Shown here piece by piece: positions 1 through 64,000 of a DNA stretch of 64,000 nucleotides. The notes beneath the pieces were generated by a model. That model had not been told where the DNA came from. It saw nothing but the letters and a program-made list of their open reading frames with translations, and ran no database searches. The stretch covers positions 1-64,000 of the forward strand of contig JAJXZT010000001.1 in NCBI GenBank assembly GCA_021779935.1, written 5' to 3'. The first letter of the stretch is position 1, and each line of letters opens with the position of its first letter. The translations under genes and the position numbers were made by a program. The stretch is from Acidobacteriota bacterium (GTDB lineage: Bacteria > Acidobacteriota > Terriglobia > Terriglobales > Acidobacteriaceae).

Positions 1-491
1 AAGAAAATCCTGCTCAGGAAAATACGGACGGAAAACCTTCGCCATGCGTTCAGATTCGCAGTTTCTTTCGCACAACTCAAGCCCATTGTGTATGACCGGA
101 ACCATTACTCAGACAGGCTCCTAGTGTAAGAGCCGTTTAGACTTGCTGAATCGACCTTACAAGCACTGACCAGCAGGAGTGGAATGACAACGCTAGTACA
201 GAAGAGCATTCTTAGCCCGGAAGTCATCTTGGAACCTCCTCGTTATGAAGTCTTGGGTACTTCAACGCGAAATGATAGAGTCGTCATTCTCGTGTTCAAT
301 AAATTACTGATTGCTGTTCTGACTTTACGAAAACTCGTTCCGAATTGGAAACGTGCGACACTGTTGTCCATGGAGCGGTGAATTACCGAGCCATATCGTA
401 TTGCCATACAAACATGGCGGGCGGTATGCCCTCGTATAGGCGGGTTTCCGTGTTTTCCTGTACACTACGAAGCCATCCGTTTGGAGATCGC
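1..491. other. Gene-poor left edge, no supported gene
   Basis: This stretch looks more AT-rich than the genes to its right. A plus-strand frame is open from base 1 to a stop at 127-129 and could be the last 42 codons of a gene that begins outside the window, but another frame is open over nearly the same length, so I do not call it. A 65-codon frame at 184-381 has AGGAG 4 bases before its ATG, but its product resembles nothing I know. The DNA just before 492 presumably holds the dipeptidase promoter. Confidence 0.4.
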
Positions 492-1841
492 ATGAAGAAA
501 ATCTTGATCGCCAGCATGGCCGCGCTCCTGCTCTGTCTTACCGCCGGCGCACAGACGTCGCGCCCTTCCATCAGCCAGCAACCTCACCCAGCTCAGTCGA
601 AAAAGACACGCATGCCAAACTGGAAAGAAATTCAGAACTCCGCCTTAGTGATCGATACACACTCAGATACTCCCGGACGATTTGTGGACGAGAACTTCGA
701 TCCGGGCAACGACGCGGGTAGCGGACATTGGGACCTGGCAAAGGCGAAGTCCGCCAATCTGGGCGCGGAATTCTTCTCCATCTGGGTGGACCCGGACGCA
801 TTCAAGGCGCACTATGCGCATCGGGCGCTCGACATGATTGACTCGGTGTACGAGACAGTGCGCGCGCATCCCGACGAGATGGTGATGGCGTATTCGTCGA
901 AGGATATCCTGGCGGCGAGGCTCGGGCCGCATAAGCGGATTGCGATCCTGATGGGCCTGGAGGGCGGGCACTCCATTGAGGGCGACGTGCGACTGTTACG
1001 CGATTACTACCGGCTGGGCGTTCGCTACATGACGCTGACCTGGGCGAACTCGAATGAGTTGGGACAATCGTCGGGCGATTACAAGACGGATGCGAATGGC
1101 AAATGGATCGATCCGGGGCTCACGGATTTCGGCCGCAACATGGTGCGAGAGATGAACCGGCTGGGAATGATCGTGGATGTTTCGCACGTCTCCGACCGCA
1201 GCTTTTACAACACGCTTACGGTGAGCCGTGCTCCGGTGATTGCGTCGCACTCGTCGTCGCGAACAATTACGGACGTCCCGCGAAACATGACGGACGAGAT
1301 GCTGGTGGCGCTGGCGCGCAACGGTGGCGTGGCGCAGGTGAACTTTAATTGCGGATTCATCAGCAACGAATACAACCAGCGCTCAAAGAAGTTCGAGCAA
1401 GATCACTCCGAAGAGATGAAACACTACAACCAACTGTACGGAGAATGGGAGAAAACTCACTCGGCCGAGGTGAAGGCCGAACTGGACAAAATGCGGGCCA
1501 TTTACAAGGAGTCGGTGCCACGGCCGCCGCTGTCAGCACTCATCGATCACATTGACTACATGGTGAAGGTGGCGGGAGTGGATCACGTCGGCATTGGATC
1601 TGACTTCGACGGCGTGCCATGCCTTCCGGAAGGAATCGATTCGGTGGGCGACCTGCCAAAGATTACGCAGGAACTGGTGAAACGCGGCTACAGCGAGCAG
1701 GACATCCACAAGATACTCGGCGGAAATATGATGCGGGTATTCGCGGAAGTCGAAAAGATTTCGGATGAGATTCAACACGAGCAAAACACGGACACGCGGG
1801 AGGAAGTCAAAATTCCGCCGGTGAAGCCAGAGAAACTTTAA
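492..1841 (+). CDS. Secreted membrane dipeptidase (peptidase family M19)
   Basis: A 449-residue zinc dipeptidase of the renal dipeptidase family, expected to cleave dipeptides outside the cytoplasm. It starts with a signal peptide (about residues 1-20, ending LTAGA). The zinc HxD pair is His57/Asp59 in DTHSDT. The bridging Glu lies in GLEGGHS, further zinc histidines in DVSHVSD and ASHSSSR, and the family motif GIGSDFDG lies near the C-terminus. I chose ATG 492 because it begins the signal peptide and has GGAG 5 bases upstream; an in-frame start at 345 would only add 49 featureless residues. The C-terminal tail is charged and probably disordered. The gene is followed at 43 bp by a secreted cyclophilin on the same strand. 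Confidence 0.9.
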   Translation: MKKILIASMAALLLCLTAGAQTSRPSISQQPHPAQSKKTRMPNWKEIQNSALVIDTHSDTPGRFVDENFDPGNDAGSGHWDLAKAKSANLGAEFFSIWVDPDAFKAHYAHRALDMIDSVYETVRAHPDEMVMAYSSKDILAARLGPHKRIAILMGLEGGHSIEGDVRLLRDYYRLGVRYMTLTWANSNELGQSSGDYKTDANGKWIDPGLTDFGRNMVREMNRLGMIVDVSHVSDRSFYNTLTVSRAPVIASHSSSRTITDVPRNMTDEMLVALARNGGVAQVNFNCGFISNEYNQRSKKFEQDHSEEMKHYNQLYGEWEKTHSAEVKAELDKMRAIYKESVPRPPLSALIDHIDYMVKVAGVDHVGIGSDFDGVPCLPEGIDSVGDLPKITQELVKRGYSEQDIHKILGGNMMRVFAEVEKISDEIQHEQNTDTREEVKIPPVKPEKL

Positions 1842-1883
1842 GCGAACGAAACAAGCACGAGTAAGCCGCACGATGGAGGAATC

Positions 1884-2672
1884 ATGCGTATTGCCGTAAC
1901 CACAGCCGCTTGCTGCCTGGCGCTCAGCATCATGGCGCCGGCGCAGACAAAGACCAAGACTACGACAACCAGGACGACTCATCCGGTCGAGAAGAAAGCT
2001 CCGGTAACGCCTCACAAACCGGCGGGACCGGTGGAGCCGAAGGCTATCATTGAGACCAGCATGGGCAACATCCACTGCACTCTGTTTCCAGACAAGACTC
2101 CGATAGCGGTGGCAAACTTCATCGGACTCGCGACAGGAAGAAAAGTGTGGACCGATCCGAAGACACACCTGAAGCGCGTGGGTGTGCCTCTCTACGACGG
2201 GACAACGTTCCATCGCGTGATTCCGGAATTCATGATTCAAGGCGGAGATCCGCTGGGTACAGGGGAAGGCGATCCGGGATATACGTTCAAGGATGAGCTG
2301 GTACCGTCCTTAAAGTTTGACGTCGCAGGACGGCTTGCTTACGCGAATTCAGGACCAAACACGAACGGCAGCCAATTCTTCATCACGGAGACGCCACAGC
2401 CACACCTCGACGCGTGCTATGACGAAGAGGGGTGCGTTCGCGGAACTCGCATCGTGCGGCCCGGATACGGCTATGTCATCTTTGGACAATGCGAGGACCT
2501 GGACGTGGTGAATGCGATTGCGCGCGTGCCTCGGGACACGGCCAACCACAATAAGCCACTGACGCCGGTGGTGATCAAGCATATTGCGATCATTGAACCG
2601 CCAAGGGAAGTCAAGAAGAGCGTGATACATCACCCGGTGCGGCGGGTTACGAAGGCTCCGGTGAAGAAATAG
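1884..2672 (+). CDS. Secreted cyclophilin-type peptidyl-prolyl isomerase
   Basis: A 262-residue cyclophilin that would catalyse cis-trans isomerisation of X-Pro bonds during folding of exported proteins. Residues 1-21 form a signal peptide ending MAPAQ, followed by a Thr/Lys/Pro-rich linker to about residue 50. The cyclophilin core carries the catalytic arginine in FHRVIPEFMIQGGDP and the active-site segment SGPNTNGSQFFIT. An insertion lies before the FHRV motif and a Cys-containing loop after the active site (DACYDEEGC). The C-terminus is a basic tail. A second, cytoplasmic-looking cyclophilin follows 107 bp downstream, so the two are probably a duplicated pair split between compartments. 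Confidence 0.9.
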   Translation: MRIAVTTAACCLALSIMAPAQTKTKTTTTRTTHPVEKKAPVTPHKPAGPVEPKAIIETSMGNIHCTLFPDKTPIAVANFIGLATGRKVWTDPKTHLKRVGVPLYDGTTFHRVIPEFMIQGGDPLGTGEGDPGYTFKDELVPSLKFDVAGRLAYANSGPNTNGSQFFITETPQPHLDACYDEEGCVRGTRIVRPGYGYVIFGQCEDLDVVNAIARVPRDTANHNKPLTPVVIKHIAIIEPPREVKKSVIHHPVRRVTKAPVKK

Positions 2673-2779
2673 TTGATTGAGCGGCGGGGGCGACGGATTG
2701 CTGGTGCTTCCCTTCCGCATCGCGACGCGTGATAGCCTATAAGGTCGCCTTCGGGCGAATTTCCATCGAGGAGTCATCC

Positions 2780-3307
2780 ATGGCACGTCAGCCTGGTCTT
2801 TATGCCACCTTCCATACATCGGAAGGCGATATAGTTTGCCGGTTGTTTGAAACCGAAGCGCCGAAGACGGTCAAGAACTTCGTCGATCTTGCGGAGGGCA
2901 AGCGCGACTGGAAGGATCGCGTCAGCGGCAAGAAGGGCCCCGGACCGCTCTATAGCGGAACAATTTTCCATCGCGTCATTCCGGACTTCATGATCCAGGC
3001 CGGCGATCCCAGCGGTACGGGAATGGGCGGACCGGGTTACCAGTTCGAGGACGAAACCAAGGGCTCGCCGCACAAGTTCGATACTCCGGGAAAACTGGCC
3101 ATGGCCAACTCAGGGCCGAACACGAACGGCAGCCAGATTTTCATCACCGTGGCGCCGACACCGTGGCTCACCGGAAATCACACGATCTTCGGTGAAGTGG
3201 TGGAAGGCCAGAAAGTTGTCGACACGATCAGCCTGGTTCCGCGCGGTGCACAGGACCGTCCACGGAAAGAGGTCGTGCTGAACAGTGTGGCCATCGAGCG
3301 CGTGTAG
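2780..3307 (+). CDS. Cytoplasmic cyclophilin-type peptidyl-prolyl isomerase
   Basis: A 175-residue cyclophilin without a signal peptide. The core motifs are intact: FHRVIPDFMIQAGDPSGTG, SGPNTNGSQIFIT with the substrate-binding residues, and the W-L-T-G-N-H-TIFG segment that closes the fold. The chosen ATG has GAGGAG about 7 bases upstream; an in-frame start at 2729 would add 17 residues with no cyclophilin similarity. The paralogue at 1884-2672 has a signal peptide, so this copy probably acts in the cytosol. The next gene begins 15 bp downstream and may share its transcript. Confidence 0.92.
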   Translation: MARQPGLYATFHTSEGDIVCRLFETEAPKTVKNFVDLAEGKRDWKDRVSGKKGPGPLYSGTIFHRVIPDFMIQAGDPSGTGMGGPGYQFEDETKGSPHKFDTPGKLAMANSGPNTNGSQIFITVAPTPWLTGNHTIFGEVVEGQKVVDTISLVPRGAQDRPRKEVVLNSVAIERV

Positions 3308-3322
3308 GATCGCTGACGAACC

Positions 3323-3880
3323 ATGACCGGATTCCTGATGCTCCCGCCGTGGCTGGATCGCACGGACGTGAGGATTGTGCTTTTCGTCGGATTCGTGGTG
3401 GCCCTGCTGATGTTGAGCCGATGGGCCAGCAAATACTCCGACGTTCGCACACAGGAGTCCGGATTTGTTCCCGCAGAACCTGCTGCAATCCGCGTAACGC
3501 AAAAGCCCGGACAACCGAGTCCCGATGCTCCGCTGGAACCGCCTGCCGCTTATGGGCAGGTCGTCGTGAAGTCGATGTGGTTCAAGACGTTCGACACGCC
3601 AGCAGGACCACCCGATCCCAAGGTTTTCTGTGACGAACTGACGGTTGAAATTTACCACCGCGATACGGGCGAGACGAGCGAGTGGAGCTACACGGTGGGA
3701 ACACCCGAGGGTTTCGCGAGGCTACTCAATGACAAGAACTGGGCGGTGTTTTTCGCGCCAGAGGTGATCGTGGTGCGTTCGTATGACAAAGAGATTATCC
3801 GGCAGACGGTGGTGGATCGCTACATAAGCGACATAGAGGGGGACGAGGCTCTTAGAAAGACAGGCCGAGAAGAGTTGTAA
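3323..3880 (+). CDS. Hypothetical membrane-anchored protein
   Basis: A 185-residue protein I do not recognise. It has one hydrophobic segment near the N-terminus (about residues 16-33, ending in SRWASKY), so a single membrane anchor or uncleaved signal is likely. A Pro/Glu-rich linker follows, then a globular domain of about 110 residues with mixed beta/alpha character. It starts 15 bp after the cyclophilin and probably shares its transcript. The hairpins after its stop would end that transcript. Confidence 0.7.
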   Translation: MTGFLMLPPWLDRTDVRIVLFVGFVVALLMLSRWASKYSDVRTQESGFVPAEPAAIRVTQKPGQPSPDAPLEPPAAYGQVVVKSMWFKTFDTPAGPPDPKVFCDELTVEIYHRDTGETSEWSYTVGTPEGFARLLNDKNWAVFFAPEVIVVRSYDKEIIRQTVVDRYISDIEGDEALRKTGREEL

Positions 3881-3922
3881 TTTTGATTGACCGCAAGCGG
3901 CGACCCCGCTAATATCATTTGA

Positions 3923-4001
3923 GCGCTGGGCAACTTGCCCGGCGCAATTCTTTTGCGCAGAAAACGCCCGTGCTTTCCAAACTGGAGAGCGCGGGCGTTT
4001 T
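3923..4001 (+). promoter_or_regulatory. Alternative hairpins: terminator or attenuator before the SRPBCC-like gene
   Basis: Three inverted repeats sit in a row: 3923-3945 (11-bp arms), 3942-3958 (GCGCAA/TTGCGC, sharing bases with the first so they cannot form together), and 3961-4001, an 18-bp near-perfect stem with loop AAACT. The last stem ends in TTTT, followed after C by TTTT and the GGAGGA ribosome site at 4007-4012. It is clearly able to terminate the upstream transcript. Its position directly against the next gene's ribosome site suggests it could also control that gene. Confidence 0.6.
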
Positions 4002-4015
4002 CTTTTGGAGGATTT

Positions 4016-4477
4016 ATGACGAACCTGAACCACGCTGAACAGATCACGCGCGACGGCGAATTCGAACTGCCGTGCGCTGCTGACACTGCATATCCTTTCT
4101 TCAGCCCCGAGGGCGAGAAACATTGGGTGCCCGGGTGGAGTGCGAAGCCGGTCTTCCCCATCGACAAGATGCCACTGGAACCGGAGACGGTTTTCATGAC
4201 TGAAGAACCGCACGGACCGGCGGTGTGGATGATTGCAGCAGCCGATAAACGGACACGGCGCACGGAATATGTGGCGTTTGAGCCCAAGACCCACTGCGGA
4301 CACATCGCGGTGCGAGTAGAGGTAATCGCGGCGGAGCGGTGCCGCGTACATGCGCGTTACACGATCACGGCCTTCGGAGAGCACAAGAAGGAATTCATGC
4401 AGGCGTTCAACGAAGAGGCGTTTGGCGAGCGAATGCTGCGGTGGAAGCAATGGATCGAGAAGTATTTACAACCGTAA
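4016..4477 (+). CDS. SRPBCC/START-like small domain protein
   Basis: A 153-residue single-domain protein with the feel of the SRPBCC (START/Bet v1-like) fold: an N-terminal strand, a W-V-P-G-W loop, alternating beta strands, and a long C-terminal helix (KEFMQAFNEEAFGERMLRW). Such proteins bind hydrophobic ligands or act as small cyclases or dehydratases; no ligand can be inferred here. The ATG is set by GGAGGA 3 bases upstream and by the hairpin that ends just before it. The gene is alone between two terminators. Confidence 0.55.
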   Translation: MTNLNHAEQITRDGEFELPCAADTAYPFFSPEGEKHWVPGWSAKPVFPIDKMPLEPETVFMTEEPHGPAVWMIAAADKRTRRTEYVAFEPKTHCGHIAVRVEVIAAERCRVHARYTITAFGEHKKEFMQAFNEEAFGERMLRWKQWIEKYLQP

Positions 4478-4498
4478 ATAGAAGGACTCGCGCGAAAA

Positions 4499-4530
4499 AG
4501 GAAACCCCGCTCGCAATGGCGGGGTTTCCT
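4499..4530. terminator. Bidirectional terminator
   Basis: A 12-bp perfect inverted repeat, AGGAAACCCCGC and GCGGGGTTTCCT, with an 8-base loop, lies between two genes that converge here. A-rich and T-rich flanks fit termination from either side. Confidence 0.85.
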
Positions 4531-4559
4531 GCCCGAGGTGTTATTCCGTGATGCGACGG

Positions 4560-5543
<984 letters not shown>

Positions 5544-5616
5544 TTAAACATAGCATCCGGGCCTGGCGTTACAGAATTTTTGCGCCAAGCCCGGAGCAAT
5601 TTCAAAACGAATGAAA

Positions 5617-7032
5617 TTAGCGGCGAACAGCGTCCATGTTCTGGATCATGTAAGTCGCAAACTCACTGGTCTTCACTTTAGTGGCGCCTTCCAGCATCCG
5701 TTCGAAGTCGTACGTAACCTTTTTCTGCTGAATGGTCGCTTCCATGCTGCTTTCGACGAGATGCGCCGCTTCCTTCCAGCCGAGGAATTCAAACATCATC
5801 ACGCCGGAGAGCATTACAGAACCGGGATTGATGACGTCCTTATCGGCATACTTGGGAGCGGTGCCGTGCGTCGCCTCAAAGATGGCGTGCTCCGCACCGA
5901 TGTTGGCACCCGGAGCGATGCCGAGACCGCCAACCTGCGCGGCACAGGCATCGGAAATGTAGTCGCCATTGAGGTTTGGCGTGGCGAGCACGGAGTACTC
6001 GTCGGCGCGCGTGATGATCTGCTGGAAGACGGAGTCGGCGATGCGATCATTGACCAGCAACTTCTTTTTCCACTGGCCCTTGCCGTGCGTCGCGTAGAGC
6101 GCATCCAGCACCTGTTTAACTTCCTTGTTCACACTTTCGCGGAACTCCGGCGGTGCGAAATCGAGACCAGGTTCGATCATGGCAGCATTCTGCTCGATGG
6201 TCAGGCTGGGGTTCGAATCCTTGTTGCCGAGAATCCAGCTCTCGCGCTCGGTAACTGTCTGTGCGCGGAACTCCTGGGTTGCGACTTCGTAGCCCCACTC
6301 GCGGAATGCGCCCTCGGTGAACTTCTGGATGTTGCCCTTGTGCACGAGAGTGACGCTCTTCAAGCTATTGTCGAGAGCGTGGCGGATGGCCATGCGGACA
6401 AGGCGCTTGGTGCCGGTGATGGAGATGGGCTTGATGCCGATGCCGGAATCGAGGCGAATCTGCTTCTTGCCGCCGCCGAGCATGTCCTTGTTCAGGAACT
6501 CGATGAGCTTGGCTGCCTCGGGAGTTCCCTGCTTCCACTCGATACCGGCGTAAACGTCCTCGGTATTCTCGCGGAAGATCATGACATTGAGGCGCTCGGG
6601 ATGCTTCACGGGAGAAGGGATTCCCTGGTAATACTTCACCGGACGAACGCACGCATAGAGATCGAGAATCTGACGAAGGGCAACGTTCAGCGAGCGGATG
6701 CCGCCACCGATAGGAGTGGTAAGCGGGCCCTTGATGCCGACGCGCAGGTCGCGGAAAGCATTGACCGTGTCGTCGGGCAGCCAGGTCTTGAACTGATGCA
6801 TCGACTTTTCACCGGCGAAAACTTCATACCAGGACACGCGGCGCTTGCCGCCGTATGCCTTTTCGACCGCAGCGTCAAAAACGCGGACGGAAGCCTTCCA
6901 GATGTCGCGACCGGTGCCGTCGCCTTCGATGTAGGGGATGATTGGGTTGTCGGGGACCTGGAATTTTCCGTCCACGAATGTGATGGGCTTGCCGTCGGCG
7001 GGCAGTGGAGAGCCGTTGTATGAAGCCGCCAT
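5617..7032 (-). CDS. icd: Isocitrate dehydrogenase, NADP-dependent type
   Basis: Isocitrate dehydrogenase (471 residues), which oxidises and decarboxylates isocitrate to 2-oxoglutarate. The substrate loop [13 protein letters not shown] contains the serine equivalent to the phosphorylated Ser of the E. coli enzyme. [33 protein letters not shown] and the nucleotide-binding [11 protein letters not shown] segment are all present. It is about 55 residues longer than the E. coli enzyme. ATG 7032 has GGAGG 5 bases upstream. It precedes mdh on the same strand with a 130-bp gap, so the two may be coexpressed. No kinase/phosphatase gene is visible here. Confidence 0.95.
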
Positions 7033-7250
7033 GATTACCTCCGAATGGAATGATTCAACTACAGCACATGAATACACAGTGCTGCATGACGGGCGTCACC
7101 GGCAGTTGTGACGATCAGATTGGCCTCGAGCTTTTCCGTGCCTGCACGAACAGGAGAAATGAAACCAGAATCGGCTTACTGAGGTCCCCGGATCAAAACG
7201 GCGCGCCAGTCGTAACCAACTAAATTACCACTCCGGCGAGAGGCGTTCAA

Positions 7251-10172
7251 TCATTTGACGAGAATGGAATAGCGAGAACGTACGCGGGACATGGTTTCCG
7301 CGAGCAACGGCTCCAAGTTTCCAGCAAAACCGGGGGAAATCAGGCTGCGGACGAGGTGTTCGACGCTGGCACGCGCAGCGGCGTTGCGGGGGATGGTTTT
7401 GATGGCGCGGCCTTCCACCAGACGGACGGCATGCTCGACGGAACGGAAGAGAGTGGCGGCGTGCGTCAGGTCCATGGTGATCTCCGAGGGAAGGATCAAA
7501 GCCTCGCACAGAACATTCAGACGCGTCACCATGTTTGATGGTTTAACCGGGAGCATGTGACGAATCCACAAAAAGCCGGTGATGAAGTCGAGATCATAGG
7601 CGCCACCCGCCGAGAGCTTCAAATTAAAAGCGCGGTCCGAGGATTCAAGCCGGGCGCGCATGGCATGGAGATCGTCGGCAAATTTATCGCTGGCGGAGAA
7701 GCGCTCGCCGATGCGACTGAGTGCGGCAAGAGCGCGGTCGAGCAAGGCGGAGTCTCCGGCGACGGGGCGCGCCTTGAGGTAGGTGATCGCTTCCCAGGCC
7801 TGCGCATCGCGCTCGCAATATGTGGCGAGTTGACGAGGCGTGGCAACGAGATCGCCGCTTCCGCCATGCGGGCGCAAGCGCATATCAACAGGGCAAATGG
7901 TGCCGTTGCGCGTGTAGGCCGAAAGCATCTCGACAACTTTTCCGGCGGCGCGAGCGCACGCGTCGGAATCCGTATCTTCGCCGCGTACGAACAGCAGGTC
8001 AGCATCGGAAAGTACATCGAATTCGCAGGTCCCCATCCGTCCCAAGGCGAGGACGCCGAAACTCTCTGGTGCTTCGACCGCAGCCATCGCGGCCTGGAGC
8101 ATGGCATCCGCAGTGCGGCTGTGTTCATCGAGCGTCTGCCACACGGACGGAGTATGCAGAACCGAGCGGCTGGCGGTGTGCAGCAATCGTTGACGAAACT
8201 CCGTGCGCATAATGCGCACGGCATCTTCATGCGAAGGAGGATGGGCGGCAAATTCGTCGGCGAGGCAGTAAACGGAATGTTCCGAATTCCACGGAGAATT
8301 GCCCTGCTCAAGCGGAATGACGGTAATGTCCTCCGGATGACGCGCCAGGACGTCGGTGAGGAAACTGCTGTGTTCAAAGATCGACTGGATGCGGATCACG
8401 GTGCCGGCGTGCTCGATGAGGAGACGGTAGCGGCGAGAGCTGGTGCAGGCGGCGCTGAGGAATCGCGAGAGATTGCGACGCGCCTGACTGCCAAGCGGGA
8501 GTCCGGCGGCGAAATCGTAGAGCTCGCGGGAATCGACGGCGAGCCGGGCAAGGATGACGCTGTAAGCGTGTTCGCCAATGACCTCTCCAGCGGAAAGCGA
8601 AGTTGAGAGCTCCACCGGCAGGAGTCCCTGCGCCTTCGCCGAGTGCTGTTGATGCACGATCCGGTGATAGATGGAAGCCACCTTCTCCATGTACTTCTGC
8701 ACGAGGTCAACAATGGCGTCGGGTTCGGGATGATTGCGGTCGCCGGTGACGGAGCGATACAGGGCGCGGAGCTCGCCGGCGTCGGAGGGCAACTTGTGCG
8801 TCTGCTGACCGAGGCGAAGCTGGAGGCGGTGTTCCACCGTGCGAAGGAAGGTGTAGCTCTGGGTGAGCTCGTGGAAATCCTTGCCGCTGATGTGGCCCTT
8901 GTCGTGAAGCTTGGAGAGGGAGAAGAGCGTACCGCCGGAGCGCAGCCAACGTTCCTGGCCGCCGTAGACGCGCTGCAAGCACTGCACGAGAAATTCAATG
9001 TCGCGAATGCCGCCACGATCAAGTTTAACGTCGAGAGGAACGGGAGCGTTGCGCGATGAGACTCCACGGCTGGCGCGAAGCTTGATCTTTTCGAGAGAAT
9101 TTAGCGCGGTCTCGATGGCAGCGAAGTTGAGTTCACCGCGATAGACGCTGGACTGCACCTGGCGAATGAACGCGCGCGCAAGCGCCTGATCGCCGGCGGA
9201 GTGACGGAGCTTGATGAGCGCCTGAAGCTCCCAGTCGTGCGCGGATTCGGCGTAGTAACGCAGCGCATGTCCAAGCGAAACAACGAGCTCGCCCTGACTA
9301 CCCTGAGGACGCAGGCGGAGGTCGATGCGGAAGACGGGGCCCTCCTGCGTGACGCGGCTGAGGACACCGGTCAACTCCTGCGCGAGGCGGATAAAGAATT
9401 CGCGCATGGTGATGGTGGCCGTGCCAGCGTCGGGGCCGTCGCCATAGACGTACAGCAAGTCGACATCGGAGCTGTAATTGAGTTCGTTGCCGCCGAGCTT
9501 GCCGACAGAGAGAACGGCGAACGGGACATCGGAGAGCCGGCCTTCGACGTCAACGCGCTGCGGAGTGCCGTAACGGTTGCGCAGATTGGACTCGCAGAGG
9601 CGCAAGGCTTCCTGGATGAGGACATCGGAGAGGGCGGAGATCTCGGCGGTGGTTTCCGCGAGTGTGGCCAGGCCGAGAGTGTCGCGCATCATGATGCGGA
9701 CGTATTCGCGACGCTTGAAGCGGGCGAGGAGCAGGGCGATGTCGGTATCGAAAGAGCGCGAACGGAAACGCGCGAAGCTCTCGCGGAAGTCGTCGACGGA
9801 GCGAACGCGCTCGAGGTTGCGCTCGCGGGCGAAGGCGTGAAGGAGATCGGGATTCTGAATGAGAGTCTCACCAAGCCAACGGCTGTTGCTGAAGACGGTG
9901 AGCGCGTAGTGGACGAGAAAAAGTTCGCGATCGAGCAGGCTGGCGATTTCGCGGCGCGACGGAACGGCAAGTAGCCGCTCGAACTGGTTCAGCGCGAGGT
10001 CGGGATTGGGCAGGTCTCCGAAGAGTGCGGCGAGTGCCTGCTGAATATTTACGGAAACGAGCCTGGAGATGTGTTCAAGATTGGCGCGTGCCTGCTCCGG
10101 ATGCTCAAAGGGAGCCGAGGCAACGATGGCCGCCAGATCGACGGCATGATCCGTATTCCCACGATCAGCCAT
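7251..10172 (-). CDS. glnE: Glutamine synthetase adenylyltransferase/deadenylase
   Basis: A bifunctional enzyme (about 973 residues) that adds and removes AMP on glutamine synthetase, tuning its activity to nitrogen supply. Two nucleotidyltransferase domains are visible. The N-terminal one has GKLGGNELNYSSDVDLLYVY and the C-terminal one has LGRMGTCEFDVLSDADLLF, each followed by the conserved D-x-R-L-R-P-x-G motif (RIDLRLRPQGSQG and PVDMRLRPHGGSG). Length and domain order fit full-length GlnE. ATG 10172 (MADRGN) is chosen because the longer frame runs back through the glnA terminator. It lies downstream of its target glnA on the same strand. Confidence 0.93.
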   Translation of the reverse strand: MADRGNTDHAVDLAAIVASAPFEHPEQARANLEHISRLVSVNIQQALAALFGDLPNPDLALNQFERLLAVPSRREIASLLDRELFLVHYALTVFSNSRWLGETLIQNPDLLHAFARERNLERVRSVDDFRESFARFRSRSFDTDIALLLARFKRREYVRIMMRDTLGLATLAETTAEISALSDVLIQEALRLCESNLRNRYGTPQRVDVEGRLSDVPFAVLSVGKLGGNELNYSSDVDLLYVYGDGPDAGTATITMREFFIRLAQELTGVLSRVTQEGPVFRIDLRLRPQGSQGELVVSLGHALRYYAESAHDWELQALIKLRHSAGDQALARAFIRQVQSSVYRGELNFAAIETALNSLEKIKLRASRGVSSRNAPVPLDVKLDRGGIRDIEFLVQCLQRVYGGQERWLRSGGTLFSLSKLHDKGHISGKDFHELTQSYTFLRTVEHRLQLRLGQQTHKLPSDAGELRALYRSVTGDRNHPEPDAIVDLVQKYMEKVASIYHRIVHQQHSAKAQGLLPVELSTSLSAGEVIGEHAYSVILARLAVDSRELYDFAAGLPLGSQARRNLSRFLSAACTSSRRYRLLIEHAGTVIRIQSIFEHSSFLTDVLARHPEDITVIPLEQGNSPWNSEHSVYCLADEFAAHPPSHEDAVRIMRTEFRQRLLHTASRSVLHTPSVWQTLDEHSRTADAMLQAAMAAVEAPESFGVLALGRMGTCEFDVLSDADLLFVRGEDTDSDACARAAGKVVEMLSAYTRNGTICPVDMRLRPHGGSGDLVATPRQLATYCERDAQAWEAITYLKARPVAGDSALLDRALAALSRIGERFSASDKFADDLHAMRARLESSDRAFNLKLSAGGAYDLDFITGFLWIRHMLPVKPSNMVTRLNVLCEALILPSEITMDLTHAATLFRSVEHAVRLVEGRAIKTIPRNAAARASVEHLVRSLISPGFAGNLEPLLAETMSRVRSRYSILVK

Positions 10173-10250
10173 TTCGCTTGCGACGAGAATAGCACGCGGA
10201 GCATTAAGGAAGCGGGAGCAGCGGAAGCGATTGATTCTGAAGCAAAAAGG

Positions 10251-10270
10251 GGCCTGGCAACCGCCAGGCC
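10251..10270 (-). terminator. Terminator after glnA
   Basis: A perfect 8-bp stem (GGCCTGGC/GCCAGGCC) with a 4-base loop, followed on the minus strand by CC and TTTTT. It separates glnA from glnE and argues against a glnE start upstream of 10250. Some read-through to glnE remains possible. Confidence 0.8.
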
Positions 10271-10388
10271 ACAGCACACGCACTGCTTCGGAGAATTACT
10301 GGGTTAAAGATACCTTGCGAAGCGCAGATTCAGAAATTCAATGTTTTTATCGGAACTATAAGTTCCGTTGATAGATAAACCATCGCTC

Positions 10389-11813
10389 CTAAATGTCGTA
10401 ATAGAGCGCGAATTCATAAGGATGCGGACGCAGGCGCATGGCGTTCACTTCCTTTTCGCGCTTGTAATCGATGTAAGTCTGGAGAAGGTCCTCGGTGAAG
10501 ACGTCGCCCTTGAGGAGGAACTGGTGGTCGGCTTCGAGGGCGTCAAGGGCCGCTTCCAGAGATCCGGGCATCGACGGAACCTTCTTCAACTCCTCGGGGC
10601 CGAGATCGTAGATGTCCTTATCGAGCGGCTGGCCGGGGTCAATCTTGTTCTCAATGCCGTCGAGACCGGCCATGAGCATGGCGGCGAAAGCGATATAGGG
10701 ATTGCAGCTCGGGTCGGGCGGACGGAACTCGACGCGCTTGGCCTTGGGTGACGCGGAATACATGGGAATGCGACAGGCCGCCGAGCGGTTGCGGCGGGAG
10801 TACGCGAGGTTCACGGGGGCCTCGAAGCCGGGGACGAGTCGCTTATAGGAGTTGGTGGTGGGGGCGATGATGGCGGAGAGAGCCGGGCCGTGGTGAATCA
10901 ATCCGCCGATGTACCAGAGGGCGAGTTGCGAAAGGCCGGCATAGCCATCGCCGGCGAAGAGCGGCTTCCCTTCCTTCCAGAGTGACTGGTGGGTATGCAT
11001 GCCGGAGCCGTTGTCCTGAAAGAGCGGCTTGGGCATGAAGGTCACGGTCTTGTTGTACTGGTTGGCGACGTTGCGAACGATGTACTTGTAGAGCATCATG
11101 GCGTCGGCCGACTCCAGCAGCGCGTTGAAGTGGAGGTCGATCTCGGTCTGGCCGCCGGTGGCGACTTCATGATGGTGGCATTCGACCTCAAGGCCGCACT
11201 GCTGCATCATCAGCGCCATTTCGGTGCGCAGGTCCTGGTAGTGATCGGTGGGCGGCACCGGGAAGTAGCCTTCCTTGTAGCGCGGACGGTACCCGAGGTT
11301 GTTTTCTTCCCTGCCGGAGTTCCAGCGGCCCTCTTCGGCATCGATGAAGTAGAAGCCGCAGTTCTCGCGCTGATCGAAACGAATGTTGTCGAAGATGAAG
11401 AACTCGGCTTCGGCGCCGAAGTAGGCGGTGTCGGCGAGTCCAGTGGAGTTCAAGAAAATCTGCGCCTTCTTGGCGATGTAGCGCGGATCGCGATCGTAAC
11501 GCTGCTTGGTGACCGGATCGATGACGTCGGCAATCATGATCAGCGTGGGGACTTCGGTGAAGGGATCGAGTATGCAGGTGGCGGGGTCGGGGATTAGCAG
11601 CATGTCGGACTCGTGGATGGCAGCCCAGCCGCGGATGGACGAGCCGTCCATGCCGAAGCCCTCCTCGAACGAGGCTTCGGTGAGCTGTCCAATGGGATAA
11701 GAGACGTGGTGCCAGAGTCCGGGCAGGTCGGTGAATCGCAGGTCGAGCATCTGTACGCCATTCTTCTTGGCAAATTCAAGAACGCTCTTCGGATCGCCTT
11801 TGGTGTCAGCCAT
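10389..11813 (-). CDS. glnA: Glutamine synthetase type I
   Basis: Glutamine synthetase (474 residues), forming glutamine from glutamate, ammonia and ATP. Active-site motifs seen are DGSSIRGW, NFxx-type acidic strands ([10 protein letters not shown]), the ATP-binding [16 protein letters not shown] and [10 protein letters not shown], and the flexible-loop glutamate region. Tyr402 in [10 protein letters not shown] matches the adenylylation tyrosine of GSI-beta enzymes, in keeping with glnE just downstream. ATG 11813 has GAGGAG at good spacing; the open frame upstream to 11990 has no similarity. A LysR gene is transcribed divergently. Confidence 0.96.
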
Positions 11814-12135
11814 TCTTGCTCCTCGTAGTTCCCCGCTCGCCGGGGTGCAAATGATTGTCGCGTGTGTAAGCTGCGCCGCAATACGTCGCTGCGCAGTGGG
11901 TCGCGTTGGCCAGACTGGATTGCATGAAGGAAAAAGATTTTGCGTTTGCGCGGGAAAGCCGGGAATCCTGATTGGCGTAGTCCCACACACTAAGACAATA
12001 GGACCGCGCGCGGCTACAAGGAAATCGATAGTTTTTATGGGGGCATAAAGACGGTTTATCGGGGACGGGAACGAAGCAATTCGCTACACTGGATGCGAGG
12101 AAGTGTTTCGGGGACCCACCTGCTACGACGCAATT
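11814..12135. other. Divergent glnA/LysR intergenic region
   Basis: These 322 bp between the divergent glnA and LysR-type genes contain no convincing ORF. They must hold both promoters and probably the LysR operator. An AT-richer patch around 11985-12060 contains several T-N11-A arrangements, too degenerate to choose one. I see no sigma-54 promoter matching the consensus. Confidence 0.5.
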
Positions 12136-13047
12136 ATGGACTTCGACCAGCTAGAGACCTTTCAGGAAGTCGCGAAGCATCTGAGCTTTTCGCGGGCGGC
12201 GGAGAAGCGATTCCGCACGCAGCCGGCGATCTCGGCGCAGATTCGCGCACTGGAGGAGGAGGTTGGAGCCAGGCTGCTGGATCGTACGGGTGGGAAAGTA
12301 TCGGTCACGGCGGCGGGAAAGATTTTCCTGAAGTACGTGGAAGACACGCTCGAGGCTCGACGTACCATCTTGAGCGCCGTGGCGGAGATGGATCGCGTGC
12401 CGCGTGGGGAGATCGTGGTGGCGGCGAATGAAGGCACTTGTCTCTACATCCTGCCGGAAGTGTTTGCGGAATTCAAAAGCCTCTACCCTGACGTGGGCAT
12501 CACGGTGAAGCGGTCGGAGTCGCGCGAGATACAGGAAAGCGTGATCGACAACTCGGTGGACTTCGGCGTGATCTTTATGCCGGTGAACGACAAGCGCCTG
12601 ACGACGGTCGTGATCCATAAGGATGAGTTGGTGGTGATCTACCCGCCGAAGCATCCGCTGGCGAAGCTGCGCGAGCTGAAGGTGGCGGATTTGAGCGCGT
12701 ATCCGCTGCTGGTGCCGAAACTGGGACGTACGCGCGACCTGATCGAAGGTATGTTTGAGACACGGAACCTGAAGCCGAATGTTTCGATGGAACTGGATTC
12801 GAGCGAACTAATGAAGCGGTTCGTGGCGGCAGGCGTGGGCGTGGCGTTCATGCCGAATTCCAACGTGGTGCAGGATGTGAAAGACGGGCTGCTGGGAGTG
12901 GCGCGAATCGCCGACGAGCAGATCCGGCGCGACCTTGCGCTGGTCTTCCGGAAAGACAAGGCGCTGAGCCGTGCGGCGCTGGCATTCATCGACATCGCGG
13001 TCCGACTGAAGGGCTCGGCAAATACCTCCATCCCCCGACAGGGGTAG
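12136..13047 (+). CDS. LysR-family transcriptional regulator
   Basis: A 303-residue LysR-type regulator. The N-terminal winged HTH (about residues 1-60) has the typical LETFQEVAKHLSFSRAAE and the recognition helix with TQPAISAQIRALEEEVG. A linker helix and a two-lobed effector-binding domain (about 90-295) follow. The start at 12136 removes 11 residues that precede the conserved MDFDQLETF. Divergence from glnA suggests control of nitrogen assimilation, but LysR targets cannot be deduced from family alone. The effector is unknown. Confidence 0.88.
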   Translation: MDFDQLETFQEVAKHLSFSRAAEKRFRTQPAISAQIRALEEEVGARLLDRTGGKVSVTAAGKIFLKYVEDTLEARRTILSAVAEMDRVPRGEIVVAANEGTCLYILPEVFAEFKSLYPDVGITVKRSESREIQESVIDNSVDFGVIFMPVNDKRLTTVVIHKDELVVIYPPKHPLAKLRELKVADLSAYPLLVPKLGRTRDLIEGMFETRNLKPNVSMELDSSELMKRFVAAGVGVAFMPNSNVVQDVKDGLLGVARIADEQIRRDLALVFRKDKALSRAALAFIDIAVRLKGSANTSIPRQG

Positions 13048-13184
13048 CTGCGGAAAAATTCAGACCCGGCTTACAAATTCTCACAAAACCACATTGCACC
13101 AGCCGCCATTTTCATTTAGTTTTCAAGAGAACTGCCAGATTTGTTTGGTTAGACTCACATGCATTAGCGGAGGACGAATAAGAA

Positions 13185-13742
13185 TTGGCCAAAGACATGG
13201 TCCCCAAGCGCATTTTCCTCACGAAAGGTGTAGGAAAACATAAAGAACGGCTGACGTCGTTCGAGTTGGCTCTGCGAGACGCCGGCATTGCAGCCCAGAA
13301 CCTGGTTCGGGTTTCCTCAATATTCCCACCGAATTGCAAACTTCTTACGCGCGCGCAGGGGTTGACGTATCTCAGTCCGGGTGAAGTAGTATTTGCCGTT
13401 GTGGCTGAAAATTCCACGCGGGAACCGCACCGGCTGGTAGCGTCGAGCATCGGACTGGCGATGCCGTCCGACCGCAGCACCTACGGCTACCTGAGCGAAC
13501 ACCACTCCTTTGGCGAGACCGACCAGGTGGCCGGCGACTACGCCGAGGAACTCGCCGCCGAGATGCTGGCGACGACACTGAACGTTGAGTTCGATCCAGA
13601 TAAGAGCTGGGACGAGAAGAAACAGATTTATCGCATGTCGAACAAGATCGTCCGCACGGCGAACATCACGCAGAGTGCGGTTGGCGACAAAAAAGGCCTC
13701 TGGACCACGACGATCGCCGCGGCCATACTGATCTTCGAATAG
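13185..13742 (+). CDS. Pyruvoyl-dependent arginine decarboxylase
   Basis: A 185-residue proenzyme of the PvlArgDC family, converting arginine to agmatine, the first step of polyamine synthesis by the agmatine route. The self-cleavage site is Ser44-Ser45 in [10 protein letters not shown], where Ser45 would become the pyruvoyl group of the alpha chain. Downstream, [10 protein letters not shown] and the conserved Glu in GYLSEHH match the family. The start is a TTG: GGAGGA lies 10 bases before it, whereas the next ATG (13197) would be 22 bases away. A deoxyhypusine-synthase-like gene lies 1.3 kb to the right. Confidence 0.88.
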
Positions 13743-13757
13743 ATTTCGGTTGTCACG

Positions 13758-13785
13758 AAAGAGCCTCGAAAATTCGAGGCTCTTT
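13758..13785 (+). terminator. Terminator after arginine decarboxylase
   Basis: A 13-bp perfect inverted repeat (AAAGAGCCTCGAA and its complement) with an AA loop, ending in a T run. Confidence 0.9.
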
Positions 13786-13886
13786 TTGCTTTGTCCGTTG
13801 ACTCGCTCGTGAGCCGCAGGTATGATCGTCCGCACTTTCCCCCGCGTACGACTGACCCCGACAAAAAAATGGAACAGGAGATTGCG

Positions 13887-15014
13887 ATGAGGAGACTTGT
13901 CTGTCTGCTGGCGCTATGCGTTTTGATCGCCTCCGGCGCCGCGTTTGCAAACACCATCCAGGTCGTTGCCACCGGCGATTGCGGGCAGGACCTGACGAAT
14001 GTTCGAAACGCCGTACAAGGCGCAATGTCCGGCGATGTGGTGCAACTGTTGCCGGGCTCCACAAACGTTTTCAACATGGCGTGCGCAGTCAACGACGGCA
14101 ACCCGGGCGTCTTTATAGGCACTCCGGACATCGCCATTACCGCACCAAACGGGCCGGTGGTGCTGCAGGGCCCGGGCAGTGCCGACCTCAGTCAACTCTC
14201 CGGTATCGTGGTGACAGCCGACAGCTTTCGGATGGATGGTGTCACTGTTCGCGGGTGGTATTTCGGGGTTCTGCTGTTTTCCTTGAACGGACAACCGCTT
14301 TACAACTCGACAGTCTCCAACAGCCGATTTGAAGACAACATCATCGGCTACCAGGCCAACAATGGCGTGACAGGAAGCTACCTCGTGGGTAACACATTCC
14401 TGTTGCCACAGCCGCCCAGCATGGACCCGAGTAGTCCGTTCTTTTTGGTCATCGGGGCGATCATGGTGAATTCAAACCACTCGGTGATGTCCGGCAACAC
14501 GGTGATTGGCCCGGGGCAGCTCTCCCACTTCACCTCCACGGCGCAGCTTGTGGTGTCACAGTCGGCGACCAAGGTCCCGATCCACACCATCGGAATATGG
14601 CAAATCGATTCGACTCCTCCGGCAAGCCGCTACAGCCTGATCTCCAACAACAACATCACAGGGGTGGATCTCGGCATACAGGCGTCGTCGGATTACGGAG
14701 TGACCTCCGGCAACATCGTGAAGCATTGCGCTATAGGGATCGCCATTTCGAATGACACCGATGACGGCGTGACCGCCGCGCAGCACCACATCGTCACGCA
14801 GAACGTCAGCGTGGATAACAACGTGGGCGTGTGGCTGGCGTCAACGCAGAACAGCACGGTATCGCTGAACGACTTCCGAGACAACAGCCTCGCGGGGATT
14901 GTGCTCCTCGCAAATCCCGGCGGCGGCCCAAGCACGGACGACCGCCTGATCCTCAACATGGGAAGCAAGAACGGAGTGGGCGAGGACCACAGCGACGGGA
15001 TGGGACATCCGTAA
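13887..15014 (+). CDS. Secreted right-handed beta-helix protein
   Basis: A 375-residue exported protein. Residues 1-20 are a signal peptide ending GAAFA. The rest shows repeated short strands rich in Asn, Gly and Val (for example VSNSRFEDNIIGYQANNG and LISNNNITGVDLGIQA), the pattern of parallel beta-helix proteins of the NosD/pectate-lyase-like fold. No catalytic residues of a known lyase are evident, so it may bind or modify polysaccharide or simply be a surface protein. ATG 13887 has AGGAG 6 bases upstream; ATG 13869 is the alternative. It lies between terminators. Confidence 0.75.
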   Translation: MRRLVCLLALCVLIASGAAFANTIQVVATGDCGQDLTNVRNAVQGAMSGDVVQLLPGSTNVFNMACAVNDGNPGVFIGTPDIAITAPNGPVVLQGPGSADLSQLSGIVVTADSFRMDGVTVRGWYFGVLLFSLNGQPLYNSTVSNSRFEDNIIGYQANNGVTGSYLVGNTFLLPQPPSMDPSSPFFLVIGAIMVNSNHSVMSGNTVIGPGQLSHFTSTAQLVVSQSATKVPIHTIGIWQIDSTPPASRYSLISNNNITGVDLGIQASSDYGVTSGNIVKHCAIGIAISNDTDDGVTAAQHHIVTQNVSVDNNVGVWLASTQNSTVSLNDFRDNSLAGIVLLANPGGGPSTDDRLILNMGSKNGVGEDHSDGMGHP

Positions 15015-15029
15015 AGACGCTAGACGCAC

Positions 15030-15056
15030 AAAAGCCCCGGTGCGTCCGGGGCTTTT
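15030..15056. terminator. Bidirectional terminator
   Basis: An 11-bp perfect stem, AAAAGCCCCGG and CCGGGGCTTTT, with a 5-base loop between converging genes. Confidence 0.88.
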
Positions 15057-15076
15057 ATTTTCGAATGTTACATAAA

Positions 15077-16153
15077 CTACTTCGAGTTCTTCTTTAATCG
15101 CTCCAATACGGCACCCACAACAAGCGGCAGGCCGACGGTGGCGTCCACGAAGACCTCGGCAAACTTACCACCCTCGGCGGGAGGAACAAACTTGCCCCAT
15201 GAGATGGCTTCGCTATAAGGCGAGCCGGAGAGTCCGCCCCAGTGAACCGGCTCGGGACAGATGCGCAAGCCGTAGTGGTAGCGCTTCAGCGGAAGATCTT
15301 CCCCGCCGCGACGATGGCGAAGCTCGATATAAGGCCCGAACTGCTGTGACCAGTTGCGCGGGACTCCGCCGCCGATAGTGAAGATTCCTAGGCGCGTCTG
15401 CTTCAGGTTGGTCTCGGCGAAGTGGTTGAGGTCGAGGAAGGGATCGTACTTGATGACCGGACGGCCTTCCTTGGCGCGCTTGCGGTTATGCAGAGCGAAA
15501 TCAAGACCCATCTCCGAGTCAGTAAAGGCAGGCACGTAGACGGCAACATTTTTCTCGTAGGCGGACTTCAAGATGCCTCGGCCTTTGACGTTCTCACTCA
15601 GGTACTTTCCGATAGCGCGGTTCAACTTGTGGGAACAGGCAACCTCATCGGCATCCCAAGCTTCGAGAATCTTGGCGACGATGCCCTCGACAAAGTTGAG
15701 GTTTGTCTCGGGCTCCAGCGTGTCATAAACGCGGTTGTAACCGGCTTCGTAGAGTTCGACGTCGTTGAGCTTCTCATCCCAGACGAAATGCGACTTACCG
15801 GCGGCCTCGACCAATCCGTGGGCCATGAGTGCACCGGTGGAGACGAGCGCCTTGACGATACCGTGGTCGACGAGCTCGGCGATGATCATTCCCTGCTTGG
15901 CGACGGTCATGGCGCCGGCAAGAGTCATGACGACAAAGCATTCCTTGTCGCGGGCCATGGCCTCCAGCACGTCGGCCGCCTGCCCGACCTGACGCCCGGT
16001 AAAGGCAGTCTTCCCCATGGCGCGTACCAGGTCGTCTACGGTGTGGATGTTGCCGAGATCGAGCGGCTCCAGCGGAACCAGCTTGTCGGAAATCGGGTCG
16101 TGCAGTTCGCGCTCGATGCCAGCACCTTCGTGCTTATCATTGCCGTGCTTCAC
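15077..16153 (-). CDS. speY: Deoxyhypusine-synthase-like enzyme, probable homospermidine synthase
   Basis: A protein of about 358 residues in the deoxyhypusine synthase family. Bacteria lack eIF5A, so bacterial members act on polyamines; a cyanobacterial homologue named SpeY makes homospermidine. The NAD-binding regions are recognisable (TLAGAMTVAKQGM, STGALMAHGLVEAAG, DATVGLPLVVGAVL), as is EAISWGKF near the C-terminus. The loop that carries the reactive lysine in the human enzyme (GGGVVKHH) reads GGGVPRNW here (around residue 260), without lysine. A GTG start at 16153 has GAGGTG 6 bases upstream; a GTG at 16162 is possible. The product is inferred, supported by the nearby arginine decarboxylase. 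Confidence 0.75.
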   Translation of the reverse strand: MKHGNDKHEGAGIERELHDPISDKLVPLEPLDLGNIHTVDDLVRAMGKTAFTGRQVGQAADVLEAMARDKECFVVMTLAGAMTVAKQGMIIAELVDHGIVKALVSTGALMAHGLVEAAGKSHFVWDEKLNDVELYEAGYNRVYDTLEPETNLNFVEGIVAKILEAWDADEVACSHKLNRAIGKYLSENVKGRGILKSAYEKNVAVYVPAFTDSEMGLDFALHNRKRAKEGRPVIKYDPFLDLNHFAETNLKQTRLGIFTIGGGVPRNWSQQFGPYIELRHRRGGEDLPLKRYHYGLRICPEPVHWGGLSGSPYSEAISWGKFVPPAEGGKFAEVFVDATVGLPLVVGAVLERLKKNSK

Positions 16154-16309
16154 TCTATTCACCTCGAAGGCGCATACAAATGCGCCGCAAATTAGTCCCC
16201 AAAACTATGAAATTAATTGTTCTAAATGGAGCCGTCAATGGAGATAGGCGGAGTTGAGAGGAAATTGAGCTTTGCCGGACGGTGAAAGAACCCTACAATC
16301 TCGGCGTAG

Positions 16310-18739
16310 ATGGCCTCCCAAAGCGTTCCCGCAATCTCTTTGAACTCGGGCAGAACCAGGCGCGTACGGGTCATAGTGCGCATTGCCGCGGCACTTGTTG
16401 TCGTGCTCGTACTGCTCGGCACCTTCGGGTACTTCTGGCTGCGCTCGGTGGCGCGAGCCGCACTGCCGCAACTCGATGGAACGCGCGCCGTTCAGGGATT
16501 GCAAGCGCCCGTACAAGTGGTTCGCGACAAAGAGGGCGTGCCGCATATTACGGCATCGTCGCTGGATGACCTGTTCTTTGCGCAGGGGTACGTGACCGCG
16601 CAGGACCGGCTGTGGCAGATGGATGCATCACGGCGATTTGCCGCTGGAGAGCTGGCAGAGATCCTGGGCTCAAGCATGGTGGAGCAGGACATCGACCAGC
16701 GAGTGCTCGGACTGCGACAGGTAGCCGAACGCTCGGCCGCAGCGCTCTCGCCCCGCGATCGCGCGTACTTCGAGGCTTATGCGCGTGGGGTGAATGCATA
16801 CATCGACAGCCACCGGGGCAGGTTGCCGCTGGAATTCCGCATCCTGGGCTATACACCTCGTCCGTGGAAGGTCGAGGACTCGTTCCTGGTGGGAGCGATG
16901 ATGTCGGAGTTGCTAAATAACATGTATCGCGACGAACTGCATCGCGAAAAGATCCTTGCGAAGATAGGGCCGCAGCTTACCGCAGATCTTTATGTGAATA
17001 CGTCGCTACATGAAGTGCCTCCGGGATCGGATGCCTTGGACTTTGAGACTACCGAGCCACCGCAGGTGGAACCGCTGGACCCGGATCCCCGGCACGCGGT
17101 GAACGTGTCATCACTGACGAAACAGGAAATGCAGGGAGAGCGACTGGCGCCGGGCTCGAATAACTGGGTGATCTCGGGCAAACATACGGCATCAGGAAGG
17201 CCGCTGCTATGCAACGATATGCACCTTCCTTTGCAGATTCCAAACACATGGTATGAGGCACAACTTACGGCGGGAGAGTACGACGTCGCTGGCGTCACAC
17301 TGCCGGGAGCGCCGTTCGTAATTGTGGGGCACAACCATCGGATTGCGTGGGGATTCACGAATCTCGGTCCAGATGTTGAAGACATCTTCGTCGAGAACTT
17401 CAACGCGAAGGGCGAATACCTGACGCCAACAGGCTGGAAAGAACCGGAACATCGGCAAGAGGTGATTGCCGTCAAAGGCAGAGACCCGGTCAACCTGGAT
17501 GTCGTGGTGACACGGCACGGACCGATCGTGACGCCGCTGATCAAGGGAGAAAAACGTGAACTGGCGCTAGAGTGGACTCTTTACAGTCCGTCGGGTATGA
17601 CGTTCCCGTTCTTCGACGTGAATAGCGCGCAGAACTGGAAGGACTTTCGCGCGGCGTTCTCGAAGTTCTCGTCGCCGGGACAGAACGTGGTTTATGCCGA
17701 CATGGACGGCAACATTGGATACCAGGCAACAGGGCTGGTTCCGATTCGCGCATCTGGTGATGGATCGCTGCCGGTAAACGGTTCCGATGACAAACACGAA
17801 TGGATCGGGTACATCCCGTTCGACAAGATGCCAAGCGTCTATAACCCTCCATCGGGCATCATCGCAACGGCGAACAGCCGCATCACGCCGGACCGGTATC
17901 CCTACATGATCGCGACGGAATGGGCTGCGCCTTACAGGGTCGAACGGATTTACAGCGTGCTGCACGAAAATAAGAAGTTCACTGCGGAAGATATGCTGGC
18001 GTTGCAGACAGATGTGTATTCGGAGCTCGACTATCTGCTGGCACAGCGGTTTGCATTTGCCGCGGAACATACGCCGGGGGCTTCGGAAAGAGTGAAAACC
18101 GCCGGGGACATTCTGCGCGACTGGGACGGGCGCTTCGAACGGGATTCGGCAGGGGCAGCCATCTGCTACAAGGCACGCCACATCCTCACGCGCATGCTGT
18201 TGCGAGACAAACTTGGCAACGATGCCCGCGACTACACATGGATGATGAGCCCGGTGTGGCTGGAAAACACCATTCGCTTTGGCCCGCGCCGGTGGCTGCC
18301 GCACGGTTACAAGGACTACAACCAGCTACTGGTCGCCGCGCTTTCACAAGCGGTGGAAGACGCCCCAAAAGACCTGGCAAACTGGCAGTACGGCGATATT
18401 TTCAAGGTGGATATTTCCCATCCCGTGCTCTCGCGTATTCCGACGTTGGGGCATCTGGCCAGCACGGGCGAGCTACCGCAATCGGGTTCGGGCAATACAG
18501 TGAAGCAGGTTGGCCGTTCGTTTGGACCGTCGGAGCGGATGACCGTAGACTTCTCCAATTTCGACAACAGCACGCTGAACATCGTCAATGGACAGTCGGG
18601 CAACCTGCTGAGCCCTTACTTCAACGACCAATGGAGTGCCTGGTACAACGGCACAACGTTCCAGTTTCCGTTCTCGGCAGCCGCAGTACAAAAAGACAAA
18701 GCACACACTCTCATGCTGATTCCGGTGAAGGTGAAGTAA
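16310..18739 (+). CDS. Penicillin acylase family hydrolase, membrane-anchored
   Basis: An 809-residue proenzyme of the Ntn-hydrolase family S45, whose members cleave amide bonds of penicillins, acyl-homoserine lactones and similar acyl amides. A hydrophobic anchor spans about residues 23-43. The predicted autocatalytic site is Gly282-Ser283 in PGSNNW; Ser283 would be the N-terminal nucleophile of the beta chain. Further family motifs are VGHNHRIAWGFTN, QNVVYADMDGNIGYQ and the C-terminal QSGNLLSPYFNDQ. The physiological substrate cannot be told from sequence. The gene stands alone, with a weak ribosome site. Confidence 0.9.
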   Translation: MASQSVPAISLNSGRTRRVRVIVRIAAALVVVLVLLGTFGYFWLRSVARAALPQLDGTRAVQGLQAPVQVVRDKEGVPHITASSLDDLFFAQGYVTAQDRLWQMDASRRFAAGELAEILGSSMVEQDIDQRVLGLRQVAERSAAALSPRDRAYFEAYARGVNAYIDSHRGRLPLEFRILGYTPRPWKVEDSFLVGAMMSELLNNMYRDELHREKILAKIGPQLTADLYVNTSLHEVPPGSDALDFETTEPPQVEPLDPDPRHAVNVSSLTKQEMQGERLAPGSNNWVISGKHTASGRPLLCNDMHLPLQIPNTWYEAQLTAGEYDVAGVTLPGAPFVIVGHNHRIAWGFTNLGPDVEDIFVENFNAKGEYLTPTGWKEPEHRQEVIAVKGRDPVNLDVVVTRHGPIVTPLIKGEKRELALEWTLYSPSGMTFPFFDVNSAQNWKDFRAAFSKFSSPGQNVVYADMDGNIGYQATGLVPIRASGDGSLPVNGSDDKHEWIGYIPFDKMPSVYNPPSGIIATANSRITPDRYPYMIATEWAAPYRVERIYSVLHENKKFTAEDMLALQTDVYSELDYLLAQRFAFAAEHTPGASERVKTAGDILRDWDGRFERDSAGAAICYKARHILTRMLLRDKLGNDARDYTWMMSPVWLENTIRFGPRRWLPHGYKDYNQLLVAALSQAVEDAPKDLANWQYGDIFKVDISHPVLSRIPTLGHLASTGELPQSGSGNTVKQVGRSFGPSERMTVDFSNFDNSTLNIVNGQSGNLLSPYFNDQWSAWYNGTTFQFPFSAAAVQKDKAHTLMLIPVKVK

Positions 18740-18757
18740 GAATTGCGCGAAATGAGA

Positions 18758-18780
18758 AAGGCGGCCATCATGGCCGCCTT
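18758..18780. terminator. Bidirectional terminator
   Basis: A perfect 10-bp stem, AAGGCGGCCA/TGGCCGCCTT, with loop TCA between converging genes. Confidence 0.82.
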
Positions 18781-18801
18781 CCTGAGCGCAATGATTTGAA
18801 G

Positions 18802-19983
18802 TTATTGCGGAACGTAAGCGATGCCGTATGCGGAGCCGACAATGTCCATCGTTGTCGGAACTTCCTTACCGGACGTATCGTAGACGCGAAGCTCGCCGCC
18901 TTCGACGACATACATCTCGTTCTGGAAATCAACCCACGCCATGCCAGTTACATCGCCCTTGCTGTTGGAACCGGACGCAGGGTTGTCGACCATTGCGGTG
19001 CTCGTAGCCGGATCGAAGAGCGTCAAGCACCCGCCTCCGCCACAGGAATTTGCACCAATCCAGATCTTGTTACCGGCGGATTGCATGATGTTGTGGTAGC
19101 CGCCGCTGATGGTTACTGGAGTACCGGCGGTCATGGCCCCGGTATCCACGGCAGTGACAGTGCCACCGACTCCGCCGGGAGCGCCAGCAACGTAGAGCGT
19201 ATTGCTAACAAGCAATCCCACCGTGGCGGCCGGAACATTGACGCTGCGTGTTGCTCCGGTCGACATGTTGTACTCGGTGACCATGGCCTGCGTTCCGCCG
19301 CACTCGGGACCACAACTCAAGATGTAAGCCTTCGAATCGTCCGTGGTGAACACGGCGCCGACGGGATGATCGAAGCCCGCGACGGTTGTAAGCGTGGGCG
19401 TGGTCTGCGTCGGATCGATGATCGTCATGCTGTTCGAGTTATCGCTGAATGCAAGCAACCGGTTTCCCGCATGGTTGATCGCAATCCAGCGAACGTTTGG
19501 CACGGGGATGGTTCCCGTCACGTTCTTTGCGCTCGAATAGTCGATGGTGATGATGGCGCCCTGCGGGCCGGTCGAATTCTGGTAATTGCGCACAGCGGCG
19601 TAGAGAGTCTTATTGTCGGAACTCAACACGTAGCTCTGGGAGAATCCGCCAATGTATAGACCCGACGTTTCGACCGCTTCCTGTGCGTTGTTGACCGCAT
19701 CAAACGAGTTGGAACCGCGGTCATAGACCAGGGTGTACTTGCCGTCAGCCGAAACCAGCATGTCAGTCGGAGTACCAAGACCCGATACCGAAAAGGCAGT
19801 AATCGAGTCGAGTTGGGCATCGATGATCTGAATGGCACCGGCATAGGTATTCCCGACAAAAAGACGTTTCTTAATGTGGCTGATAGATTTTGAGCTTGAA
19901 GAAGAGGAAGATCCGCCACCGCCGCAGCCGATCCACAGTGCCACCGAGAATATGCAGATAATACCGAGGGCCGCTCGTTTCAA
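18802..19983 (-). CDS. Beta-propeller lipoprotein (YncE-like)
   Basis: A 393-residue predicted lipoprotein: residues 1-19 form a lipoprotein signal with lipobox-like ALWIGC, Cys20, then a Gly/Ser-rich linker. The body is made of repeated units of about 45 residues with D-x-x-x-N-x-(I/V)-x-V-type strands (for example LLVSNTLYVAG, AFSDNSNSMTIID), typical of seven-bladed YVTN/YncE beta-propellers. Such proteins often bind ligands or partners at the cell surface; no enzyme function can be assigned. The gene stands alone, convergent with the acylase gene and divergent from the methyltransferase. Confidence 0.78.
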   Translation of the reverse strand: MKRAALGIICIFSVALWIGCGGGGSSSSSSSKSISHIKKRLFVGNTYAGAIQIIDAQLDSITAFSVSGLGTPTDMLVSADGKYTLVYDRGSNSFDAVNNAQEAVETSGLYIGGFSQSYVLSSDNKTLYAAVRNYQNSTGPQGAIITIDYSSAKNVTGTIPVPNVRWIAINHAGNRLLAFSDNSNSMTIIDPTQTTPTLTTVAGFDHPVGAVFTTDDSKAYILSCGPECGGTQAMVTEYNMSTGATRSVNVPAATVGLLVSNTLYVAGAPGGVGGTVTAVDTGAMTAGTPVTISGGYHNIMQSAGNKIWIGANSCGGGGCLTLFDPATSTAMVDNPASGSNSKGDVTGMAWVDFQNEMYVVEGGELRVYDTSGKEVPTTMDIVGSAYGIAYVPQ

Positions 19984-20123
19984 AACCGGGCACTCCAGGT
20001 CAGTGATTTCAAGTTACTGGGACAACTGAGTATAACAGACTCTCTGCTGGCCACAGGGTGCGCCCAATAACTTATAATATTGTTCATCTGAGTCCTAACC
20101 CGTGTTGAAAGAAGGAGTTTCCC

Positions 20124-21980
20124 TTGTCGAGCAGCTTCCTCTCGCGACTGCAGCGAGGCCCCATTCTTTGTGATGGAGCCATGGGTACCCTGCTGTATGC
20201 CAAAGGAATTTTCATCAACCGATGCTACGACGAGCTTAACCTGTCGCAGGCTGACCTGATCCTTGGGATTCACCAGGACTACGTCAAGGCTGGGGCCGAA
20301 ATCATCGAAACCAACACGTTTGGCGCCAACTCTTTTCGGTTGGCTCGCCATGGTCTGCAGGACCGAGTTGCGGACATCAATCGCCGTGCAGTGGAGATTG
20401 CACGCCAGGCAGTTGGTTCCTCCAGTGTGTTTATCGCCGGAAGCGTGGGGCCGCTCGGAATAAGAATTGAACCTCTGGGTAAAGTAAGTCGCGACGAAGC
20501 AAGGGCGGCGTTTGCTGAACAGATCAGCGCCCTGTCGGAAGCCGGCGTGGACCTGCTCATCCTGGAAACATTCGGCTTTGTCGATGAATTGCATCAGGCG
20601 GTGCTGGCGGCGCGCGACGTGGCGCCAGCGTTGCCGATCGTGGCGCAGGTAACAATTGACGAGGACGGCGATTGCCTGGACGGTTCAGAGCCGGAGAACT
20701 TCGCCAAGCGCATTGAAGAGATGGGCGTGGATGTTCTCGGTGCAAATTGTTCCGTCGGGCCGGTGGCCATGCTCGAGACGATCGAGCGGATTCGCCAGGT
20801 CACTTCCCTGCCGCTTGCCGCGCAACCGAACGCGGGTATGCCGCGCAACGTGGAGGGACGGAACATCTATTTGTGCTCGCCGGAATACATGGCAAGCTAT
20901 GCGCGCAAATTTGTGGCCGCCGGCGTGACTCTCGTTGGCGGATGCTGCGGTACGACTCCCGATCACATCAAATCAATGAAGTCGACGCTGCGCGTTGGCG
21001 AAGCGAGAACTACTTCCTATCCGGTTGCAGCCGCCCCGGCGCTGAAAACAGTCGAGACGAAGCCGCTTGTGGAACGGTCTGCACTGGGACGGAAACTCGC
21101 AAATTCCGAGTTTATTTCGATGATCGAGGTGGTGCCGCCGCGAGGCAGCGATCCGATCAAGGAGATGAACGCGGCGCGCTACTTAAAATCGGTGGGTGTG
21201 GATGCGGTGAATATTCCCGACAGTCCGCGCGCATCGGCCCGCATGAGTAACCAGGCACTTTGTACGCTGGTGCAGCATAGCGTGGGCATTGAGACGGTGT
21301 TGCACTACACCTGCCGCGACCGTAACGTGCTCAGCATCCAGAGCGATCTGCTCGGTGCATGCGCTATCGGAATTCACAACCTGATTTGCATTACGGGTGA
21401 TCCGCCGAAGCTCGGCAATTATCCCGATGCTACGGCGGTGTTCGATGTGGATTCCATTGGGCTGGTGAATATCGTTCACAACCTGAATTCGGGTGTGGAC
21501 ATCGGCGGGAATCCGATCGGTACAGCGACCGCGTTCGTAATCGGCGTTGGCGCCAACCCCGGAAGTCCGGACCTGGACGAAGAGATTCATCGCTTCGAAT
21601 ACAAGGTTCAAGCTGGGGCGGAATACGCCGTCACGCAACCGGTGTTTGACGTGGAACTGCTGGAAGAGTTCCTGCAACGCATTGAGCATTGCCGCATACC
21701 CGTGCTGGCGGGAATCTGGCCGCTGACAAGCGTTCGCAATGCGGAATTCATGAAGAACGAACTCCGTGTTTCCGTACCGGATGCCATCATTGAACGCATG
21801 ACAAAAGCGAGCACCAGCCCGGACCATGCGCGTGCCGAGGGCGTGCACATCGCGCGCGAAATGCTCGACCGCGTGAGGCCTCTCGTGCAGGGCGTACAGG
21901 TCAGTGCGCCGCTCGGAAAATATTCCGCCGCGGTGGATGTACTGGAAGTGCTGGGCAATTCTCCACGCGCGGCACAGTAA
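20124..21980 (+). CDS. Homocysteine S-methyltransferase/methylenetetrahydrofolate reductase fusion
   Basis: A 618-residue fusion. The N-terminal domain (about 1-290) is a zinc-dependent homocysteine methyltransferase: LCDGAMGTLLY, GANCSVGP with one zinc cysteine, and GGCCGTTPDHI with the Cys pair. The C-terminal domain (about 320-610) is a MetF-like flavoprotein that reduces methylene-tetrahydrofolate (ISMIEVVPPRGSDP, TCRDRN, ITGDPPK, TQPVFD). Together they link one-carbon supply to methionine synthesis. The start is TTG with GAAGGAG 6 bases upstream and a TATAAT box at 20073-20078. It heads a probable operon with the next two genes. Confidence 0.93.
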   Translation: MSSSFLSRLQRGPILCDGAMGTLLYAKGIFINRCYDELNLSQADLILGIHQDYVKAGAEIIETNTFGANSFRLARHGLQDRVADINRRAVEIARQAVGSSSVFIAGSVGPLGIRIEPLGKVSRDEARAAFAEQISALSEAGVDLLILETFGFVDELHQAVLAARDVAPALPIVAQVTIDEDGDCLDGSEPENFAKRIEEMGVDVLGANCSVGPVAMLETIERIRQVTSLPLAAQPNAGMPRNVEGRNIYLCSPEYMASYARKFVAAGVTLVGGCCGTTPDHIKSMKSTLRVGEARTTSYPVAAAPALKTVETKPLVERSALGRKLANSEFISMIEVVPPRGSDPIKEMNAARYLKSVGVDAVNIPDSPRASARMSNQALCTLVQHSVGIETVLHYTCRDRNVLSIQSDLLGACAIGIHNLICITGDPPKLGNYPDATAVFDVDSIGLVNIVHNLNSGVDIGGNPIGTATAFVIGVGANPGSPDLDEEIHRFEYKVQAGAEYAVTQPVFDVELLEEFLQRIEHCRIPVLAGIWPLTSVRNAEFMKNELRVSVPDAIIERMTKASTSPDHARAEGVHIAREMLDRVRPLVQGVQVSAPLGKYSAAVDVLEVLGNSPRAAQ

Positions 21981-22037
21981 GCGGCCTGAAGACGGCGTGT
22001 TACGATAAATTTCTATTTTGTGAAGGAGCTCCGCAGG

Positions 22038-22844
22038 GTGCGCATCCTGTTTATTGGTGACATATTTGGACGGCCAGGCCGGACGATCGTTCGCGAACGG
22101 CTTCGCCAGATTGTGTCCGACCACCAGGTTGAACTCGTCATCGCCAATGCGGAAAACGCGGCGGGGGGATTCGGGCTGACACCGCCGATCGTCGAAGAAC
22201 TCTTCGAACTTGGCATCGACGTCCTTACAACGGGCAATCACGTGTGGGACAAACGCGACATCATCGACTACTTCAATTCCGCCAACGATGAACCTTATAG
22301 CCAAGCACGACGCGTGCTTCGCCCCGCAAATTATCCGGCGGGAACTCCGGGAGTGGGAGTTTATGAGGGAACCACGCGTGGAGGAACTCCCTACGCAGTG
22401 GTGAATCTGCAGGGGCGGGTCTTCATGGCAAACATTGAAGATCCTTTCCGCCTGGCCGACAAGATACTGGCGCAGCTCAAGGCGAAGATCATATTTGTCG
22501 ACATGCACGCCGAAGCAACGTCAGAAAAAATCGCAATGGGATGGTACCTGGATGGACGAGTGACGGCCGTCGTCGGCACGCATACCCATGTTCCCACGGC
22601 AGATGAGCGGGTCCTCCCGGGCGGCACGGCATATCAGACGGATGTCGGAATGACGGGCCCATACGATAGCGTCATCGGCGTACAGAAGGAAATGATCCTG
22701 CAACGTTTTCTGACCGGGATGCCGGCACGATTCGAAGCTGCAACGAACGATGTCCGTTTGTGCGCAGTAGTAATCGATTGCAACGCAGCCACCGGGCGGT
22801 CTCGCGCCGTACAGCGCATCATGCTTCACGAGAAGGGTCTGTAA
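22038..22844 (+). CDS. YmdB-type metallophosphoesterase
   Basis: A 268-residue metallophosphodiesterase of the TIGR00282/YmdB family, some members of which hydrolyse 2',3'-cyclic nucleotides. Metal-binding motifs are complete: IGDIFGRPGR, NAENAAGG, TTGNHVWD, and GTHTHVPTADE. The probable start is the GTG at 22038 giving the family-typical (M)RILFIGD, with AAGGAG 9 bases upstream; a GTG at 22020 would put the ribosome site inside the gene. It is 57 bp from the methyltransferase gene and 6 bp from the phosphatase gene, so a three-gene operon is likely. Confidence 0.88.
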   Translation: MRILFIGDIFGRPGRTIVRERLRQIVSDHQVELVIANAENAAGGFGLTPPIVEELFELGIDVLTTGNHVWDKRDIIDYFNSANDEPYSQARRVLRPANYPAGTPGVGVYEGTTRGGTPYAVVNLQGRVFMANIEDPFRLADKILAQLKAKIIFVDMHAEATSEKIAMGWYLDGRVTAVVGTHTHVPTADERVLPGGTAYQTDVGMTGPYDSVIGVQKEMILQRFLTGMPARFEAATNDVRLCAVVIDCNAATGRSRAVQRIMLHEKGL

Positions 22845-22850
22845 ATCCTC

Positions 22851-23549
22851 ATGGGCGCAACAGAGTCGCACACGAACGGCTTCGACTGGCGCGCCTTTGA
22901 CGCCTACCTGTTCGATATCGACGGCACACTGCTCAACTCCCGCGACAAGGTACACTACTTCGCCTTCTACCATGCCCTGCAGGACGTTTACGGAGTGCAG
23001 CGAAACATCGACGGCGTGCCAGTGCACGGCAATACCGACGTTGGTATTCTGCGCGCGGCCGCGGCGCTGGCCGGAATTGCAAATGACGAGTTCGAGCGCA
23101 AATTGCCGGAAGCGCTGGACCGGATGCGGGCTCACGTCACAGAGAACGCCCACGAACTCCACCCGGAACTCTGCCCTTCGATCCTGCGGCTGCTGAAAGA
23201 CTTGCATGGCAATGGAAAGATGATCGGCGTCACAACGGGTAACCTGGAGGCCGTCGGGTGGGCCAAGCTGCAAGCCGCCGGGATTCGCCAGTATTTCTCG
23301 CTTGGCTCGTTCAGCGATCACAATGAATTTCGTGCAGGGATATTTCGGGAAGGTGCTGCCATGGCGCGGCAAGTCACGCGTCCCGATGCGCGAGTATGCT
23401 TCCTTGGCGACACTCCAAACGACGTAAACGCGGCCCGCGAAATCGAGATGCCGCTGATTGCCGTGGCGACCGGCAAATTTTCCGTTGAGGAGCTCTCCGC
23501 GCTCGGTCCCAATCTGTGCCTTTCCTCTTGCGACATGCTCTGGCAGTAA
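22851..23549 (+). CDS. HAD-superfamily phosphatase
   Basis: A 232-residue haloacid-dehalogenase-type hydrolase. Motif I is FDIDGTLLNS (nucleophile Asp and acid/base Asp), motif II VTTGN, and motif IV LGDTPNDVNAA. The helical insert after motif I places it in the phosphoglycolate phosphatase/beta-phosphoglucomutase subgroup. The substrate is not predictable. It starts 6 bp after the YmdB-type gene and probably shares its transcript. Confidence 0.88.
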   Translation: MGATESHTNGFDWRAFDAYLFDIDGTLLNSRDKVHYFAFYHALQDVYGVQRNIDGVPVHGNTDVGILRAAAALAGIANDEFERKLPEALDRMRAHVTENAHELHPELCPSILRLLKDLHGNGKMIGVTTGNLEAVGWAKLQAAGIRQYFSLGSFSDHNEFRAGIFREGAAMARQVTRPDARVCFLGDTPNDVNAAREIEMPLIAVATGKFSVEELSALGPNLCLSSCDMLWQ

Positions 23550-23603
23550 CCCCTGCGATTCGCAGGCTCCACGACGCCAGCTTCTCCGGTAGAATCAGTG
23601 GCA

Positions 23604-25484
23604 ATGCGCTCGCCGGTCCTTATCGCGCTGCTCTTCATCCTGATGGCAGGAGTGTGGGCGCAACAGCCCGCGACTGAAGTTTCCGCGACAGCAGTACCAC
23701 CGGCGGCTGAATTTTGTTCCGATTCGGCGGACCACGTACTGCCGCCCTGCAAGCTTCCACGTAAAGACCGCGAGCAGGCACAGAAAGACTTCCACGATGG
23801 AATTGCGCTGCGGGACAAACATAAGCTCAATGAAGCCCTTGTTTACTTCAAGCGTGCCACGGAGATTTCCCCTCGCGACTACAACTACCTGACGGCTCGA
23901 GAAGTGACGCGGCAGCAGATTGTGTACGCGGACATAGAGCGCGGAAACAAAGCGCTGGAGGATAACAACAGGATCGTGGCGATGGCGTCATTCCGGGCGG
24001 CACTCGAACTCGATCCGTCCAATGAGTTCGCGCGACAACGACTGCGCGATTCCCTTCCCGAGCTGCCGAAGATTTCCACGGATTCGGACGTCAACCTCGC
24101 TCCACCGATTGTGCTGCAACCGGCGGCGGGAACCCACAGCATCCACTTTCGCGGCAACACGGCCGATCTCCTTCGCCAGCTCGCGCAGACATATGGATTG
24201 ACGGCGATCATTGACGACTCGGTCATTAGTCGCAGACAGCGGGTGGACCTTGGCGATGCAACCTGGGATGAGGCAATATCGGCAATTTCACGATTGACGC
24301 GGACGATGTGGACGCCGCTGTCTGCCAAGCAGGTGCTATTTGCAGCCGACACTGAGGCCAATCGCCGTGATTTTCAACATGCCGCCCTGCGGACTTTCTA
24401 CGTTCCCAATGCGCCAACACCGCAGACACTCAACGACCTGACGAGCGCACTGCGCATCCTTTTCGACATCCGCTATGTCACGTTGAACGGGCGCGCCGGG
24501 ACGATCACGATTCGCGCTCCGCAGGAGACGGTGGAAGCCGCGACGGAATTCATGCGCCAGCTATCGAGCGACCAGCCGCAAGTCATGCTCGACATAAAGG
24601 TTTTCGAGGTTGCGGGGACTTTTGCGAAACAACTGGGGTTGAATTATCAATCGCAGATGACGCTCTTCAATGTCCCAACCGAGGCGCAGAGTTTACTGGG
24701 AAATCAGAGTATCCAGCAGGTGATCAACCAGTTGATTGCGTCGGGAGCCATTAACCAGGCGAGCAGTTCGGCCATTGCGGCCATCGTCGCGCAAGCTTTG
24801 GGCGGACAGAGTTCCCTGCTGACACAACCATTTGCGACATTCGGTAAGGGAACCACGTTGATGGGGCTGACGATTCCGGCTGGCATGCTGAATCTCGGCG
24901 TGAACTCTTCGATGGTAAAGACTATTGATCACATTACGCTGCGGGCAACTTCCAATACGCCGGCCGTGTTGAAGATCGGCGAACGATACCCGGTCGTAAA
25001 TGCTTCGTTCGCGCCGATTTATAACACGCCCGCCATCGCGAACGTGATCAAGAACCAATCGTACCAGGCGCCATTCCCGTCTTTTAATTTTGAAGATCTT
25101 GGAATCAATATGAAGTCCACGGCACAAGTGTACCCGACGGGCTACGTCACGCTGGACATCAACTTCCAGTTGAGGGGACTTGGAGCACAGGCGGCAAACG
25201 GCGTGCCCATCATCACAAACCGCGAATACACGGGCCAGATCAGCGCACGCGACGGACAGACAGTGGTGCTGGCAGGACTGGTGACGACGAGTGAACAGAA
25301 CAGCATGCAAGGACTTCCATTGCTCGGCAAACTGCCGGTTCTCGGCAAGGCGTTCAGTTCAGAAAATAAGCAACAAAATCAAAGCGAGTTGCTGATCGTA
25401 ATGACGCCACACATCCTGAGCGAGGTTGGAAAGACAACACCCGCAATGATTCGAATACCAACCTATTCAACTTCTCCCCGATAA
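23604..25484 (+). CDS. TPR-containing secretin (GspD/PilQ family)
   Basis: A protein of about 626 residues that should form a ring channel in the outer membrane. It has a signal peptide (ending VWAQQ), TPR-like repeats around residues 45-145 (IALRDKHKLNEALVYFKRA, ALEDNNRIVAMASFRAALEL), an STN-like domain (FRGNTADLLRQLAQTYGL), one N-domain, and the secretin domain from about 320, with SLLG-type loops and the C-terminal RDGQTVVLAGL and LPLLGKLPVLGKAF motifs. ATG 23604 is chosen; a GTG two codons earlier is possible. No pilus or secretion partners adjoin it. Confidence 0.88.
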   Translation: MRSPVLIALLFILMAGVWAQQPATEVSATAVPPAAEFCSDSADHVLPPCKLPRKDREQAQKDFHDGIALRDKHKLNEALVYFKRATEISPRDYNYLTAREVTRQQIVYADIERGNKALEDNNRIVAMASFRAALELDPSNEFARQRLRDSLPELPKISTDSDVNLAPPIVLQPAAGTHSIHFRGNTADLLRQLAQTYGLTAIIDDSVISRRQRVDLGDATWDEAISAISRLTRTMWTPLSAKQVLFAADTEANRRDFQHAALRTFYVPNAPTPQTLNDLTSALRILFDIRYVTLNGRAGTITIRAPQETVEAATEFMRQLSSDQPQVMLDIKVFEVAGTFAKQLGLNYQSQMTLFNVPTEAQSLLGNQSIQQVINQLIASGAINQASSSAIAAIVAQALGGQSSLLTQPFATFGKGTTLMGLTIPAGMLNLGVNSSMVKTIDHITLRATSNTPAVLKIGERYPVVNASFAPIYNTPAIANVIKNQSYQAPFPSFNFEDLGINMKSTAQVYPTGYVTLDINFQLRGLGAQAANGVPIITNREYTGQISARDGQTVVLAGLVTTSEQNSMQGLPLLGKLPVLGKAFSSENKQQNQSELLIVMTPHILSEVGKTTPAMIRIPTYSTSPR

Positions 25485-25487
25485 AGC

Positions 25488-25513
25488 ACAAGCCCGACCG
25501 AAGCCGGGTTTGT
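25488..25513. terminator. Bidirectional terminator
   Basis: A 9-bp stem (ACAAGCCCG/CGGGTTTGT, one G-T pair) between the secretin gene and the converging DsbA-like gene. Confidence 0.65.
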
Positions 25514-25528
25514 CGAAACCTCCGCGAT

Positions 25529-26470
25529 TTACTTCTTTGCCTGATCAACCTCAAACTGCACGATCGATTTCAGCAGCGAATAGTCGGTCGCTGCGAGATT
25601 TGCAATTGGCCGTCCGTTGACGAAAAGAGTGGGTGTCCCGGTGATGTTCAGATCCTTTGCCAACTCCTCACCCTGGGTAATCCTGATGCGGGTGTCGGGA
25701 GTGGCGGCACAGGCTGCGATCTTTGCAGGATCAGAGCCCGCGATTTTGGTAAAGCTCGCCAGCTCCTGTGTAAGGTTTGCTTCGGTGACTTCGGCCTGAT
25801 GGGTGTACATGGTCTGAATGAAAGTCCAGGCGCCCTGATGGTTGGTGCGCTCAATACAGTCGAGATAACTGGCTGCCCTCAGTGCCCACGGGTGCAGAGA
25901 TTCAAGCGGAAAACTCTGGAAGATAAACTTTACATTTGGGAAATCGGCGTAAAGTTTCTCCATCGTCGGCTCGGCCTGTTTGCAGGCAGGACATTCGAGG
26001 TCGGCAAACTCGACGACGGTGATGGGAGCATTGGCTGGACCACGCGTGGCGCCGAACGCACGCTTTGCCAATGTGGCACGAAAGTCCGCAAATGGATCGG
26101 CACCGAAGGGGATCATGTCGCCGGTGATGGCATGTTGGCCATCGGGCGTTACGAAAAGGTTCATCACCTGCTGGCCCTGGGGCGTGCTCACCACGGTGCT
26201 GACGGCAGCCAGTCCGGTGCCTTCAACCCGCTTGATACTAAGGACGTGAAACACGACGTTCGGATCGTAGCCGAACATGCGCTGGAAAAACGCCATCACG
26301 GTAGCTTCTGTGGGAAGCGCCTCGGAGTGCGACTCAGCTTTGACGGCTTCGTTCCCGGTTCTCTTGGGTGGCACCTTGGTGGGACTCTTCGAATGGGTTC
26401 TGGTCTGTTGAGCTGCCGCCATCCCGACCAGCAACGCAAAAATCATTCCTGTTCGCAAGAAATTGCGCAT
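25529..26470 (-). CDS. Exported DsbA/DsbG-like thioredoxin-fold protein
   Basis: A 313-residue protein with a signal peptide (residues 1-21, ending GMAAAQ), a basic linker, an N-terminal domain of about 80 residues, and a DsbA-like domain from about 145. The redox motif is Cys160-Pro-Ala-Cys163, and the cis-proline loop is GTPTLFVNGRP. It probably forms or rearranges disulphides in exported proteins. ATG 26470 has AGGAAGGA upstream; the longer frame from 26671 has no features and would overlap the nadE stop region. It lies 37 bp after nadE on the same strand. Confidence 0.87.
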   Translation of the reverse strand: MRNFLRTGMIFALLVGMAAAQQTRTHSKSPTKVPPKRTGNEAVKAESHSEALPTEATVMAFFQRMFGYDPNVVFHVLSIKRVEGTGLAAVSTVVSTPQGQQVMNLFVTPDGQHAITGDMIPFGADPFADFRATLAKRAFGATRGPANAPITVVEFADLECPACKQAEPTMEKLYADFPNVKFIFQSFPLESLHPWALRAASYLDCIERTNHQGAWTFIQTMYTHQAEVTEANLTQELASFTKIAGSDPAKIAACAATPDTRIRITQGEELAKDLNITGTPTLFVNGRPIANLAATDYSLLKSIVQFEVDQAKK

Positions 26471-26507
26471 GCAATCCTTCCTGAAGCTAAGTGATGGAAC
26501 TGTTCTA

Positions 26508-28154
26508 CTAAACCTCGAAGCATGCCGCAATCGGGAAACGCCGTCCGACGCCAAATGCTTTCTCGGAAATTTTGATGCCTGGAGCCGCCTGCTGCCGCTT
26601 GTATTCGTTGCGGTTGACCATACGAGCCACGGAGCGCACCAGTTCAAGATCAAACCCGCGATCCCTGGCAATGTCTTCCGCGCTCTTCATTTCCTCGACG
26701 TAATCTTCAAGGATTGGATCGAGTATCTCGTACGGCGGAAGCGAATCACTGTCCTTCTGATCTGGCCGCAACTCGGCAGAAGGAGGCTTGGTCAGCGAGG
26801 ACTCAGGAATGATTTCGCGACCGGCGCGCTGATTGACGTAATAGCTGATGCGATAGACCATTGTCTTCATCACGTCAGAAATGACAGCAAGTCCGCCAAC
26901 CATGTCACCATAGAGCGTGCAGTACCCGACTCCAAGTTCCGACTTATTTCCCGTCGTCAGAACCAGCGCACCGAATTTGTTCGAGAGCGACATGAGAATC
27001 ACGCCGCGGATACGCGCCTGAATATTTTCCTCTGTGACATCTTCCCTCAATCCCTCGAAAACTTTGGCTAATCCACTACGGAAGCTATCGAATATCTCCT
27101 TGATTTGAACCACTTCAAAGCGGATACCGAGGTTCGAAGCGAGGACTTGTGCATCGTTCACAGAACCCCCGGATGAATACATGCTTGGCATGCCGACGCC
27201 GATCACGTTCTCCGCGCCGAGCGCGTCGACGGCTATAGCGGCCGTGAGTGCCGAATCGATGCCGCCGCTGAGTCCGATGATTGCTTTCCGGAAGCCGCAT
27301 TTTCGCACGTAATCGCGAGTCCCAAGAACAAGTGCGGCATAGGCTTGCGCTTCATCTCCCATGACCTGCTCGTGTATGTCTCCTGTCAGCGAGGCGGAAT
27401 CAAAGACAATCAGGTCCTCTTCGAACGATTTTGCCTGCGCAATGACACGGCCATCGGGGGCGAGCACGAGACTCGATCCGTCGAAGACCAGGCTGTCGTT
27501 TCCACCGACCTGGTTGACCATCGCGACAGGCACCTGATGCCTTCGCGCAATCGCCGCGAGCATCTCCCGGCGAAACTCCGGCTTGCCGACATAGAACGGA
27601 GAAGCCGAGATGTTCAACACGATCTGGCCGCCGGAGGAAATCAACTCTTCAACGGGATCCACACGGTAGAGGCGGCGGTTCCAGAAGGTCTTGTCGTTCC
27701 ACGCGTCTTCGCAAATCGTCAGCGCGATTTGTGCGCCTCGTTCGGCAAAGAGAGATTGCCTGGACGCTGGAGCAAAGTTCCGGGCCTCATCGAAGACGTC
27801 GTAGGTGGGCAAGAGGCGCTTCGACTGAACGAACTCCACTTTACCGTCGCGAAGAAGCGCCGCGGAGTTCATCACGGATTTTCCGGTATCGGCCTGCGCA
27901 GGGGTTACAAAACCGCATATGACGTCGATGCCACGTGTCTCACGGGCAAGTTGTTCCACGACCTCGCGGTTGTGGGCGACAAAGGATGTCTTCTCTACAA
28001 GGTCGCGCGGAGGATAGCCGCAAACTGAGAGTTCCGGAAAAAGTACAAGTTCAGCGCCAGCATCTTTTGCACGGCGAGTGAAATCAAGAATTCTGGCAGC
28101 GTTTCCGGTGAAATTGCCAACCGTCGGATTGATCTGGGCAAGCGCGATCTTCAC
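26508..28154 (-). CDS. nadE: NAD+ synthase, glutamine-hydrolysing
   Basis: A 548-residue two-domain enzyme making NAD from nicotinate adenine dinucleotide with glutamine as nitrogen donor. The N-terminal nitrilase-type amidase domain has its Glu in LFPELSVCGYPP (Glu41), Lys in VQSKRLLPTYDVF and Cys in LTICEDAW. The C-terminal synthetase domain has the ATP motif GLSGGIDSALT and the LTTGNKSELGVGY segment. The length fits the glutamine-dependent class. The start codon is GTG with a weak ribosome site. The DsbA-like gene follows on the same strand. Confidence 0.95.
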   Translation of the reverse strand: MKIALAQINPTVGNFTGNAARILDFTRRAKDAGAELVLFPELSVCGYPPRDLVEKTSFVAHNREVVEQLARETRGIDVICGFVTPAQADTGKSVMNSAALLRDGKVEFVQSKRLLPTYDVFDEARNFAPASRQSLFAERGAQIALTICEDAWNDKTFWNRRLYRVDPVEELISSGGQIVLNISASPFYVGKPEFRREMLAAIARRHQVPVAMVNQVGGNDSLVFDGSSLVLAPDGRVIAQAKSFEEDLIVFDSASLTGDIHEQVMGDEAQAYAALVLGTRDYVRKCGFRKAIIGLSGGIDSALTAAIAVDALGAENVIGVGMPSMYSSGGSVNDAQVLASNLGIRFEVVQIKEIFDSFRSGLAKVFEGLREDVTEENIQARIRGVILMSLSNKFGALVLTTGNKSELGVGYCTLYGDMVGGLAVISDVMKTMVYRISYYVNQRAGREIIPESSLTKPPSAELRPDQKDSDSLPPYEILDPILEDYVEEMKSAEDIARDRGFDLELVRSVARMVNRNEYKRQQAAPGIKISEKAFGVGRRFPIAACFEV

Positions 28155-28167
28155 GTACTTAGTGTAA

Positions 28168-28197
28168 AGCCCGTCTGCACTTCTGCACAGGCGGGCT
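28168..28197 (-). terminator. Probable terminator
   Basis: A 10-bp stem (AGCCCGTCTG/CAGGCGGGCT, one G-T pair) with a 10-base loop. On the minus strand it is followed by TTTAC, so it probably ends the gene at 28220-29341. Confidence 0.6.
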
Positions 28198-28219
28198 CAA
28201 ACTCATAATTATAAAAAGC

Positions 28220-29341
28220 TTAATGCGGCGGCATACCGGGAGGGCCATTGGGAGATGGAATCCCCGGCTGGCTGGCATCGGGAATGCCGGTGCTGGAACC
28301 AGGATTGTTGGGCGGCGCTCCGGGCGGCGGGTAGTTCTGCGGCCGAGCGGGAGTGCTGGGGGTCACGTTGATCTGCTGTTCGCCGGGGCGCAGCAATGAT
28401 GGGGCGCTCGGGTTGGAAGCATCACCGGAATCGCTCTTGGGCTGCTCCTTCTTCGCCATGGCGGAGATGGCGCCGCTCAGATCACCCACTTCGTCCTTGG
28501 TGCGCACAACTTTCTGGCCGTCGATACTCATGGTTTCGATGCGCACTACCTTGTCGCCAATGAAGCGTACAAACTGGACGCTCTGCGGCGGAGTACCGTA
28601 AATCCACTCTTCGTATTCCCTGCCCTCTTTATCAGTCTCGCGAATCTTGTTGGGCGGACGGCCAAGCGCAAACGTCACCATGTCGCGATCCATCCCGACC
28701 AGCGCCTTGTGGTCCTTCACGGCTTCCGCCAGTTTCGGCGGCAGGCTCTTCTCATAGGCCTCGGCAACGGTCGCCGACTTGAAATCAAGCACGGGAGACA
28801 GCATCTGCTTGATCTCATCCGTCGTGAGCGCCGGGACGTGGCCCTTGAAGACCAGAGCGACATAGGAGCCCCGTGCGTTCGTGTCGATGTTCATGTTGTC
28901 AGGTTGTTGACCAGTGGGAGTGACCGCAATACTGCCGGCTCCAGAGACTTGCAGCCGCTGGTACCACTTCTTCCGTTTCACGGGGCCGCCATTGATCTCA
29001 AAGATGATGCCGTTGTCCTTGAAGACGACATTCGTGATTTTGGCGCGATCGCCGGGGCGGCAGGCGGGACCATAATCCGCAGCGAGCTGGCGCACTTGCG
29101 CGTCGGTCGGAGTTACAACTCCATCCTCAATCCTGAGCCCGATCTTCCCCATCGGGAACATGCGGTGAACAAACACCTGTTCCGCCATGAAGACACGGAT
29201 GATGTTTTCGCGATCTATTTCGGTCAGCTTGGTCTCGGGTTTCTTCTCCGGCGTCTTGTCGCGTTCGTTGGCGGCAAATGACACGCCAGCCGTTACAAGG
29301 AATACCAATGCGAGCGCGATAACAATCCAACGCGGCTTCAT
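28220..29341 (-). CDS. Hypothetical secreted protein with proline-rich tail
   Basis: A 373-residue exported protein not recognised by family. Residues 1-23 are a signal peptide (ending GVSFA). A folded region of about 260 residues follows, with a segment resembling small outer-membrane lipoprotein folds (VGMDRDMVTFALGRPPNK and EYEEWIYG, reminiscent of SmpA/OmlA-type domains). The last 75 residues are rich in Pro, Gly, Ser and Asn and are probably disordered. The SmpA likeness is only by eye. The gene is preceded by a short gap and the CPBP gene ends 114 bp upstream of it. Confidence 0.65.
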   Translation of the reverse strand: MKPRWIVIALALVFLVTAGVSFAANERDKTPEKKPETKLTEIDRENIIRVFMAEQVFVHRMFPMGKIGLRIEDGVVTPTDAQVRQLAADYGPACRPGDRAKITNVVFKDNGIIFEINGGPVKRKKWYQRLQVSGAGSIAVTPTGQQPDNMNIDTNARGSYVALVFKGHVPALTTDEIKQMLSPVLDFKSATVAEAYEKSLPPKLAEAVKDHKALVGMDRDMVTFALGRPPNKIRETDKEGREYEEWIYGTPPQSVQFVRFIGDKVVRIETMSIDGQKVVRTKDEVGDLSGAISAMAKKEQPKSDSGDASNPSAPSLLRPGEQQINVTPSTPARPQNYPPPGAPPNNPGSSTGIPDASQPGIPSPNGPPGMPPH

Positions 29342-29455
29342 GGCAGCACCCCGCGGGGCACATTATATCCCCGTTTCAGTGAGTACGGATGATGTCCTAC
29401 CTGATTAGATTCCAAGTCTTGGCGAAGGGTACGTACGATTTACCACAGGTGCTCC

Positions 29456-30373
29456 CTATTCGGGCTGACGGTTTCGTGTGGCGACAAGCATGATGAGCAC
29501 GCCTAGAACTACCACGACCGCGCCGGTCAGGCTGGCTTCTACCCCATAAGCGCCGCCAGTGAGCAACGGAGAACCCAGCGCCGATCCGCTGACGATTACG
29601 CTGAAACGGTGCAGTCCACTCACGGGAAGTCCGTAGACCATACCCAACGCGAAGTTCCATCCGAAATGAATGCCGAAGGGTAGCCAGAGCGCCCGAGAGC
29701 GTATGTAGGCGATAGAAAATAGCACTCCGACGAGAATCGTGTTGAGAAATCCCAAACTCCAGAGGCCGCCTGCGTGGGGATTAAACAAGTGCATGCCAGC
29801 AAACACCGCCGACATTGCAAGAATCGCCGCCACCGGCCCCAGAGCATCTATCAGGCGCTGAAAGGGATAACCGCGAAACATCAGTTCTTCAAACATCGCT
29901 CCGACAAGCAAGAGGACAAACACGACGGCCCCGGTGAGCAGCGTCGCGGCGTTCAGATGCACTGCCAGCGTGATGTGACCAAAGCTGACAATCGACACCA
30001 CGGCCAGACTGACCATGGAGGCCCCGATGACAATGCCAAGGAGAATCTCGCGAATCCATCCTGACCGGCGAGGTAGCCCCATGGCGGCAATCGGTGACTG
30101 GTCAGTCTCGTCAAGGACGTGCAGCATGAAACTAAAGCCACCGCTGAGTAGCGCGCAGCCTGCCAGGCGATAGAGCAGGTCCGCAAGGAGAGGATGCGAA
30201 GGAAAGACGACCGCACCGAAGATCTCCGCCGTCCACTGCGCAGCGCCCACGTACATTGCGGAGATCAGGAATCGCCACAATGGATGCAACGTTGCTCCCT
30301 TGTGCGGATGAGGGGCATACGTGCCAGTCGTCAGCACCCCAGGCGGAGCCTCGCTCGGTAATCGATCGGACAT
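29456..30373 (-). CDS. CPBP-family intramembrane metalloprotease
   Basis: A 305-residue polytopic membrane protein (about eight hydrophobic segments) of the CPBP/Abi family related to Rce1 proteases. The family motifs are Glu162-Glu163-x3-Arg167 (EELMFRGYPFQRL), the His motif FAGMHLFNP, and HFGWNFALG. Its substrate is unknown; roles in prenyl-protein processing, bacteriocin immunity or signalling occur in the family. Its ATG overlaps the stop of the upstream GHMP kinase gene (TAATG), so the two are translationally coupled. Confidence 0.88.
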   Translation of the reverse strand: MSDRLPSEAPPGVLTTGTYAPHPHKGATLHPLWRFLISAMYVGAAQWTAEIFGAVVFPSHPLLADLLYRLAGCALLSGGFSFMLHVLDETDQSPIAAMGLPRRSGWIREILLGIVIGASMVSLAVVSIVSFGHITLAVHLNAATLLTGAVVFVLLLVGAMFEELMFRGYPFQRLIDALGPVAAILAMSAVFAGMHLFNPHAGGLWSLGFLNTILVGVLFSIAYIRSRALWLPFGIHFGWNFALGMVYGLPVSGLHRFSVIVSGSALGSPLLTGGAYGVEASLTGAVVVVLGVLIMLVATRNRQPE

Positions 30374-31419
30374 TATGCCCGGGCTTTCGCCGCCTCCTGC
30401 TTAACTGTCACACCATTGCGCACTACACCGAACGGCAGAACGTGTCCGCCTGCCGCAGTGACGGCTTTCTCAACCCGCTCGCGAGCGCCAGTCTCCACCT
30501 GGATCAGCACACAGCCACCGCCGCCGGCTCCGCAGACCTTGGCAGCGCGGCCGCCATTCTTGCGCGCGACTTCAATCAGTCCATCAATAAGAGGCGTGGT
30601 GATTCCAGGAGCGTTGGATTTGCGAAGCTTCCACTCCTCGCGCAGAAGCCTGGCAACCTCGTCCCAGTCAGCGGCGGCAACGGCCTGATGCATGGCTTTT
30701 GCGATGGCGGCAATTCGGTCGAAGTTGCGATGAACCTTGCGTTCGCCGCCAATGTGAGACTTGAAGACCTCCCAGTTGTTGATGCCGGACTGGCGCGGCG
30801 CTCCGGTGTAGACGAGGGCGAAGCGCTTCTCCATCTCACCAGCATTCACGGCGATTTCCTCGCGATGGATTCCATCGACATCGAGATGGATCGCGCTGAC
30901 CCCGCCGAATAGCGGCGGATAGTAATCCTGGCATCCAGTTGGAACGCGGATGAGTTGAGCCTCGACGTTCTGGGCGATTACCCGGATCTGTTCTTTCGCC
31001 AGCTTATTCCCAGTGAAGTTCGCCAAGGCAGCCGTGGTGGCAATCATCAGCGCTGACGATCCCGAAATGCCAGCCCCTGCCGGCGATTCTGAGTTTGTCT
31101 CCAGCCGGAAACCACCCCGGGGTTCGAAAAACTTCACGAGGTAAGCTGCCAGCGCATGCGAGTAATCCCTCGCGGCTGCCAGCTCCGCCAGATTCTTGAA
31201 ACGGTCGGTCCTACCGGTATCGAGAGATTTCAGCTCAATTGCGCTGCCAGTAGTTGGAGTGATACGGCAAGTCGTAAAGACCGGCACGGCGACGTTGACC
31301 GTAGTCGCGCCATCGTGAAAGAGATAGAGCGGCCAAATATCCAGGGTGCCGCCCGCGAGATCGCAGCGGCAAGCCGTCCGCGAAACAATTGACTGATGAT
31401 TTCCTGACTTCTGGGCCAT
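30373..31419 (-). CDS. GHMP-family sugar kinase
   Basis: A 348-residue kinase of the galactokinase/homoserine/mevalonate/phosphomevalonate family. The N-terminal substrate motif is DLAGGTLDIWPL, the ATP-binding loop SPAGAGISGSSALM, and the C-terminal glycine motif VCGAGGGGCVLI. The pattern resembles D-glycero-D-manno-heptose 7-phosphate kinases and related sugar kinases, so a sugar substrate is likely. The ATG at 31419 removes 22 non-conserved residues of the longer frame. It lies 25 bp downstream of the decarboxylase gene and overlaps the CPBP gene by one base. Confidence 0.82.
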   Translation of the reverse strand: MAQKSGNHQSIVSRTACRCDLAGGTLDIWPLYLFHDGATTVNVAVPVFTTCRITPTTGSAIELKSLDTGRTDRFKNLAELAAARDYSHALAAYLVKFFEPRGGFRLETNSESPAGAGISGSSALMIATTAALANFTGNKLAKEQIRVIAQNVEAQLIRVPTGCQDYYPPLFGGVSAIHLDVDGIHREEIAVNAGEMEKRFALVYTGAPRQSGINNWEVFKSHIGGERKVHRNFDRIAAIAKAMHQAVAAADWDEVARLLREEWKLRKSNAPGITTPLIDGLIEVARKNGGRAAKVCGAGGGGCVLIQVETGARERVEKAVTAAGGHVLPFGVVRNGVTVKQEAAKARA

Positions 31420-31444
31420 AAATAGTCTTAAACACCGTACCAAG

Positions 31445-32875
31445 TTATTGCGCGGTGCGGGCCATGATAGCCCGCGCGGCGGCAAGGGTCTCGGTTACCA
31501 CGGCTTCGACGTCCGACGTGGTGCTCCGATGATTCACGATACAAGCTCGCAAGGAAAATTTCCCCTGAATATTGGCGTTCGAGATGTAGACCTTTCGCTG
31601 GTCTATCACCGTTTGGAGCACCTGTTGATTCAGGGCATTCAGGTCAGTTCCGGCGGGAGCATCCACGAACCGGAAGCACACGGCACTTAGAGCGACCGGA
31701 GCCAGAAGTTCCAGGGAGTGCTCTTGCGCAATGCGGGTCGCGAGATGCCGCGCAAGGCGCATGTCTTCCCCAATGGACTCCCGAAAAGCCCGCATGCCGT
31801 GGTACCGGATGGAGAGCCATAACTTGAGCGCACGGAAGCGCCGGGACAGTTCCATCGACTCTTCAAAGAAAGCAAAGCCCTCAATCGGGTCGCTGATCAG
31901 AGACTTGGCATAATCGCCGGAATGCGCAAACACTTGTTGGGCCATGGCAGAGTCGCGGTAAAGCAGACACCCGCAATCGGCTGGCTGATAGAGCCACTTG
32001 TGCGGATCGAGCGAAACGGAGTCGGCCCGGCCCATCCCGGCGAACTTCTCCGGCACAGCCATTGCGGCAAGCGCTCCGTACGCGCCATCTACGTGCATCC
32101 AGATATTCTGCCGTCGTGCGATCTCCGCGATGGCTTCCATGTCGTCGATACTGCCGGTGGCCGTAGTACCGGCCGATGCCACAATCGCCACGGGAACTTT
32201 ACCTGCGCGCATATCCGTGTCAATGGCGTGATCGAGCGCGGTCACATCCATCCTAAAAGATTGATCGACAGGTATCAGTTTTATCGCATCGTAGCCAAGG
32301 CCGAGAATGGCAGATGCCTTCGCCATCGACATGTGAGCTTCCGCCGAGGTGTAGATAACCGGCTGTCGAATATCACGGGGCATGCCGGTCCGGCTCGCCC
32401 CTGGCAAGGCACGCTCCCGGGCCATGCAAAGGGCCATGAGGTTTGCCGACGATCCTCCGCCGGTTAGGCTGCCGGTGAAACCTTTGCAACCGATTGCGTC
32501 CGCGAGCCAGCCAACAACGGTGCGCTCTATGGCTACCGCAGACGGTCCCGATCGCCACGCGGTAACATTCTGGTTTAAAACACTTGCCGCCAGATCCGCC
32601 AGGGCAGCCACTGGCTCTCCCGATCCAAAGACATAACCGAAAAATCGTGGCCCGGTGACACGTCCGTTTGCAAAAACATCTGGCATCGCCTCCAGTGACG
32701 CTTCACCAAGGCCGTCTTCAGGCGAAGAGCCGCCGAATAATTGCTCCGTCTGTTGCCCCGAGCAATGGGGGAAAGACGGCAGCTTATCAATATTTTGCAG
32801 GTACTCTGCGGTCAGATCCACAATTCGGTTGGACAGCTTGCGGTACTCCGATGAAGAAACGGGCAATCGACTCAT
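31445..32875 (-). CDS. PLP-dependent group II amino-acid decarboxylase
   Basis: A protein of about 476 residues in the aromatic-L-amino-acid/glutamate decarboxylase family. The PLP lysine is in SLDPHKWLYQP, the cofactor-contacting His and Asp in WMHVDGAYG, and the N-terminal family motif HPRF-like segment reads NGRVTGPRFFGYVFG. The substrate (aromatic amino acid, aspartate or other) cannot be fixed by eye. The start is uncertain: ATG 32875 has GGAGG about 14 bases upstream, and 32920 is an alternative. It probably heads an operon with the sugar kinase and CPBP genes. Confidence 0.82.
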   Translation of the reverse strand: MSRLPVSSSEYRKLSNRIVDLTAEYLQNIDKLPSFPHCSGQQTEQLFGGSSPEDGLGEASLEAMPDVFANGRVTGPRFFGYVFGSGEPVAALADLAASVLNQNVTAWRSGPSAVAIERTVVGWLADAIGCKGFTGSLTGGGSSANLMALCMARERALPGASRTGMPRDIRQPVIYTSAEAHMSMAKASAILGLGYDAIKLIPVDQSFRMDVTALDHAIDTDMRAGKVPVAIVASAGTTATGSIDDMEAIAEIARRQNIWMHVDGAYGALAAMAVPEKFAGMGRADSVSLDPHKWLYQPADCGCLLYRDSAMAQQVFAHSGDYAKSLISDPIEGFAFFEESMELSRRFRALKLWLSIRYHGMRAFRESIGEDMRLARHLATRIAQEHSLELLAPVALSAVCFRFVDAPAGTDLNALNQQVLQTVIDQRKVYISNANIQGKFSLRACIVNHRSTTSDVEAVVTETLAAARAIMARTAQ

Positions 32876-32943
32876 AACGCGACTGAAAGCCTCCAGAACG
32901 ACAGCCGTCCATCGTAACATTTGATGTTCTAGCACTGTCGTGC

Positions 32944-33497
32944 GTGAACTCTTCCGAAATAGATCAAAGGCACAAGAGTGGCTGGCAAGTACCCGAGATT
33001 TCAGCGAGAATTCATCGGCACATCTCGATGTTTGAAACGACAATCGGAGCAGCGAATCCTGATCGCGAGGGCGATTTGAGAACTGTGTATGGCGAGGCAA
33101 TCATCGAACCATGGATGTTTGGTGAATCCTCGGAGTGCGGGGATAATTTCAGCCTATCCGCCAAAAGCCTTACCTGGCATCGGTTTTGGAGGTTCTTATA
33201 TAACTTGGCTATAGAACCTGGCGTGGTCACGAATGTAGGCTTGGAAAACATCACGCGGTAAACGCGACGGGGCACATTGGTGCCATTCGCTACGTTTCTG
33301 GATTTACAGGTTTCGATCAAACAAATGTGGTGAGTGTTGATTTCGTGAGTGGCGTCGATGATTCGGAAGGGGACATTCGACGTTCTCTTCAGCTTAGCTT
33401 CAACTTTATTGCTGTAGCCTTGTCGACGAGCACAAAGAACGAGATGTGCGAATTTTTATCGAGATTCATAGGACAGAACCGGGTTTACATCAGCTAA
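32944..33497 (+). pseudogene. Possible decayed ORF, two fragments in different frames
   Basis: This patch is AT-richer than its surroundings. A 105-codon frame runs 32944-33261. A second frame, open from 33204 to a stop at 33495-33497, encodes a protein-like stretch (YVSGFTGFDQTNVVSVDF, FNFIAVALSTSTKNEMCEF) but has no start codon. One frameshift near 33260 would join them into about 180 codons. I recognise no family. It may be a gene remnant, or the frames may be chance; no promoter or ribosome site is evident. Confidence 0.3.
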
Positions 33498-33550
33498 CGA
33501 TGTCTCGGATCAACGTCATCCATTAACCACTAACCGACTAAGAGACCAAG

Positions 33551-33847
33551 ATGAAAGCTGCTACTGACAAGCTAAGTCTGGCATTGCGTGCGATCGCCGA
33601 TCCCACGCGCCGAAAGATCCTCCGCCAACTGCAGAAGACGCAAACCCGGAATGGTAATCCCCCGGGACTCTGCGCCTCCGACATTGAGCAGCGCATCAAG
33701 CTGGCTCAGCCCACTATCTCGCACCACATGAAGATTCTGAAGAAGGCTGGCTTGATCGATACCGCAAAGAACGGCACGTGGGTGTGGTATCGGAGAAACG
33801 AAGTTGCGCTGCGCGGCCTGCGAAAGAACCTGCAGTCCGAACTATAA
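33551..33847 (+). CDS. ArsR-type winged-helix regulator
   Basis: A 98-residue single-domain regulator. The ArsR-like winged HTH spans nearly the whole protein: ALRAIADPTRRKILRQL, then the recognition helix LAQPTISHHMKILKKAGL and a wing with TWVWYRRN. No metal-binding ELCVCDL-type cysteine pair is present; one Cys (LCASDIE) lies before the recognition helix, so metal sensing is not supported. The spacer between helices 2 and 3 contains an unusual Gln/Asn/Gly-rich insert. It sits alone before a terminator, so the target is unknown. Confidence 0.87.
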   Translation: MKAATDKLSLALRAIADPTRRKILRQLQKTQTRNGNPPGLCASDIEQRIKLAQPTISHHMKILKKAGLIDTAKNGTWVWYRRNEVALRGLRKNLQSEL

Positions 33848-33865
33848 ACATTGCCCAACGAAATA

Positions 33866-33886
33866 AGGCGGCCCACGTGGCCGCCT
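33866..33886. terminator. Bidirectional terminator
   Basis: A perfect 8-bp stem AGGCGGCC/GGCCGCCT with a 5-base loop, followed on the plus strand by TCTTTCCGTTTTT, between converging genes. Confidence 0.8.
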
Positions 33887-33913
33887 CTTTCCGTTTTTCC
33901 TGATAACGATGCT

Positions 33914-34846
33914 CTACCGCGATATTGAAGAGAACAAATCGGTAGTCAGCAAAGCCTGGAATTTCTGATCGTCAGCCTTGAAATTCAACAACAACTTGCC
34001 GCTGTTCGAGTCCACCGTCATGCCGTCGAGGGCGACCTTCTCTGCGGGTGTGGCGTTCAGACGCTTGTACATCATGCCGGCCTGTATCAGGGACGACAGC
34101 GTTGCGGCAGTCATGGTGTCAGACGTGAGAACCGTGAGATTGAAACGCACGCCGTTAGAGAAGTCCACGGTGTACTCGGAACCGAGCAAGCGCTTCTTGA
34201 TGGTGTCGTAGTCGGCGAGAGAAGATGCACTGCCGAGCGCGGACTTCATCATGTTCTGGGTGCCATCCTGATCCAGAACGCTCCATACTGGCCCATCCTG
34301 TACGTCGCCAATCATGCCTGAAATCGAGGGATTGCTCCCGACGCCTTCCGCCTGGCTGTCGTAAACATCCAGCGCATTCTTCATAGCGGCCAAGTCCCCG
34401 AAGACCATCGTGTTCGGATCGAGGAAGGTCATGAGAAGACCCGAACCCGTCGGATAGATCGCGTTATGCCCGTACATTTCGGGCTTGACCTTCTTGGTGC
34501 GCATGCGGGCGACAAAGGATTTTGGCTGGAAATTCCCTTGTGCAATCCCAACGCTGCGCACGGCACTTCCCTGCCGGAATAGCACAAAGACCAGTTGGTC
34601 CATGTCCTTGTCCGGGTCTACTCCCATCCCTTTGATAGCTTTTTCGAACTCCTTCAGGTTGTCCGGCATAACGCGGCCCTTCAAGGCCATTCCGCTGGGA
34701 GAATCGCGCAATGCGCGATAGTCCACGGAAATGATCTGCTGGACGTTCTTCGGAATTACGTTTCTTGCGTTCGTGCCAAGGGGAGCCGCCAAGGCGGCAC
34801 CGCTTAGCAGCACCAAGGCTGCGATCGTCAGGAAACACTGTTTCAT
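33914..34846 (-). CDS. Hypothetical secreted protein
   Basis: A 310-residue exported protein with a clear signal peptide (MKQCFLTIAALVLLSGAALA). The mature part has two similar-looking halves with DYRALRDSP, DQLVFVLFRQG, GSGLLMTFLDPNTMVFGD and a C-terminal LNATPAEKVALDG segment. It resembles uncharacterised acidobacterial periplasmic proteins; I cannot assign a function. ATG 34846 is set by the signal peptide; the longer frame from 34942 runs back to the neighbouring gene's stop. It lies 96 bp downstream of ftcD on the same strand. Confidence 0.72.
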   Translation of the reverse strand: MKQCFLTIAALVLLSGAALAAPLGTNARNVIPKNVQQIISVDYRALRDSPSGMALKGRVMPDNLKEFEKAIKGMGVDPDKDMDQLVFVLFRQGSAVRSVGIAQGNFQPKSFVARMRTKKVKPEMYGHNAIYPTGSGLLMTFLDPNTMVFGDLAAMKNALDVYDSQAEGVGSNPSISGMIGDVQDGPVWSVLDQDGTQNMMKSALGSASSLADYDTIKKRLLGSEYTVDFSNGVRFNLTVLTSDTMTAATLSSLIQAGMMYKRLNATPAEKVALDGMTVDSNSGKLLLNFKADDQKFQALLTTDLFSSISR

Positions 34847-34942
34847 AATGGCTATTGTACCTCTGTTTCCAAACACTCCGAAGCGCGGAAATACTCGCGG
34901 AAATTGGCCGGTGCCTCCCGGCTCTGGGCGAGACCAGGACAT

Positions 34943-36424
34943 TCATCTCCGCAAGGAGGAAATTTTTTCCTTCGTAGCACGTACAAATTCCTCTTTTTGT
35001 CCTGCCGCGAAGGATTCCAGGTTGATCTCGACGTTGGCAAGGGCACCGTCTACGGCAGCGCGTGAAAGCGCAGCCGCCACCGTAAGGTCGGATGCCATTC
35101 TCGGATTCGTGATTGGCTTAAGCGATTCGACGATCCTGCCAATCTCGTGGGACTTCTCGGCGACACCAAGCGGCACAGTTGCAGCCTGACGAATTGCCGC
35201 GTTGACTGCGGCAGCTCCCTCTGGATTGTCCTTTGACGCCTTATATGCGGCCACCATGCCTTTGTAAGACTCGGCATCCGCATCAATCGCGGCCTTCAAC
35301 TCTTCGCGAAGTTGCGAGAGCCGTGCCAGTGCGTCACTCAACGGTTGCTCATACTGAAGATAGGCCTTCTTGCCACGGGACATTCCGGCAACCATGCCGG
35401 CCAGTCCTGCTGCCATCGCTCCCGCCGCGGCGGATGCACTTCCTCCACCTGGCACAGCGTTGGGAGCAGCCAGTTGTTCCACAAACGGCTCCACGCCGGC
35501 GCGGAGGCCGCCAACCACGGCCTTTCCACCCATCACGGATGCGAGCCGATTCTCCAGGATCAGCGACGAATCGAAATTCTCGACTTGCAGGAACCATTCA
35601 GCAGCATCTTCGAGAGCCTTTTTCGGAATCAGGCCGACGATCTCGCTTGAAAGCGGCATGACGCCATAACGCGCAGCCTCTCGCTTCACGAATTCGAAGA
35701 CCCGCGCAATCGGCGTCTGGTCGGTGTCCGTCAGGTTCATGGATACCTGCGCCAATCCGCGCACGGGAACGCCCATGCCCTTGACGTAACGCAGGCCACC
35801 ATTGGAGAAGCGCACGGCCTTGCCGATCTTCTTTGCGATGTCGACATCCGGGGTATTGAGGTAAACGTTGTAAGCGACGAGGAACTTGCGTGCACCGACG
35901 ACCGTCGCGCCAGCCGTGGGATGGACTGCGGGATCACCGAAGTCGGGCGCGCGATCGGGGTTCTTTGGCAACTCTTCGCGCAAGCCTTCAAATTGGCCCT
36001 TGCGAATGTTCTCCAGGTTGGTGCGCTCCGGGCGCTGCGCGGCAGCTTCGTAGAGAAAAACGGGAATTCTGTAGCGCTTCCAGATTTCGGCACCAACGAA
36101 ACGCGCCATCTGAACACAGTCTTCGAGGGTTACACCGTCGATGGGGATGAATGGAACGACATCGGTTGCGCCCATGCGAGGGTGTGCGCCGGTGTGCTTT
36201 GTGAGATCAATTAACTCAGCAGCCTTGCCGACGCCGCGCAACACGGCTTCCATGATGGGAGCGCGATCGCCTACCAGGGTGATGACACAACGGTTATGGT
36301 CCGCATCCATCTCGCGGTCCAGTAAATAGACGCCATCCATCTTCATCGCTTCAAGGATGGCATCGACTTTGGCCTTATCACGGCCCTCGGAAAAATTAGG
36401 TACGCATTCAATCAGTGCAGGCAT
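34943..36424 (-). CDS. ftcD: Formiminotransferase-cyclodeaminase (bifunctional)
   Basis: A 493-residue fusion of glutamate formiminotransferase (residues 1 to about 300) and formimidoyl-tetrahydrofolate cyclodeaminase (about 310-493). It passes the formimino group of histidine breakdown to tetrahydrofolate and then releases ammonia. N-terminal motifs are ECVPNFSEGRD, the catalytic-histidine region TGAHPRMGATDVVPF and RYGVMPLSSEIVGLIP. The C-terminal domain has AAPNAVPGGGSASAAAGAMA and a helical bundle. Such fusions are usual in animals and occur in some bacteria. No other hut gene is nearby. Confidence 0.93.
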   Translation of the reverse strand: MPALIECVPNFSEGRDKAKVDAILEAMKMDGVYLLDREMDADHNRCVITLVGDRAPIMEAVLRGVGKAAELIDLTKHTGAHPRMGATDVVPFIPIDGVTLEDCVQMARFVGAEIWKRYRIPVFLYEAAAQRPERTNLENIRKGQFEGLREELPKNPDRAPDFGDPAVHPTAGATVVGARKFLVAYNVYLNTPDVDIAKKIGKAVRFSNGGLRYVKGMGVPVRGLAQVSMNLTDTDQTPIARVFEFVKREAARYGVMPLSSEIVGLIPKKALEDAAEWFLQVENFDSSLILENRLASVMGGKAVVGGLRAGVEPFVEQLAAPNAVPGGGSASAAAGAMAAGLAGMVAGMSRGKKAYLQYEQPLSDALARLSQLREELKAAIDADAESYKGMVAAYKASKDNPEGAAAVNAAIRQAATVPLGVAEKSHEIGRIVESLKPITNPRMASDLTVAAALSRAAVDGALANVEINLESFAAGQKEEFVRATKEKISSLRR

Positions 36425-36466
36425 AAGTAGAAAGTAGAAAGGACAAAGTTAAAAGTCAAAAGGATA
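36425..36466. repeat. Low-complexity purine-rich repeat, left copy
   Basis: An AAAG/TAGAAAG-type low-complexity stretch on the plus strand, immediately downstream of the four-helix-bundle gene. A similar stretch in the opposite orientation lies at 36855-36893, so the two frame the gene as imperfect inverted repeats. Confidence 0.5.
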
Positions 36467-36468
36467 CA

Positions 36469-36858
36469 TTACCGCCTTGTACGTGATCTTGCGGCCGTAA
36501 AGATCGCAACGAGCTCACCGGCCTCCCGTATCAGACTTGCCAACTTCTGCGGTGAAACAACGCTGCCATCTCGCAGCAACTCAAGCCAAAACTGGCTTTC
36601 GTCGGCTTCTTCCACCACTACACATAGCTTCGAGATGAACTCCGCCCGGCTCCGTGCACGCTGTGCGGCGCGATAGTTGGCGGCCACCGACGTCGCAGCT
36701 CGTAATAATTGCCGCCCCAACACCTGGGCATCCGCACGCTGCGGTAATGCCTTGTAGAGCCGCATTACGCGTAACGCGAAGTTCTTTGTCCGATCACACA
36801 GGTCAGTTCTGGCCCCATTCATCACCGGTTGCGATGCTTCCATCTGCTGGTTTTTCAC
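36469..36858 (-). CDS. Four-helix-bundle protein (23S rRNA intervening-sequence type)
   Basis: A protein of up to 129 residues in the four-helix-bundle family first found encoded in 23S rRNA intervening sequences. Hallmarks are a helix with FALRVMRLYKALP, LGRQLLRAATSVAANYRAAQRARS, EFISKLCVVVEEADESQFWLELL and a final helix ending in ARSRTRR. The fold is known but the function is not; a nucleic-acid link has been proposed. Any of the ATGs at 36858, 36843 or 36822 could be the start. The gene is framed by inverted purine/pyrimidine low-complexity DNA, which hints at a mobile or passenger element. Confidence 0.85.
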   Translation of the reverse strand: MKNQQMEASQPVMNGARTDLCDRTKNFALRVMRLYKALPQRADAQVLGRQLLRAATSVAANYRAAQRARSRAEFISKLCVVVEEADESQFWLELLRDGSVVSPQKLASLIREAGELVAIFTAARSRTRR

Positions 36859-36893
36859 CTTGTACTTTTCCCTTTACACTTTTTACTTCCTAA
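36855..36893. repeat. Low-complexity pyrimidine-rich repeat, right copy
   Basis: A CTTTT/ACTTTTT-type stretch on the plus strand at the start of the four-helix-bundle gene, the mirror image of the purine-rich stretch at 36425-36466. Confidence 0.5.
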
Positions 36894-37491
36894 ACCACGT
36901 ATAGCCCAATGTGAACTGCACGCTGGCGTTTACACCAGGATTGTGGTTGCCGATGGAGGCATTGGAAATATGGGTGGCGCGGATGTCCAAGGTGATGGCG
37001 CGGTTCGGACGGGTGAAGATGTGCATGCCAAATCCGGCTCCGGACTGGAAGTTGATCTGGGCAGTGTCTCCCGGAGGGATATTCTCCGTGGTCCAGAGGA
37101 GCCCTCCCACGGCTTCTACGAAAGGAACGACCTTTTTCCCGCTGGTGAAGTTCCACTTCATGACCAGGGGATTGAAGCCGAAGCCGTAGACGCTCTTATA
37201 ATTTGGCCAGGAAACCACTTCGACGGGCGTCAGTTCGGAGTCGAGTTCAAAGGTTCCGCGAAACAACCCGCTTCCCTTCTGCCCAGTCATCACCCGTCCA
37301 ATCCGTCCACCGGCCCGAAAGAAATGGACACCCGAACGCAACCCGATGCCGTTTCCACCGCCAGCAAAGACACCAGCATTCCAGTGTTCCTTGTGCAGCA
37401 GGACGGCATCGTCAACCTGTGCGGTGGCACTGAGACACCAGAAGAAGCTCAGTACAATCGTTACGAGAAGCGTGATCGTTCTTTTAGGCAT
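36883..37491 (-). CDS. pagL: PagL-like lipid A 3-O-deacylase
   Basis: A 202-residue outer-membrane beta-barrel of the PagL/acyloxyacyl-hydrolase family, removing the 3-O acyl chain of lipid A. Residues 1-24 are a signal peptide (ending LSATAQ). The family's catalytic pair is present as His174-x-Ser176 in RATHISNASIG, followed by the NPG motif (HNPGVN), and the protein ends in an aromatic residue pattern (LGYTWFRK) typical of outer-membrane proteins. Predicted amphipathic strands cover the length. Deacylation can remodel the surface or reduce immune detection. The gene stands alone. Confidence 0.82.
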   Translation of the reverse strand: MPKRTITLLVTIVLSFFWCLSATAQVDDAVLLHKEHWNAGVFAGGGNGIGLRSGVHFFRAGGRIGRVMTGQKGSGLFRGTFELDSELTPVEVVSWPNYKSVYGFGFNPLVMKWNFTSGKKVVPFVEAVGGLLWTTENIPPGDTAQINFQSGAGFGMHIFTRPNRAITLDIRATHISNASIGNHNPGVNASVQFTLGYTWFRK

Positions 37492-37614
37492 TAGTTCTTC
37501 CGTCGATGTGGAGTGGAAAAGAGAAAATTAACAGGTTGGAAGCATCCTTGCGAGTCAAAAACCTGATACCCGTGGGGCAATTCCGTTTGGCATAGGGTTT
37601 TCGGGCAAGAGAAA

Positions 37615-37636
37615 GGGCCACTCCGGGGAGCGGCCC
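37615..37636 (-). terminator. Terminator after yebC
   Basis: A GGGCC...GGCCC stem with an inner CTCC/GGAG stem; on the minus strand it is followed by TTTCTCTTG. It lies just beyond the yebC stop. Confidence 0.7.
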
Positions 37637-37661
37637 AAATTCAATGAATGGCGTCACGCGG

Positions 37662-38408
37662 CTATCCCGCGACTTCTTCCATTTCTTTCTGGTCGATGTC
37701 GAAGTTCGAGTAAACGTGCTGCACGTCGTCCTGGTCTTCCATGGTTTCCATCAGTCGAATCATGGTCGAAGCCTGTTGGCCGGACAGTTTGATATAGTTC
37801 TGCGGGATCATCCCAATCTCAGCGACTTCCGGCGTGTAGCCCGCTTTCTTCACCGCTTCAAGGACCGATTCAAACGAGCCAGGATCGGTCAGAATCTCCC
37901 AGTTGTCGCCGTCGTCCTTCAGATCCTCGGCACCGCTTTCCAACACCAGGTTCATGAGATCGTCTTCCTTGGCCTGTGCCTTGGGGATGACGATGTCGCC
38001 TTTCTTGTGGAACATCCAGGCAACCGAACCGGCTTCGCCCATATTTCCACCGTTCTTACCGAATGCGTGGCGGATTTCGCTGACCGTGCGGTTGCGGTTG
38101 TCGGTGGAAACCTCCACTAGGATGGCGACGCCTCCCGGGCCGTAGCCTTCGAAGGTGATCTCTTCGTAGTTCACCCCCGGCAATTCGCCCGTACCGCGCT
38201 GAATGGCACGCTTGATGTTGTCGGCAGGCATATTTTCAGCCTTGGCCGCCGTTATCGCTCCGCGCAGTCTGGGGTTCTTTTCAGGATCACCGCCGTTCTT
38301 GGCGGCCATGGTGATTTCCCTGATCAGACGGGTGAAGATTTTGCCGCGCTTAGCATCCAGCGCGCCCTTCTTGTGCTTAATTGTGGCCCATTTTGAGTGG
38401 CCAGACAT
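37662..38408 (-). CDS. yebC: YebC/PmpR-family regulator
   Basis: A 248-residue YebC/TACO1-type protein, a conserved family linked to transcription control and to relief of ribosome stalling. The N-terminal signature is [25 protein letters not shown] (start of the first domain), followed by [30 protein letters not shown] and an acidic C-terminal domain. Full length, with ATG 38408 at the family's usual start. It has its own terminator. Confidence 0.95.
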
Positions 38409-38561
38409 GCCAACCTCGTTGAATAGAAGGATTTCGGTTTTGATAAGGCGCGCACGGCCCCGTAAGGGACTCGGGAGCGCACGAATGCCGCTAAACCAGT
38501 GCAGGCAACGTGAAATTATAGCACGGTCGTACGTGTGAATTGGTAGACAGCGAGGGGCATC

Positions 38562-39092
38562 TTACCGAGGTTCACCCCGGTCTTCCGGGGGGAGAATCAC
38601 ACCCTCTCCCTGACCGAACTCCTGGTGCTGTGGAGGGGGCCCTTTCGGCTTTTTGTGGGCGTAGATTACCGCCAGTAGGGGTGGAGCCAGGAGCACTCCC
38701 CAGAACGGAATGACCACGCCCGCCAGAATAGGCACGATGATCGATGCCCAGATAGGAACGCGGTTCTGGCGGTGCATCAGGTAGGGCTGCAGAAGGAACG
38801 TATCCACAATCACGATGACGGCGTAGAGTGCGAGAACGCCAATGTAGCGATTCCAAGAAGCGCCGGAAGCCAAGAGCGCCATAGACGGACCGGGGACCGA
38901 CAGCACCGGGCCGTAGATGGGGATGAATTGGAGACCCGCCGCCAGCAGCGCCCAGAAAAGTGCCCACGGCACGTGCAGGTACCACAAGCCGGCGAGCCAC
39001 ATCGCGCCGACGATGGCCGAGACGTAACATTGAGCGACAAACCAACGCTTCAAAGCGTCAAATGTCGTGTTTGTGTAATAGCGAACGTTCAT
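38562..39092 (-). CDS. Short AI-2E/PerM-family membrane protein
   Basis: A 176-residue polytopic protein resembling the C-terminal half of AI-2E-family transporters (usual length about 340-370). The recognisable core is LKRWFVAQCYVSAIVGAMW, QFIPIYGPVLSVP and LQPYLMHRQNRVPIWASI, with about five membrane segments. A Pro/Gln/Glu-rich cytoplasmic tail follows. The N-terminal membrane half is absent and no fragment of it is visible upstream on the minus strand. It could be a true short form or a truncated gene. Confidence 0.7.
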   Translation of the reverse strand: MNVRYYTNTTFDALKRWFVAQCYVSAIVGAMWLAGLWYLHVPWALFWALLAAGLQFIPIYGPVLSVPGPSMALLASGASWNRYIGVLALYAVIVIVDTFLLQPYLMHRQNRVPIWASIIVPILAGVVIPFWGVLLAPPLLAVIYAHKKPKGPPPQHQEFGQGEGVILPPEDRGEPR

Positions 39093-39200
39093 GGCTGGTT
39101 ACTTACGGTAGCTGTATCCCAAAATAGCGTAACTCAATTTTCTCCGGCTTACCTGTAAACCTGGATGCCAAGTTTCCGTCCATATCACCGACACGCAAGA

Positions 39201-39818
39201 ATGAGCGCAACGCTTCAACCCGCGGTGGTGGCTGGAACGGTGAACGTACAGGGACTCGCCGAAGAAGACTTCGAGTCCATTGTGCTTACCCACCAGCAGC
39301 GCATCTATCGGCTGTTGCTTACGCTCCTGCGCGACCCCGATGCTGCCGCTACCTTGACGCAGGACTGCTTCCTGCGCGCTTACGAGAAGCGTCACACCTT
39401 CCGTGGCGAAGCTAGCGTCGGAACCTGGCTCACGCACATTGCCGTCAACCTCGTGCGCGATCATGTTCGCAACCGGAGACAGGGATTCTGGAAGAAGATC
39501 TTCCAATCCGGCAGCAGCAACGACGAGGCAAGCGAACTGGCCGTCAGCGAGACTGTGGTCGACGCGCACGCTACGCCGGAGCAACAGGTTCTCGCGCGTG
39601 AACAGGCCGAGACTGTGTGGCGAGCAGTATCACGCCTCTCCGGGCAGCAACGGGAAGTTTTCGTTCTGCGCTTCTCGGAAGAGATGCCTCTTGAAGAAAT
39701 TGCGGTTGCCCTGGACGTGAGCGTGGGAACCGTGAAGTCGCACTTATCGCGGGCGGTTGCCGCTGTCCGCAAGCAATTAAAGGAAACATACGGTGAAATC
39801 GCACTGCAACGACGCTGA
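39201..39818 (+). CDS. ECF-type RNA polymerase sigma factor
   Basis: A 205-residue sigma-70 family factor of the extracytoplasmic-function group. Region 2 (about residues 25-95) includes FESIVLTHQQRIYRLLLTLL, AATLTQDCFLRAYEKR and FRGEASVGTWLTHIAVNLV. Region 4 (about 140-195) includes LSGQQREVFVLRF and the HTH MPLEEIAVALDVSVGTVKSH. The ATG at 39201 is preferred to 39165 because the conserved region begins soon after. Its last codons overlap the next gene, a putative anti-sigma factor, the usual arrangement for stress-responsive ECF pairs. Confidence 0.93.
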   Translation: MSATLQPAVVAGTVNVQGLAEEDFESIVLTHQQRIYRLLLTLLRDPDAAATLTQDCFLRAYEKRHTFRGEASVGTWLTHIAVNLVRDHVRNRRQGFWKKIFQSGSSNDEASELAVSETVVDAHATPEQQVLAREQAETVWRAVSRLSGQQREVFVLRFSEEMPLEEIAVALDVSVGTVKSHLSRAVAAVRKQLKETYGEIALQRR

Positions 39819-40275
39819 ATTCGCAGAAGCTCTCCTCGCGGGTACTCCGCCGGCACATGTTGCCGAATGCGAAGCCTGCCGCGGTGAGTGGGAGGCCCTT
39901 GGAGGAGCGATCGGAAGCTTCCGCCAGGCTGCCCACCAGGATGCCGAGCGGCCGACCGTCTTCTGGACGGCACAGCGTGCCAGTATCCGCTCGCGGATGC
40001 CCCGACGCACAATGACTGCCGGTCTCCGCTGGGCGTTTGCCTCGGGACTGTTCCTGTGCATTTTTGCCGTGATGCTCTTCCTGCCGGGAGGAACATCCAA
40101 GACGCCCGCGCCGATAAACACGGCCACCGTGACCAAGCCGGCACTTGACGACGACGCTTTATTGCGGCAGGTCGATGAGGCTGTAGCCGACGATATCCCC
40201 AGCGCCATGGAGCCTACCGCTCTTATGGCAAGCGAAATGAGCCGTGCACTGAATACGAGCACGCAGAACCAATAA
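39793..40275 (+). CDS. Membrane anti-sigma factor with zinc-finger motif
   Basis: A 160-residue protein: an N-terminal cytoplasmic part with a zinc-binding His-x3-Cys-x2-Cys arrangement (HVAECEAC), a single transmembrane segment (LRWAFASGLFLCIFAVMLFL), and a short periplasmic tail. This fits ZAS-type anti-sigma factors that hold ECF sigma factors. The start is a GTG inside the sigma gene (26-bp overlap), with AGGAA upstream, which points to coupled translation. Confidence 0.82.
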   Translation: MKSHCNDAEFAEALLAGTPPAHVAECEACRGEWEALGGAIGSFRQAAHQDAERPTVFWTAQRASIRSRMPRRTMTAGLRWAFASGLFLCIFAVMLFLPGGTSKTPAPINTATVTKPALDDDALLRQVDEAVADDIPSAMEPTALMASEMSRALNTSTQNQ

Positions 40276-40301
40276 TCGGAAGGAACAAAAGGAACACACA
40301 T

Positions 40302-40889
40302 ATGAAACGAACCCTGGCAGCAATACTCGCGACCCTTCTCTTCTCCGTTCTGGGCTTTGCCCAAGCCGGCGCCAGAGCACCCATGGCACGCATGGTCGCA
40401 AAACAAAGAGCCGGAATGATGGCAGGAAATCCGCTCGCTCCCGGCATGGGCGCGTGGTGGAAGAACTCCGCTGTCGCCAAGGCACTTAACCTCACTGACG
40501 ACCAACAGCAACAGCTCGAAAAGAACTTCATGGACTATCGTCTGAAGCTGGTGGACCTGCGCGCCGACCTCGAACGGCAGCAAATCCTGCTGCAGCCGCT
40601 GATGGATGCAAACCAGCTTGACGAAGCCGCGATCTCGAAGCAATTGGACGCGGTCATCGCCGCACGCGGTCGCCTGGAAAAGACGAATGGCATGATGAAC
40701 GTTTCCCTGCGGAAAGTGCTGACGCCGGAGCAGTGGCAGAAACTGAAAGCACACTTCCAGCAGATGGCCCGCCGCCGCATGATGGGCGGAGAGCGCTTCC
40801 GGCATCCAGATGGCCGTCGTGGACCTGTCGTTCGCCCGGGTGCGCCCCAAGGACAGAATGCACCGCCTCCGCCTCCACCGCAGCAATAA
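40302..40889 (+). CDS. Periplasmic Spy/CpxP-like (LTXXQ) protein
   Basis: A 195-residue exported helical protein. A signal peptide (ending LGFAQA) is followed by two helical hairpins carrying [13 protein letters not shown] and [13 protein letters not shown], the LTxxQ repeats of the Spy/CpxP family. A Pro-rich tail with seven prolines in a row ends it. Such proteins act as periplasmic chaperones or metal/stress sensors. It lies 26 bp after the anti-sigma gene, so the operon joins a stress sigma factor to a likely envelope-stress effector. Confidence 0.85.
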
Positions 40890-40931
40890 GACACCAAATT
40901 GGATACGACAATCATCTTCCTCGAAGCTTCC

Positions 40932-40953
40932 AGCCGCTCCCAACGGGGCGGCT
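40932..40953 (+). terminator. Terminator after the Spy-like gene
   Basis: A 9-bp stem AGCCGCTCC/GGGGCGGCT (one G-T pair) with loop CAAC, followed by ATTTTTTGTTTT. Confidence 0.88.
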
Positions 40954-41031
40954 ATTTTTTGTTTTCCAACAAAGTGCAGTTTCCCGCACCATCCCACAAA
41001 TGGCGCGCGATGCTACACTGTTGGAGAGCGG

Positions 41032-41733
41032 ATGGCTATGAAATTTGGCGTGATCATCTTCCCCGGATCCAACTGCGACCACGACGCATATTGGGCATTC
41101 AAAGAGGTTTTCCAGCAGCCAGCCACGTTTCTCTGGCATGACTCCAGCGACCTGCAGGGGTGCGATGCCGTCATCGTTCCCGGCGGCTTCGCATATGGCG
41201 ATTACCTCCGGACCGGCGCTATCGCAAGATTTTCGCCAATCATGGAAGCAGTGCGTAAATTTGCGTCCACAGGGGGCCTGGTCATGGGGATCTGCAATGG
41301 CTTCCAGATTCTCTGCGAATCCGGCCTGCTCCCTGGCGTGCTCATGCGAAACAAAAATCTGAAATACATTTGCAAGCCAGTTCATATCCGCGTGGAAAGC
41401 ACGGACTCGCCCTTCACCCACTCACTCCGGCGGGGAGAGGTTCTCGAAGTCCCGATCGGACACATGGAAGGCAACTACTACTGCGACGAAGCCACGCTTC
41501 AGCAACTTCAGAAACAAGATCGCATACTCTTCCGTTACTCTACTCCAGAGGGCACGATCACCCCGGAAGCCAATCCAAATGGGGCTATCGACAACATCGC
41601 CGGGATCTGCAGCGAAGGCCGCAATGTTCTGGGCATGATGCCGCATCCCGAGCGGGCATCGGAAACGGCTCTCGGCATGACCGACGGCGTGCGGATTCTG
41701 CAGGCGCTGGTCACCAGCGGCACGTTGAAGTAG
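41032..41733 (+). CDS. purQ: Phosphoribosylformylglycinamidine synthase, glutaminase subunit
   Basis: A 233-residue class I glutamine amidotransferase subunit that supplies ammonia for the fourth step of purine synthesis. The nucleophile is Cys88 in GICNGFQIL; the catalytic His/Glu are in [25 protein letters not shown], the family marker, is present. The start is ATG 41032, with GGAG 5 bases upstream; ATG 41038 is almost as likely. The partner purL is not in this window. Confidence 0.93.
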
Positions 41734-41861
41734 TTTATCGACTTTCGATACTTCAGAGGTCGCAGGTTTCCTCCATTGCTGGGCGACGCTTCGCCACGGC
41801 CCTAATTCCTTACATAACTCTTACAGTCATCAACCTCACGCGGCGTTACAAATTAGTTGTA

Positions 41862-43535
41862 ATGGTTACTGCACAATTTCCGACGCATCCTAAAGGAACG
41901 CAGGCGCGCGTCCTGCTTTCCAGTGTCTTCGGCCCCTACGCGCAGGACGATGAATTTGGCTCGCGCTCGATCAACCCGATGGAGCTTTATCACAACCAGG
42001 TCACCCGCGCGCAGGGCGCATTTTCGTTGAGGATGTTTCATCGTTCCTGGGGCATCATGATGATCCAGCAGAACATCTCCGCCCCCTGCACGGTGCTCGA
42101 CTTCCCCACCCGCGAGGCATTCGAATCAGAACTCCGGCGGAACTCCTACGACGTCATCGGAATTTCATCGATTATTGTGAATGTAGGAAAAGTGCGCGAG
42201 ATGTGCCGCATCGCTCGCCGGCTGGCTCCGCAGGCGCAGATTGTCATCGGCGGTCACGTCGCTGCCATACCGGGGCTCGAATACATGATCGATGCCGATC
42301 ATATTGTCAAAGGAGAAGGCATCTCCTGGATGCGCAGGTATCTTGGTGAAGATCCCGACGCGCCCGTAAAGCATCCGCGAATTATGTCAGGCTTCGGGAC
42401 GCGCATGATGGGACTCTCCGGACGCGACGAGCCAAGCACGACCGCAGCTACGATTATCCCCTCCGTGGGATGCCCGATGGGGTGCAACTTCTGTACAACG
42501 TCGGCGTTCTTCGGGGGTAAAGGCAAGTTCATCGACTTCTACAAAACGGGCGATCAGCTCTTCGAAGTGATGTGTGAGATGGAACGCGAGCTTAGCGCAC
42601 ACTCGTTCTTTATCATGGACGAAAACTTTCTCCTGAACCGTCCTCGCGCCATGCAGTTGCTGGCGAGAATGAAACAGGAAAACAAGTCCTGGTCTTTCTA
42701 TGTCTTTTCTTCGGCAAACGCCATCCGCCGATACACCGTGGAGGAACTGGTCGAACTCGGGGTCTCGTGGATTTGGATGGGGCTCGAATCGCCGCATTCA
42801 AACTACTCCAAGCTCGACGGCACTGACACCATCAGCCTCACTCGCGAACTTCGGCAACATGGCATCAAACTGCTTGGCTCTACCATCGTGGGACTGGAGC
42901 ACCACACTCCGCAGAACATCCGGGCGGAAATCGATTTTGCCGTCTCGCATGGAACTGATTTTCACCAGTTCATGCTCTACACACCGGTTCCCGGCACGCC
43001 GCTCTATCAACAAGTAAAGGAAGAAGGCCGGTTGCTCGACGTTGACCTTGCCGACATACACGGCCAGCACAAGTTCAATTTCGTCCACCCCGCCATCTCG
43101 CGCGACGAATCCAAACAGTTTCTCGACGAAGCCTTTGAACGCGACTTCCAGCGCAATGGGCCGAGTCTCTATCGTATCTGCCAGACGACGCTCGCCGGAT
43201 GGAAACGGTATAAGAACTGTCCAGACCTTCGAGTGCGCCGCCGCTTCGAATTTGAGGTTCGGAACCTGAAAGCTGCCTACGCTGGATTGCTGTGGGCGAT
43301 GGAACGCGACCTGCGCACGAAGAACTCAGAAATCAGCGCAAGAATTCACTCGCTGCGCCGCGATCTCGCACGCGAATTCGGTGCAATCAAAACGCGGCTC
43401 ATCTCCGGCATCATCGGCCCCATCGCCCTCTGGAGCGCTCATCGTGAGGAGCGTCAGCTCCAACACGGCAAAACCTACGAGCCACCGACATTCATTGAGC
43501 GCCGCAACTGGCACGCGCCGCTGCATACTTCCTGA
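41862..43535 (+). CDS. B12-binding-domain radical SAM protein
   Basis: A 557-residue radical SAM enzyme. Residues about 20-180 resemble a cobalamin-binding-like domain (SYDVIGISSIIVNVGKVREM, VIGGHVAAIPG) seen in the B12-dependent class, though a clear DxHxxG motif is lacking. The [4Fe-4S] cluster motif is Cys204-x3-Cys208-x2-Cys211 (CPMGCNFC). The C-terminal 200 residues are helical and basic. Related enzymes do methylations or lipid and cofactor modifications; the substrate is unknown. The ATG is at 41862; the frame is open much further upstream, through purQ, but only as a shadow. Confidence 0.85.
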   Translation: MVTAQFPTHPKGTQARVLLSSVFGPYAQDDEFGSRSINPMELYHNQVTRAQGAFSLRMFHRSWGIMMIQQNISAPCTVLDFPTREAFESELRRNSYDVIGISSIIVNVGKVREMCRIARRLAPQAQIVIGGHVAAIPGLEYMIDADHIVKGEGISWMRRYLGEDPDAPVKHPRIMSGFGTRMMGLSGRDEPSTTAATIIPSVGCPMGCNFCTTSAFFGGKGKFIDFYKTGDQLFEVMCEMERELSAHSFFIMDENFLLNRPRAMQLLARMKQENKSWSFYVFSSANAIRRYTVEELVELGVSWIWMGLESPHSNYSKLDGTDTISLTRELRQHGIKLLGSTIVGLEHHTPQNIRAEIDFAVSHGTDFHQFMLYTPVPGTPLYQQVKEEGRLLDVDLADIHGQHKFNFVHPAISRDESKQFLDEAFERDFQRNGPSLYRICQTTLAGWKRYKNCPDLRVRRRFEFEVRNLKAAYAGLLWAMERDLRTKNSEISARIHSLRRDLAREFGAIKTRLISGIIGPIALWSAHREERQLQHGKTYEPPTFIERRNWHAPLHTS

Positions 43536-43563
43536 ACGCCGGCCATAGGGAGAAACAGAAACG

Positions 43564-43605
43564 AATACCCCCGGTCTTATCGCATAGAGACAGAACGGGG
43601 GTATT
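43564..43605. terminator. Bidirectional terminator
   Basis: A perfect 10-bp stem AATACCCCCG/CGGGGGTATT with a 22-base loop, followed on the plus strand by TCTATTTTG, between converging genes. Confidence 0.85.
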
Positions 43606-43637
43606 TCTATTTTGCAGAAGATTTTCCGCAGCTGTAC

Positions 43638-44620
43638 TCAATAGCCTTTTTCTTTTTCGACGATTCCTCGTAGCGGCTTGCCGTCTTTATGTCTCCGGAT
43701 GTTCTCCGACAACAGTTCGTAGTGCAAGTCCCAGAGATTCTCGTTTACGCCAGCCGAGTGCGGAGTCACAAGGATCTCCCGAGTCTTCCAGATCGGCGAA
43801 TCGGGAGGCAACGGCTCCTCATCGAAAACATCGAGGGCGGCGCCGCCAATCTTTTTTTCGTGAATCGCCGCGAGAAGCGCTTCGGTGTCCACCAGCGACC
43901 CGCGCGCCACATTGATCAGATACGCGCCCGGCTTCATCAGTGCAAAGCGCGCCGCATTCATCATGCGATTCGTACGTGCGGTAACAGGTGCGGCAACTAC
44001 GACGAAATCCGCCTCTCGAAGCGCATCGTCGAGGTTGTCAAGACTGTACATTGTTTCAACTGATGCGTCCGGTATTTCGGGCGCGCCCGTACGCCAAGCA
44101 CGCGCATTCCCAGGCACTTCGCCAGCTTCGCCGTATTGCTTCCAATCTCACCCATGCCGATCACGGTGATCGTTTCGCCCTTCACCACTCGGCCCAGGGG
44201 AATCTCGTCCAACATTGCATCCAGTCCCCATTCGCTTTTGCCCTGGAAGTCTCTCGCCCTGTGCAGCCGCTTCGCCAGCGACAGCATTAAGGCAATCACA
44301 TGCTCCGCGACAGTGGCCCCGTGCACCTCACTCGAATTTGTAACAACGACATCGCTCGCCACGACTTCCGGAATCACGAGGTTGTGCACGGCAGCCGCAG
44401 GACAATGAATCCACTTCAGCCGCTTCGCTTTCACAAACTGTTCCTTGCGGATCGACCATGCCATCAGAACGTCGGCGTTGACGATGGCTTCATCCAATTT
44501 GTCGTAACTGGAAAGTTCGACAACCTTGACATCTGGAAATTCGACTTGCAGCCTCGGAGCAAACCACGCGGGAACCTGCCATAGTTTTCGTTTATGAGGA
44601 ATGCAGAGAACCAATTTCAT
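43638..44620 (-). pseudogene. D-2-hydroxyacid dehydrogenase, frameshifted
   Basis: Two minus-strand frames together encode one NAD-dependent D-2-hydroxyacid dehydrogenase (phosphoglycerate/glyoxylate reductase family), about 327 residues. The first (from ATG 44620) holds the substrate-domain start and the Rossmann motif GMGEIGSN up to LGMRVLGVR. The second, ending at 43638, resumes with TGAPEIPDASVETM and carries the catalytic region NVARGSLVDTEALL, the Glu in DVFDEEPLP and the His in TPHSAG. The break lies near 44086-44088 in a run of three G residues on the minus strand; one extra base there restores a single frame. It may be a real mutation or a sequence error. Confidence 0.85.
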
Positions 44621-44682
44621 TTGTCACTCTCTTGGGACGTCCAGCTTATCGCAGGCTTCTACAAAGGCGCGAGCCTAAAGAC

Positions 44683-44711
44683 AAAAGGGACGTGTTTTCC
44701 GCGCCCCTTTT
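44683..44711. terminator. Weak hairpin between convergent-side ends
   Basis: A 7-bp stem AAAAGGG/CCCTTTT with a long loop lies just beyond the acs stop, a plausible acs terminator. Confidence 0.5.
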
Positions 44712-44730
44712 CATGAACTATCTAACGCTT

Positions 44731-46698
44731 CTATTCGTCGCTCTCTTTCAGTTTTGAAATTACCGTCAGGTCCTCAAGCGTTGTCACGTCGCCCTTCACA
44801 TCGCCGCTGGTCGCAAGTTCGCGAAGCAAACGACGCATGATTTTCCCTGAGCGTGTTTTGGGCAATTGGTCGGTAAAGCGAATGTCATCCGGCTTGGCCA
44901 TCGCACCGATTTCCTTCGCCACCCACGCACGCAATTCGTCCTTAAGTTCGTTGGAGGGCTGATGTCCGCTTTCCAGCGTGACAAACGCGGACACCGCCTG
45001 TCCCTTCAGTTCGTCGGGACGGCCAACAACGGCGGCCTCTGCAACCTTTTCGTGAGCAACCAACGCCGACTCAATCTCCATTGTCGACAACCGGTGGCCG
45101 CTGACGTTCAGTACGTCATCGACGCGCCCCATCACCCAGAAATATCCATCCTTGTCGATACGAGCCCCATCGCCAGTGAAATAGACGCCGGGAATGTCCG
45201 ACCAGTATTGCTTCTTGTAACGCTCCGCATCGCCGTAGATGGTGCGCAGCATGGAGGGCCACGGACGCTTTACGACAAGGTATCCACCAGACCCGAGCGG
45301 GACCGGTTCGCCCGTACGCGTCACTACCTCCGCCGCAATTCCCGGCAGCGGCTTGGTCGCCGAACCCGGCTTGGTTGCAATTGCACCGGGCAATGGTGAA
45401 ATCATGATCGCGCCGGTCTCCGTCTGCCACCACGTATCAACGATCGGACAGCGGTTGCCGCCAATCACGTCGCGATACCACATCCATGCCTCGGGATTGA
45501 TTGGCTCTCCGACCGAACCCAGCAGTCGCAGACTGCTCAAGTCATTACGCTGAGGCCACTCGTCGCCCCACTTGATGAAAGTGCGAATCGCGGTTGGCGC
45601 GGTATAGAAGACCGTCACCTTATGTTTGTCGATGATCTTCCAGAAGCGATCGAGCTCGGGATGATTCGGCGCACCTTCGTACATCACGCAGGTGGCGCCA
45701 TTTTGCAGTGGGCCGTAAACGATGTAGCTGTGCCCCGTCACCCAGCCGATGTCTGCCGTGCACCAATAGACGTCTTCATCCTTCAGATCGAACACCCATT
45801 TCGCGGAAATATACGTTCCCACTGCATACCCCGCGGTGGTATGCACAATGCCCTTCGGCTTCCCCGTGGTACCCGAGGTGTAGAGAATGTATAGCGGGTG
45901 TTCCGAGTCGAGTTCTTCCGCGGCGCACTGAGTACTTGCGCTTGCCGCCAAATCGTGCCACCAGTGGTCTCGCCCAGACTCCATCTCGACGGCCGAACCG
46001 GTGCGCTTCAACACGACGACATGCTTCACGCTGGGACAACGGTGCAGTGCCTCATCCACTGTGGCCTTCAGCTTCACTTCGCTGCCCCGCCGGAATCCGC
46101 CGTCCTGCGTGATCACTGCCACTGCGTGCTGGTCTCTGATGCGATCCACCAGCGCATTTGCGGAGAATCCACCGAAGATGACGGAATGCACGGCGCCGAT
46201 ACGAGCGCACGCAAGCATCGCGATCGGCATCTCGGGAACCATTCCCATGTAGATTGCCACGCGGTCGCCGGTCTTCACGCCGAGTCCTTTCAGGACGTTC
46301 GCAAACCGCTGCACCTCCAGCCAGAGTTGCTGGTACGTATATGTGCGCGTGTCTCCCGGCTCGCCTTCCCAGATGATTGCGGCTTTGTTCTTGCGCCAAG
46401 TCTGCACGTGGCGGTCGAGACAGTTATAAGAGAGATTGAACCGGCCGCCGACGAACCACTTCGCCCACGGAACATCCCACTCCAGCACTTTGTCCCAAGG
46501 CTTGAACCAATGAAGCTCGCTCGCAATCGCAGCCCAGAACTTGTCTGGATCTTCAGCAGCTTCCTTATAAAGCCGGTCGTATTCCGCCGCGCCGTTTACG
46601 TGCGCCTGTTGCGAAAATGCCGCCGGTGGCTCGAATACGCGCGTTTCCTGCAGGACTGAGTCGATGTTTACCTGAGACATCCCTGGCGTATTGCCCAT
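44731..46698 (-). CDS. acs: Acetyl-CoA synthetase
   Basis: A 655-residue AMP-forming acetate-CoA ligase that activates acetate via acetyl-AMP. Motifs seen: the P-loop-like [44 protein letters not shown], and the C-terminal catalytic lysine in [11 protein letters not shown], the site acetylated in many homologues. The ATG at 46698 has GGAGGAT 7 bases upstream. The DNA upstream contains a direct repeat TTGTTATG (46731 and 46755 region) of unknown meaning. The next gene upstream, a Crp/Fnr regulator, is on the other strand. Confidence 0.95.
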
Positions 46699-47003
46699 GC
46701 AGCGATCCTCCGAATTGCAGACACAGATTTGTTATGGTTTTGACCGTAAGACTTGTTATGAACTCTCGGTCGCCCACTCGACCGGGACTTTCATCTTAAC
46801 GCCGAGTGCCGCTCTTGTTCTAGGGTGGAAATATCGCCAATTTTCTGTCTCGTCTCCTCTGCTCTCAAATACCGCCGCATGGTCTTCCCCTGGCGGGTTT
46901 TTGCCAGCGCGGTTGCGAACTCTATCACGGACGGCGTCGCAATTGGCCACGGATCGATATCTGCTCGACATTCACCTCAACCTGGTTAACAACGAGAAAA
47001 ATG

Positions 47004-47021
47004 GCGTACGAAAACGTACGC
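47004..47021. promoter_or_regulatory. Perfect palindrome, possible operator
   Basis: A 7-bp perfect inverted repeat GCGTACG/CGTACGC around AAAA. No T run follows, so an operator is more likely than a terminator. The binding protein is unknown. Confidence 0.35.
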
Positions 47022-47108
47022 TGTCGACATCCGAATCTCTTAGATGTTTAACTTACCGCGGAAAAAGCATCAGGGGCGCTAGCACTTGTGGGGATGGGTG
47101 GTCGGGGT

Positions 47109-47193
47109 TCCAAGTCCGTAAGCGTTGGACGCCGGCTAAAGCCTGGCATCAGCAATCCGCAGGTTGGGTGGTGTGGAGGGTGAAGACCTGCGG
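47109..47193 (+). ncRNA. Candidate structured RNA
   Basis: Three hairpins follow each other: TCCAA/TTGGA (47109-47129), a small GGC/GCC hairpin near 47132-47145, and a perfect 8-bp stem CCGCAGGT/ACCTGCGG (47157-47193). The G-rich sequence is unlike the neighbouring AT-rich DNA and encodes nothing recognisable. It could be a small RNA or the leader of the regulator gene; I cannot match it to a known family. Confidence 0.25.
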
Positions 47194-47305
47194 TCTGCAC
47201 AACGCATCACGTTGGAATGTGACCAGCGCTACGCGCCCCTGTTCAATTGTTGTTATTCTCTCCATACCTTGGCGGGGTGTCTGTAATGGATGTCACAACC
47301 TATTT

Positions 47306-47319
47306 GTGATATAAATCAC
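47306..47319. promoter_or_regulatory. Crp/Fnr-type site, distal
   Basis: GTGAT-ATAA-ATCAC, a perfect palindrome fitting GTGA-N6-TCAC (TGTGA-N6-TCACC including flanks), about 218 bases before the regulator start. It may serve autoregulation or, given the divergent neighbour, acs. Confidence 0.65.
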
Positions 47320-47458
47320 CTGCGGTCATAGTATAAAGAACTTGCATTGCTGCTCGAAGAATTCACGACACTCAGTGTTTAAGCGGGTTCCGTTGAGGTC
47401 TGGGAGCGGTTCTTCGCGTGTGGAGAAAGCAGTCGCCGTGTCGGCATGACCCTAACGG

Positions 47459-47472
47459 GTGATCCAGGTCAC
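47459..47472. promoter_or_regulatory. Crp/Fnr-type site, proximal
   Basis: GTGA-TCCAGG-TCAC, 64 bases before the regulator's GTG start, a position that suggests autoregulation. Confidence 0.6.
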
Positions 47473-47536
47473 TCGGCCCGCTCGGCCTCTCTCACGCCTC
47501 TAAGTGATACCATTTTGGTATCTGGAGGGATCTACC

Positions 47537-48253
47537 GTGGGTTCGCCATACGGCTTGGAATTGGTAGAAAATTGCCTCATCTGTAAGCTCCGCACAGATA
47601 GTTTCTTCTGCGGCCTTCCGAAACAGTCTTTGGAAGCTTTCGAGCGTGTCAAATTTACCGCTGCCTACCCGGCTGGCGCTGTTCTTTTTGTCGAAGGCCA
47701 GTCCCCCCGTGGCATTTATATGCTCTGCAAAGGGCGCGTCAAGTTGTCAACCACCTCTGCCGACGGCAAGACATTGATTCTAAAGATCGCGCAACCCGGC
47801 GAAGTCCTGGGATTGCACGCGACTGTTTCTGGCACACCGTATGAGATCACGGCAGAAACGGGTCAACCCTGCCAACTTAACTTCATTAAGCGTGATGATT
47901 TTCTTCGCTTTCTCCAGCAGCACGGTGACGCCTGCCTGAAGGCGGCGCAGCATCTCAGCCGCGATTGCCAGTCTGCTTACCAGCAGATTCGTTCCCTGGG
48001 CCTCTCTCACTCTGCCCCGGAGCGCCTGGCCCGCCTGCTCTTGGAGTGGTCCGCTGGAGACGGCGCAGACGCCGATGGCACGCGCATCAAGATCGCGCTT
48101 ACCCACGAGGAGATTGCTCAGATCATCGGCACCTCTCGCGAGACCGTCACTCGAACTCTCGCCGACTTCCGAAAGAAACAGATTGCGGTCCTGAAAGGCT
48201 CTACATTGCTTATTCGTAACAAGCCCGCCCTCGAGCGACTAGTCGGCGCATAG
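47537..48253 (+). CDS. Crp/Fnr-family regulator with FNR-like cysteines
   Basis: A 238-residue regulator with an effector domain (about 20-150) and a C-terminal HTH. Cys13, Cys16 and Cys25 (CLIC...FFC) plus Cys112 in TGQPCQLNF resemble the four cluster ligands of FNR, although the spacing between the second and third is 8 rather than 5, so an oxygen- or redox-sensitive Fe-S cluster is plausible. The recognition helix GTSRETVTR (198-206) has the Arg-Glu-x3-Arg set of CRP, which reads GTGA half-sites. The start is GTG 47537 with GGAGGG 7 bases upstream. Five matching palindromes occur in this window. Confidence 0.9.
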   Translation: MGSPYGLELVENCLICKLRTDSFFCGLPKQSLEAFERVKFTAAYPAGAVLFVEGQSPRGIYMLCKGRVKLSTTSADGKTLILKIAQPGEVLGLHATVSGTPYEITAETGQPCQLNFIKRDDFLRFLQQHGDACLKAAQHLSRDCQSAYQQIRSLGLSHSAPERLARLLLEWSAGDGADADGTRIKIALTHEEIAQIIGTSRETVTRTLADFRKKQIAVLKGSTLLIRNKPALERLVGA

Positions 48254-48276
48254 CAAAATAAATTCCCGTTTCAGGA

Positions 48277-48292
48277 TTGGCCCGTAGCGAAA
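48277..48292 (+). repeat. Short direct repeat, copy 1
   Basis: TTGGCCCGTAGCGAAA; a second copy with one mismatch lies 232 bp downstream at 48509-48524. The meaning is unknown; it could be an operator or part of an RNA leader. Confidence 0.45.
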
Positions 48293-48467
48293 TGCAACGG
48301 GCTTTCCTTTTGCTGTCGCATATCTATATGTGCGAATCTTGCGCTTCAACACCAATACCTGTGTACCTTTGCTGAAATTCGCTACAACTTCGATTGGTGT
48401 CTGAGTTTTTCTGCTTAGATTCTCAACACTTATGCACATTTTGTTGCGTCTTCCAGCACGTCCTCGC

Positions 48468-48481
48468 GTGACTCGGGTCAC
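48468..48481. promoter_or_regulatory. Crp/Fnr-type site before the cytochrome operon
   Basis: GTGA-CTCGGG-TCAC, 124 bases before the cytochrome c start codon, placing it at a plausible activator position upstream of that operon. Confidence 0.6.
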
Positions 48482-48508
48482 TGCACGCCTTTTTGTCGGG
48501 TTCCATAG

Positions 48509-48524
48509 TTGGCCCGTAGAGAAA
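48509..48524 (+). repeat. Short direct repeat, copy 2
   Basis: TTGGCCCGTAGAGAAA, differing from copy 1 at one base, about 80 bases before the cytochrome start. Confidence 0.45.
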
Positions 48525-48605
48525 CAGCGAAGATTCTCTGCGATTCATAGGTTCTTCGCACGAACATTGACAGCCCCCTTTGGTTCGTAGCGGTCAGGAG
48601 AAGTC

Positions 48606-48953
48606 ATGAGCACGATTCGGGTTCTTCTCGCCGGACTTACGGCCTTGCTGTTTATTCTTACACTGCCGCGACCAGCAAGTGCGGCAGACGATTCCGCGCA
48701 AATATATAAGGTTCGTTGTGCCGCATGTCATGGAGTGGACGGTCACGCCGGCACACCCATGGCGCGCAAACAGAACATCCATTCTTTCGCTTCGGCCGCT
48801 GTCCAGAAGAAATCCACAGACGAACTTGCTGACTGCATTCTCAACGGAGGTAAGGAGAGAAGGGCATCGCATACCTTTGCGACGAAAGGATTGAGCGTCG
48901 AACAGGGCGCCAGCCTCGCCGCCTACGTCAGGCAACTCGGGAGACGCAAGTAG
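48606..48953 (+). CDS. Small periplasmic c-type cytochrome
   Basis: A 115-residue monoheme cytochrome c. A signal peptide (ending PASA) is followed by the heme motif Cys38-Ala-Ala-Cys41-His42. The C-terminal helix (LAAYVRQLG) matches class I cytochromes. In the place of the usual axial-methionine stretch before LS-x-E the protein has RASHTFATKGLS, with His and no Met, so the sixth heme ligand may be His or absent. AGGAG lies 5 bases before the ATG. It is the first gene of the HybA/HybB-like electron-transfer operon and would accept or deliver electrons in the periplasm. Confidence 0.88.
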   Translation: MSTIRVLLAGLTALLFILTLPRPASAADDSAQIYKVRCAACHGVDGHAGTPMARKQNIHSFASAAVQKKSTDELADCILNGGKERRASHTFATKGLSVEQGASLAAYVRQLGRRK

Positions 48954-49103
48954 TCTCCCCCTGGGCCGGACTCGTTCCGGCAGCAGTAACGGGGTTGCTT
49001 CAGGCCGGTCGTATTGGTACCAGGTGCGTTTGCATCGCACCGAGTCTGGCCGCTTCCCCGTCACATCCTCGGGAGGTCAACCCGTGCCGAAGTGGAGAGC
49101 TCT

Positions 49104-49883
49104 ATGAGCAAGGCCATACTTTATGATGCAACGCTCTGCATCGACTGTAAGCAGTGTGAAGCCGCATGCGCCAAGCAGAACAATCTGCCATATGACGACA
49201 AGGTCGCTGCCGAAGAAGTCCAATCCGCCCACAAGTTCACCGTGGTGCTCAACAAGAACGACAAGTACATGCGGCGTCTCTGCATGCACTGTGACGAGCC
49301 GGCTTGTGTATCCGTGTGTCCCGTCGGCGCACTCCAAAAGACTGCACTCGGTCCTGTCACTTACGACGCGCACAAGTGCATGGGCTGCCGTTATTGCATG
49401 GCAGCTTGTCCGTTTGGACAGCCCAAGTACGAGTGGGGAAGCCTCAATCCCAAGATTCAAAAGTGCATCATGTGTCCCGACCGGGTTGCGGCCGGATTAC
49501 CGACCGCATGCGCGGAAGCCTGTCCGACCGGAGCGACCAAGTTCGGCGACCGCGATGCATTAATTCAGGAAGCTCGTGATCGGATCCGCCAGAACCCCAA
49601 CAACTATCTCCCTCATATCTACGGGATAGAGGAAGTTGGCGGCACTTCGACGCTTCTGCTTTCCAGCGTGGCTTTCGAACAGTTCGGACTCCCCAGCCCG
49701 AAGTCACTACCCAGCGATCCGTTGCCCATGTACACATATCGCGTTCTTTCGCGTATCCCTGACTTCGTTCCGCTCGGTGGCATTTTCCTTGGCGGTGTCT
49801 GGTGGATCACTCATCGCCGCGAAGAAGTTGCTGCCGCTGAAGGCGCTGAAAATGATGCGAAGCACAACGGAGGTGCACGGTGA
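49104..49883 (+). CDS. HybA/NrfC-like four-cluster ferredoxin subunit
   Basis: A 259-residue iron-sulphur protein with four cysteine groups: CIDCKQCEAAC, CMHCDEPACVSVCP, CMGCRYCMAACP and CIMC...CAEACP, as in HybA, NrfC and related membrane-complex subunits. A C-terminal hydrophobic segment (FVPLGGIFLGGVWWI) would anchor it. Unlike most HybA proteins it has no visible Tat signal at the N-terminus, so it may sit on the cytoplasmic side. The ATG at 49104 has GGAG 7 bases upstream. It overlaps the HybB-like gene by 4 bases. It would pass electrons between the membrane partner and a redox partner not encoded here. Confidence 0.88.
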   Translation: MSKAILYDATLCIDCKQCEAACAKQNNLPYDDKVAAEEVQSAHKFTVVLNKNDKYMRRLCMHCDEPACVSVCPVGALQKTALGPVTYDAHKCMGCRYCMAACPFGQPKYEWGSLNPKIQKCIMCPDRVAAGLPTACAEACPTGATKFGDRDALIQEARDRIRQNPNNYLPHIYGIEEVGGTSTLLLSSVAFEQFGLPSPKSLPSDPLPMYTYRVLSRIPDFVPLGGIFLGGVWWITHRREEVAAAEGAENDAKHNGGAR

Positions 49884-51058
49884 AGATCAAGCTTACTTTC
49901 TGGAGAGTCGTCTTCGTTGTCATCATGATTCTCGGCGCGTGGGGAACGGTCGTCCGCTTTACCCAGGGTCTTGGAGCCGCCACGAATCTCTCCGACCAGT
50001 TCCCGTGGGGCATCTGGATCGGTTTTGACGTTCTGTGCGGCGTGATGCTCGCGGCCGGCGGTTTCACGCTCACGGCTGCGGTGTACATCCTCAATATCAA
50101 ACGCTGGCACGCCATTGTGCGGCCCACCGTGCTGACCGCCTTCCTTGGCTACGTACTCGTGTGTGTTGCGTTGATGTTCGACCTCGGGCGTCCGTACAAC
50201 ATCTGGCATCCGCTCATCATGCGCAATCCGCATTCCGTGATGTTCGAGGTGGCCTATTGCGTCATGTTGTATACGACGGTACTGGCGCTTGAGTTCTCCC
50301 AAATCGTTCTTGAAAAATTCAAACTCGAGAAACCGCTTAAGTTCATCCGAGGCGCATTGATTCCGCTGGTTATCGTCGGCGTCATACTCTCCACGCTGCA
50401 TCAGTCGTCGCTTGGGACGCTCTACCTCATTATGCCGACCAAGCTGCATCCGTTCTGGTATTCACCGCTCCTGCCGGTATTTTTCTTCCTCTCGGCGATT
50501 GCTGTCGGCCTTGCCATGACGATCTTCGAATCGTCCATCAGTTCCAAGGTCTTCCATCGCCAACTGGAATTGCCCATTCTGCAGGAACTCGGCCGCGTGC
50601 TTTACATCGTTCTCTGGGTTTATTTCGTTCTCCGCCTGGAGGACCTCATCAATCGCGGCGAGATGCACAGCATTTTTGTTCCCGGCTATGAAATGTATTT
50701 CTTCTGGCTGGAAATAGTTCTTGCTCTCATTGCGCCAATGATTCTGCTGTCGATTCGCTCGATACGGAACTCACCCGGCGGTCTCTATCTTTCCGCGGTG
50801 CTTGTCGTATTAGGCTTCATTACGAATCGTCTTAACGTCAGCATCACGGGCATCGAGAGTTGGTCCGGGCTGCATTATGTGCCCAAGTGGACGGAGTATT
50901 CCATAACTGCCGCCATCATCGCGGTCGGTTTTGCGCTCTTCGGGTTGGCGGTCAAATACTTGCCGATCTTCCCGGAAGAGAAAGAGCACGGCACCGTTGC
51001 GGCGCACGAATCCGCAACTGCACCTGCGTCCGTATTCGTGGCCAATGCCGGGAATTAA
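49880..51058 (+). CDS. HybB/NrfD-like polytopic membrane subunit
   Basis: A 392-residue integral membrane protein with about ten hydrophobic segments, of the NrfD/PsrC family and closest in look to HybB (QFPWGIWIGFDVLCGVMLAAG; DLGRPYNIWHPLIMRNPHSV; LHQSSLGTLYLIMP). Such subunits exchange electrons with quinones for a partner Fe-S protein and can contribute to proton movement. ATG... the start codon is GTG at 49880, in a 4-base overlap with the HybA-like gene. No hydrogenase large or small subunit is adjacent. The 3' end overlaps the probable start of the sensor kinase gene. Confidence 0.88.
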   Translation: MKIKLTFWRVVFVVIMILGAWGTVVRFTQGLGAATNLSDQFPWGIWIGFDVLCGVMLAAGGFTLTAAVYILNIKRWHAIVRPTVLTAFLGYVLVCVALMFDLGRPYNIWHPLIMRNPHSVMFEVAYCVMLYTTVLALEFSQIVLEKFKLEKPLKFIRGALIPLVIVGVILSTLHQSSLGTLYLIMPTKLHPFWYSPLLPVFFFLSAIAVGLAMTIFESSISSKVFHRQLELPILQELGRVLYIVLWVYFVLRLEDLINRGEMHSIFVPGYEMYFFWLEIVLALIAPMILLSIRSIRNSPGGLYLSAVLVVLGFITNRLNVSITGIESWSGLHYVPKWTEYSITAAIIAVGFALFGLAVKYLPIFPEEKEHGTVAAHESATAPASVFVANAGN

Positions 51059-52781
51059 TCCAACCCGAATCGCTACAAAGTCCTCACAAGAGGGGCCGGA
51101 ACTGGGACACCGTCCCGCGACCGGTCCCTCATGGGGGAGATTTATTCCATTTTTTAGAGTGATTGACGACTCCATCAGCGCGAAGTTGATCCTGCTGCTC
51201 ATCGTCGCCATGGTTCTCACTTTCGCAACGGCTGGTTATATAAATATTCGTCTACACCGCGCACAACTGGAAAACAGCACGCTCGCTTCGGCCGATAGCA
51301 TGAGCGATGTCATCAAGCGAAGCACTTCTTACTACATGATGCGTAACGACCGTTACGCTCTCTACGAAATGATGAGCACCATGGCAGACGAACCGGGCGT
51401 AGTCCGCCTGCGTGTCATCAACCCTGAGGGCCGCATCAGCTTCTCCACCGATCCAAACGAGCTTGACAAGTTCGTCGATAAGGGCGCGGAGCAGTGCTAC
51501 GGATGCCACAAAGTCACGCAGCCGCTGTCCAAGCTCAACCGTCCCGACCGATTCCGTATCTATCGCTCGAATGGCAAACGCATTCTCGCCATCATTACTC
51601 CGATCGATAACAGTCCTGCTTGTTCTAATGCCGCCTGTCACGCCCATCCGGCCAGCCAGCAGGTTCTCGGCGTACTTGATACAAACCTCTCGCTGGCAGC
51701 GGCCGACCGGGGACTCGCCGCCAGCACTCGCGCCATGCTGGCATCCACGGTTGGAGCCGTAGTCTTCATTGCACTCGTCAGCTTCTGGTTTGTCTGGCAC
51801 GTTGTTCATAAACCCCTCAGCATGCTTCAGGCCGGCACAGAGCGTCTCAGTCGCGGCGAACTTGGTTACCAGATAAATGTTCACTCAAATGACGAAACCG
51901 GCCGGCTCGCTGTGTCATTCAACCAGATGAGCACCCAGTTGCTCGAAGCCCAGAACGAAATCACTGCATGGACCCGCACCCTGGAAACTCGTGTAGAAGA
52001 AAAGACCAGCGAACTAAAGCGTGCCCATGACCAGATGCTTCACGTGGAGCGTATGGTGGCCATCGGCAAGATGTCGGCTGTTGTTGCTCATGAAATCAAC
52101 AACCCTCTCGCCGGGATACTTACCTACGCTAAGCTCATCAAGAAATGGCTTGGCCGTGGACTCACCACGGATGCGGAGAAGAAGGAAGCCGCCGAGTGCC
52201 TCGACTTGATCGCGGCCGAGAGCCGCCGCTGCGGAGATCTCGTAAAAAATCTTCTTCAGTTCTCGCGTACCTCGCCGCTGAACATGGACCGCTCCGATTT
52301 AAACATCGTCATCGACCGATGTATTCGTCTCGTGCAACACAAGATCGACCTCCAGGGCATTCAGCTGCAAGTCAGCATCGCCACCGGTCTTCCTCTCGTG
52401 TATTGCGATGGCGCCCAGATTGAGCAAGTGATGCTTGCACTGATGATGAACGCGATTGACGCCATGCCTCATGGAGGAAATCTCTGGGTCAGTTCACGGC
52501 AGCTATCCCCTGGAGAAGTGGAACTCCAGGTGCGAGACGATGGCATGGGAATTCCGCCCGAACTTCTTTCGCGACTCTTTGAGCCGTTCACTACCACCAA
52601 GGAAGTCGGCAAGGGCGTTGGACTCGGTTTAGCTGTCAGCAAGGGCATCGTTGAGCGTCACGGTGGACGCATCGAGCTCCAGTCGGATCTCGGCGTCGGC
52701 ACCACATTCCGCGTCATTCTTCCGCTCGATGCCCGCATCTCGGACGCGGCAAAAAATGCGCTGGCCGCCGCTCGTACCTAG
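51045..52781 (+). CDS. Heme-motif sensor histidine kinase
   Basis: A 578-residue membrane histidine kinase. One transmembrane segment (about 47-66), a periplasmic domain with CYGCH (151-155) and CSNAACH (193-199, CX4CH type), both possible covalent heme sites, a second segment (about 230-252), HAMP, coiled coil, then the kinase: phospho-His349 in VVAHEINNPLAG, DDGMGIPPE and GVGLGLAVSKGI. It probably senses redox state or gases. The start is uncertain: ATG 51045 lies inside the HybB-like gene, while GTG 51159 would begin just before the first membrane segment. The cognate regulator follows 27 bp downstream. Confidence 0.85.
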   Translation: MPGINPTRIATKSSQEGPELGHRPATGPSWGRFIPFFRVIDDSISAKLILLLIVAMVLTFATAGYINIRLHRAQLENSTLASADSMSDVIKRSTSYYMMRNDRYALYEMMSTMADEPGVVRLRVINPEGRISFSTDPNELDKFVDKGAEQCYGCHKVTQPLSKLNRPDRFRIYRSNGKRILAIITPIDNSPACSNAACHAHPASQQVLGVLDTNLSLAAADRGLAASTRAMLASTVGAVVFIALVSFWFVWHVVHKPLSMLQAGTERLSRGELGYQINVHSNDETGRLAVSFNQMSTQLLEAQNEITAWTRTLETRVEEKTSELKRAHDQMLHVERMVAIGKMSAVVAHEINNPLAGILTYAKLIKKWLGRGLTTDAEKKEAAECLDLIAAESRRCGDLVKNLLQFSRTSPLNMDRSDLNIVIDRCIRLVQHKIDLQGIQLQVSIATGLPLVYCDGAQIEQVMLALMMNAIDAMPHGGNLWVSSRQLSPGEVELQVRDDGMGIPPELLSRLFEPFTTTKEVGKGVGLGLAVSKGIVERHGGRIELQSDLGVGTTFRVILPLDARISDAAKNALAAART

Positions 52782-52808
52782 CGCCGCGCCGGACCTAGGA
52801 GTCATACA

Positions 52809-54191
52809 GTGATCGCAGACAAAGGCAGTCTCCTGATTGTGGACGATGAACTGAGCGTGCGCGACTCGCTCGGCAAGTGGTTTCACGAGGAAGGCTATGA
52901 CGTTGCTACCGCGGAAAACGCTAATGAAGCCCTCCTCCGCCTCGCCGAAAAGAAGTGGGATGTCGCCTTGCTCGATATCAAGATGCGCGGCACGGACGGT
53001 ATCGAGCTCCAGAGGAGAATCCATGAAATTGATTCCGACCTGGCGGTCATCATGATGACCGGTTATGCCTCGGTGGAAACCGCCGTCGCTGCGCTGAAGA
53101 ACGGGGCGTACGACTACGTCACCAAGCCGCTGGACCCGGACGAGATTGCACACCTCGTCCAAAACGCGCTCGCCCATCGACGCACAAAAGAAGAGAACGT
53201 GCGCTTGCGCGAGCAGGTCGACGAGGCAGCGCGTCCTGCTGAACTGATCGGCCAGAGCTCGGCCATGAAGCGCGTCTTCGAAGCCATTGAAACCGTTGGC
53301 CCCACCGACGCGACTGTGCTCATCACGGGCGAGAGCGGCACCGGGAAGGAACTTGTAGCTCGGGCCGTTCATTACGCCAGCCCGCGCCGCTTCCACCCCC
53401 TCGTTGTCATCCACTGCGGCGCACTCACCGAAACACTGCTGGAAAGCGAACTCTTTGGTCACGAAAAAGGCGCATTTACTGGCGCACAATACCGGAAGAA
53501 GGGTAAGTTTGAAGTCGCCGAGGGTGGCACCGTCTTTCTTGACGAAATTGCCGACATCAGCCTCAAAACGCAGACGGACCTGTTACGAGTCTTACAGGAA
53601 CGCGAAATCGTACGCGTCGGCGGCAACCAGCAGATCAAGGTCGATTTTCGTTGCATTGCGGCAACGAACAAGCCGCTTGAACAGCTCATTGACGAAGGTA
53701 AATTCCGCCCCGATCTTTTCTATCGCCTTAATGTCTTCCGCATCGAAATTCCCGCGCTTCGCGAGCGCAAGGAAGACATCCCTCAGCTGGTCAACCACTT
53801 TGTCCGGAAGTTCTCACGTGAGATGAACAAGCGCATTACCCGCGTTTCCCCCCGCGCTATGGATGTTCTTCAACAGCACACCTGGCCCGGCAACGTTCGC
53901 GAATTGGAAAACGCTGTCGAGCGGGCGATGGTCGTCGCCCAGGAACCGGAGATTCACGACACCGATTTTGCGCTCAGCACACGCGGTTTCGTCGCCGAAT
54001 CCGCTTCTTTGTCCGGTGGACGTACTTTGGATGAGATGGAGAAAGCACACATCCTGCATGTTCTAGATGAATGCGGTGGCAATCAGACACGTGCCGCGGA
54101 AATCCTCGACATTGATCGCGTTACCTTGCATCACAAGTTAAAGAAGTACGGCTGGACCAAGGCTGTGTCGATGACGGGAACTGCCGAATAA
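52809..54191 (+). CDS. NtrC-family sigma-54 response regulator
   Basis: A 460-residue response regulator: receiver domain (1-125) with phospho-acceptor Asp56 (LLDIKMRG), AAA+ domain with Walker A GESGTGKE (about 174-181), the sigma-54 contact GAFTGA (221-226), Walker B FLDEIADIS, and a C-terminal Fis-type HTH (NQTRAAEILDIDRVTLHHKL). It would activate sigma-54 promoters when phosphorylated by the heme-motif kinase encoded just upstream. The start is GTG with AGGAG 9 bases upstream. No sigma-54 promoter matching the consensus was found in this window. Confidence 0.95.
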   Translation: MIADKGSLLIVDDELSVRDSLGKWFHEEGYDVATAENANEALLRLAEKKWDVALLDIKMRGTDGIELQRRIHEIDSDLAVIMMTGYASVETAVAALKNGAYDYVTKPLDPDEIAHLVQNALAHRRTKEENVRLREQVDEAARPAELIGQSSAMKRVFEAIETVGPTDATVLITGESGTGKELVARAVHYASPRRFHPLVVIHCGALTETLLESELFGHEKGAFTGAQYRKKGKFEVAEGGTVFLDEIADISLKTQTDLLRVLQEREIVRVGGNQQIKVDFRCIAATNKPLEQLIDEGKFRPDLFYRLNVFRIEIPALRERKEDIPQLVNHFVRKFSREMNKRITRVSPRAMDVLQQHTWPGNVRELENAVERAMVVAQEPEIHDTDFALSTRGFVAESASLSGGRTLDEMEKAHILHVLDECGGNQTRAAEILDIDRVTLHHKLKKYGWTKAVSMTGTAE

Positions 54192-54718
54192 TGAGCAAGC
54201 TGCTGCAAATTCTGCCGATCGGGGCACCGGATCGAGAGCTCACCGATTGGCTTTGTGCTCAACTCGCCGAGGGCTTCGACGTCTACGCCGAAGTCCTCGA
54301 GACCTCGCTGGACCCAGCGTTCGCGTTCCATCCCGAACGAGGCCAGTATCATTCCAGCGAAATCCTTGCGCGCATGACACCTTTCGTCACCCGCAAGACC
54401 TGGCGGCTCATTGCTCTCGCCGAGGTAGATCTCTACATTCCAATTCTCACATTCGTCTTCGGAGAAGCACAGATTGGCGGCCCCAGCGCCGTTGTCTCCT
54501 ACCATCGCCTTCGACAGGAGTTCTACGGACTTCCCGGGGACCGCGATCTCCTGGCACGTCGCCTGCTTACGGAGTCCATACATGAGCTGGGACATACACT
54601 CGATCTCGTTCACTGCTCTGACTATCGCTGCGTCATGGCCTCTTCTCATTCTGTTGAATGGATCGACATCAAGGAATTCAGCTTCTGTCCCGACTGTGCG
54701 GCCCGTGCCAATCGGTAG
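54191..54718 (+). CDS. amzA: Archaemetzincin metalloprotease
   Basis: A 175-residue zinc protease of the archaemetzincin family. Catalytic zinc motif: His131, Glu132, His135 and His141 in HELGHTLDLVHC. The family's structural zinc site is complete: Cys142-x4-Cys147-x-Met149 and Cys166-x2-Cys169. The glycine usual after the second His (HEXXHXXG) is Asp138 here. No signal peptide is present, so it should be cytoplasmic. Its ATG shares a base with the stop of the response regulator gene, so translation is coupled and a role in the same signalling unit is possible. Confidence 0.9.
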   Translation: MSKLLQILPIGAPDRELTDWLCAQLAEGFDVYAEVLETSLDPAFAFHPERGQYHSSEILARMTPFVTRKTWRLIALAEVDLYIPILTFVFGEAQIGGPSAVVSYHRLRQEFYGLPGDRDLLARRLLTESIHELGHTLDLVHCSDYRCVMASSHSVEWIDIKEFSFCPDCAARANR

Positions 54719-54769
54719 TCTTCGGCTTCACTCATCCGTTCTATTCTTGGAATATCCCACCGATTCCGG

Positions 54770-54798
54770 TCGACCATCGTCCCTGCTCTCCTTATAAT
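54770..54798 (+). promoter_or_regulatory. Sigma-70-type promoter before the SEL1 gene
   Basis: TATAAT at 54793-54798 with TCGACC 17 bases upstream (4 of 6 matches to TTGACA), about 20 bases before the ATG of the next gene. Confidence 0.5.
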
Positions 54799-54817
54799 GT
54801 TCTCGACGGAGCACTTC

Positions 54818-55609
54818 ATGCGCAATCTTGCTTTCACGGTCCTCTTACTGCTCTGCACCGCATTCGCGCAGGCTCAATTCACGCCCGACCCACAGGCCCT
54901 CTATCAAAGCGGCATTAACAAGCTCATCGGCAGTCCACAAACACAATCGGTCAACGGAGCACTTAACGACCTTGAGCAATCCGCACAACTCGGATATGTC
55001 CCGGCGCAGATTGCGTTGGGGACGATGTACGACCGCGGCGATTACGTCACCGCAACTCCAGGTTTGGCCGCCTCGTATTATCGAAAAGCTGCCGAGCAGG
55101 GCGACCCGCTCGCGGAATGGCTTCTCGGGCGTATGTACTATCTCGGTTCCGGCGTCTCTCGCGATCTCCCGCAGGCCGAGCGCTGGCTTCGCCCAGCTGC
55201 CGAGCAGGGCAATCCGTTTGCACAGCAATTACTCGGACTTGTAATGAAAGAACGTGACTACACCAAGGCGGCGCCGTTCTTTCTGGCAGCCGCACGACAA
55301 GGGTTGCCGCAAAGTCAGCGTGAGCTTGCCGTCCTCCTTGCGGATGGTCGCGGAGTGGCGCAGAACCGGTCCGACGCCTACGCGTGGCTGATTGTGGCCG
55401 CGGACGGAAACCGGCGCGCCGACCCGCTCATGCAGCGCCTGGAAGGAGACCTTGGGGTAAACGGAGTAGAGCTTGCGAAGAGCAGAGCGGAAGAATGGAA
55501 ACAGACTTTCACGCGCAACATCAATGCCCACGGATGCACCGGTTGGTCAGGAGAATTCGACGACGTGCCCGCGCCGCCGCCACTCGAAACGCAACGATTC
55601 TGCCATTGA
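54818..55609 (+). CDS. SEL1-repeat exported protein
   Basis: A 263-residue exported protein of SEL1-type TPR repeats. After a signal peptide (MRNLAFTVLLLLCTAFAQA) come about five repeats with the pattern A-x2-G-x-(A/P)-x-A-x2-x-L-G-x-(M)-Y-x2-G (for example YVPAQIALGTMYDRGDYV, PLAEWLLGRMYYLGSGVS, PFAQQLLGLVM). Such repeats mediate protein-protein contacts. ATG 54818 has GGAG 7 bases upstream; ATG 54797 overlaps the -10 box and is unlikely. A short C-terminal region (CTGWSGEF) follows the repeats. Confidence 0.85.
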   Translation: MRNLAFTVLLLLCTAFAQAQFTPDPQALYQSGINKLIGSPQTQSVNGALNDLEQSAQLGYVPAQIALGTMYDRGDYVTATPGLAASYYRKAAEQGDPLAEWLLGRMYYLGSGVSRDLPQAERWLRPAAEQGNPFAQQLLGLVMKERDYTKAAPFFLAAARQGLPQSQRELAVLLADGRGVAQNRSDAYAWLIVAADGNRRADPLMQRLEGDLGVNGVELAKSRAEEWKQTFTRNINAHGCTGWSGEFDDVPAPPPLETQRFCH

Positions 55610-55670
55610 AATCTGTGAAATATTTAATGCCCGTGTTCGCGGATACGGAAGAATCATCGTTGCATATTCC

Positions 55671-56312
55671 CTATTGCTTCTGGGCCCCTCCAATCGCTTC
55701 GCCCAGCTTTTTCATATCGAAGTCGATATTGAAATACAGGGTCACCTCCTGCTTTCCGTCCGTGACCGTCATTTCGTCCAGAGCATGTCCCTTGGCTTGC
55801 ACCAGCGCCTGTTTAGTCGGCCTCAGTCCCAGCAATCTTAGTACGCTGTACTCCTCCGGAACCTCTACCACCATCCATGCGTTCTCCGCTGATTTTCCGT
55901 CGTGGCCTTGCATGATTGAGTCCATGAGCTTCTTCGTGATTGCCTCATGCAAGGCGGCTTCCTTCTCGTTTCCGAGTTCCCTGTTCGCCATCCATGCCAC
56001 GGCTTGGGCATCGAGATCGGTAATCTTGTGTTTCAGAATTTCGTTCGCGTTCTTCAGGGCGCCTGCAAAATCGCTCGTTTGTAGCGCCTGATACATCTTC
56101 TGTTTTGGAGTGTACGGATCATAGTCGCCGCAGTCTGACCAGTCGAAGCAACTTGCCCTCAGCTGCCAGAAGTCCACCGATGTGTCCCCGGCTTGTACCT
56201 TCTGCGCCAGTTCCGGATACTTCGCCGTCGCCGGTTTCTGCTGCCCTGCACAATGTCCTGACACCACCAGTACCGCGACTACGCACGCCAACACGAACGT
56301 TTTCGATTTCAT
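55671..56312 (-). CDS. Hypothetical exported protein, possibly DUF4919
   Basis: A 213-residue exported protein. A signal peptide (ending VVSGHCAGQ, a possible lipobox-like Cys) is followed by a helical domain with YDPYTPKQKMYQAL, ILKHKITDLDAQAVAW and LGLRPTKQALVQ. The layout resembles the DUF4919 group of uncharacterised proteins; this is by eye only. The ATG at 56312 is set by the signal peptide. It is downstream of rocD on the same strand, behind a terminator. Confidence 0.6.
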   Translation of the reverse strand: MKSKTFVLACVVAVLVVSGHCAGQQKPATAKYPELAQKVQAGDTSVDFWQLRASCFDWSDCGDYDPYTPKQKMYQALQTSDFAGALKNANEILKHKITDLDAQAVAWMANRELGNEKEAALHEAITKKLMDSIMQGHDGKSAENAWMVVEVPEEYSVLRLLGLRPTKQALVQAKGHALDEMTVTDGKQEVTLYFNIDFDMKKLGEAIGGAQKQ

Positions 56313-56337
56313 GGCACGACAGTGTAACAAACAAAAA

Positions 56338-56358
56338 GGGCCGCCAGCGAGGCGACCC
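56338..56358 (-). terminator. Terminator after rocD
   Basis: An 8-bp stem GGGCCGCC/GGCGACCC (one G-T pair) with loop AGCGA; on the minus strand it is followed by TTTTTG. Confidence 0.82.
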
Positions 56359-56409
56359 CAATCTGTTTGCTCCGGCAGGTTCTCCGGAGTGCAAACAATT
56401 TCCATGCTG

Positions 56410-57624
56410 CTATTTCTCGATCACCTTCCGAATGCGATCGAACGCCCAATCGATTTCCTCGCGTTTGATCACCAGCGGCGGAGCGATGCGGATCACTCGA
56501 TCATGCGTCTCCTTGCACAACACGCCCAGTTTTTTCAGTTCCTCGCAATATGGCCGGGCCGCGCTCTTCATTTCAATCCCGATCCACAGTCCCTTGCCGC
56601 GTACTTCCTTAAGATCGGAACTCTTCAGAGTCTTCAATCGGTCCATAAAATATGTTCCGAGTTCGGCTGAACGCTCCACAAGGTTCTCTTCTATCAGCAC
56701 ACGCAGTGCCGTCCGCGCCACCGCGCACCCTAACGGATTTCCACCGAACGTGCTTCCGTGGTCGCCCGGTTGAAATACACCCAAAATTTCTTTCGACGCC
56801 AACACCGCCGACACCGGATAGAATCCGCCTGCCAGTGCCTTGCCGACGATCAGCACATCCGGTTTTACGCCCTCGTGCATGTATGCGAACAACTTGCCCG
56901 TTCGTCCAAGTCCCGACTGAATTTCGTCCGTCATCAACAGCACGCGGTTCTCGCGGCAGATCTCGGCGGCTTCGCCCAGGAAGCCCTTCGGCGGAATTAC
57001 AATGCCTGCCTCGCCCTGAATCGGCTCCACGAGGAACGCACAGGTATTCGGCGTAATCGCCGCACGAAGCGCTTTCGCATCGCCAAACGGAATCACTTTG
57101 AATCCGGGCGTGAATGGCCCGAAGCCACGGCGATACTGCTCATCGGTCGAGAAACTGACGATCGTTACCGTGCGCCCGTGGAAATTATTCGCGCACACAA
57201 TAATCTCCGCCCGCCCCTCGGGGATTCCCTTTACGTCGTAGCCCCACTTGCGCGCTGCCTTCACGGCCGTCTCTACCGCTTCCGCGCCGGAGTTCATCGG
57301 CAAAGCCATGTCCATACCCGTCAGATCGTGGAGCTCCTTGTACAACAACGGCAGTTGATCGTTGCGGAACGCACGCGACGTCAGTGTCACTTTTGCAGCC
57401 TGTTCGACCAGCGTTTTCACGATCGCCGGATGACAATGCCCCTGATTGACCGCCGAATACGCAGCAAGGCAGTCGAGATACTTATTTCCCTCAACGTCGT
57501 AAACCCAAACGCCCTTCGCGTGGTCGATCACCACATCCAATGGGTGATAATTGTGGGCGCCGTAACGGCCTTCCATCTCGACATAATCTTTCGTCAACAT
57601 CTTTTCATCCACGATTGCAGCCAC
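56410..57624 (-). CDS. rocD: Ornithine aminotransferase
   Basis: A 404-residue class III PLP aminotransferase converting ornithine and 2-oxoglutarate to glutamate semialdehyde and glutamate. Diagnostic N-terminal [12 protein letters not shown] is present, with [39 protein letters not shown], the Asp in [14 protein letters not shown] and the PLP lysine in [13 protein letters not shown]. It ends the carbamoyl-phosphate operon, 60 bp after the ATCase-like gene, and would consume the ornithine made by running ornithine carbamoyltransferase backwards. Confidence 0.93.
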
Positions 57625-57684
57625 TTCTCACTCTCCCCGTTTTGTCCGATTGTGTTGTTTGTTCCAGCTTCCGCTGCGTTGGAC

Positions 57685-58644
57685 CTACTCTAAAACCATC
57701 GTCAGGAGCGCCATCCGTACGAACAGGCCGTTTCTCGCCTGTTGGAAATACCTCGCTCGTGGATCACCATCCACCGTCTTGTCGAGTTCGACCGTGCGGG
57801 GAAGTGGGTGCAGGATCAGCGCATTCTTTTTCATCTTCGCCAGGACGGATGAGTCGATACGATATCTTTTCAGCCCCGGCTGATCGGATACGCGGTCTGG
57901 CCGGATTCGCGTCTGGTAGACGACGTCCGCCTCGCCAATTACTTTCGATGCATCCGCCTCAATCTCGTAACGGACTCCATGGCGATCCAGGTAGTCGAGG
58001 ATGTCGCCACGCATTTGCAGTTCAGGAGGACTGACAAAATAGATCTTTACGCGATCGAATTTCGCGAGCAGATACGCTAAAGAGCGCGCCGTACGTCCCT
58101 TGTCCATCTCCCCCAGGAACGCAATGCTCAGTCCTTCCAGCGACCGTTCGCGATAGATCGTGTAAAGATCGAGCAGTGCCTGTGTCGGATGTTGACCACC
58201 GTTTCCATCTCCTGCATTGATCACCGGCACGGGTGAAACCTGCGCTGCCCGCTTCGCACCGCCCTCCTCGTTATGCCGAATGACAATGACATCCGAGTAT
58301 CCGCCAATGATTCGGATAGAATCTTCGACCTGCTCGTCTTCCATCTCAGACGAAAAAGCTCGCGCATGTTCTGTCGAAATCACTCTCCCCCCGAGCCGCA
58401 ACATCGCGGACTCAAAGCAAAGCCGCGTTCGCGTGGAGGGCTCATAGAAGAGTGTCGCCATGATTTTGTTTTGATAATCCAGCGTGCCGCCGCGCCTTAC
58501 AATCCGTTCCATCTCATGCGAGCGGTCGAACAACTCCATGAGCAGGGGTACCGTGAACTGTTGCGACTCGACCACGTGCCGCAGATGAGTTCGCGTGATC
58601 TCTCCGTTCACCGGACGCAGGCCATTGTCACTTCCCATCGTCAT
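57685..58644 (-). CDS. pyrB: Aspartate carbamoyltransferase homologue lacking the 80s-loop lysine
   Basis: A 319-residue transcarbamylase. Carbamoyl-phosphate binding residues are kept: STRTR (70-74), VIRHNEEG, HPTQALLDLYTI and LHPLPRTVELD. These and GRTARS, RIRPDRV and ARYFQQARNGLF match aspartate carbamoyltransferase. The 80s loop, which in E. coli supplies Ser80 and Lys84 to the neighbouring site, reads ARAFSSEMEDEQ (94-105) with no lysine. Whether the acceptor is aspartate is therefore open. Its ATG overlaps the stop of arcC (ATGA). A catabolic or modified role is possible given the neighbours. Confidence 0.85.
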   Translation of the reverse strand: MTMGSDNGLRPVNGEITRTHLRHVVESQQFTVPLLMELFDRSHEMERIVRRGGTLDYQNKIMATLFYEPSTRTRLCFESAMLRLGGRVISTEHARAFSSEMEDEQVEDSIRIIGGYSDVIVIRHNEEGGAKRAAQVSPVPVINAGDGNGGQHPTQALLDLYTIYRERSLEGLSIAFLGEMDKGRTARSLAYLLAKFDRVKIYFVSPPELQMRGDILDYLDRHGVRYEIEADASKVIGEADVVYQTRIRPDRVSDQPGLKRYRIDSSVLAKMKKNALILHPLPRTVELDKTVDGDPRARYFQQARNGLFVRMALLTMVLE

Positions 58645-59639
58645 GCCACACCTACCGCTTCTGTCCCCTTCGCGTTGGTCTTGCACAACTGCGGTGTCGC
58701 ATCGGACAACACGTGGGTTCCTGCCCGGCCGGCCACGGCCTCGCAGAGATTCTCGTAGCAAGTGATAACCACTTCCCTGCCGCCGCGCTTCAGAAAGCGT
58801 AACGCCGACTCGATCTTCGGGCCCATGTTTCCCGGTGGAAACTGACCGGCGTTGTAATACGTCTCCAGCTCTGACGCCGTTACCCGCGCCAAAGGCTGCT
58901 GCCCGGGCTTTTTGTAGTTGAGGTATACGAAATCGGTATCCGTCGATATGGCGAACAAATCAACATCCAGCAGGGATGCCAGCAGAGACGACGCTCTATC
59001 CTTGTCCAGAACCGCTTCCACGCCGTGCAGCATTCCATCTGTCCGCACCACGGGGATGCCGCCACCACCCACCGCGATGACTAGTGCGCCAGCTTGCATC
59101 AGGTCGCGGATCACTTCCAATTCGACGATGTCCATCGGTTCCGGGGAAGGCACAACGCGCCTGTATCCGCGGGACGCATCTTCGACGATCGTCCATCCCA
59201 ATTGCCTTCGGCGATCCTCGGCATCGGCACGGGAGTAGAACGGCCCAATCGGCTTCGTTGGATGATTCATCGCCGGATCATCCGCCGAAACCACGACCTG
59301 AGTCAGCACCGTCACCACCGGTATCTTTAGCCCTGCGCGCACTAGTTCGTTGTCCAGTGACTGTTGCAGGAAATAGCCGATCTCTCCCTGCGTCGTCGCA
59401 TCGCACACGTCCAACGTATGCCCATACACCTGGTCAGACGCGCGCTCTGAGCGAAGCAGGGCCGCTCCCACCTGTGGTCCATTGCCATGCGTCACCACCA
59501 GTTGGTAGCCCTGCTGGATCATGTTGACAATGGCCGCCGCGGTTTGGCGGGTGTTTGCCAGTTGCTCGTCGACAGTTCCTTTTTCTCCGGCGCGAATCAG
59601 CGAGTTGCCGCCTACCGCCACCAGTGCCGTCTTAGGCAT
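58641..59639 (-). CDS. arcC: Carbamate kinase
   Basis: A 332-residue carbamate kinase of the amino-acid kinase fold; usually it makes ATP from carbamoyl phosphate and ADP. Motifs: VAVGGNSLI, VVTHGNGPQVG, MNHPTKPIGPFY, AVGGGGIPVV and FPPGNMGPKIESALRF. It sits between ornithine carbamoyltransferase (28 bp upstream) and the ATCase-like gene (4-bp overlap), the arrangement expected for energy gain from carbamoyl compounds. No arginine deiminase is present. Confidence 0.94.
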   Translation of the reverse strand: MPKTALVAVGGNSLIRAGEKGTVDEQLANTRQTAAAIVNMIQQGYQLVVTHGNGPQVGAALLRSERASDQVYGHTLDVCDATTQGEIGYFLQQSLDNELVRAGLKIPVVTVLTQVVVSADDPAMNHPTKPIGPFYSRADAEDRRRQLGWTIVEDASRGYRRVVPSPEPMDIVELEVIRDLMQAGALVIAVGGGGIPVVRTDGMLHGVEAVLDKDRASSLLASLLDVDLFAISTDTDFVYLNYKKPGQQPLARVTASELETYYNAGQFPPGNMGPKIESALRFLKRGGREVVITCYENLCEAVAGRAGTHVLSDATPQLCKTNAKGTEAVGVA

Positions 59640-59667
59640 CCGTTTTCCTTCGCCGCCAAGGCTGCGG

Positions 59668-60635
<968 letters not shown>

Positions 60636-60639
<4 letters not shown>

Positions 60640-61979
60640 TTCCCCGCTTTCTCAAGCACCGGCTTGTACTTCGCCGTGAAATCCGTGAGGATCTCGCGGA
60701 ATCCCGGCTGGGTCAGCTCTTCCGCCTCGTAGCGTACGCGGAGACTCGGCTTATCAATCTTGATCGTCCTTGCCAGGTCGATCGGAGTCGCCACCAGCAC
60801 CAGGTCGCACGGCACCCGCTTGATTGTCTCTTCCAGTTCATGCCGCTGGGCTTCGCTGTATCCCATCGCAGGAAGCAGTTTGCCCAGATGCTTGAACTTC
60901 TCGAAGACCGCGCGGATCGACCCAATTGCGTATGGCCGCGGGTCCACCATCTCCGCCGCGCCAAATTGCTTGGCGGCAACAACGCCCGCGCCGTACTGCA
61001 TTTCGCCATGCGTAAGTGTCGGCCCGTCTTCCACCACCAGTACTCGTTTTCCCTTCACGAGTTCCGGATCGGCAACCGAAACACGGCAAGCCGCTTCAAT
61101 CACGGTGGCCGTGGGATTGAACTTCCGAATGTTGTCACGGACCTTCTGCACGTTATCCAGGGATGCCGTATCGACCTTGTTGATGACCAGCACCTTGCCC
61201 GAACGGAAGTTCACTTCGCCGGGATAGTAGGAAAGCTCGTGTCCGGCCCGGTGTGGATCTAAAACAACGATCTCGAGATCAGGACGATAGAACGGAGTGT
61301 CATTGTTGCCTCCGTCCCAGAGCACCAGGTCGCCTTCCTGCTCTGCCTGCCGCAGAATTTCTTCGTAATCCACGCCCGCATAGACCGTCGTTCCTACTAC
61401 GATGTGCGGTTCGTATTCTTCGCGCTCTTCGATCGTGCAGTCGTGACGATCGAGGTCTGCCAGCGTCGCAAACCTCTGCGCATGTTGCGCCGCTAGGTCG
61501 CCATACGGCATCGGATGCCGAATCACTACCGGATGCCAGCCCAATCCGCGCAATTCTTCGGCTACGCGCCGCGACACCGGGCTCTTGCCGCATCCAGTGC
61601 GTACCGCGCATATCGACACCACCGGTACCTTACTGGCCAGTTGCGTACGCTGCGCTCCAAGAAGCCAGAAGTCTGCTCCGGCCGCAACCACGCGCGACGC
61701 GAGATGCATCACCGTCGAGTGTGATACATCCGAATACGAGAACACCGCCACGTCCACTTCTTCGTCGCGGATAATCTTTTCCATTTCGTTCTCGTCGAGA
61801 ATTGGAATCCCCTGCGGGTACATTTTGCCGGCGAGTTCGGTTGGATAGCGTCGACCTGCAATATCAGGAATCTGTGTGGCGGTGAAAGCCACAACCTGGT
61901 AATCAGGGTTATGACGGAAGACAACATTGAAGTTATGGAAGTCTCGTCCGGCAGCGCCAATAATCAGTACGCGTTTCAT
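60636..61979 (-). CDS. Cyclic 2,3-diphosphoglycerate synthetase-like P-loop protein
   Basis: A protein of about 447 residues resembling archaeal cyclic 2,3-diphosphoglycerate synthetases. An N-terminal Rossmann-like domain (VLIIGAAGRDFHNFN, residues 1-120) precedes a P-loop nucleotide-binding domain (AVRTGCGKSPVSR) with INKVDTASLDNV and DLVLWDGGNNDTPFY. The bacterial family has no proven function that I know of; its place at the head of a carbamoyl-phosphate operon suggests a link to that pathway. ATG 61979 is preferred; GTG 61991 is the alternative. It overlaps argF by 4 bases. Confidence 0.82.
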
Positions 61980-62058
61980 GATTCCTTTCACGCCTCCCTT
62001 CGTTTGAGAGAGAGTGCTCTAGGCGTGAAATGTTCCGTCCGTAACGTATATGCAGTCG

Positions 62059-62072
62059 GTGAGCTATGTCAC
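62059..62072. promoter_or_regulatory. Crp/Fnr-type site before the carbamoyl operon
   Basis: GTGA-GCTATG-TCAC, 79 bases upstream of the minus-strand start at 61979. Confidence 0.6.
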
Positions 62073-62546
62073 GTACTTGAGTGAGGAGGAATTAAAGTGC
62101 CATAAGCGACTAATAGACAATGGGTTATTGATTTTCTAATATTTACCCGACACCACGGTCTATAAAATATGCATATCAATTAGAGGAAGTGCATATTCCG
62201 CTGGCTTTACTGCTAGGTTTTCTATGTATATGCTACCGTACAATGTATGTAGTAACTATTTAGTAATAATAAGTGATATTTTTGCTTGCCTCCGAGGGGA
62301 CATTCCTCGGTCGTCGCCACAGGAGACTCTTTCTCAACCGAATTTTCCTGCCTGGATCGCGGATCGAAATCCCGAAATTTCCCACCAACGCGGAAACCGG
62401 CGTCGCGGCAAGCCGCTGTTCATCGGCAAGCGCATGGAGTCAGCGGAAGGCTTTCTCCAGCGACTTCAATTTTCCGCGCATGTGACGTTTCATGCTTAGG
62501 ATGAACTGCTTACGACGGATCGCCCGTTCACCCCTCACACTTCCCT

Positions 62547-62560
62547 GTGACCAGCATCAC
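62547..62560. promoter_or_regulatory. Crp/Fnr-type site before the ferredoxin oxidoreductase operon
   Basis: GTGA-CCAGCA-TCAC, 128 bases upstream of the ferredoxin start codon at 62689. Confidence 0.6.
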
Positions 62561-62688
62561 TTCCCCCATGGAACATGCGGCCACAGAATGAATGTCATTG
62601 ACCGCGTGGGGTGTTAGGTCCCCATGCACAGTTCATAGCATTCATGTTCTGGCTTTTTGTGTACCTGCCAGGAGGGAAAGAAGGATTC

Positions 62689-62940
62689 ATGCCACGAGGT
62701 TCAGTATCGATTGTGGTGGAACGATGCAAGGCTTGCGGATTCTGTGTAGAGTTTTGTCCGACCAAGGTCCTTGCACTGTCCTCCGCGTTCAATTCCAAGG
62801 GATATCATCCGCCCCATGCTGTTGCGCCCGAGAAGTGCAGCGGTTGCGACCTGTGCGGAATGTACTGCCCCGACTTCGCCATCTACGGATATCGCAATGA
62901 CAAGAATGCCCCGAAGGAGGACGAAGCCGATGCACGCTGA
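62689..62940 (+). CDS. korD: Ferredoxin subunit of 2-oxoacid:ferredoxin oxidoreductase
   Basis: An 83-residue protein with two [4Fe-4S] motifs, CKACGFCVEFCP (first Cys is residue 13) and CSGCDLCGMYCP, like the delta subunits of 2-oxoacid:ferredoxin oxidoreductases. A longer frame from 62611 would add a hydrophobic, non-conserved stretch; ATG 62689 follows AAGGA and gives the typical length. It overlaps the next gene by 11 bases. Confidence 0.85.
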   Translation: MPRGSVSIVVERCKACGFCVEFCPTKVLALSSAFNSKGYHPPHAVAPEKCSGCDLCGMYCPDFAIYGYRNDKNAPKEDEADAR

Positions 62941-64000
62941 CCCGCAAGGAGTTCTCACCGGCGCTCACTTTCTCGACGGCGATCATGCTGCCTGTGAAGG
63001 TGCCATTGCCGCCGGTGCCCGCTTCGCCGCCGGATACCCAATTACGCCCTCGACGGAAGTCGTAGAGCGCTTTGCCATGCGCGCTCCCACTGTCGGTGGA
63101 ACTTTCATCCAGATGGAAGACGAGCTTGCCGCTTCCATCACCATCCAGGGAGCGGTCTGGGGCGGAGTAAAAGCCTTCACCGTGACCTCCGGACCTGGTT
63201 TCTCGCTCATGATGGAGCACATCGGTTACGCGGCCATGACGGAGACACCCTGCGTCTTCATCAATGTGCAGCGCGGTGGGCCTTCCACCGGACTTCCGAC
63301 GCTTCCGGCCCAGGCGGATATGATGCAGGTTCGCTGGGGCTCCCACGGCGACTATGAAATCATCGCTCTCTGCCCTAATTCTCCGCAGGAATGTTTCGAT
63401 CTGACCATTAAGGCTTTTAACTTTTCCGAGCAGTATCGTGTTCCCGTCTTTGTGATGTTGGATGAAGTCGTTGGTCACATGACGGAGAAGGTGATCATTC
63501 CTCCCGCCGAAGAGATTGAGATCGAGCCGCGTCACTTTACCAAGAAGGCCCCCAAGGATTTCCGGCTTTACGAGCCCGAAGCCAACCAGGTTCCTGACAT
63601 GGTCAAGGCCGGTGACGGCTACAACATCCACGTTACCGGACTGACACATGACCAACGCGGCTATCCCGACATGACTCCTCCCATGCAGGACGTCCTCGTC
63701 AAGCGCCTTCAGAGCAAGATCCTCGACAACGCCGACAAGATCTGCCTGTTTGAGAAAGAGAATGTGGAAGGCGCCGATGTTGTCGTGGTCTCTTACGGAA
63801 TCACCTCTCGCGTAGCACAGCGCGCCGTCGACCAGGCTCGTGAAAAGGGAGTCAAGGTTGGCAAGCTGCGTCTCATCACGGCGTGGCCATTCCCGGAGAG
63901 GGTCATCAGCGAAATCGCGCCCACCATCAAGGGCTTCGTCGTTCCTGAGCTCAATCTCGGGCAGATGGTTCGCGAAGTAGAGCGTTGCGCCGGCGGCAAG
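62930..64000 (+). CDS. korA: 2-oxoacid (probably 2-oxoglutarate):ferredoxin oxidoreductase alpha subunit, partial
   Basis: The frame runs from ATG 62930 past the window end (at least 357 codons). It is the alpha subunit of a thiamine-dependent 2-oxoacid oxidoreductase: GYPITPSTEVVERFA, QMEDELAASITIQGAVWGG, TSGPGFSLMMEHIGYA and QRGGPSTGLPT are all family hallmarks. The complex would oxidatively decarboxylate a 2-oxoacid, most likely 2-oxoglutarate, reducing ferredoxin. AGGAGG lies 9 bases before the ATG. The beta subunit should follow outside. Ferredoxin-linked enzymes of this type favour anaerobic or low-oxygen metabolism, in line with the Crp/Fnr-type site upstream. Confidence 0.92.
   Translation, partial: MHADPQGVLTGAHFLDGDHAACEGAIAAGARFAAGYPITPSTEVVERFAMRAPTVGGTFIQMEDELAASITIQGAVWGGVKAFTVTSGPGFSLMMEHIGYAAMTETPCVFINVQRGGPSTGLPTLPAQADMMQVRWGSHGDYEIIALCPNSPQECFDLTIKAFNFSEQYRVPVFVMLDEVVGHMTEKVIIPPAEEIEIEPRHFTKKAPKDFRLYEPEANQVPDMVKAGDGYNIHVTGLTHDQRGYPDMTPPMQDVLVKRLQSKILDNADKICLFEKENVEGADVVVVSYGITSRVAQRAVDQAREKGVKVGKLRLITAWPFPERVISEIAPTIKGFVVPELNLGQMVREVERCAGGK

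Follow-up and report, generated by a model that had tools for sequence, protein, structure and literature searches.

It was only in 2026 that heme-containing Cache sensors received a definition, as a one-heme CXXCH family whose signalling members sense NO (PMC12889525). According to this definition (Deshpande et al. 2026), sCache_heme proteins possess one CXXCH motif in a Cache fold, and NO binding was demonstrated for the signalling-fused member studied, a P. azotoformans protein that binds NO tightly but does not stably bind O2 (PMC12889525). The chemoreceptor sensor domains GSU0935 and GSU0582 also carry a single heme, and Met60, its distal ligand, binds the reduced heme and leaves upon oxidation or NO/CO binding (PMC8396549). 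An additional heme motif was noted in the chemoreceptors GSU0591, GSU0599, Adeh_2011, and Adeh_3383 (PMC3831638), and CX4CH is counted among the heme motifs in cytochrome surveys (PMC5566968). One-heme sCache_heme sensors and extra heme motifs in a few chemoreceptors are, in other words, already published.

We analysed a 64,000 nt stretch of DNA from an Acidobacteriota bacterium (GCA_021779935.1, contig JAJXZT010000001.1, positions 1 to 64,000 of the forward strand), hereafter the window, which encodes a histidine kinase with two predicted heme sites. The kinase belongs to a conserved set of over 100 sequences that represents a predicted two-heme version of the heme Cache sensors, with a CX4CH sensing site, an invariant Met, and, nearly always, a neighbouring Fe-S/NrfD module. 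In the open-access literature, we found neither this kinase family nor its operon described, no pairing of CX4CH with a histidine kinase, no link between archaemetzincin and a histidine kinase, and nothing on the combination of Acidobacteria, NrfD, HmcC, and sigma-54.

The kinase and its two heme motifs

The kinase has the order TM1, periplasmic diheme Cache domain, TM2, HAMP, HisKA, and HATPase_c. Its start codon was picked based on frame, relatives, and residue numbering: the ATG at 51045 is in frame and overlaps the end of the NrfD-like gene, stop codon included, by 14 bases. A preliminary description of this DNA had placed CYGCH at residues 151–155 and CSNAACH at residues 193–199. With this start codon, both sets of residue numbers are exact, and the span then given for the two motifs (51493–51643) is correct to within 2 bases. 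The features of the kinase gene are as follows.

51045–52781, + strand: sensor histidine kinase, 578 aa (Pfam HAMP, HisKA, HATPase_c)
51186–51248, + strand: TM1, residues ~48–68 (model helix H2-52 and a hydrophobic run; limits approximate, set by eye)
51336–51338, + strand: Met98, invariant, proposed distal ligand of heme 2 (profile alignment to 3b42, conservation)
51495–51509, + strand: CYGCH, heme motif 1, residues 151–155, in a loop between strands (predicted added heme)
51621–51641, + strand: CSNAACH (CX4CH), heme motif 2, residues 193–199 (homologous to the GSU0935 heme site)
51645–51647, + strand: His201, second His of CHAH, possible axial ligand of heme 1
51741–51812, + strand: TM2, residues ~233–256 (model C-terminal helix H171-222; limits approximate, set by eye)

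The predicted periplasmic loop contains four Cys only, all inside the two motifs. When the loop was shuffled 20,000 times, both motifs were recovered together in 0/20,000 cases. Conservation says more about the reality of the motifs than this test. When the window's genome and 60 relatives were searched, 12 proved to contain the sensor domain, and C104, C107, H108, C146, C151, H152, and H154 were invariant in the alignment of those 12 (adding 47 to the alignment position gives the protein residue number). A scan of GTDB species genomes yielded 80 further loci, mostly from Acidobacteriota. Among 297 genomes drawn from the same phylum, 112 matched, the weakest matches spanning the HAMP end only. 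Outside Acidobacteriota, the scan found one record each under the labels Eisenbacteria, Lentisphaerae, Riflebacteria, Aminicenantes, and Bacillota; binning errors or transfers may lie behind some of these assignments. Matches were also found in 21 of 47 genomes from the phylum of L075 (some of these matches being weak) and in eight of nine from the phylum of L091, while the phylum of L067 gave very few strong matches. The same two-motif pattern was present in all three phyla.

The order CX2CH then CX4CH, with the second motif placed ~42–44 residues after the first, was found in 120 of 121 loci (a count in which about five loci duplicate others) and persisted down to ~40% identity. The sole exception, L087, possesses CX2CH at both sites. 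We then considered the extended family, i.e., weaker relatives fetched from the scanned genomes. The main type, CX2CH + CX4CH, comprised 153 domains and the CX2CH + CX2CH type about 10. One relative (L176) has CX4CH alone, without motif 1, and two (L171 and L140) have CX2CH at the second site alone, without a full motif 1. A chance origin of the second motif was ruled out by this conservation (120/121 loci; 153 domains). The earlier reading of the protein as a periplasmic sensor with two c-type heme motifs therefore holds at the level of conservation, both motifs being retained in those loci and aligned family domains. In particular, the conservation of C193, C198, and H199 equals that of the first motif, so that non-conservation of the second can be dismissed.

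The equivalent of Met98 was present in 45/45 aligned members, in 153/153 main-type members, and in all CX2CH + CX2CH members. His201 was found in 147 of the 153 main-type members, and its equivalent is absent from the CX2CH + CX2CH relatives. A tree built from 55 sensor domains clustered the main type strongly (2 changes versus 10.2 in shuffles). The tree gave no age order for the site-2 forms, its deep forks being supported at 74/62.

Fold and relation to one-heme sensors

The structure of the sensor domain was predicted using AlphaFold2 run on 45 aligned sequences (pLDDT 84). The model consists of a helix, two strands, the CYGCH loop, two strands, a short helix at CSNAACH, a strand, and TM2; the CYGCH loop is its least confident part (pLDDT 58–64). 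A Foldseek comparison of the model to the PDB returned WalK, GSU0935 (3b42), CitA, and GSU0582 (3b47), all of them sensors of the Cache/PAS-like kind and all with E<1e-3. Judging by the model, the sensor domain is a Cache fold akin to GSU0935 and GSU0582. The family profile also matches 3b42 by sequence (E=6e-4), with CSNAACHAH opposite CQSCH of GSU0935 and Met98 opposite chain residue 26. Since the heme ligand His144 is chain residue 110, the offset is 34 and chain residue 26 corresponds to Met60. The alignment of CX4CH and Met98 with the GSU0935 site identifies site 2 as the shared heme site and site 1, whose predicted CYGCH heme lies between two strands, as the addition.

Matches to established domain families were weak. 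The Mcp40H-20_sensor model PF21563 matched all 45 members weakly and scored 23.4 bits on the window protein, below the cut-off of 27. When this profile was run against the window's own genome there was no match, and the control genomes were equally without one, which leaves this negative uninformative. The window kinase has no PF11845 match, and in place of a single canonical CXXCH it carries two motifs, the homologous one being CX4CH. By its sequence the kinase would work like a GSU0935-type heme sensor, yet it lacks the one-CXXCH hallmark and stays below the curated cut-offs, and we therefore call it a diheme variant.

Compared to GSU0935 and GSU0582 (3b42, 3b47; PF21563), the kinase shares the Cache/PAS-like fold, the position of site 2, a Met at the Met60 position, and a membrane-proximal sensor with a signalling output. 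The two Geobacter chemoreceptor domains differ in having one heme, attached at CX2CH, a chemoreceptor output, and no CYGCH insertion. With the sCache_heme proteins (DUF3365/Tll0287-like, PF11845), the kinase has in common a periplasmic Cache domain with a covalent heme motif (predicted here) and, as often in that family, fusion to a histidine kinase; that family is, however, defined by a single CXXCH, and the window kinase falls outside PF11845. GSU0591, GSU0599, Adeh_2011, and Adeh_3383 likewise combine a heme Cache/PAS-like sensor with one extra heme motif but are chemoreceptors rather than kinases, and the likeness follows their description in PMC3831638, which covers neither motif spacing nor operon.

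These comparisons shift what is unusual about the protein. The preliminary description had singled out CX4CH as a rare site and had not recognised it as the heme site of a known one-heme family; given that homology, what is unusual is the extra CYGCH heme, together with an old site that has taken the form CX4CHxH. Its suggestion of a redox or gas sensor gained support from the fold, which in known sensors binds c-type heme to detect redox state or NO.

The window's own genome additionally encodes a chemoreceptor (L122, contig C44:5646-6038) with a one-heme Tll0287-like (PF11845) domain containing CLMCH, and thus has one-heme and predicted two-heme sensor types side by side.

Operon and sigma-54 output

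Comparison of the window proteins to all loci revealed a conserved gene order, absent from the preliminary description: HmcB-like Fe-S protein, HmcC/NrfD-like protein, kinase, sigma-54 regulator, and archaemetzincin. The neighbours of the kinase gene in the window are listed below.

48606–48953, + strand: small monoheme cytochrome c, upstream of the operon (Pfam Cytochrome_CBB3; similar gene in 27/66 loci)
49104–49883, + strand: HmcB-like Fe-S protein
49880–51058, + strand: HmcC/HybB-like NrfD-family membrane protein
52809–54191, + strand: sigma-54-dependent NtrC-type response regulator (Pfam Response_reg, Sigma54_activat, HTH_8)
54191–54718, + strand: archaemetzincin (M54) (Pfam M54; NCBIfam archmetzin above cut-off)

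Counting only loci that extended far enough, the HmcB-like and HmcC/NrfD-like pair was found upstream in 63 of 66, and the regulator and archaemetzincin downstream in 58 of 59. The pair resembles Hmc/Hyb/Qrc-type Fe-S plus NrfD modules in that HmcB- and HmcC-like genes lie side by side. It differs from them in scoring below the equivalog cut-offs (HmcB, 246 of 420 bits; HmcC, 336 of 550 bits) and in that no HmcA-type multiheme gene is adjacent in the window. Neither an NO reductase nor any other nitrogen-oxide gene was recognised among the genes conserved around the kinase. The archaemetzincin carries HELGHTLDLVH and a C-terminal CxxC, and its gene looks intact.

Upstream of the operon, gene content varied. 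The cytochrome c gene of the window is preceded by a Crp/Fnr-family regulator gene (47504–48253, + strand). In several divergent loci, cytochrome c is replaced by a membrane-anchored protein with a GcvH-like domain (glycine cleavage H, lipoyl-type), whose gene immediately precedes the HmcB-like one (L072:3603-4259, L080:1433-2086, L090:5353-6012, L058:14266-14928). Multiheme cytochrome genes (19, 9, and 9 CXXCH) adjoin the operon in some Bryobacterales loci (L083:647-5195 and L080:2-1219, both on the − strand).

The regulator is composed of a receiver, an AAA+ domain with GAFTGA (residue 221), and a Fis HTH, and sigma-54 is encoded in the genome. With its HisKA/HATPase_c kinase, its receiver/AAA+ GAFTGA/Fis-type HTH regulator, and a genomic sigma-54, the system has the composition of an NtrC-family two-component system. 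That the sensor controls a sigma-54 regulator, as proposed earlier, is made more plausible by the position of the regulator directly downstream in those 58 of 59 loci. In about 12 relatives (e.g., L034, L038, L069-L074, L081, and L082), −24/−12 elements with sequences such as TGGCACAGGAATTGCC were detected 40–62 bases ahead of the HmcB-like start; at this threshold, the background rate is 0.17 hits per 480 bases. In several relatives the regulator probably controls its own operon. Scans of the window at two thresholds gave no −24/−12 element before the operon, and the closest relatives of the window are likewise without one. A candidate upstream of the window's HmcB-like gene, TGGTACCAGGTGCGTTTGC, was rejected as a sigma-54 promoter due to its wrong spacing.

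Proposed mechanism and alternatives

The reading we favour, with moderate confidence, is that of a diheme Cache kinase in which heme 2 senses via Met98, heme 1 relays or tunes, and the sigma-54 regulator adjusts the electron-transfer module. The genome encodes ResB and CcsA/CcmC/CcmF-type cytochrome c assembly proteins, which makes covalent heme attachment possible. Heme 2 (CX4CH, His199) would be the sensing heme in common with GSU0935-like one-heme sensors, with Met98 most likely its distal ligand, binding or leaving with the redox state of the iron or being displaced by NO. Heme 1 (CYGCH, His155), on its loop between two strands, would most likely exchange electrons with heme 2 or tune its potential, and His201 is perhaps its second ligand. 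A ligand change at heme 2 would move the membrane-proximal helices and alter kinase activity through HAMP; the kinase would then phosphorylate the adjoining NtrC-type regulator, activating sigma-54 promoters.

The kinase probably reads redox state or NO and switches genes on through the sigma-54 activator; we read it as a redox sensor of the respiratory electron-transfer state, possibly NO-sensitive. Because a sigma-54-type promoter lies right before the same operon in several relatives, the system probably adjusts the periplasmic cytochrome/quinone module to that module's own redox state. Several observations weigh against this reading: the window itself lacks a recognisable sigma-54 promoter, the CYGCH loop was modelled at low confidence, and NO rather than redox sensing has been reported for a sensor-fused relative of the domain (PMC12889525). 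The role of His201 as a ligand is weakened by its absence from a few members and from the CX2CH + CX2CH relatives.

A stricter form of the favoured explanation, overlapping it, is that the HmcB/HmcC-like module or its cytochrome partner feeds electrons straight into heme 1, with heme 2 reporting the load. The near-constant linkage of the HmcB/HmcC-like pair is consistent with this, as are the monoheme cytochrome c gene upstream and the multiheme cytochromes beside some loci, and a second heme borne on a loop would offer electrons a natural way in. Gene linkage may, however, reflect co-regulation only, with physical contact an extrapolation from it, and we consider direct wiring a tentative option. 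Equally tentative is the broader proposal of a widespread, unnamed diheme kinase family in which the added heme is an electron port wired to an HmcBC-like quinone/cytochrome module, the kinase reports flux rather than a diffusible ligand, and archaemetzincin is a near-obligate companion.

It is rather unlikely that the protein is primarily a periplasmic NO sensor, with NO binding heme 2 and displacing Met98 and heme 1 merely keeping heme 2 reduced. Such a role would fit the tight NO binding, without stable O2 binding, of the P. azotoformans signalling-fused protein (PMC12889525) and the replacement of Met60 by NO in GSU0582 and GSU0935 (PMC8396549). The conserved partners, however, are Fe-S/NrfD electron-transfer proteins with no nitrogen-oxide gene recognised among them, and the GSU0935 heme doubles as a redox switch. 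That only one site holds heme, the other Cys pair being a metal site or a disulfide, is improbable: CX4CH is a non-standard attachment motif, and L176, L171, and L140 show that the first site is dispensable, but the proximal His is conserved alongside both Cys pairs, which a disulfide or simple metal binding would leave unexplained, and the second site of L087 is plain CX2CH.

With the favoured diheme reading, the group makes it testable whether electron transfer can be read out by a periplasmic kinase, and bacterial archaemetzincins gain a regulatory context. In some loci (L012, L091), the archaemetzincin gene directly adjoins that of the kinase.
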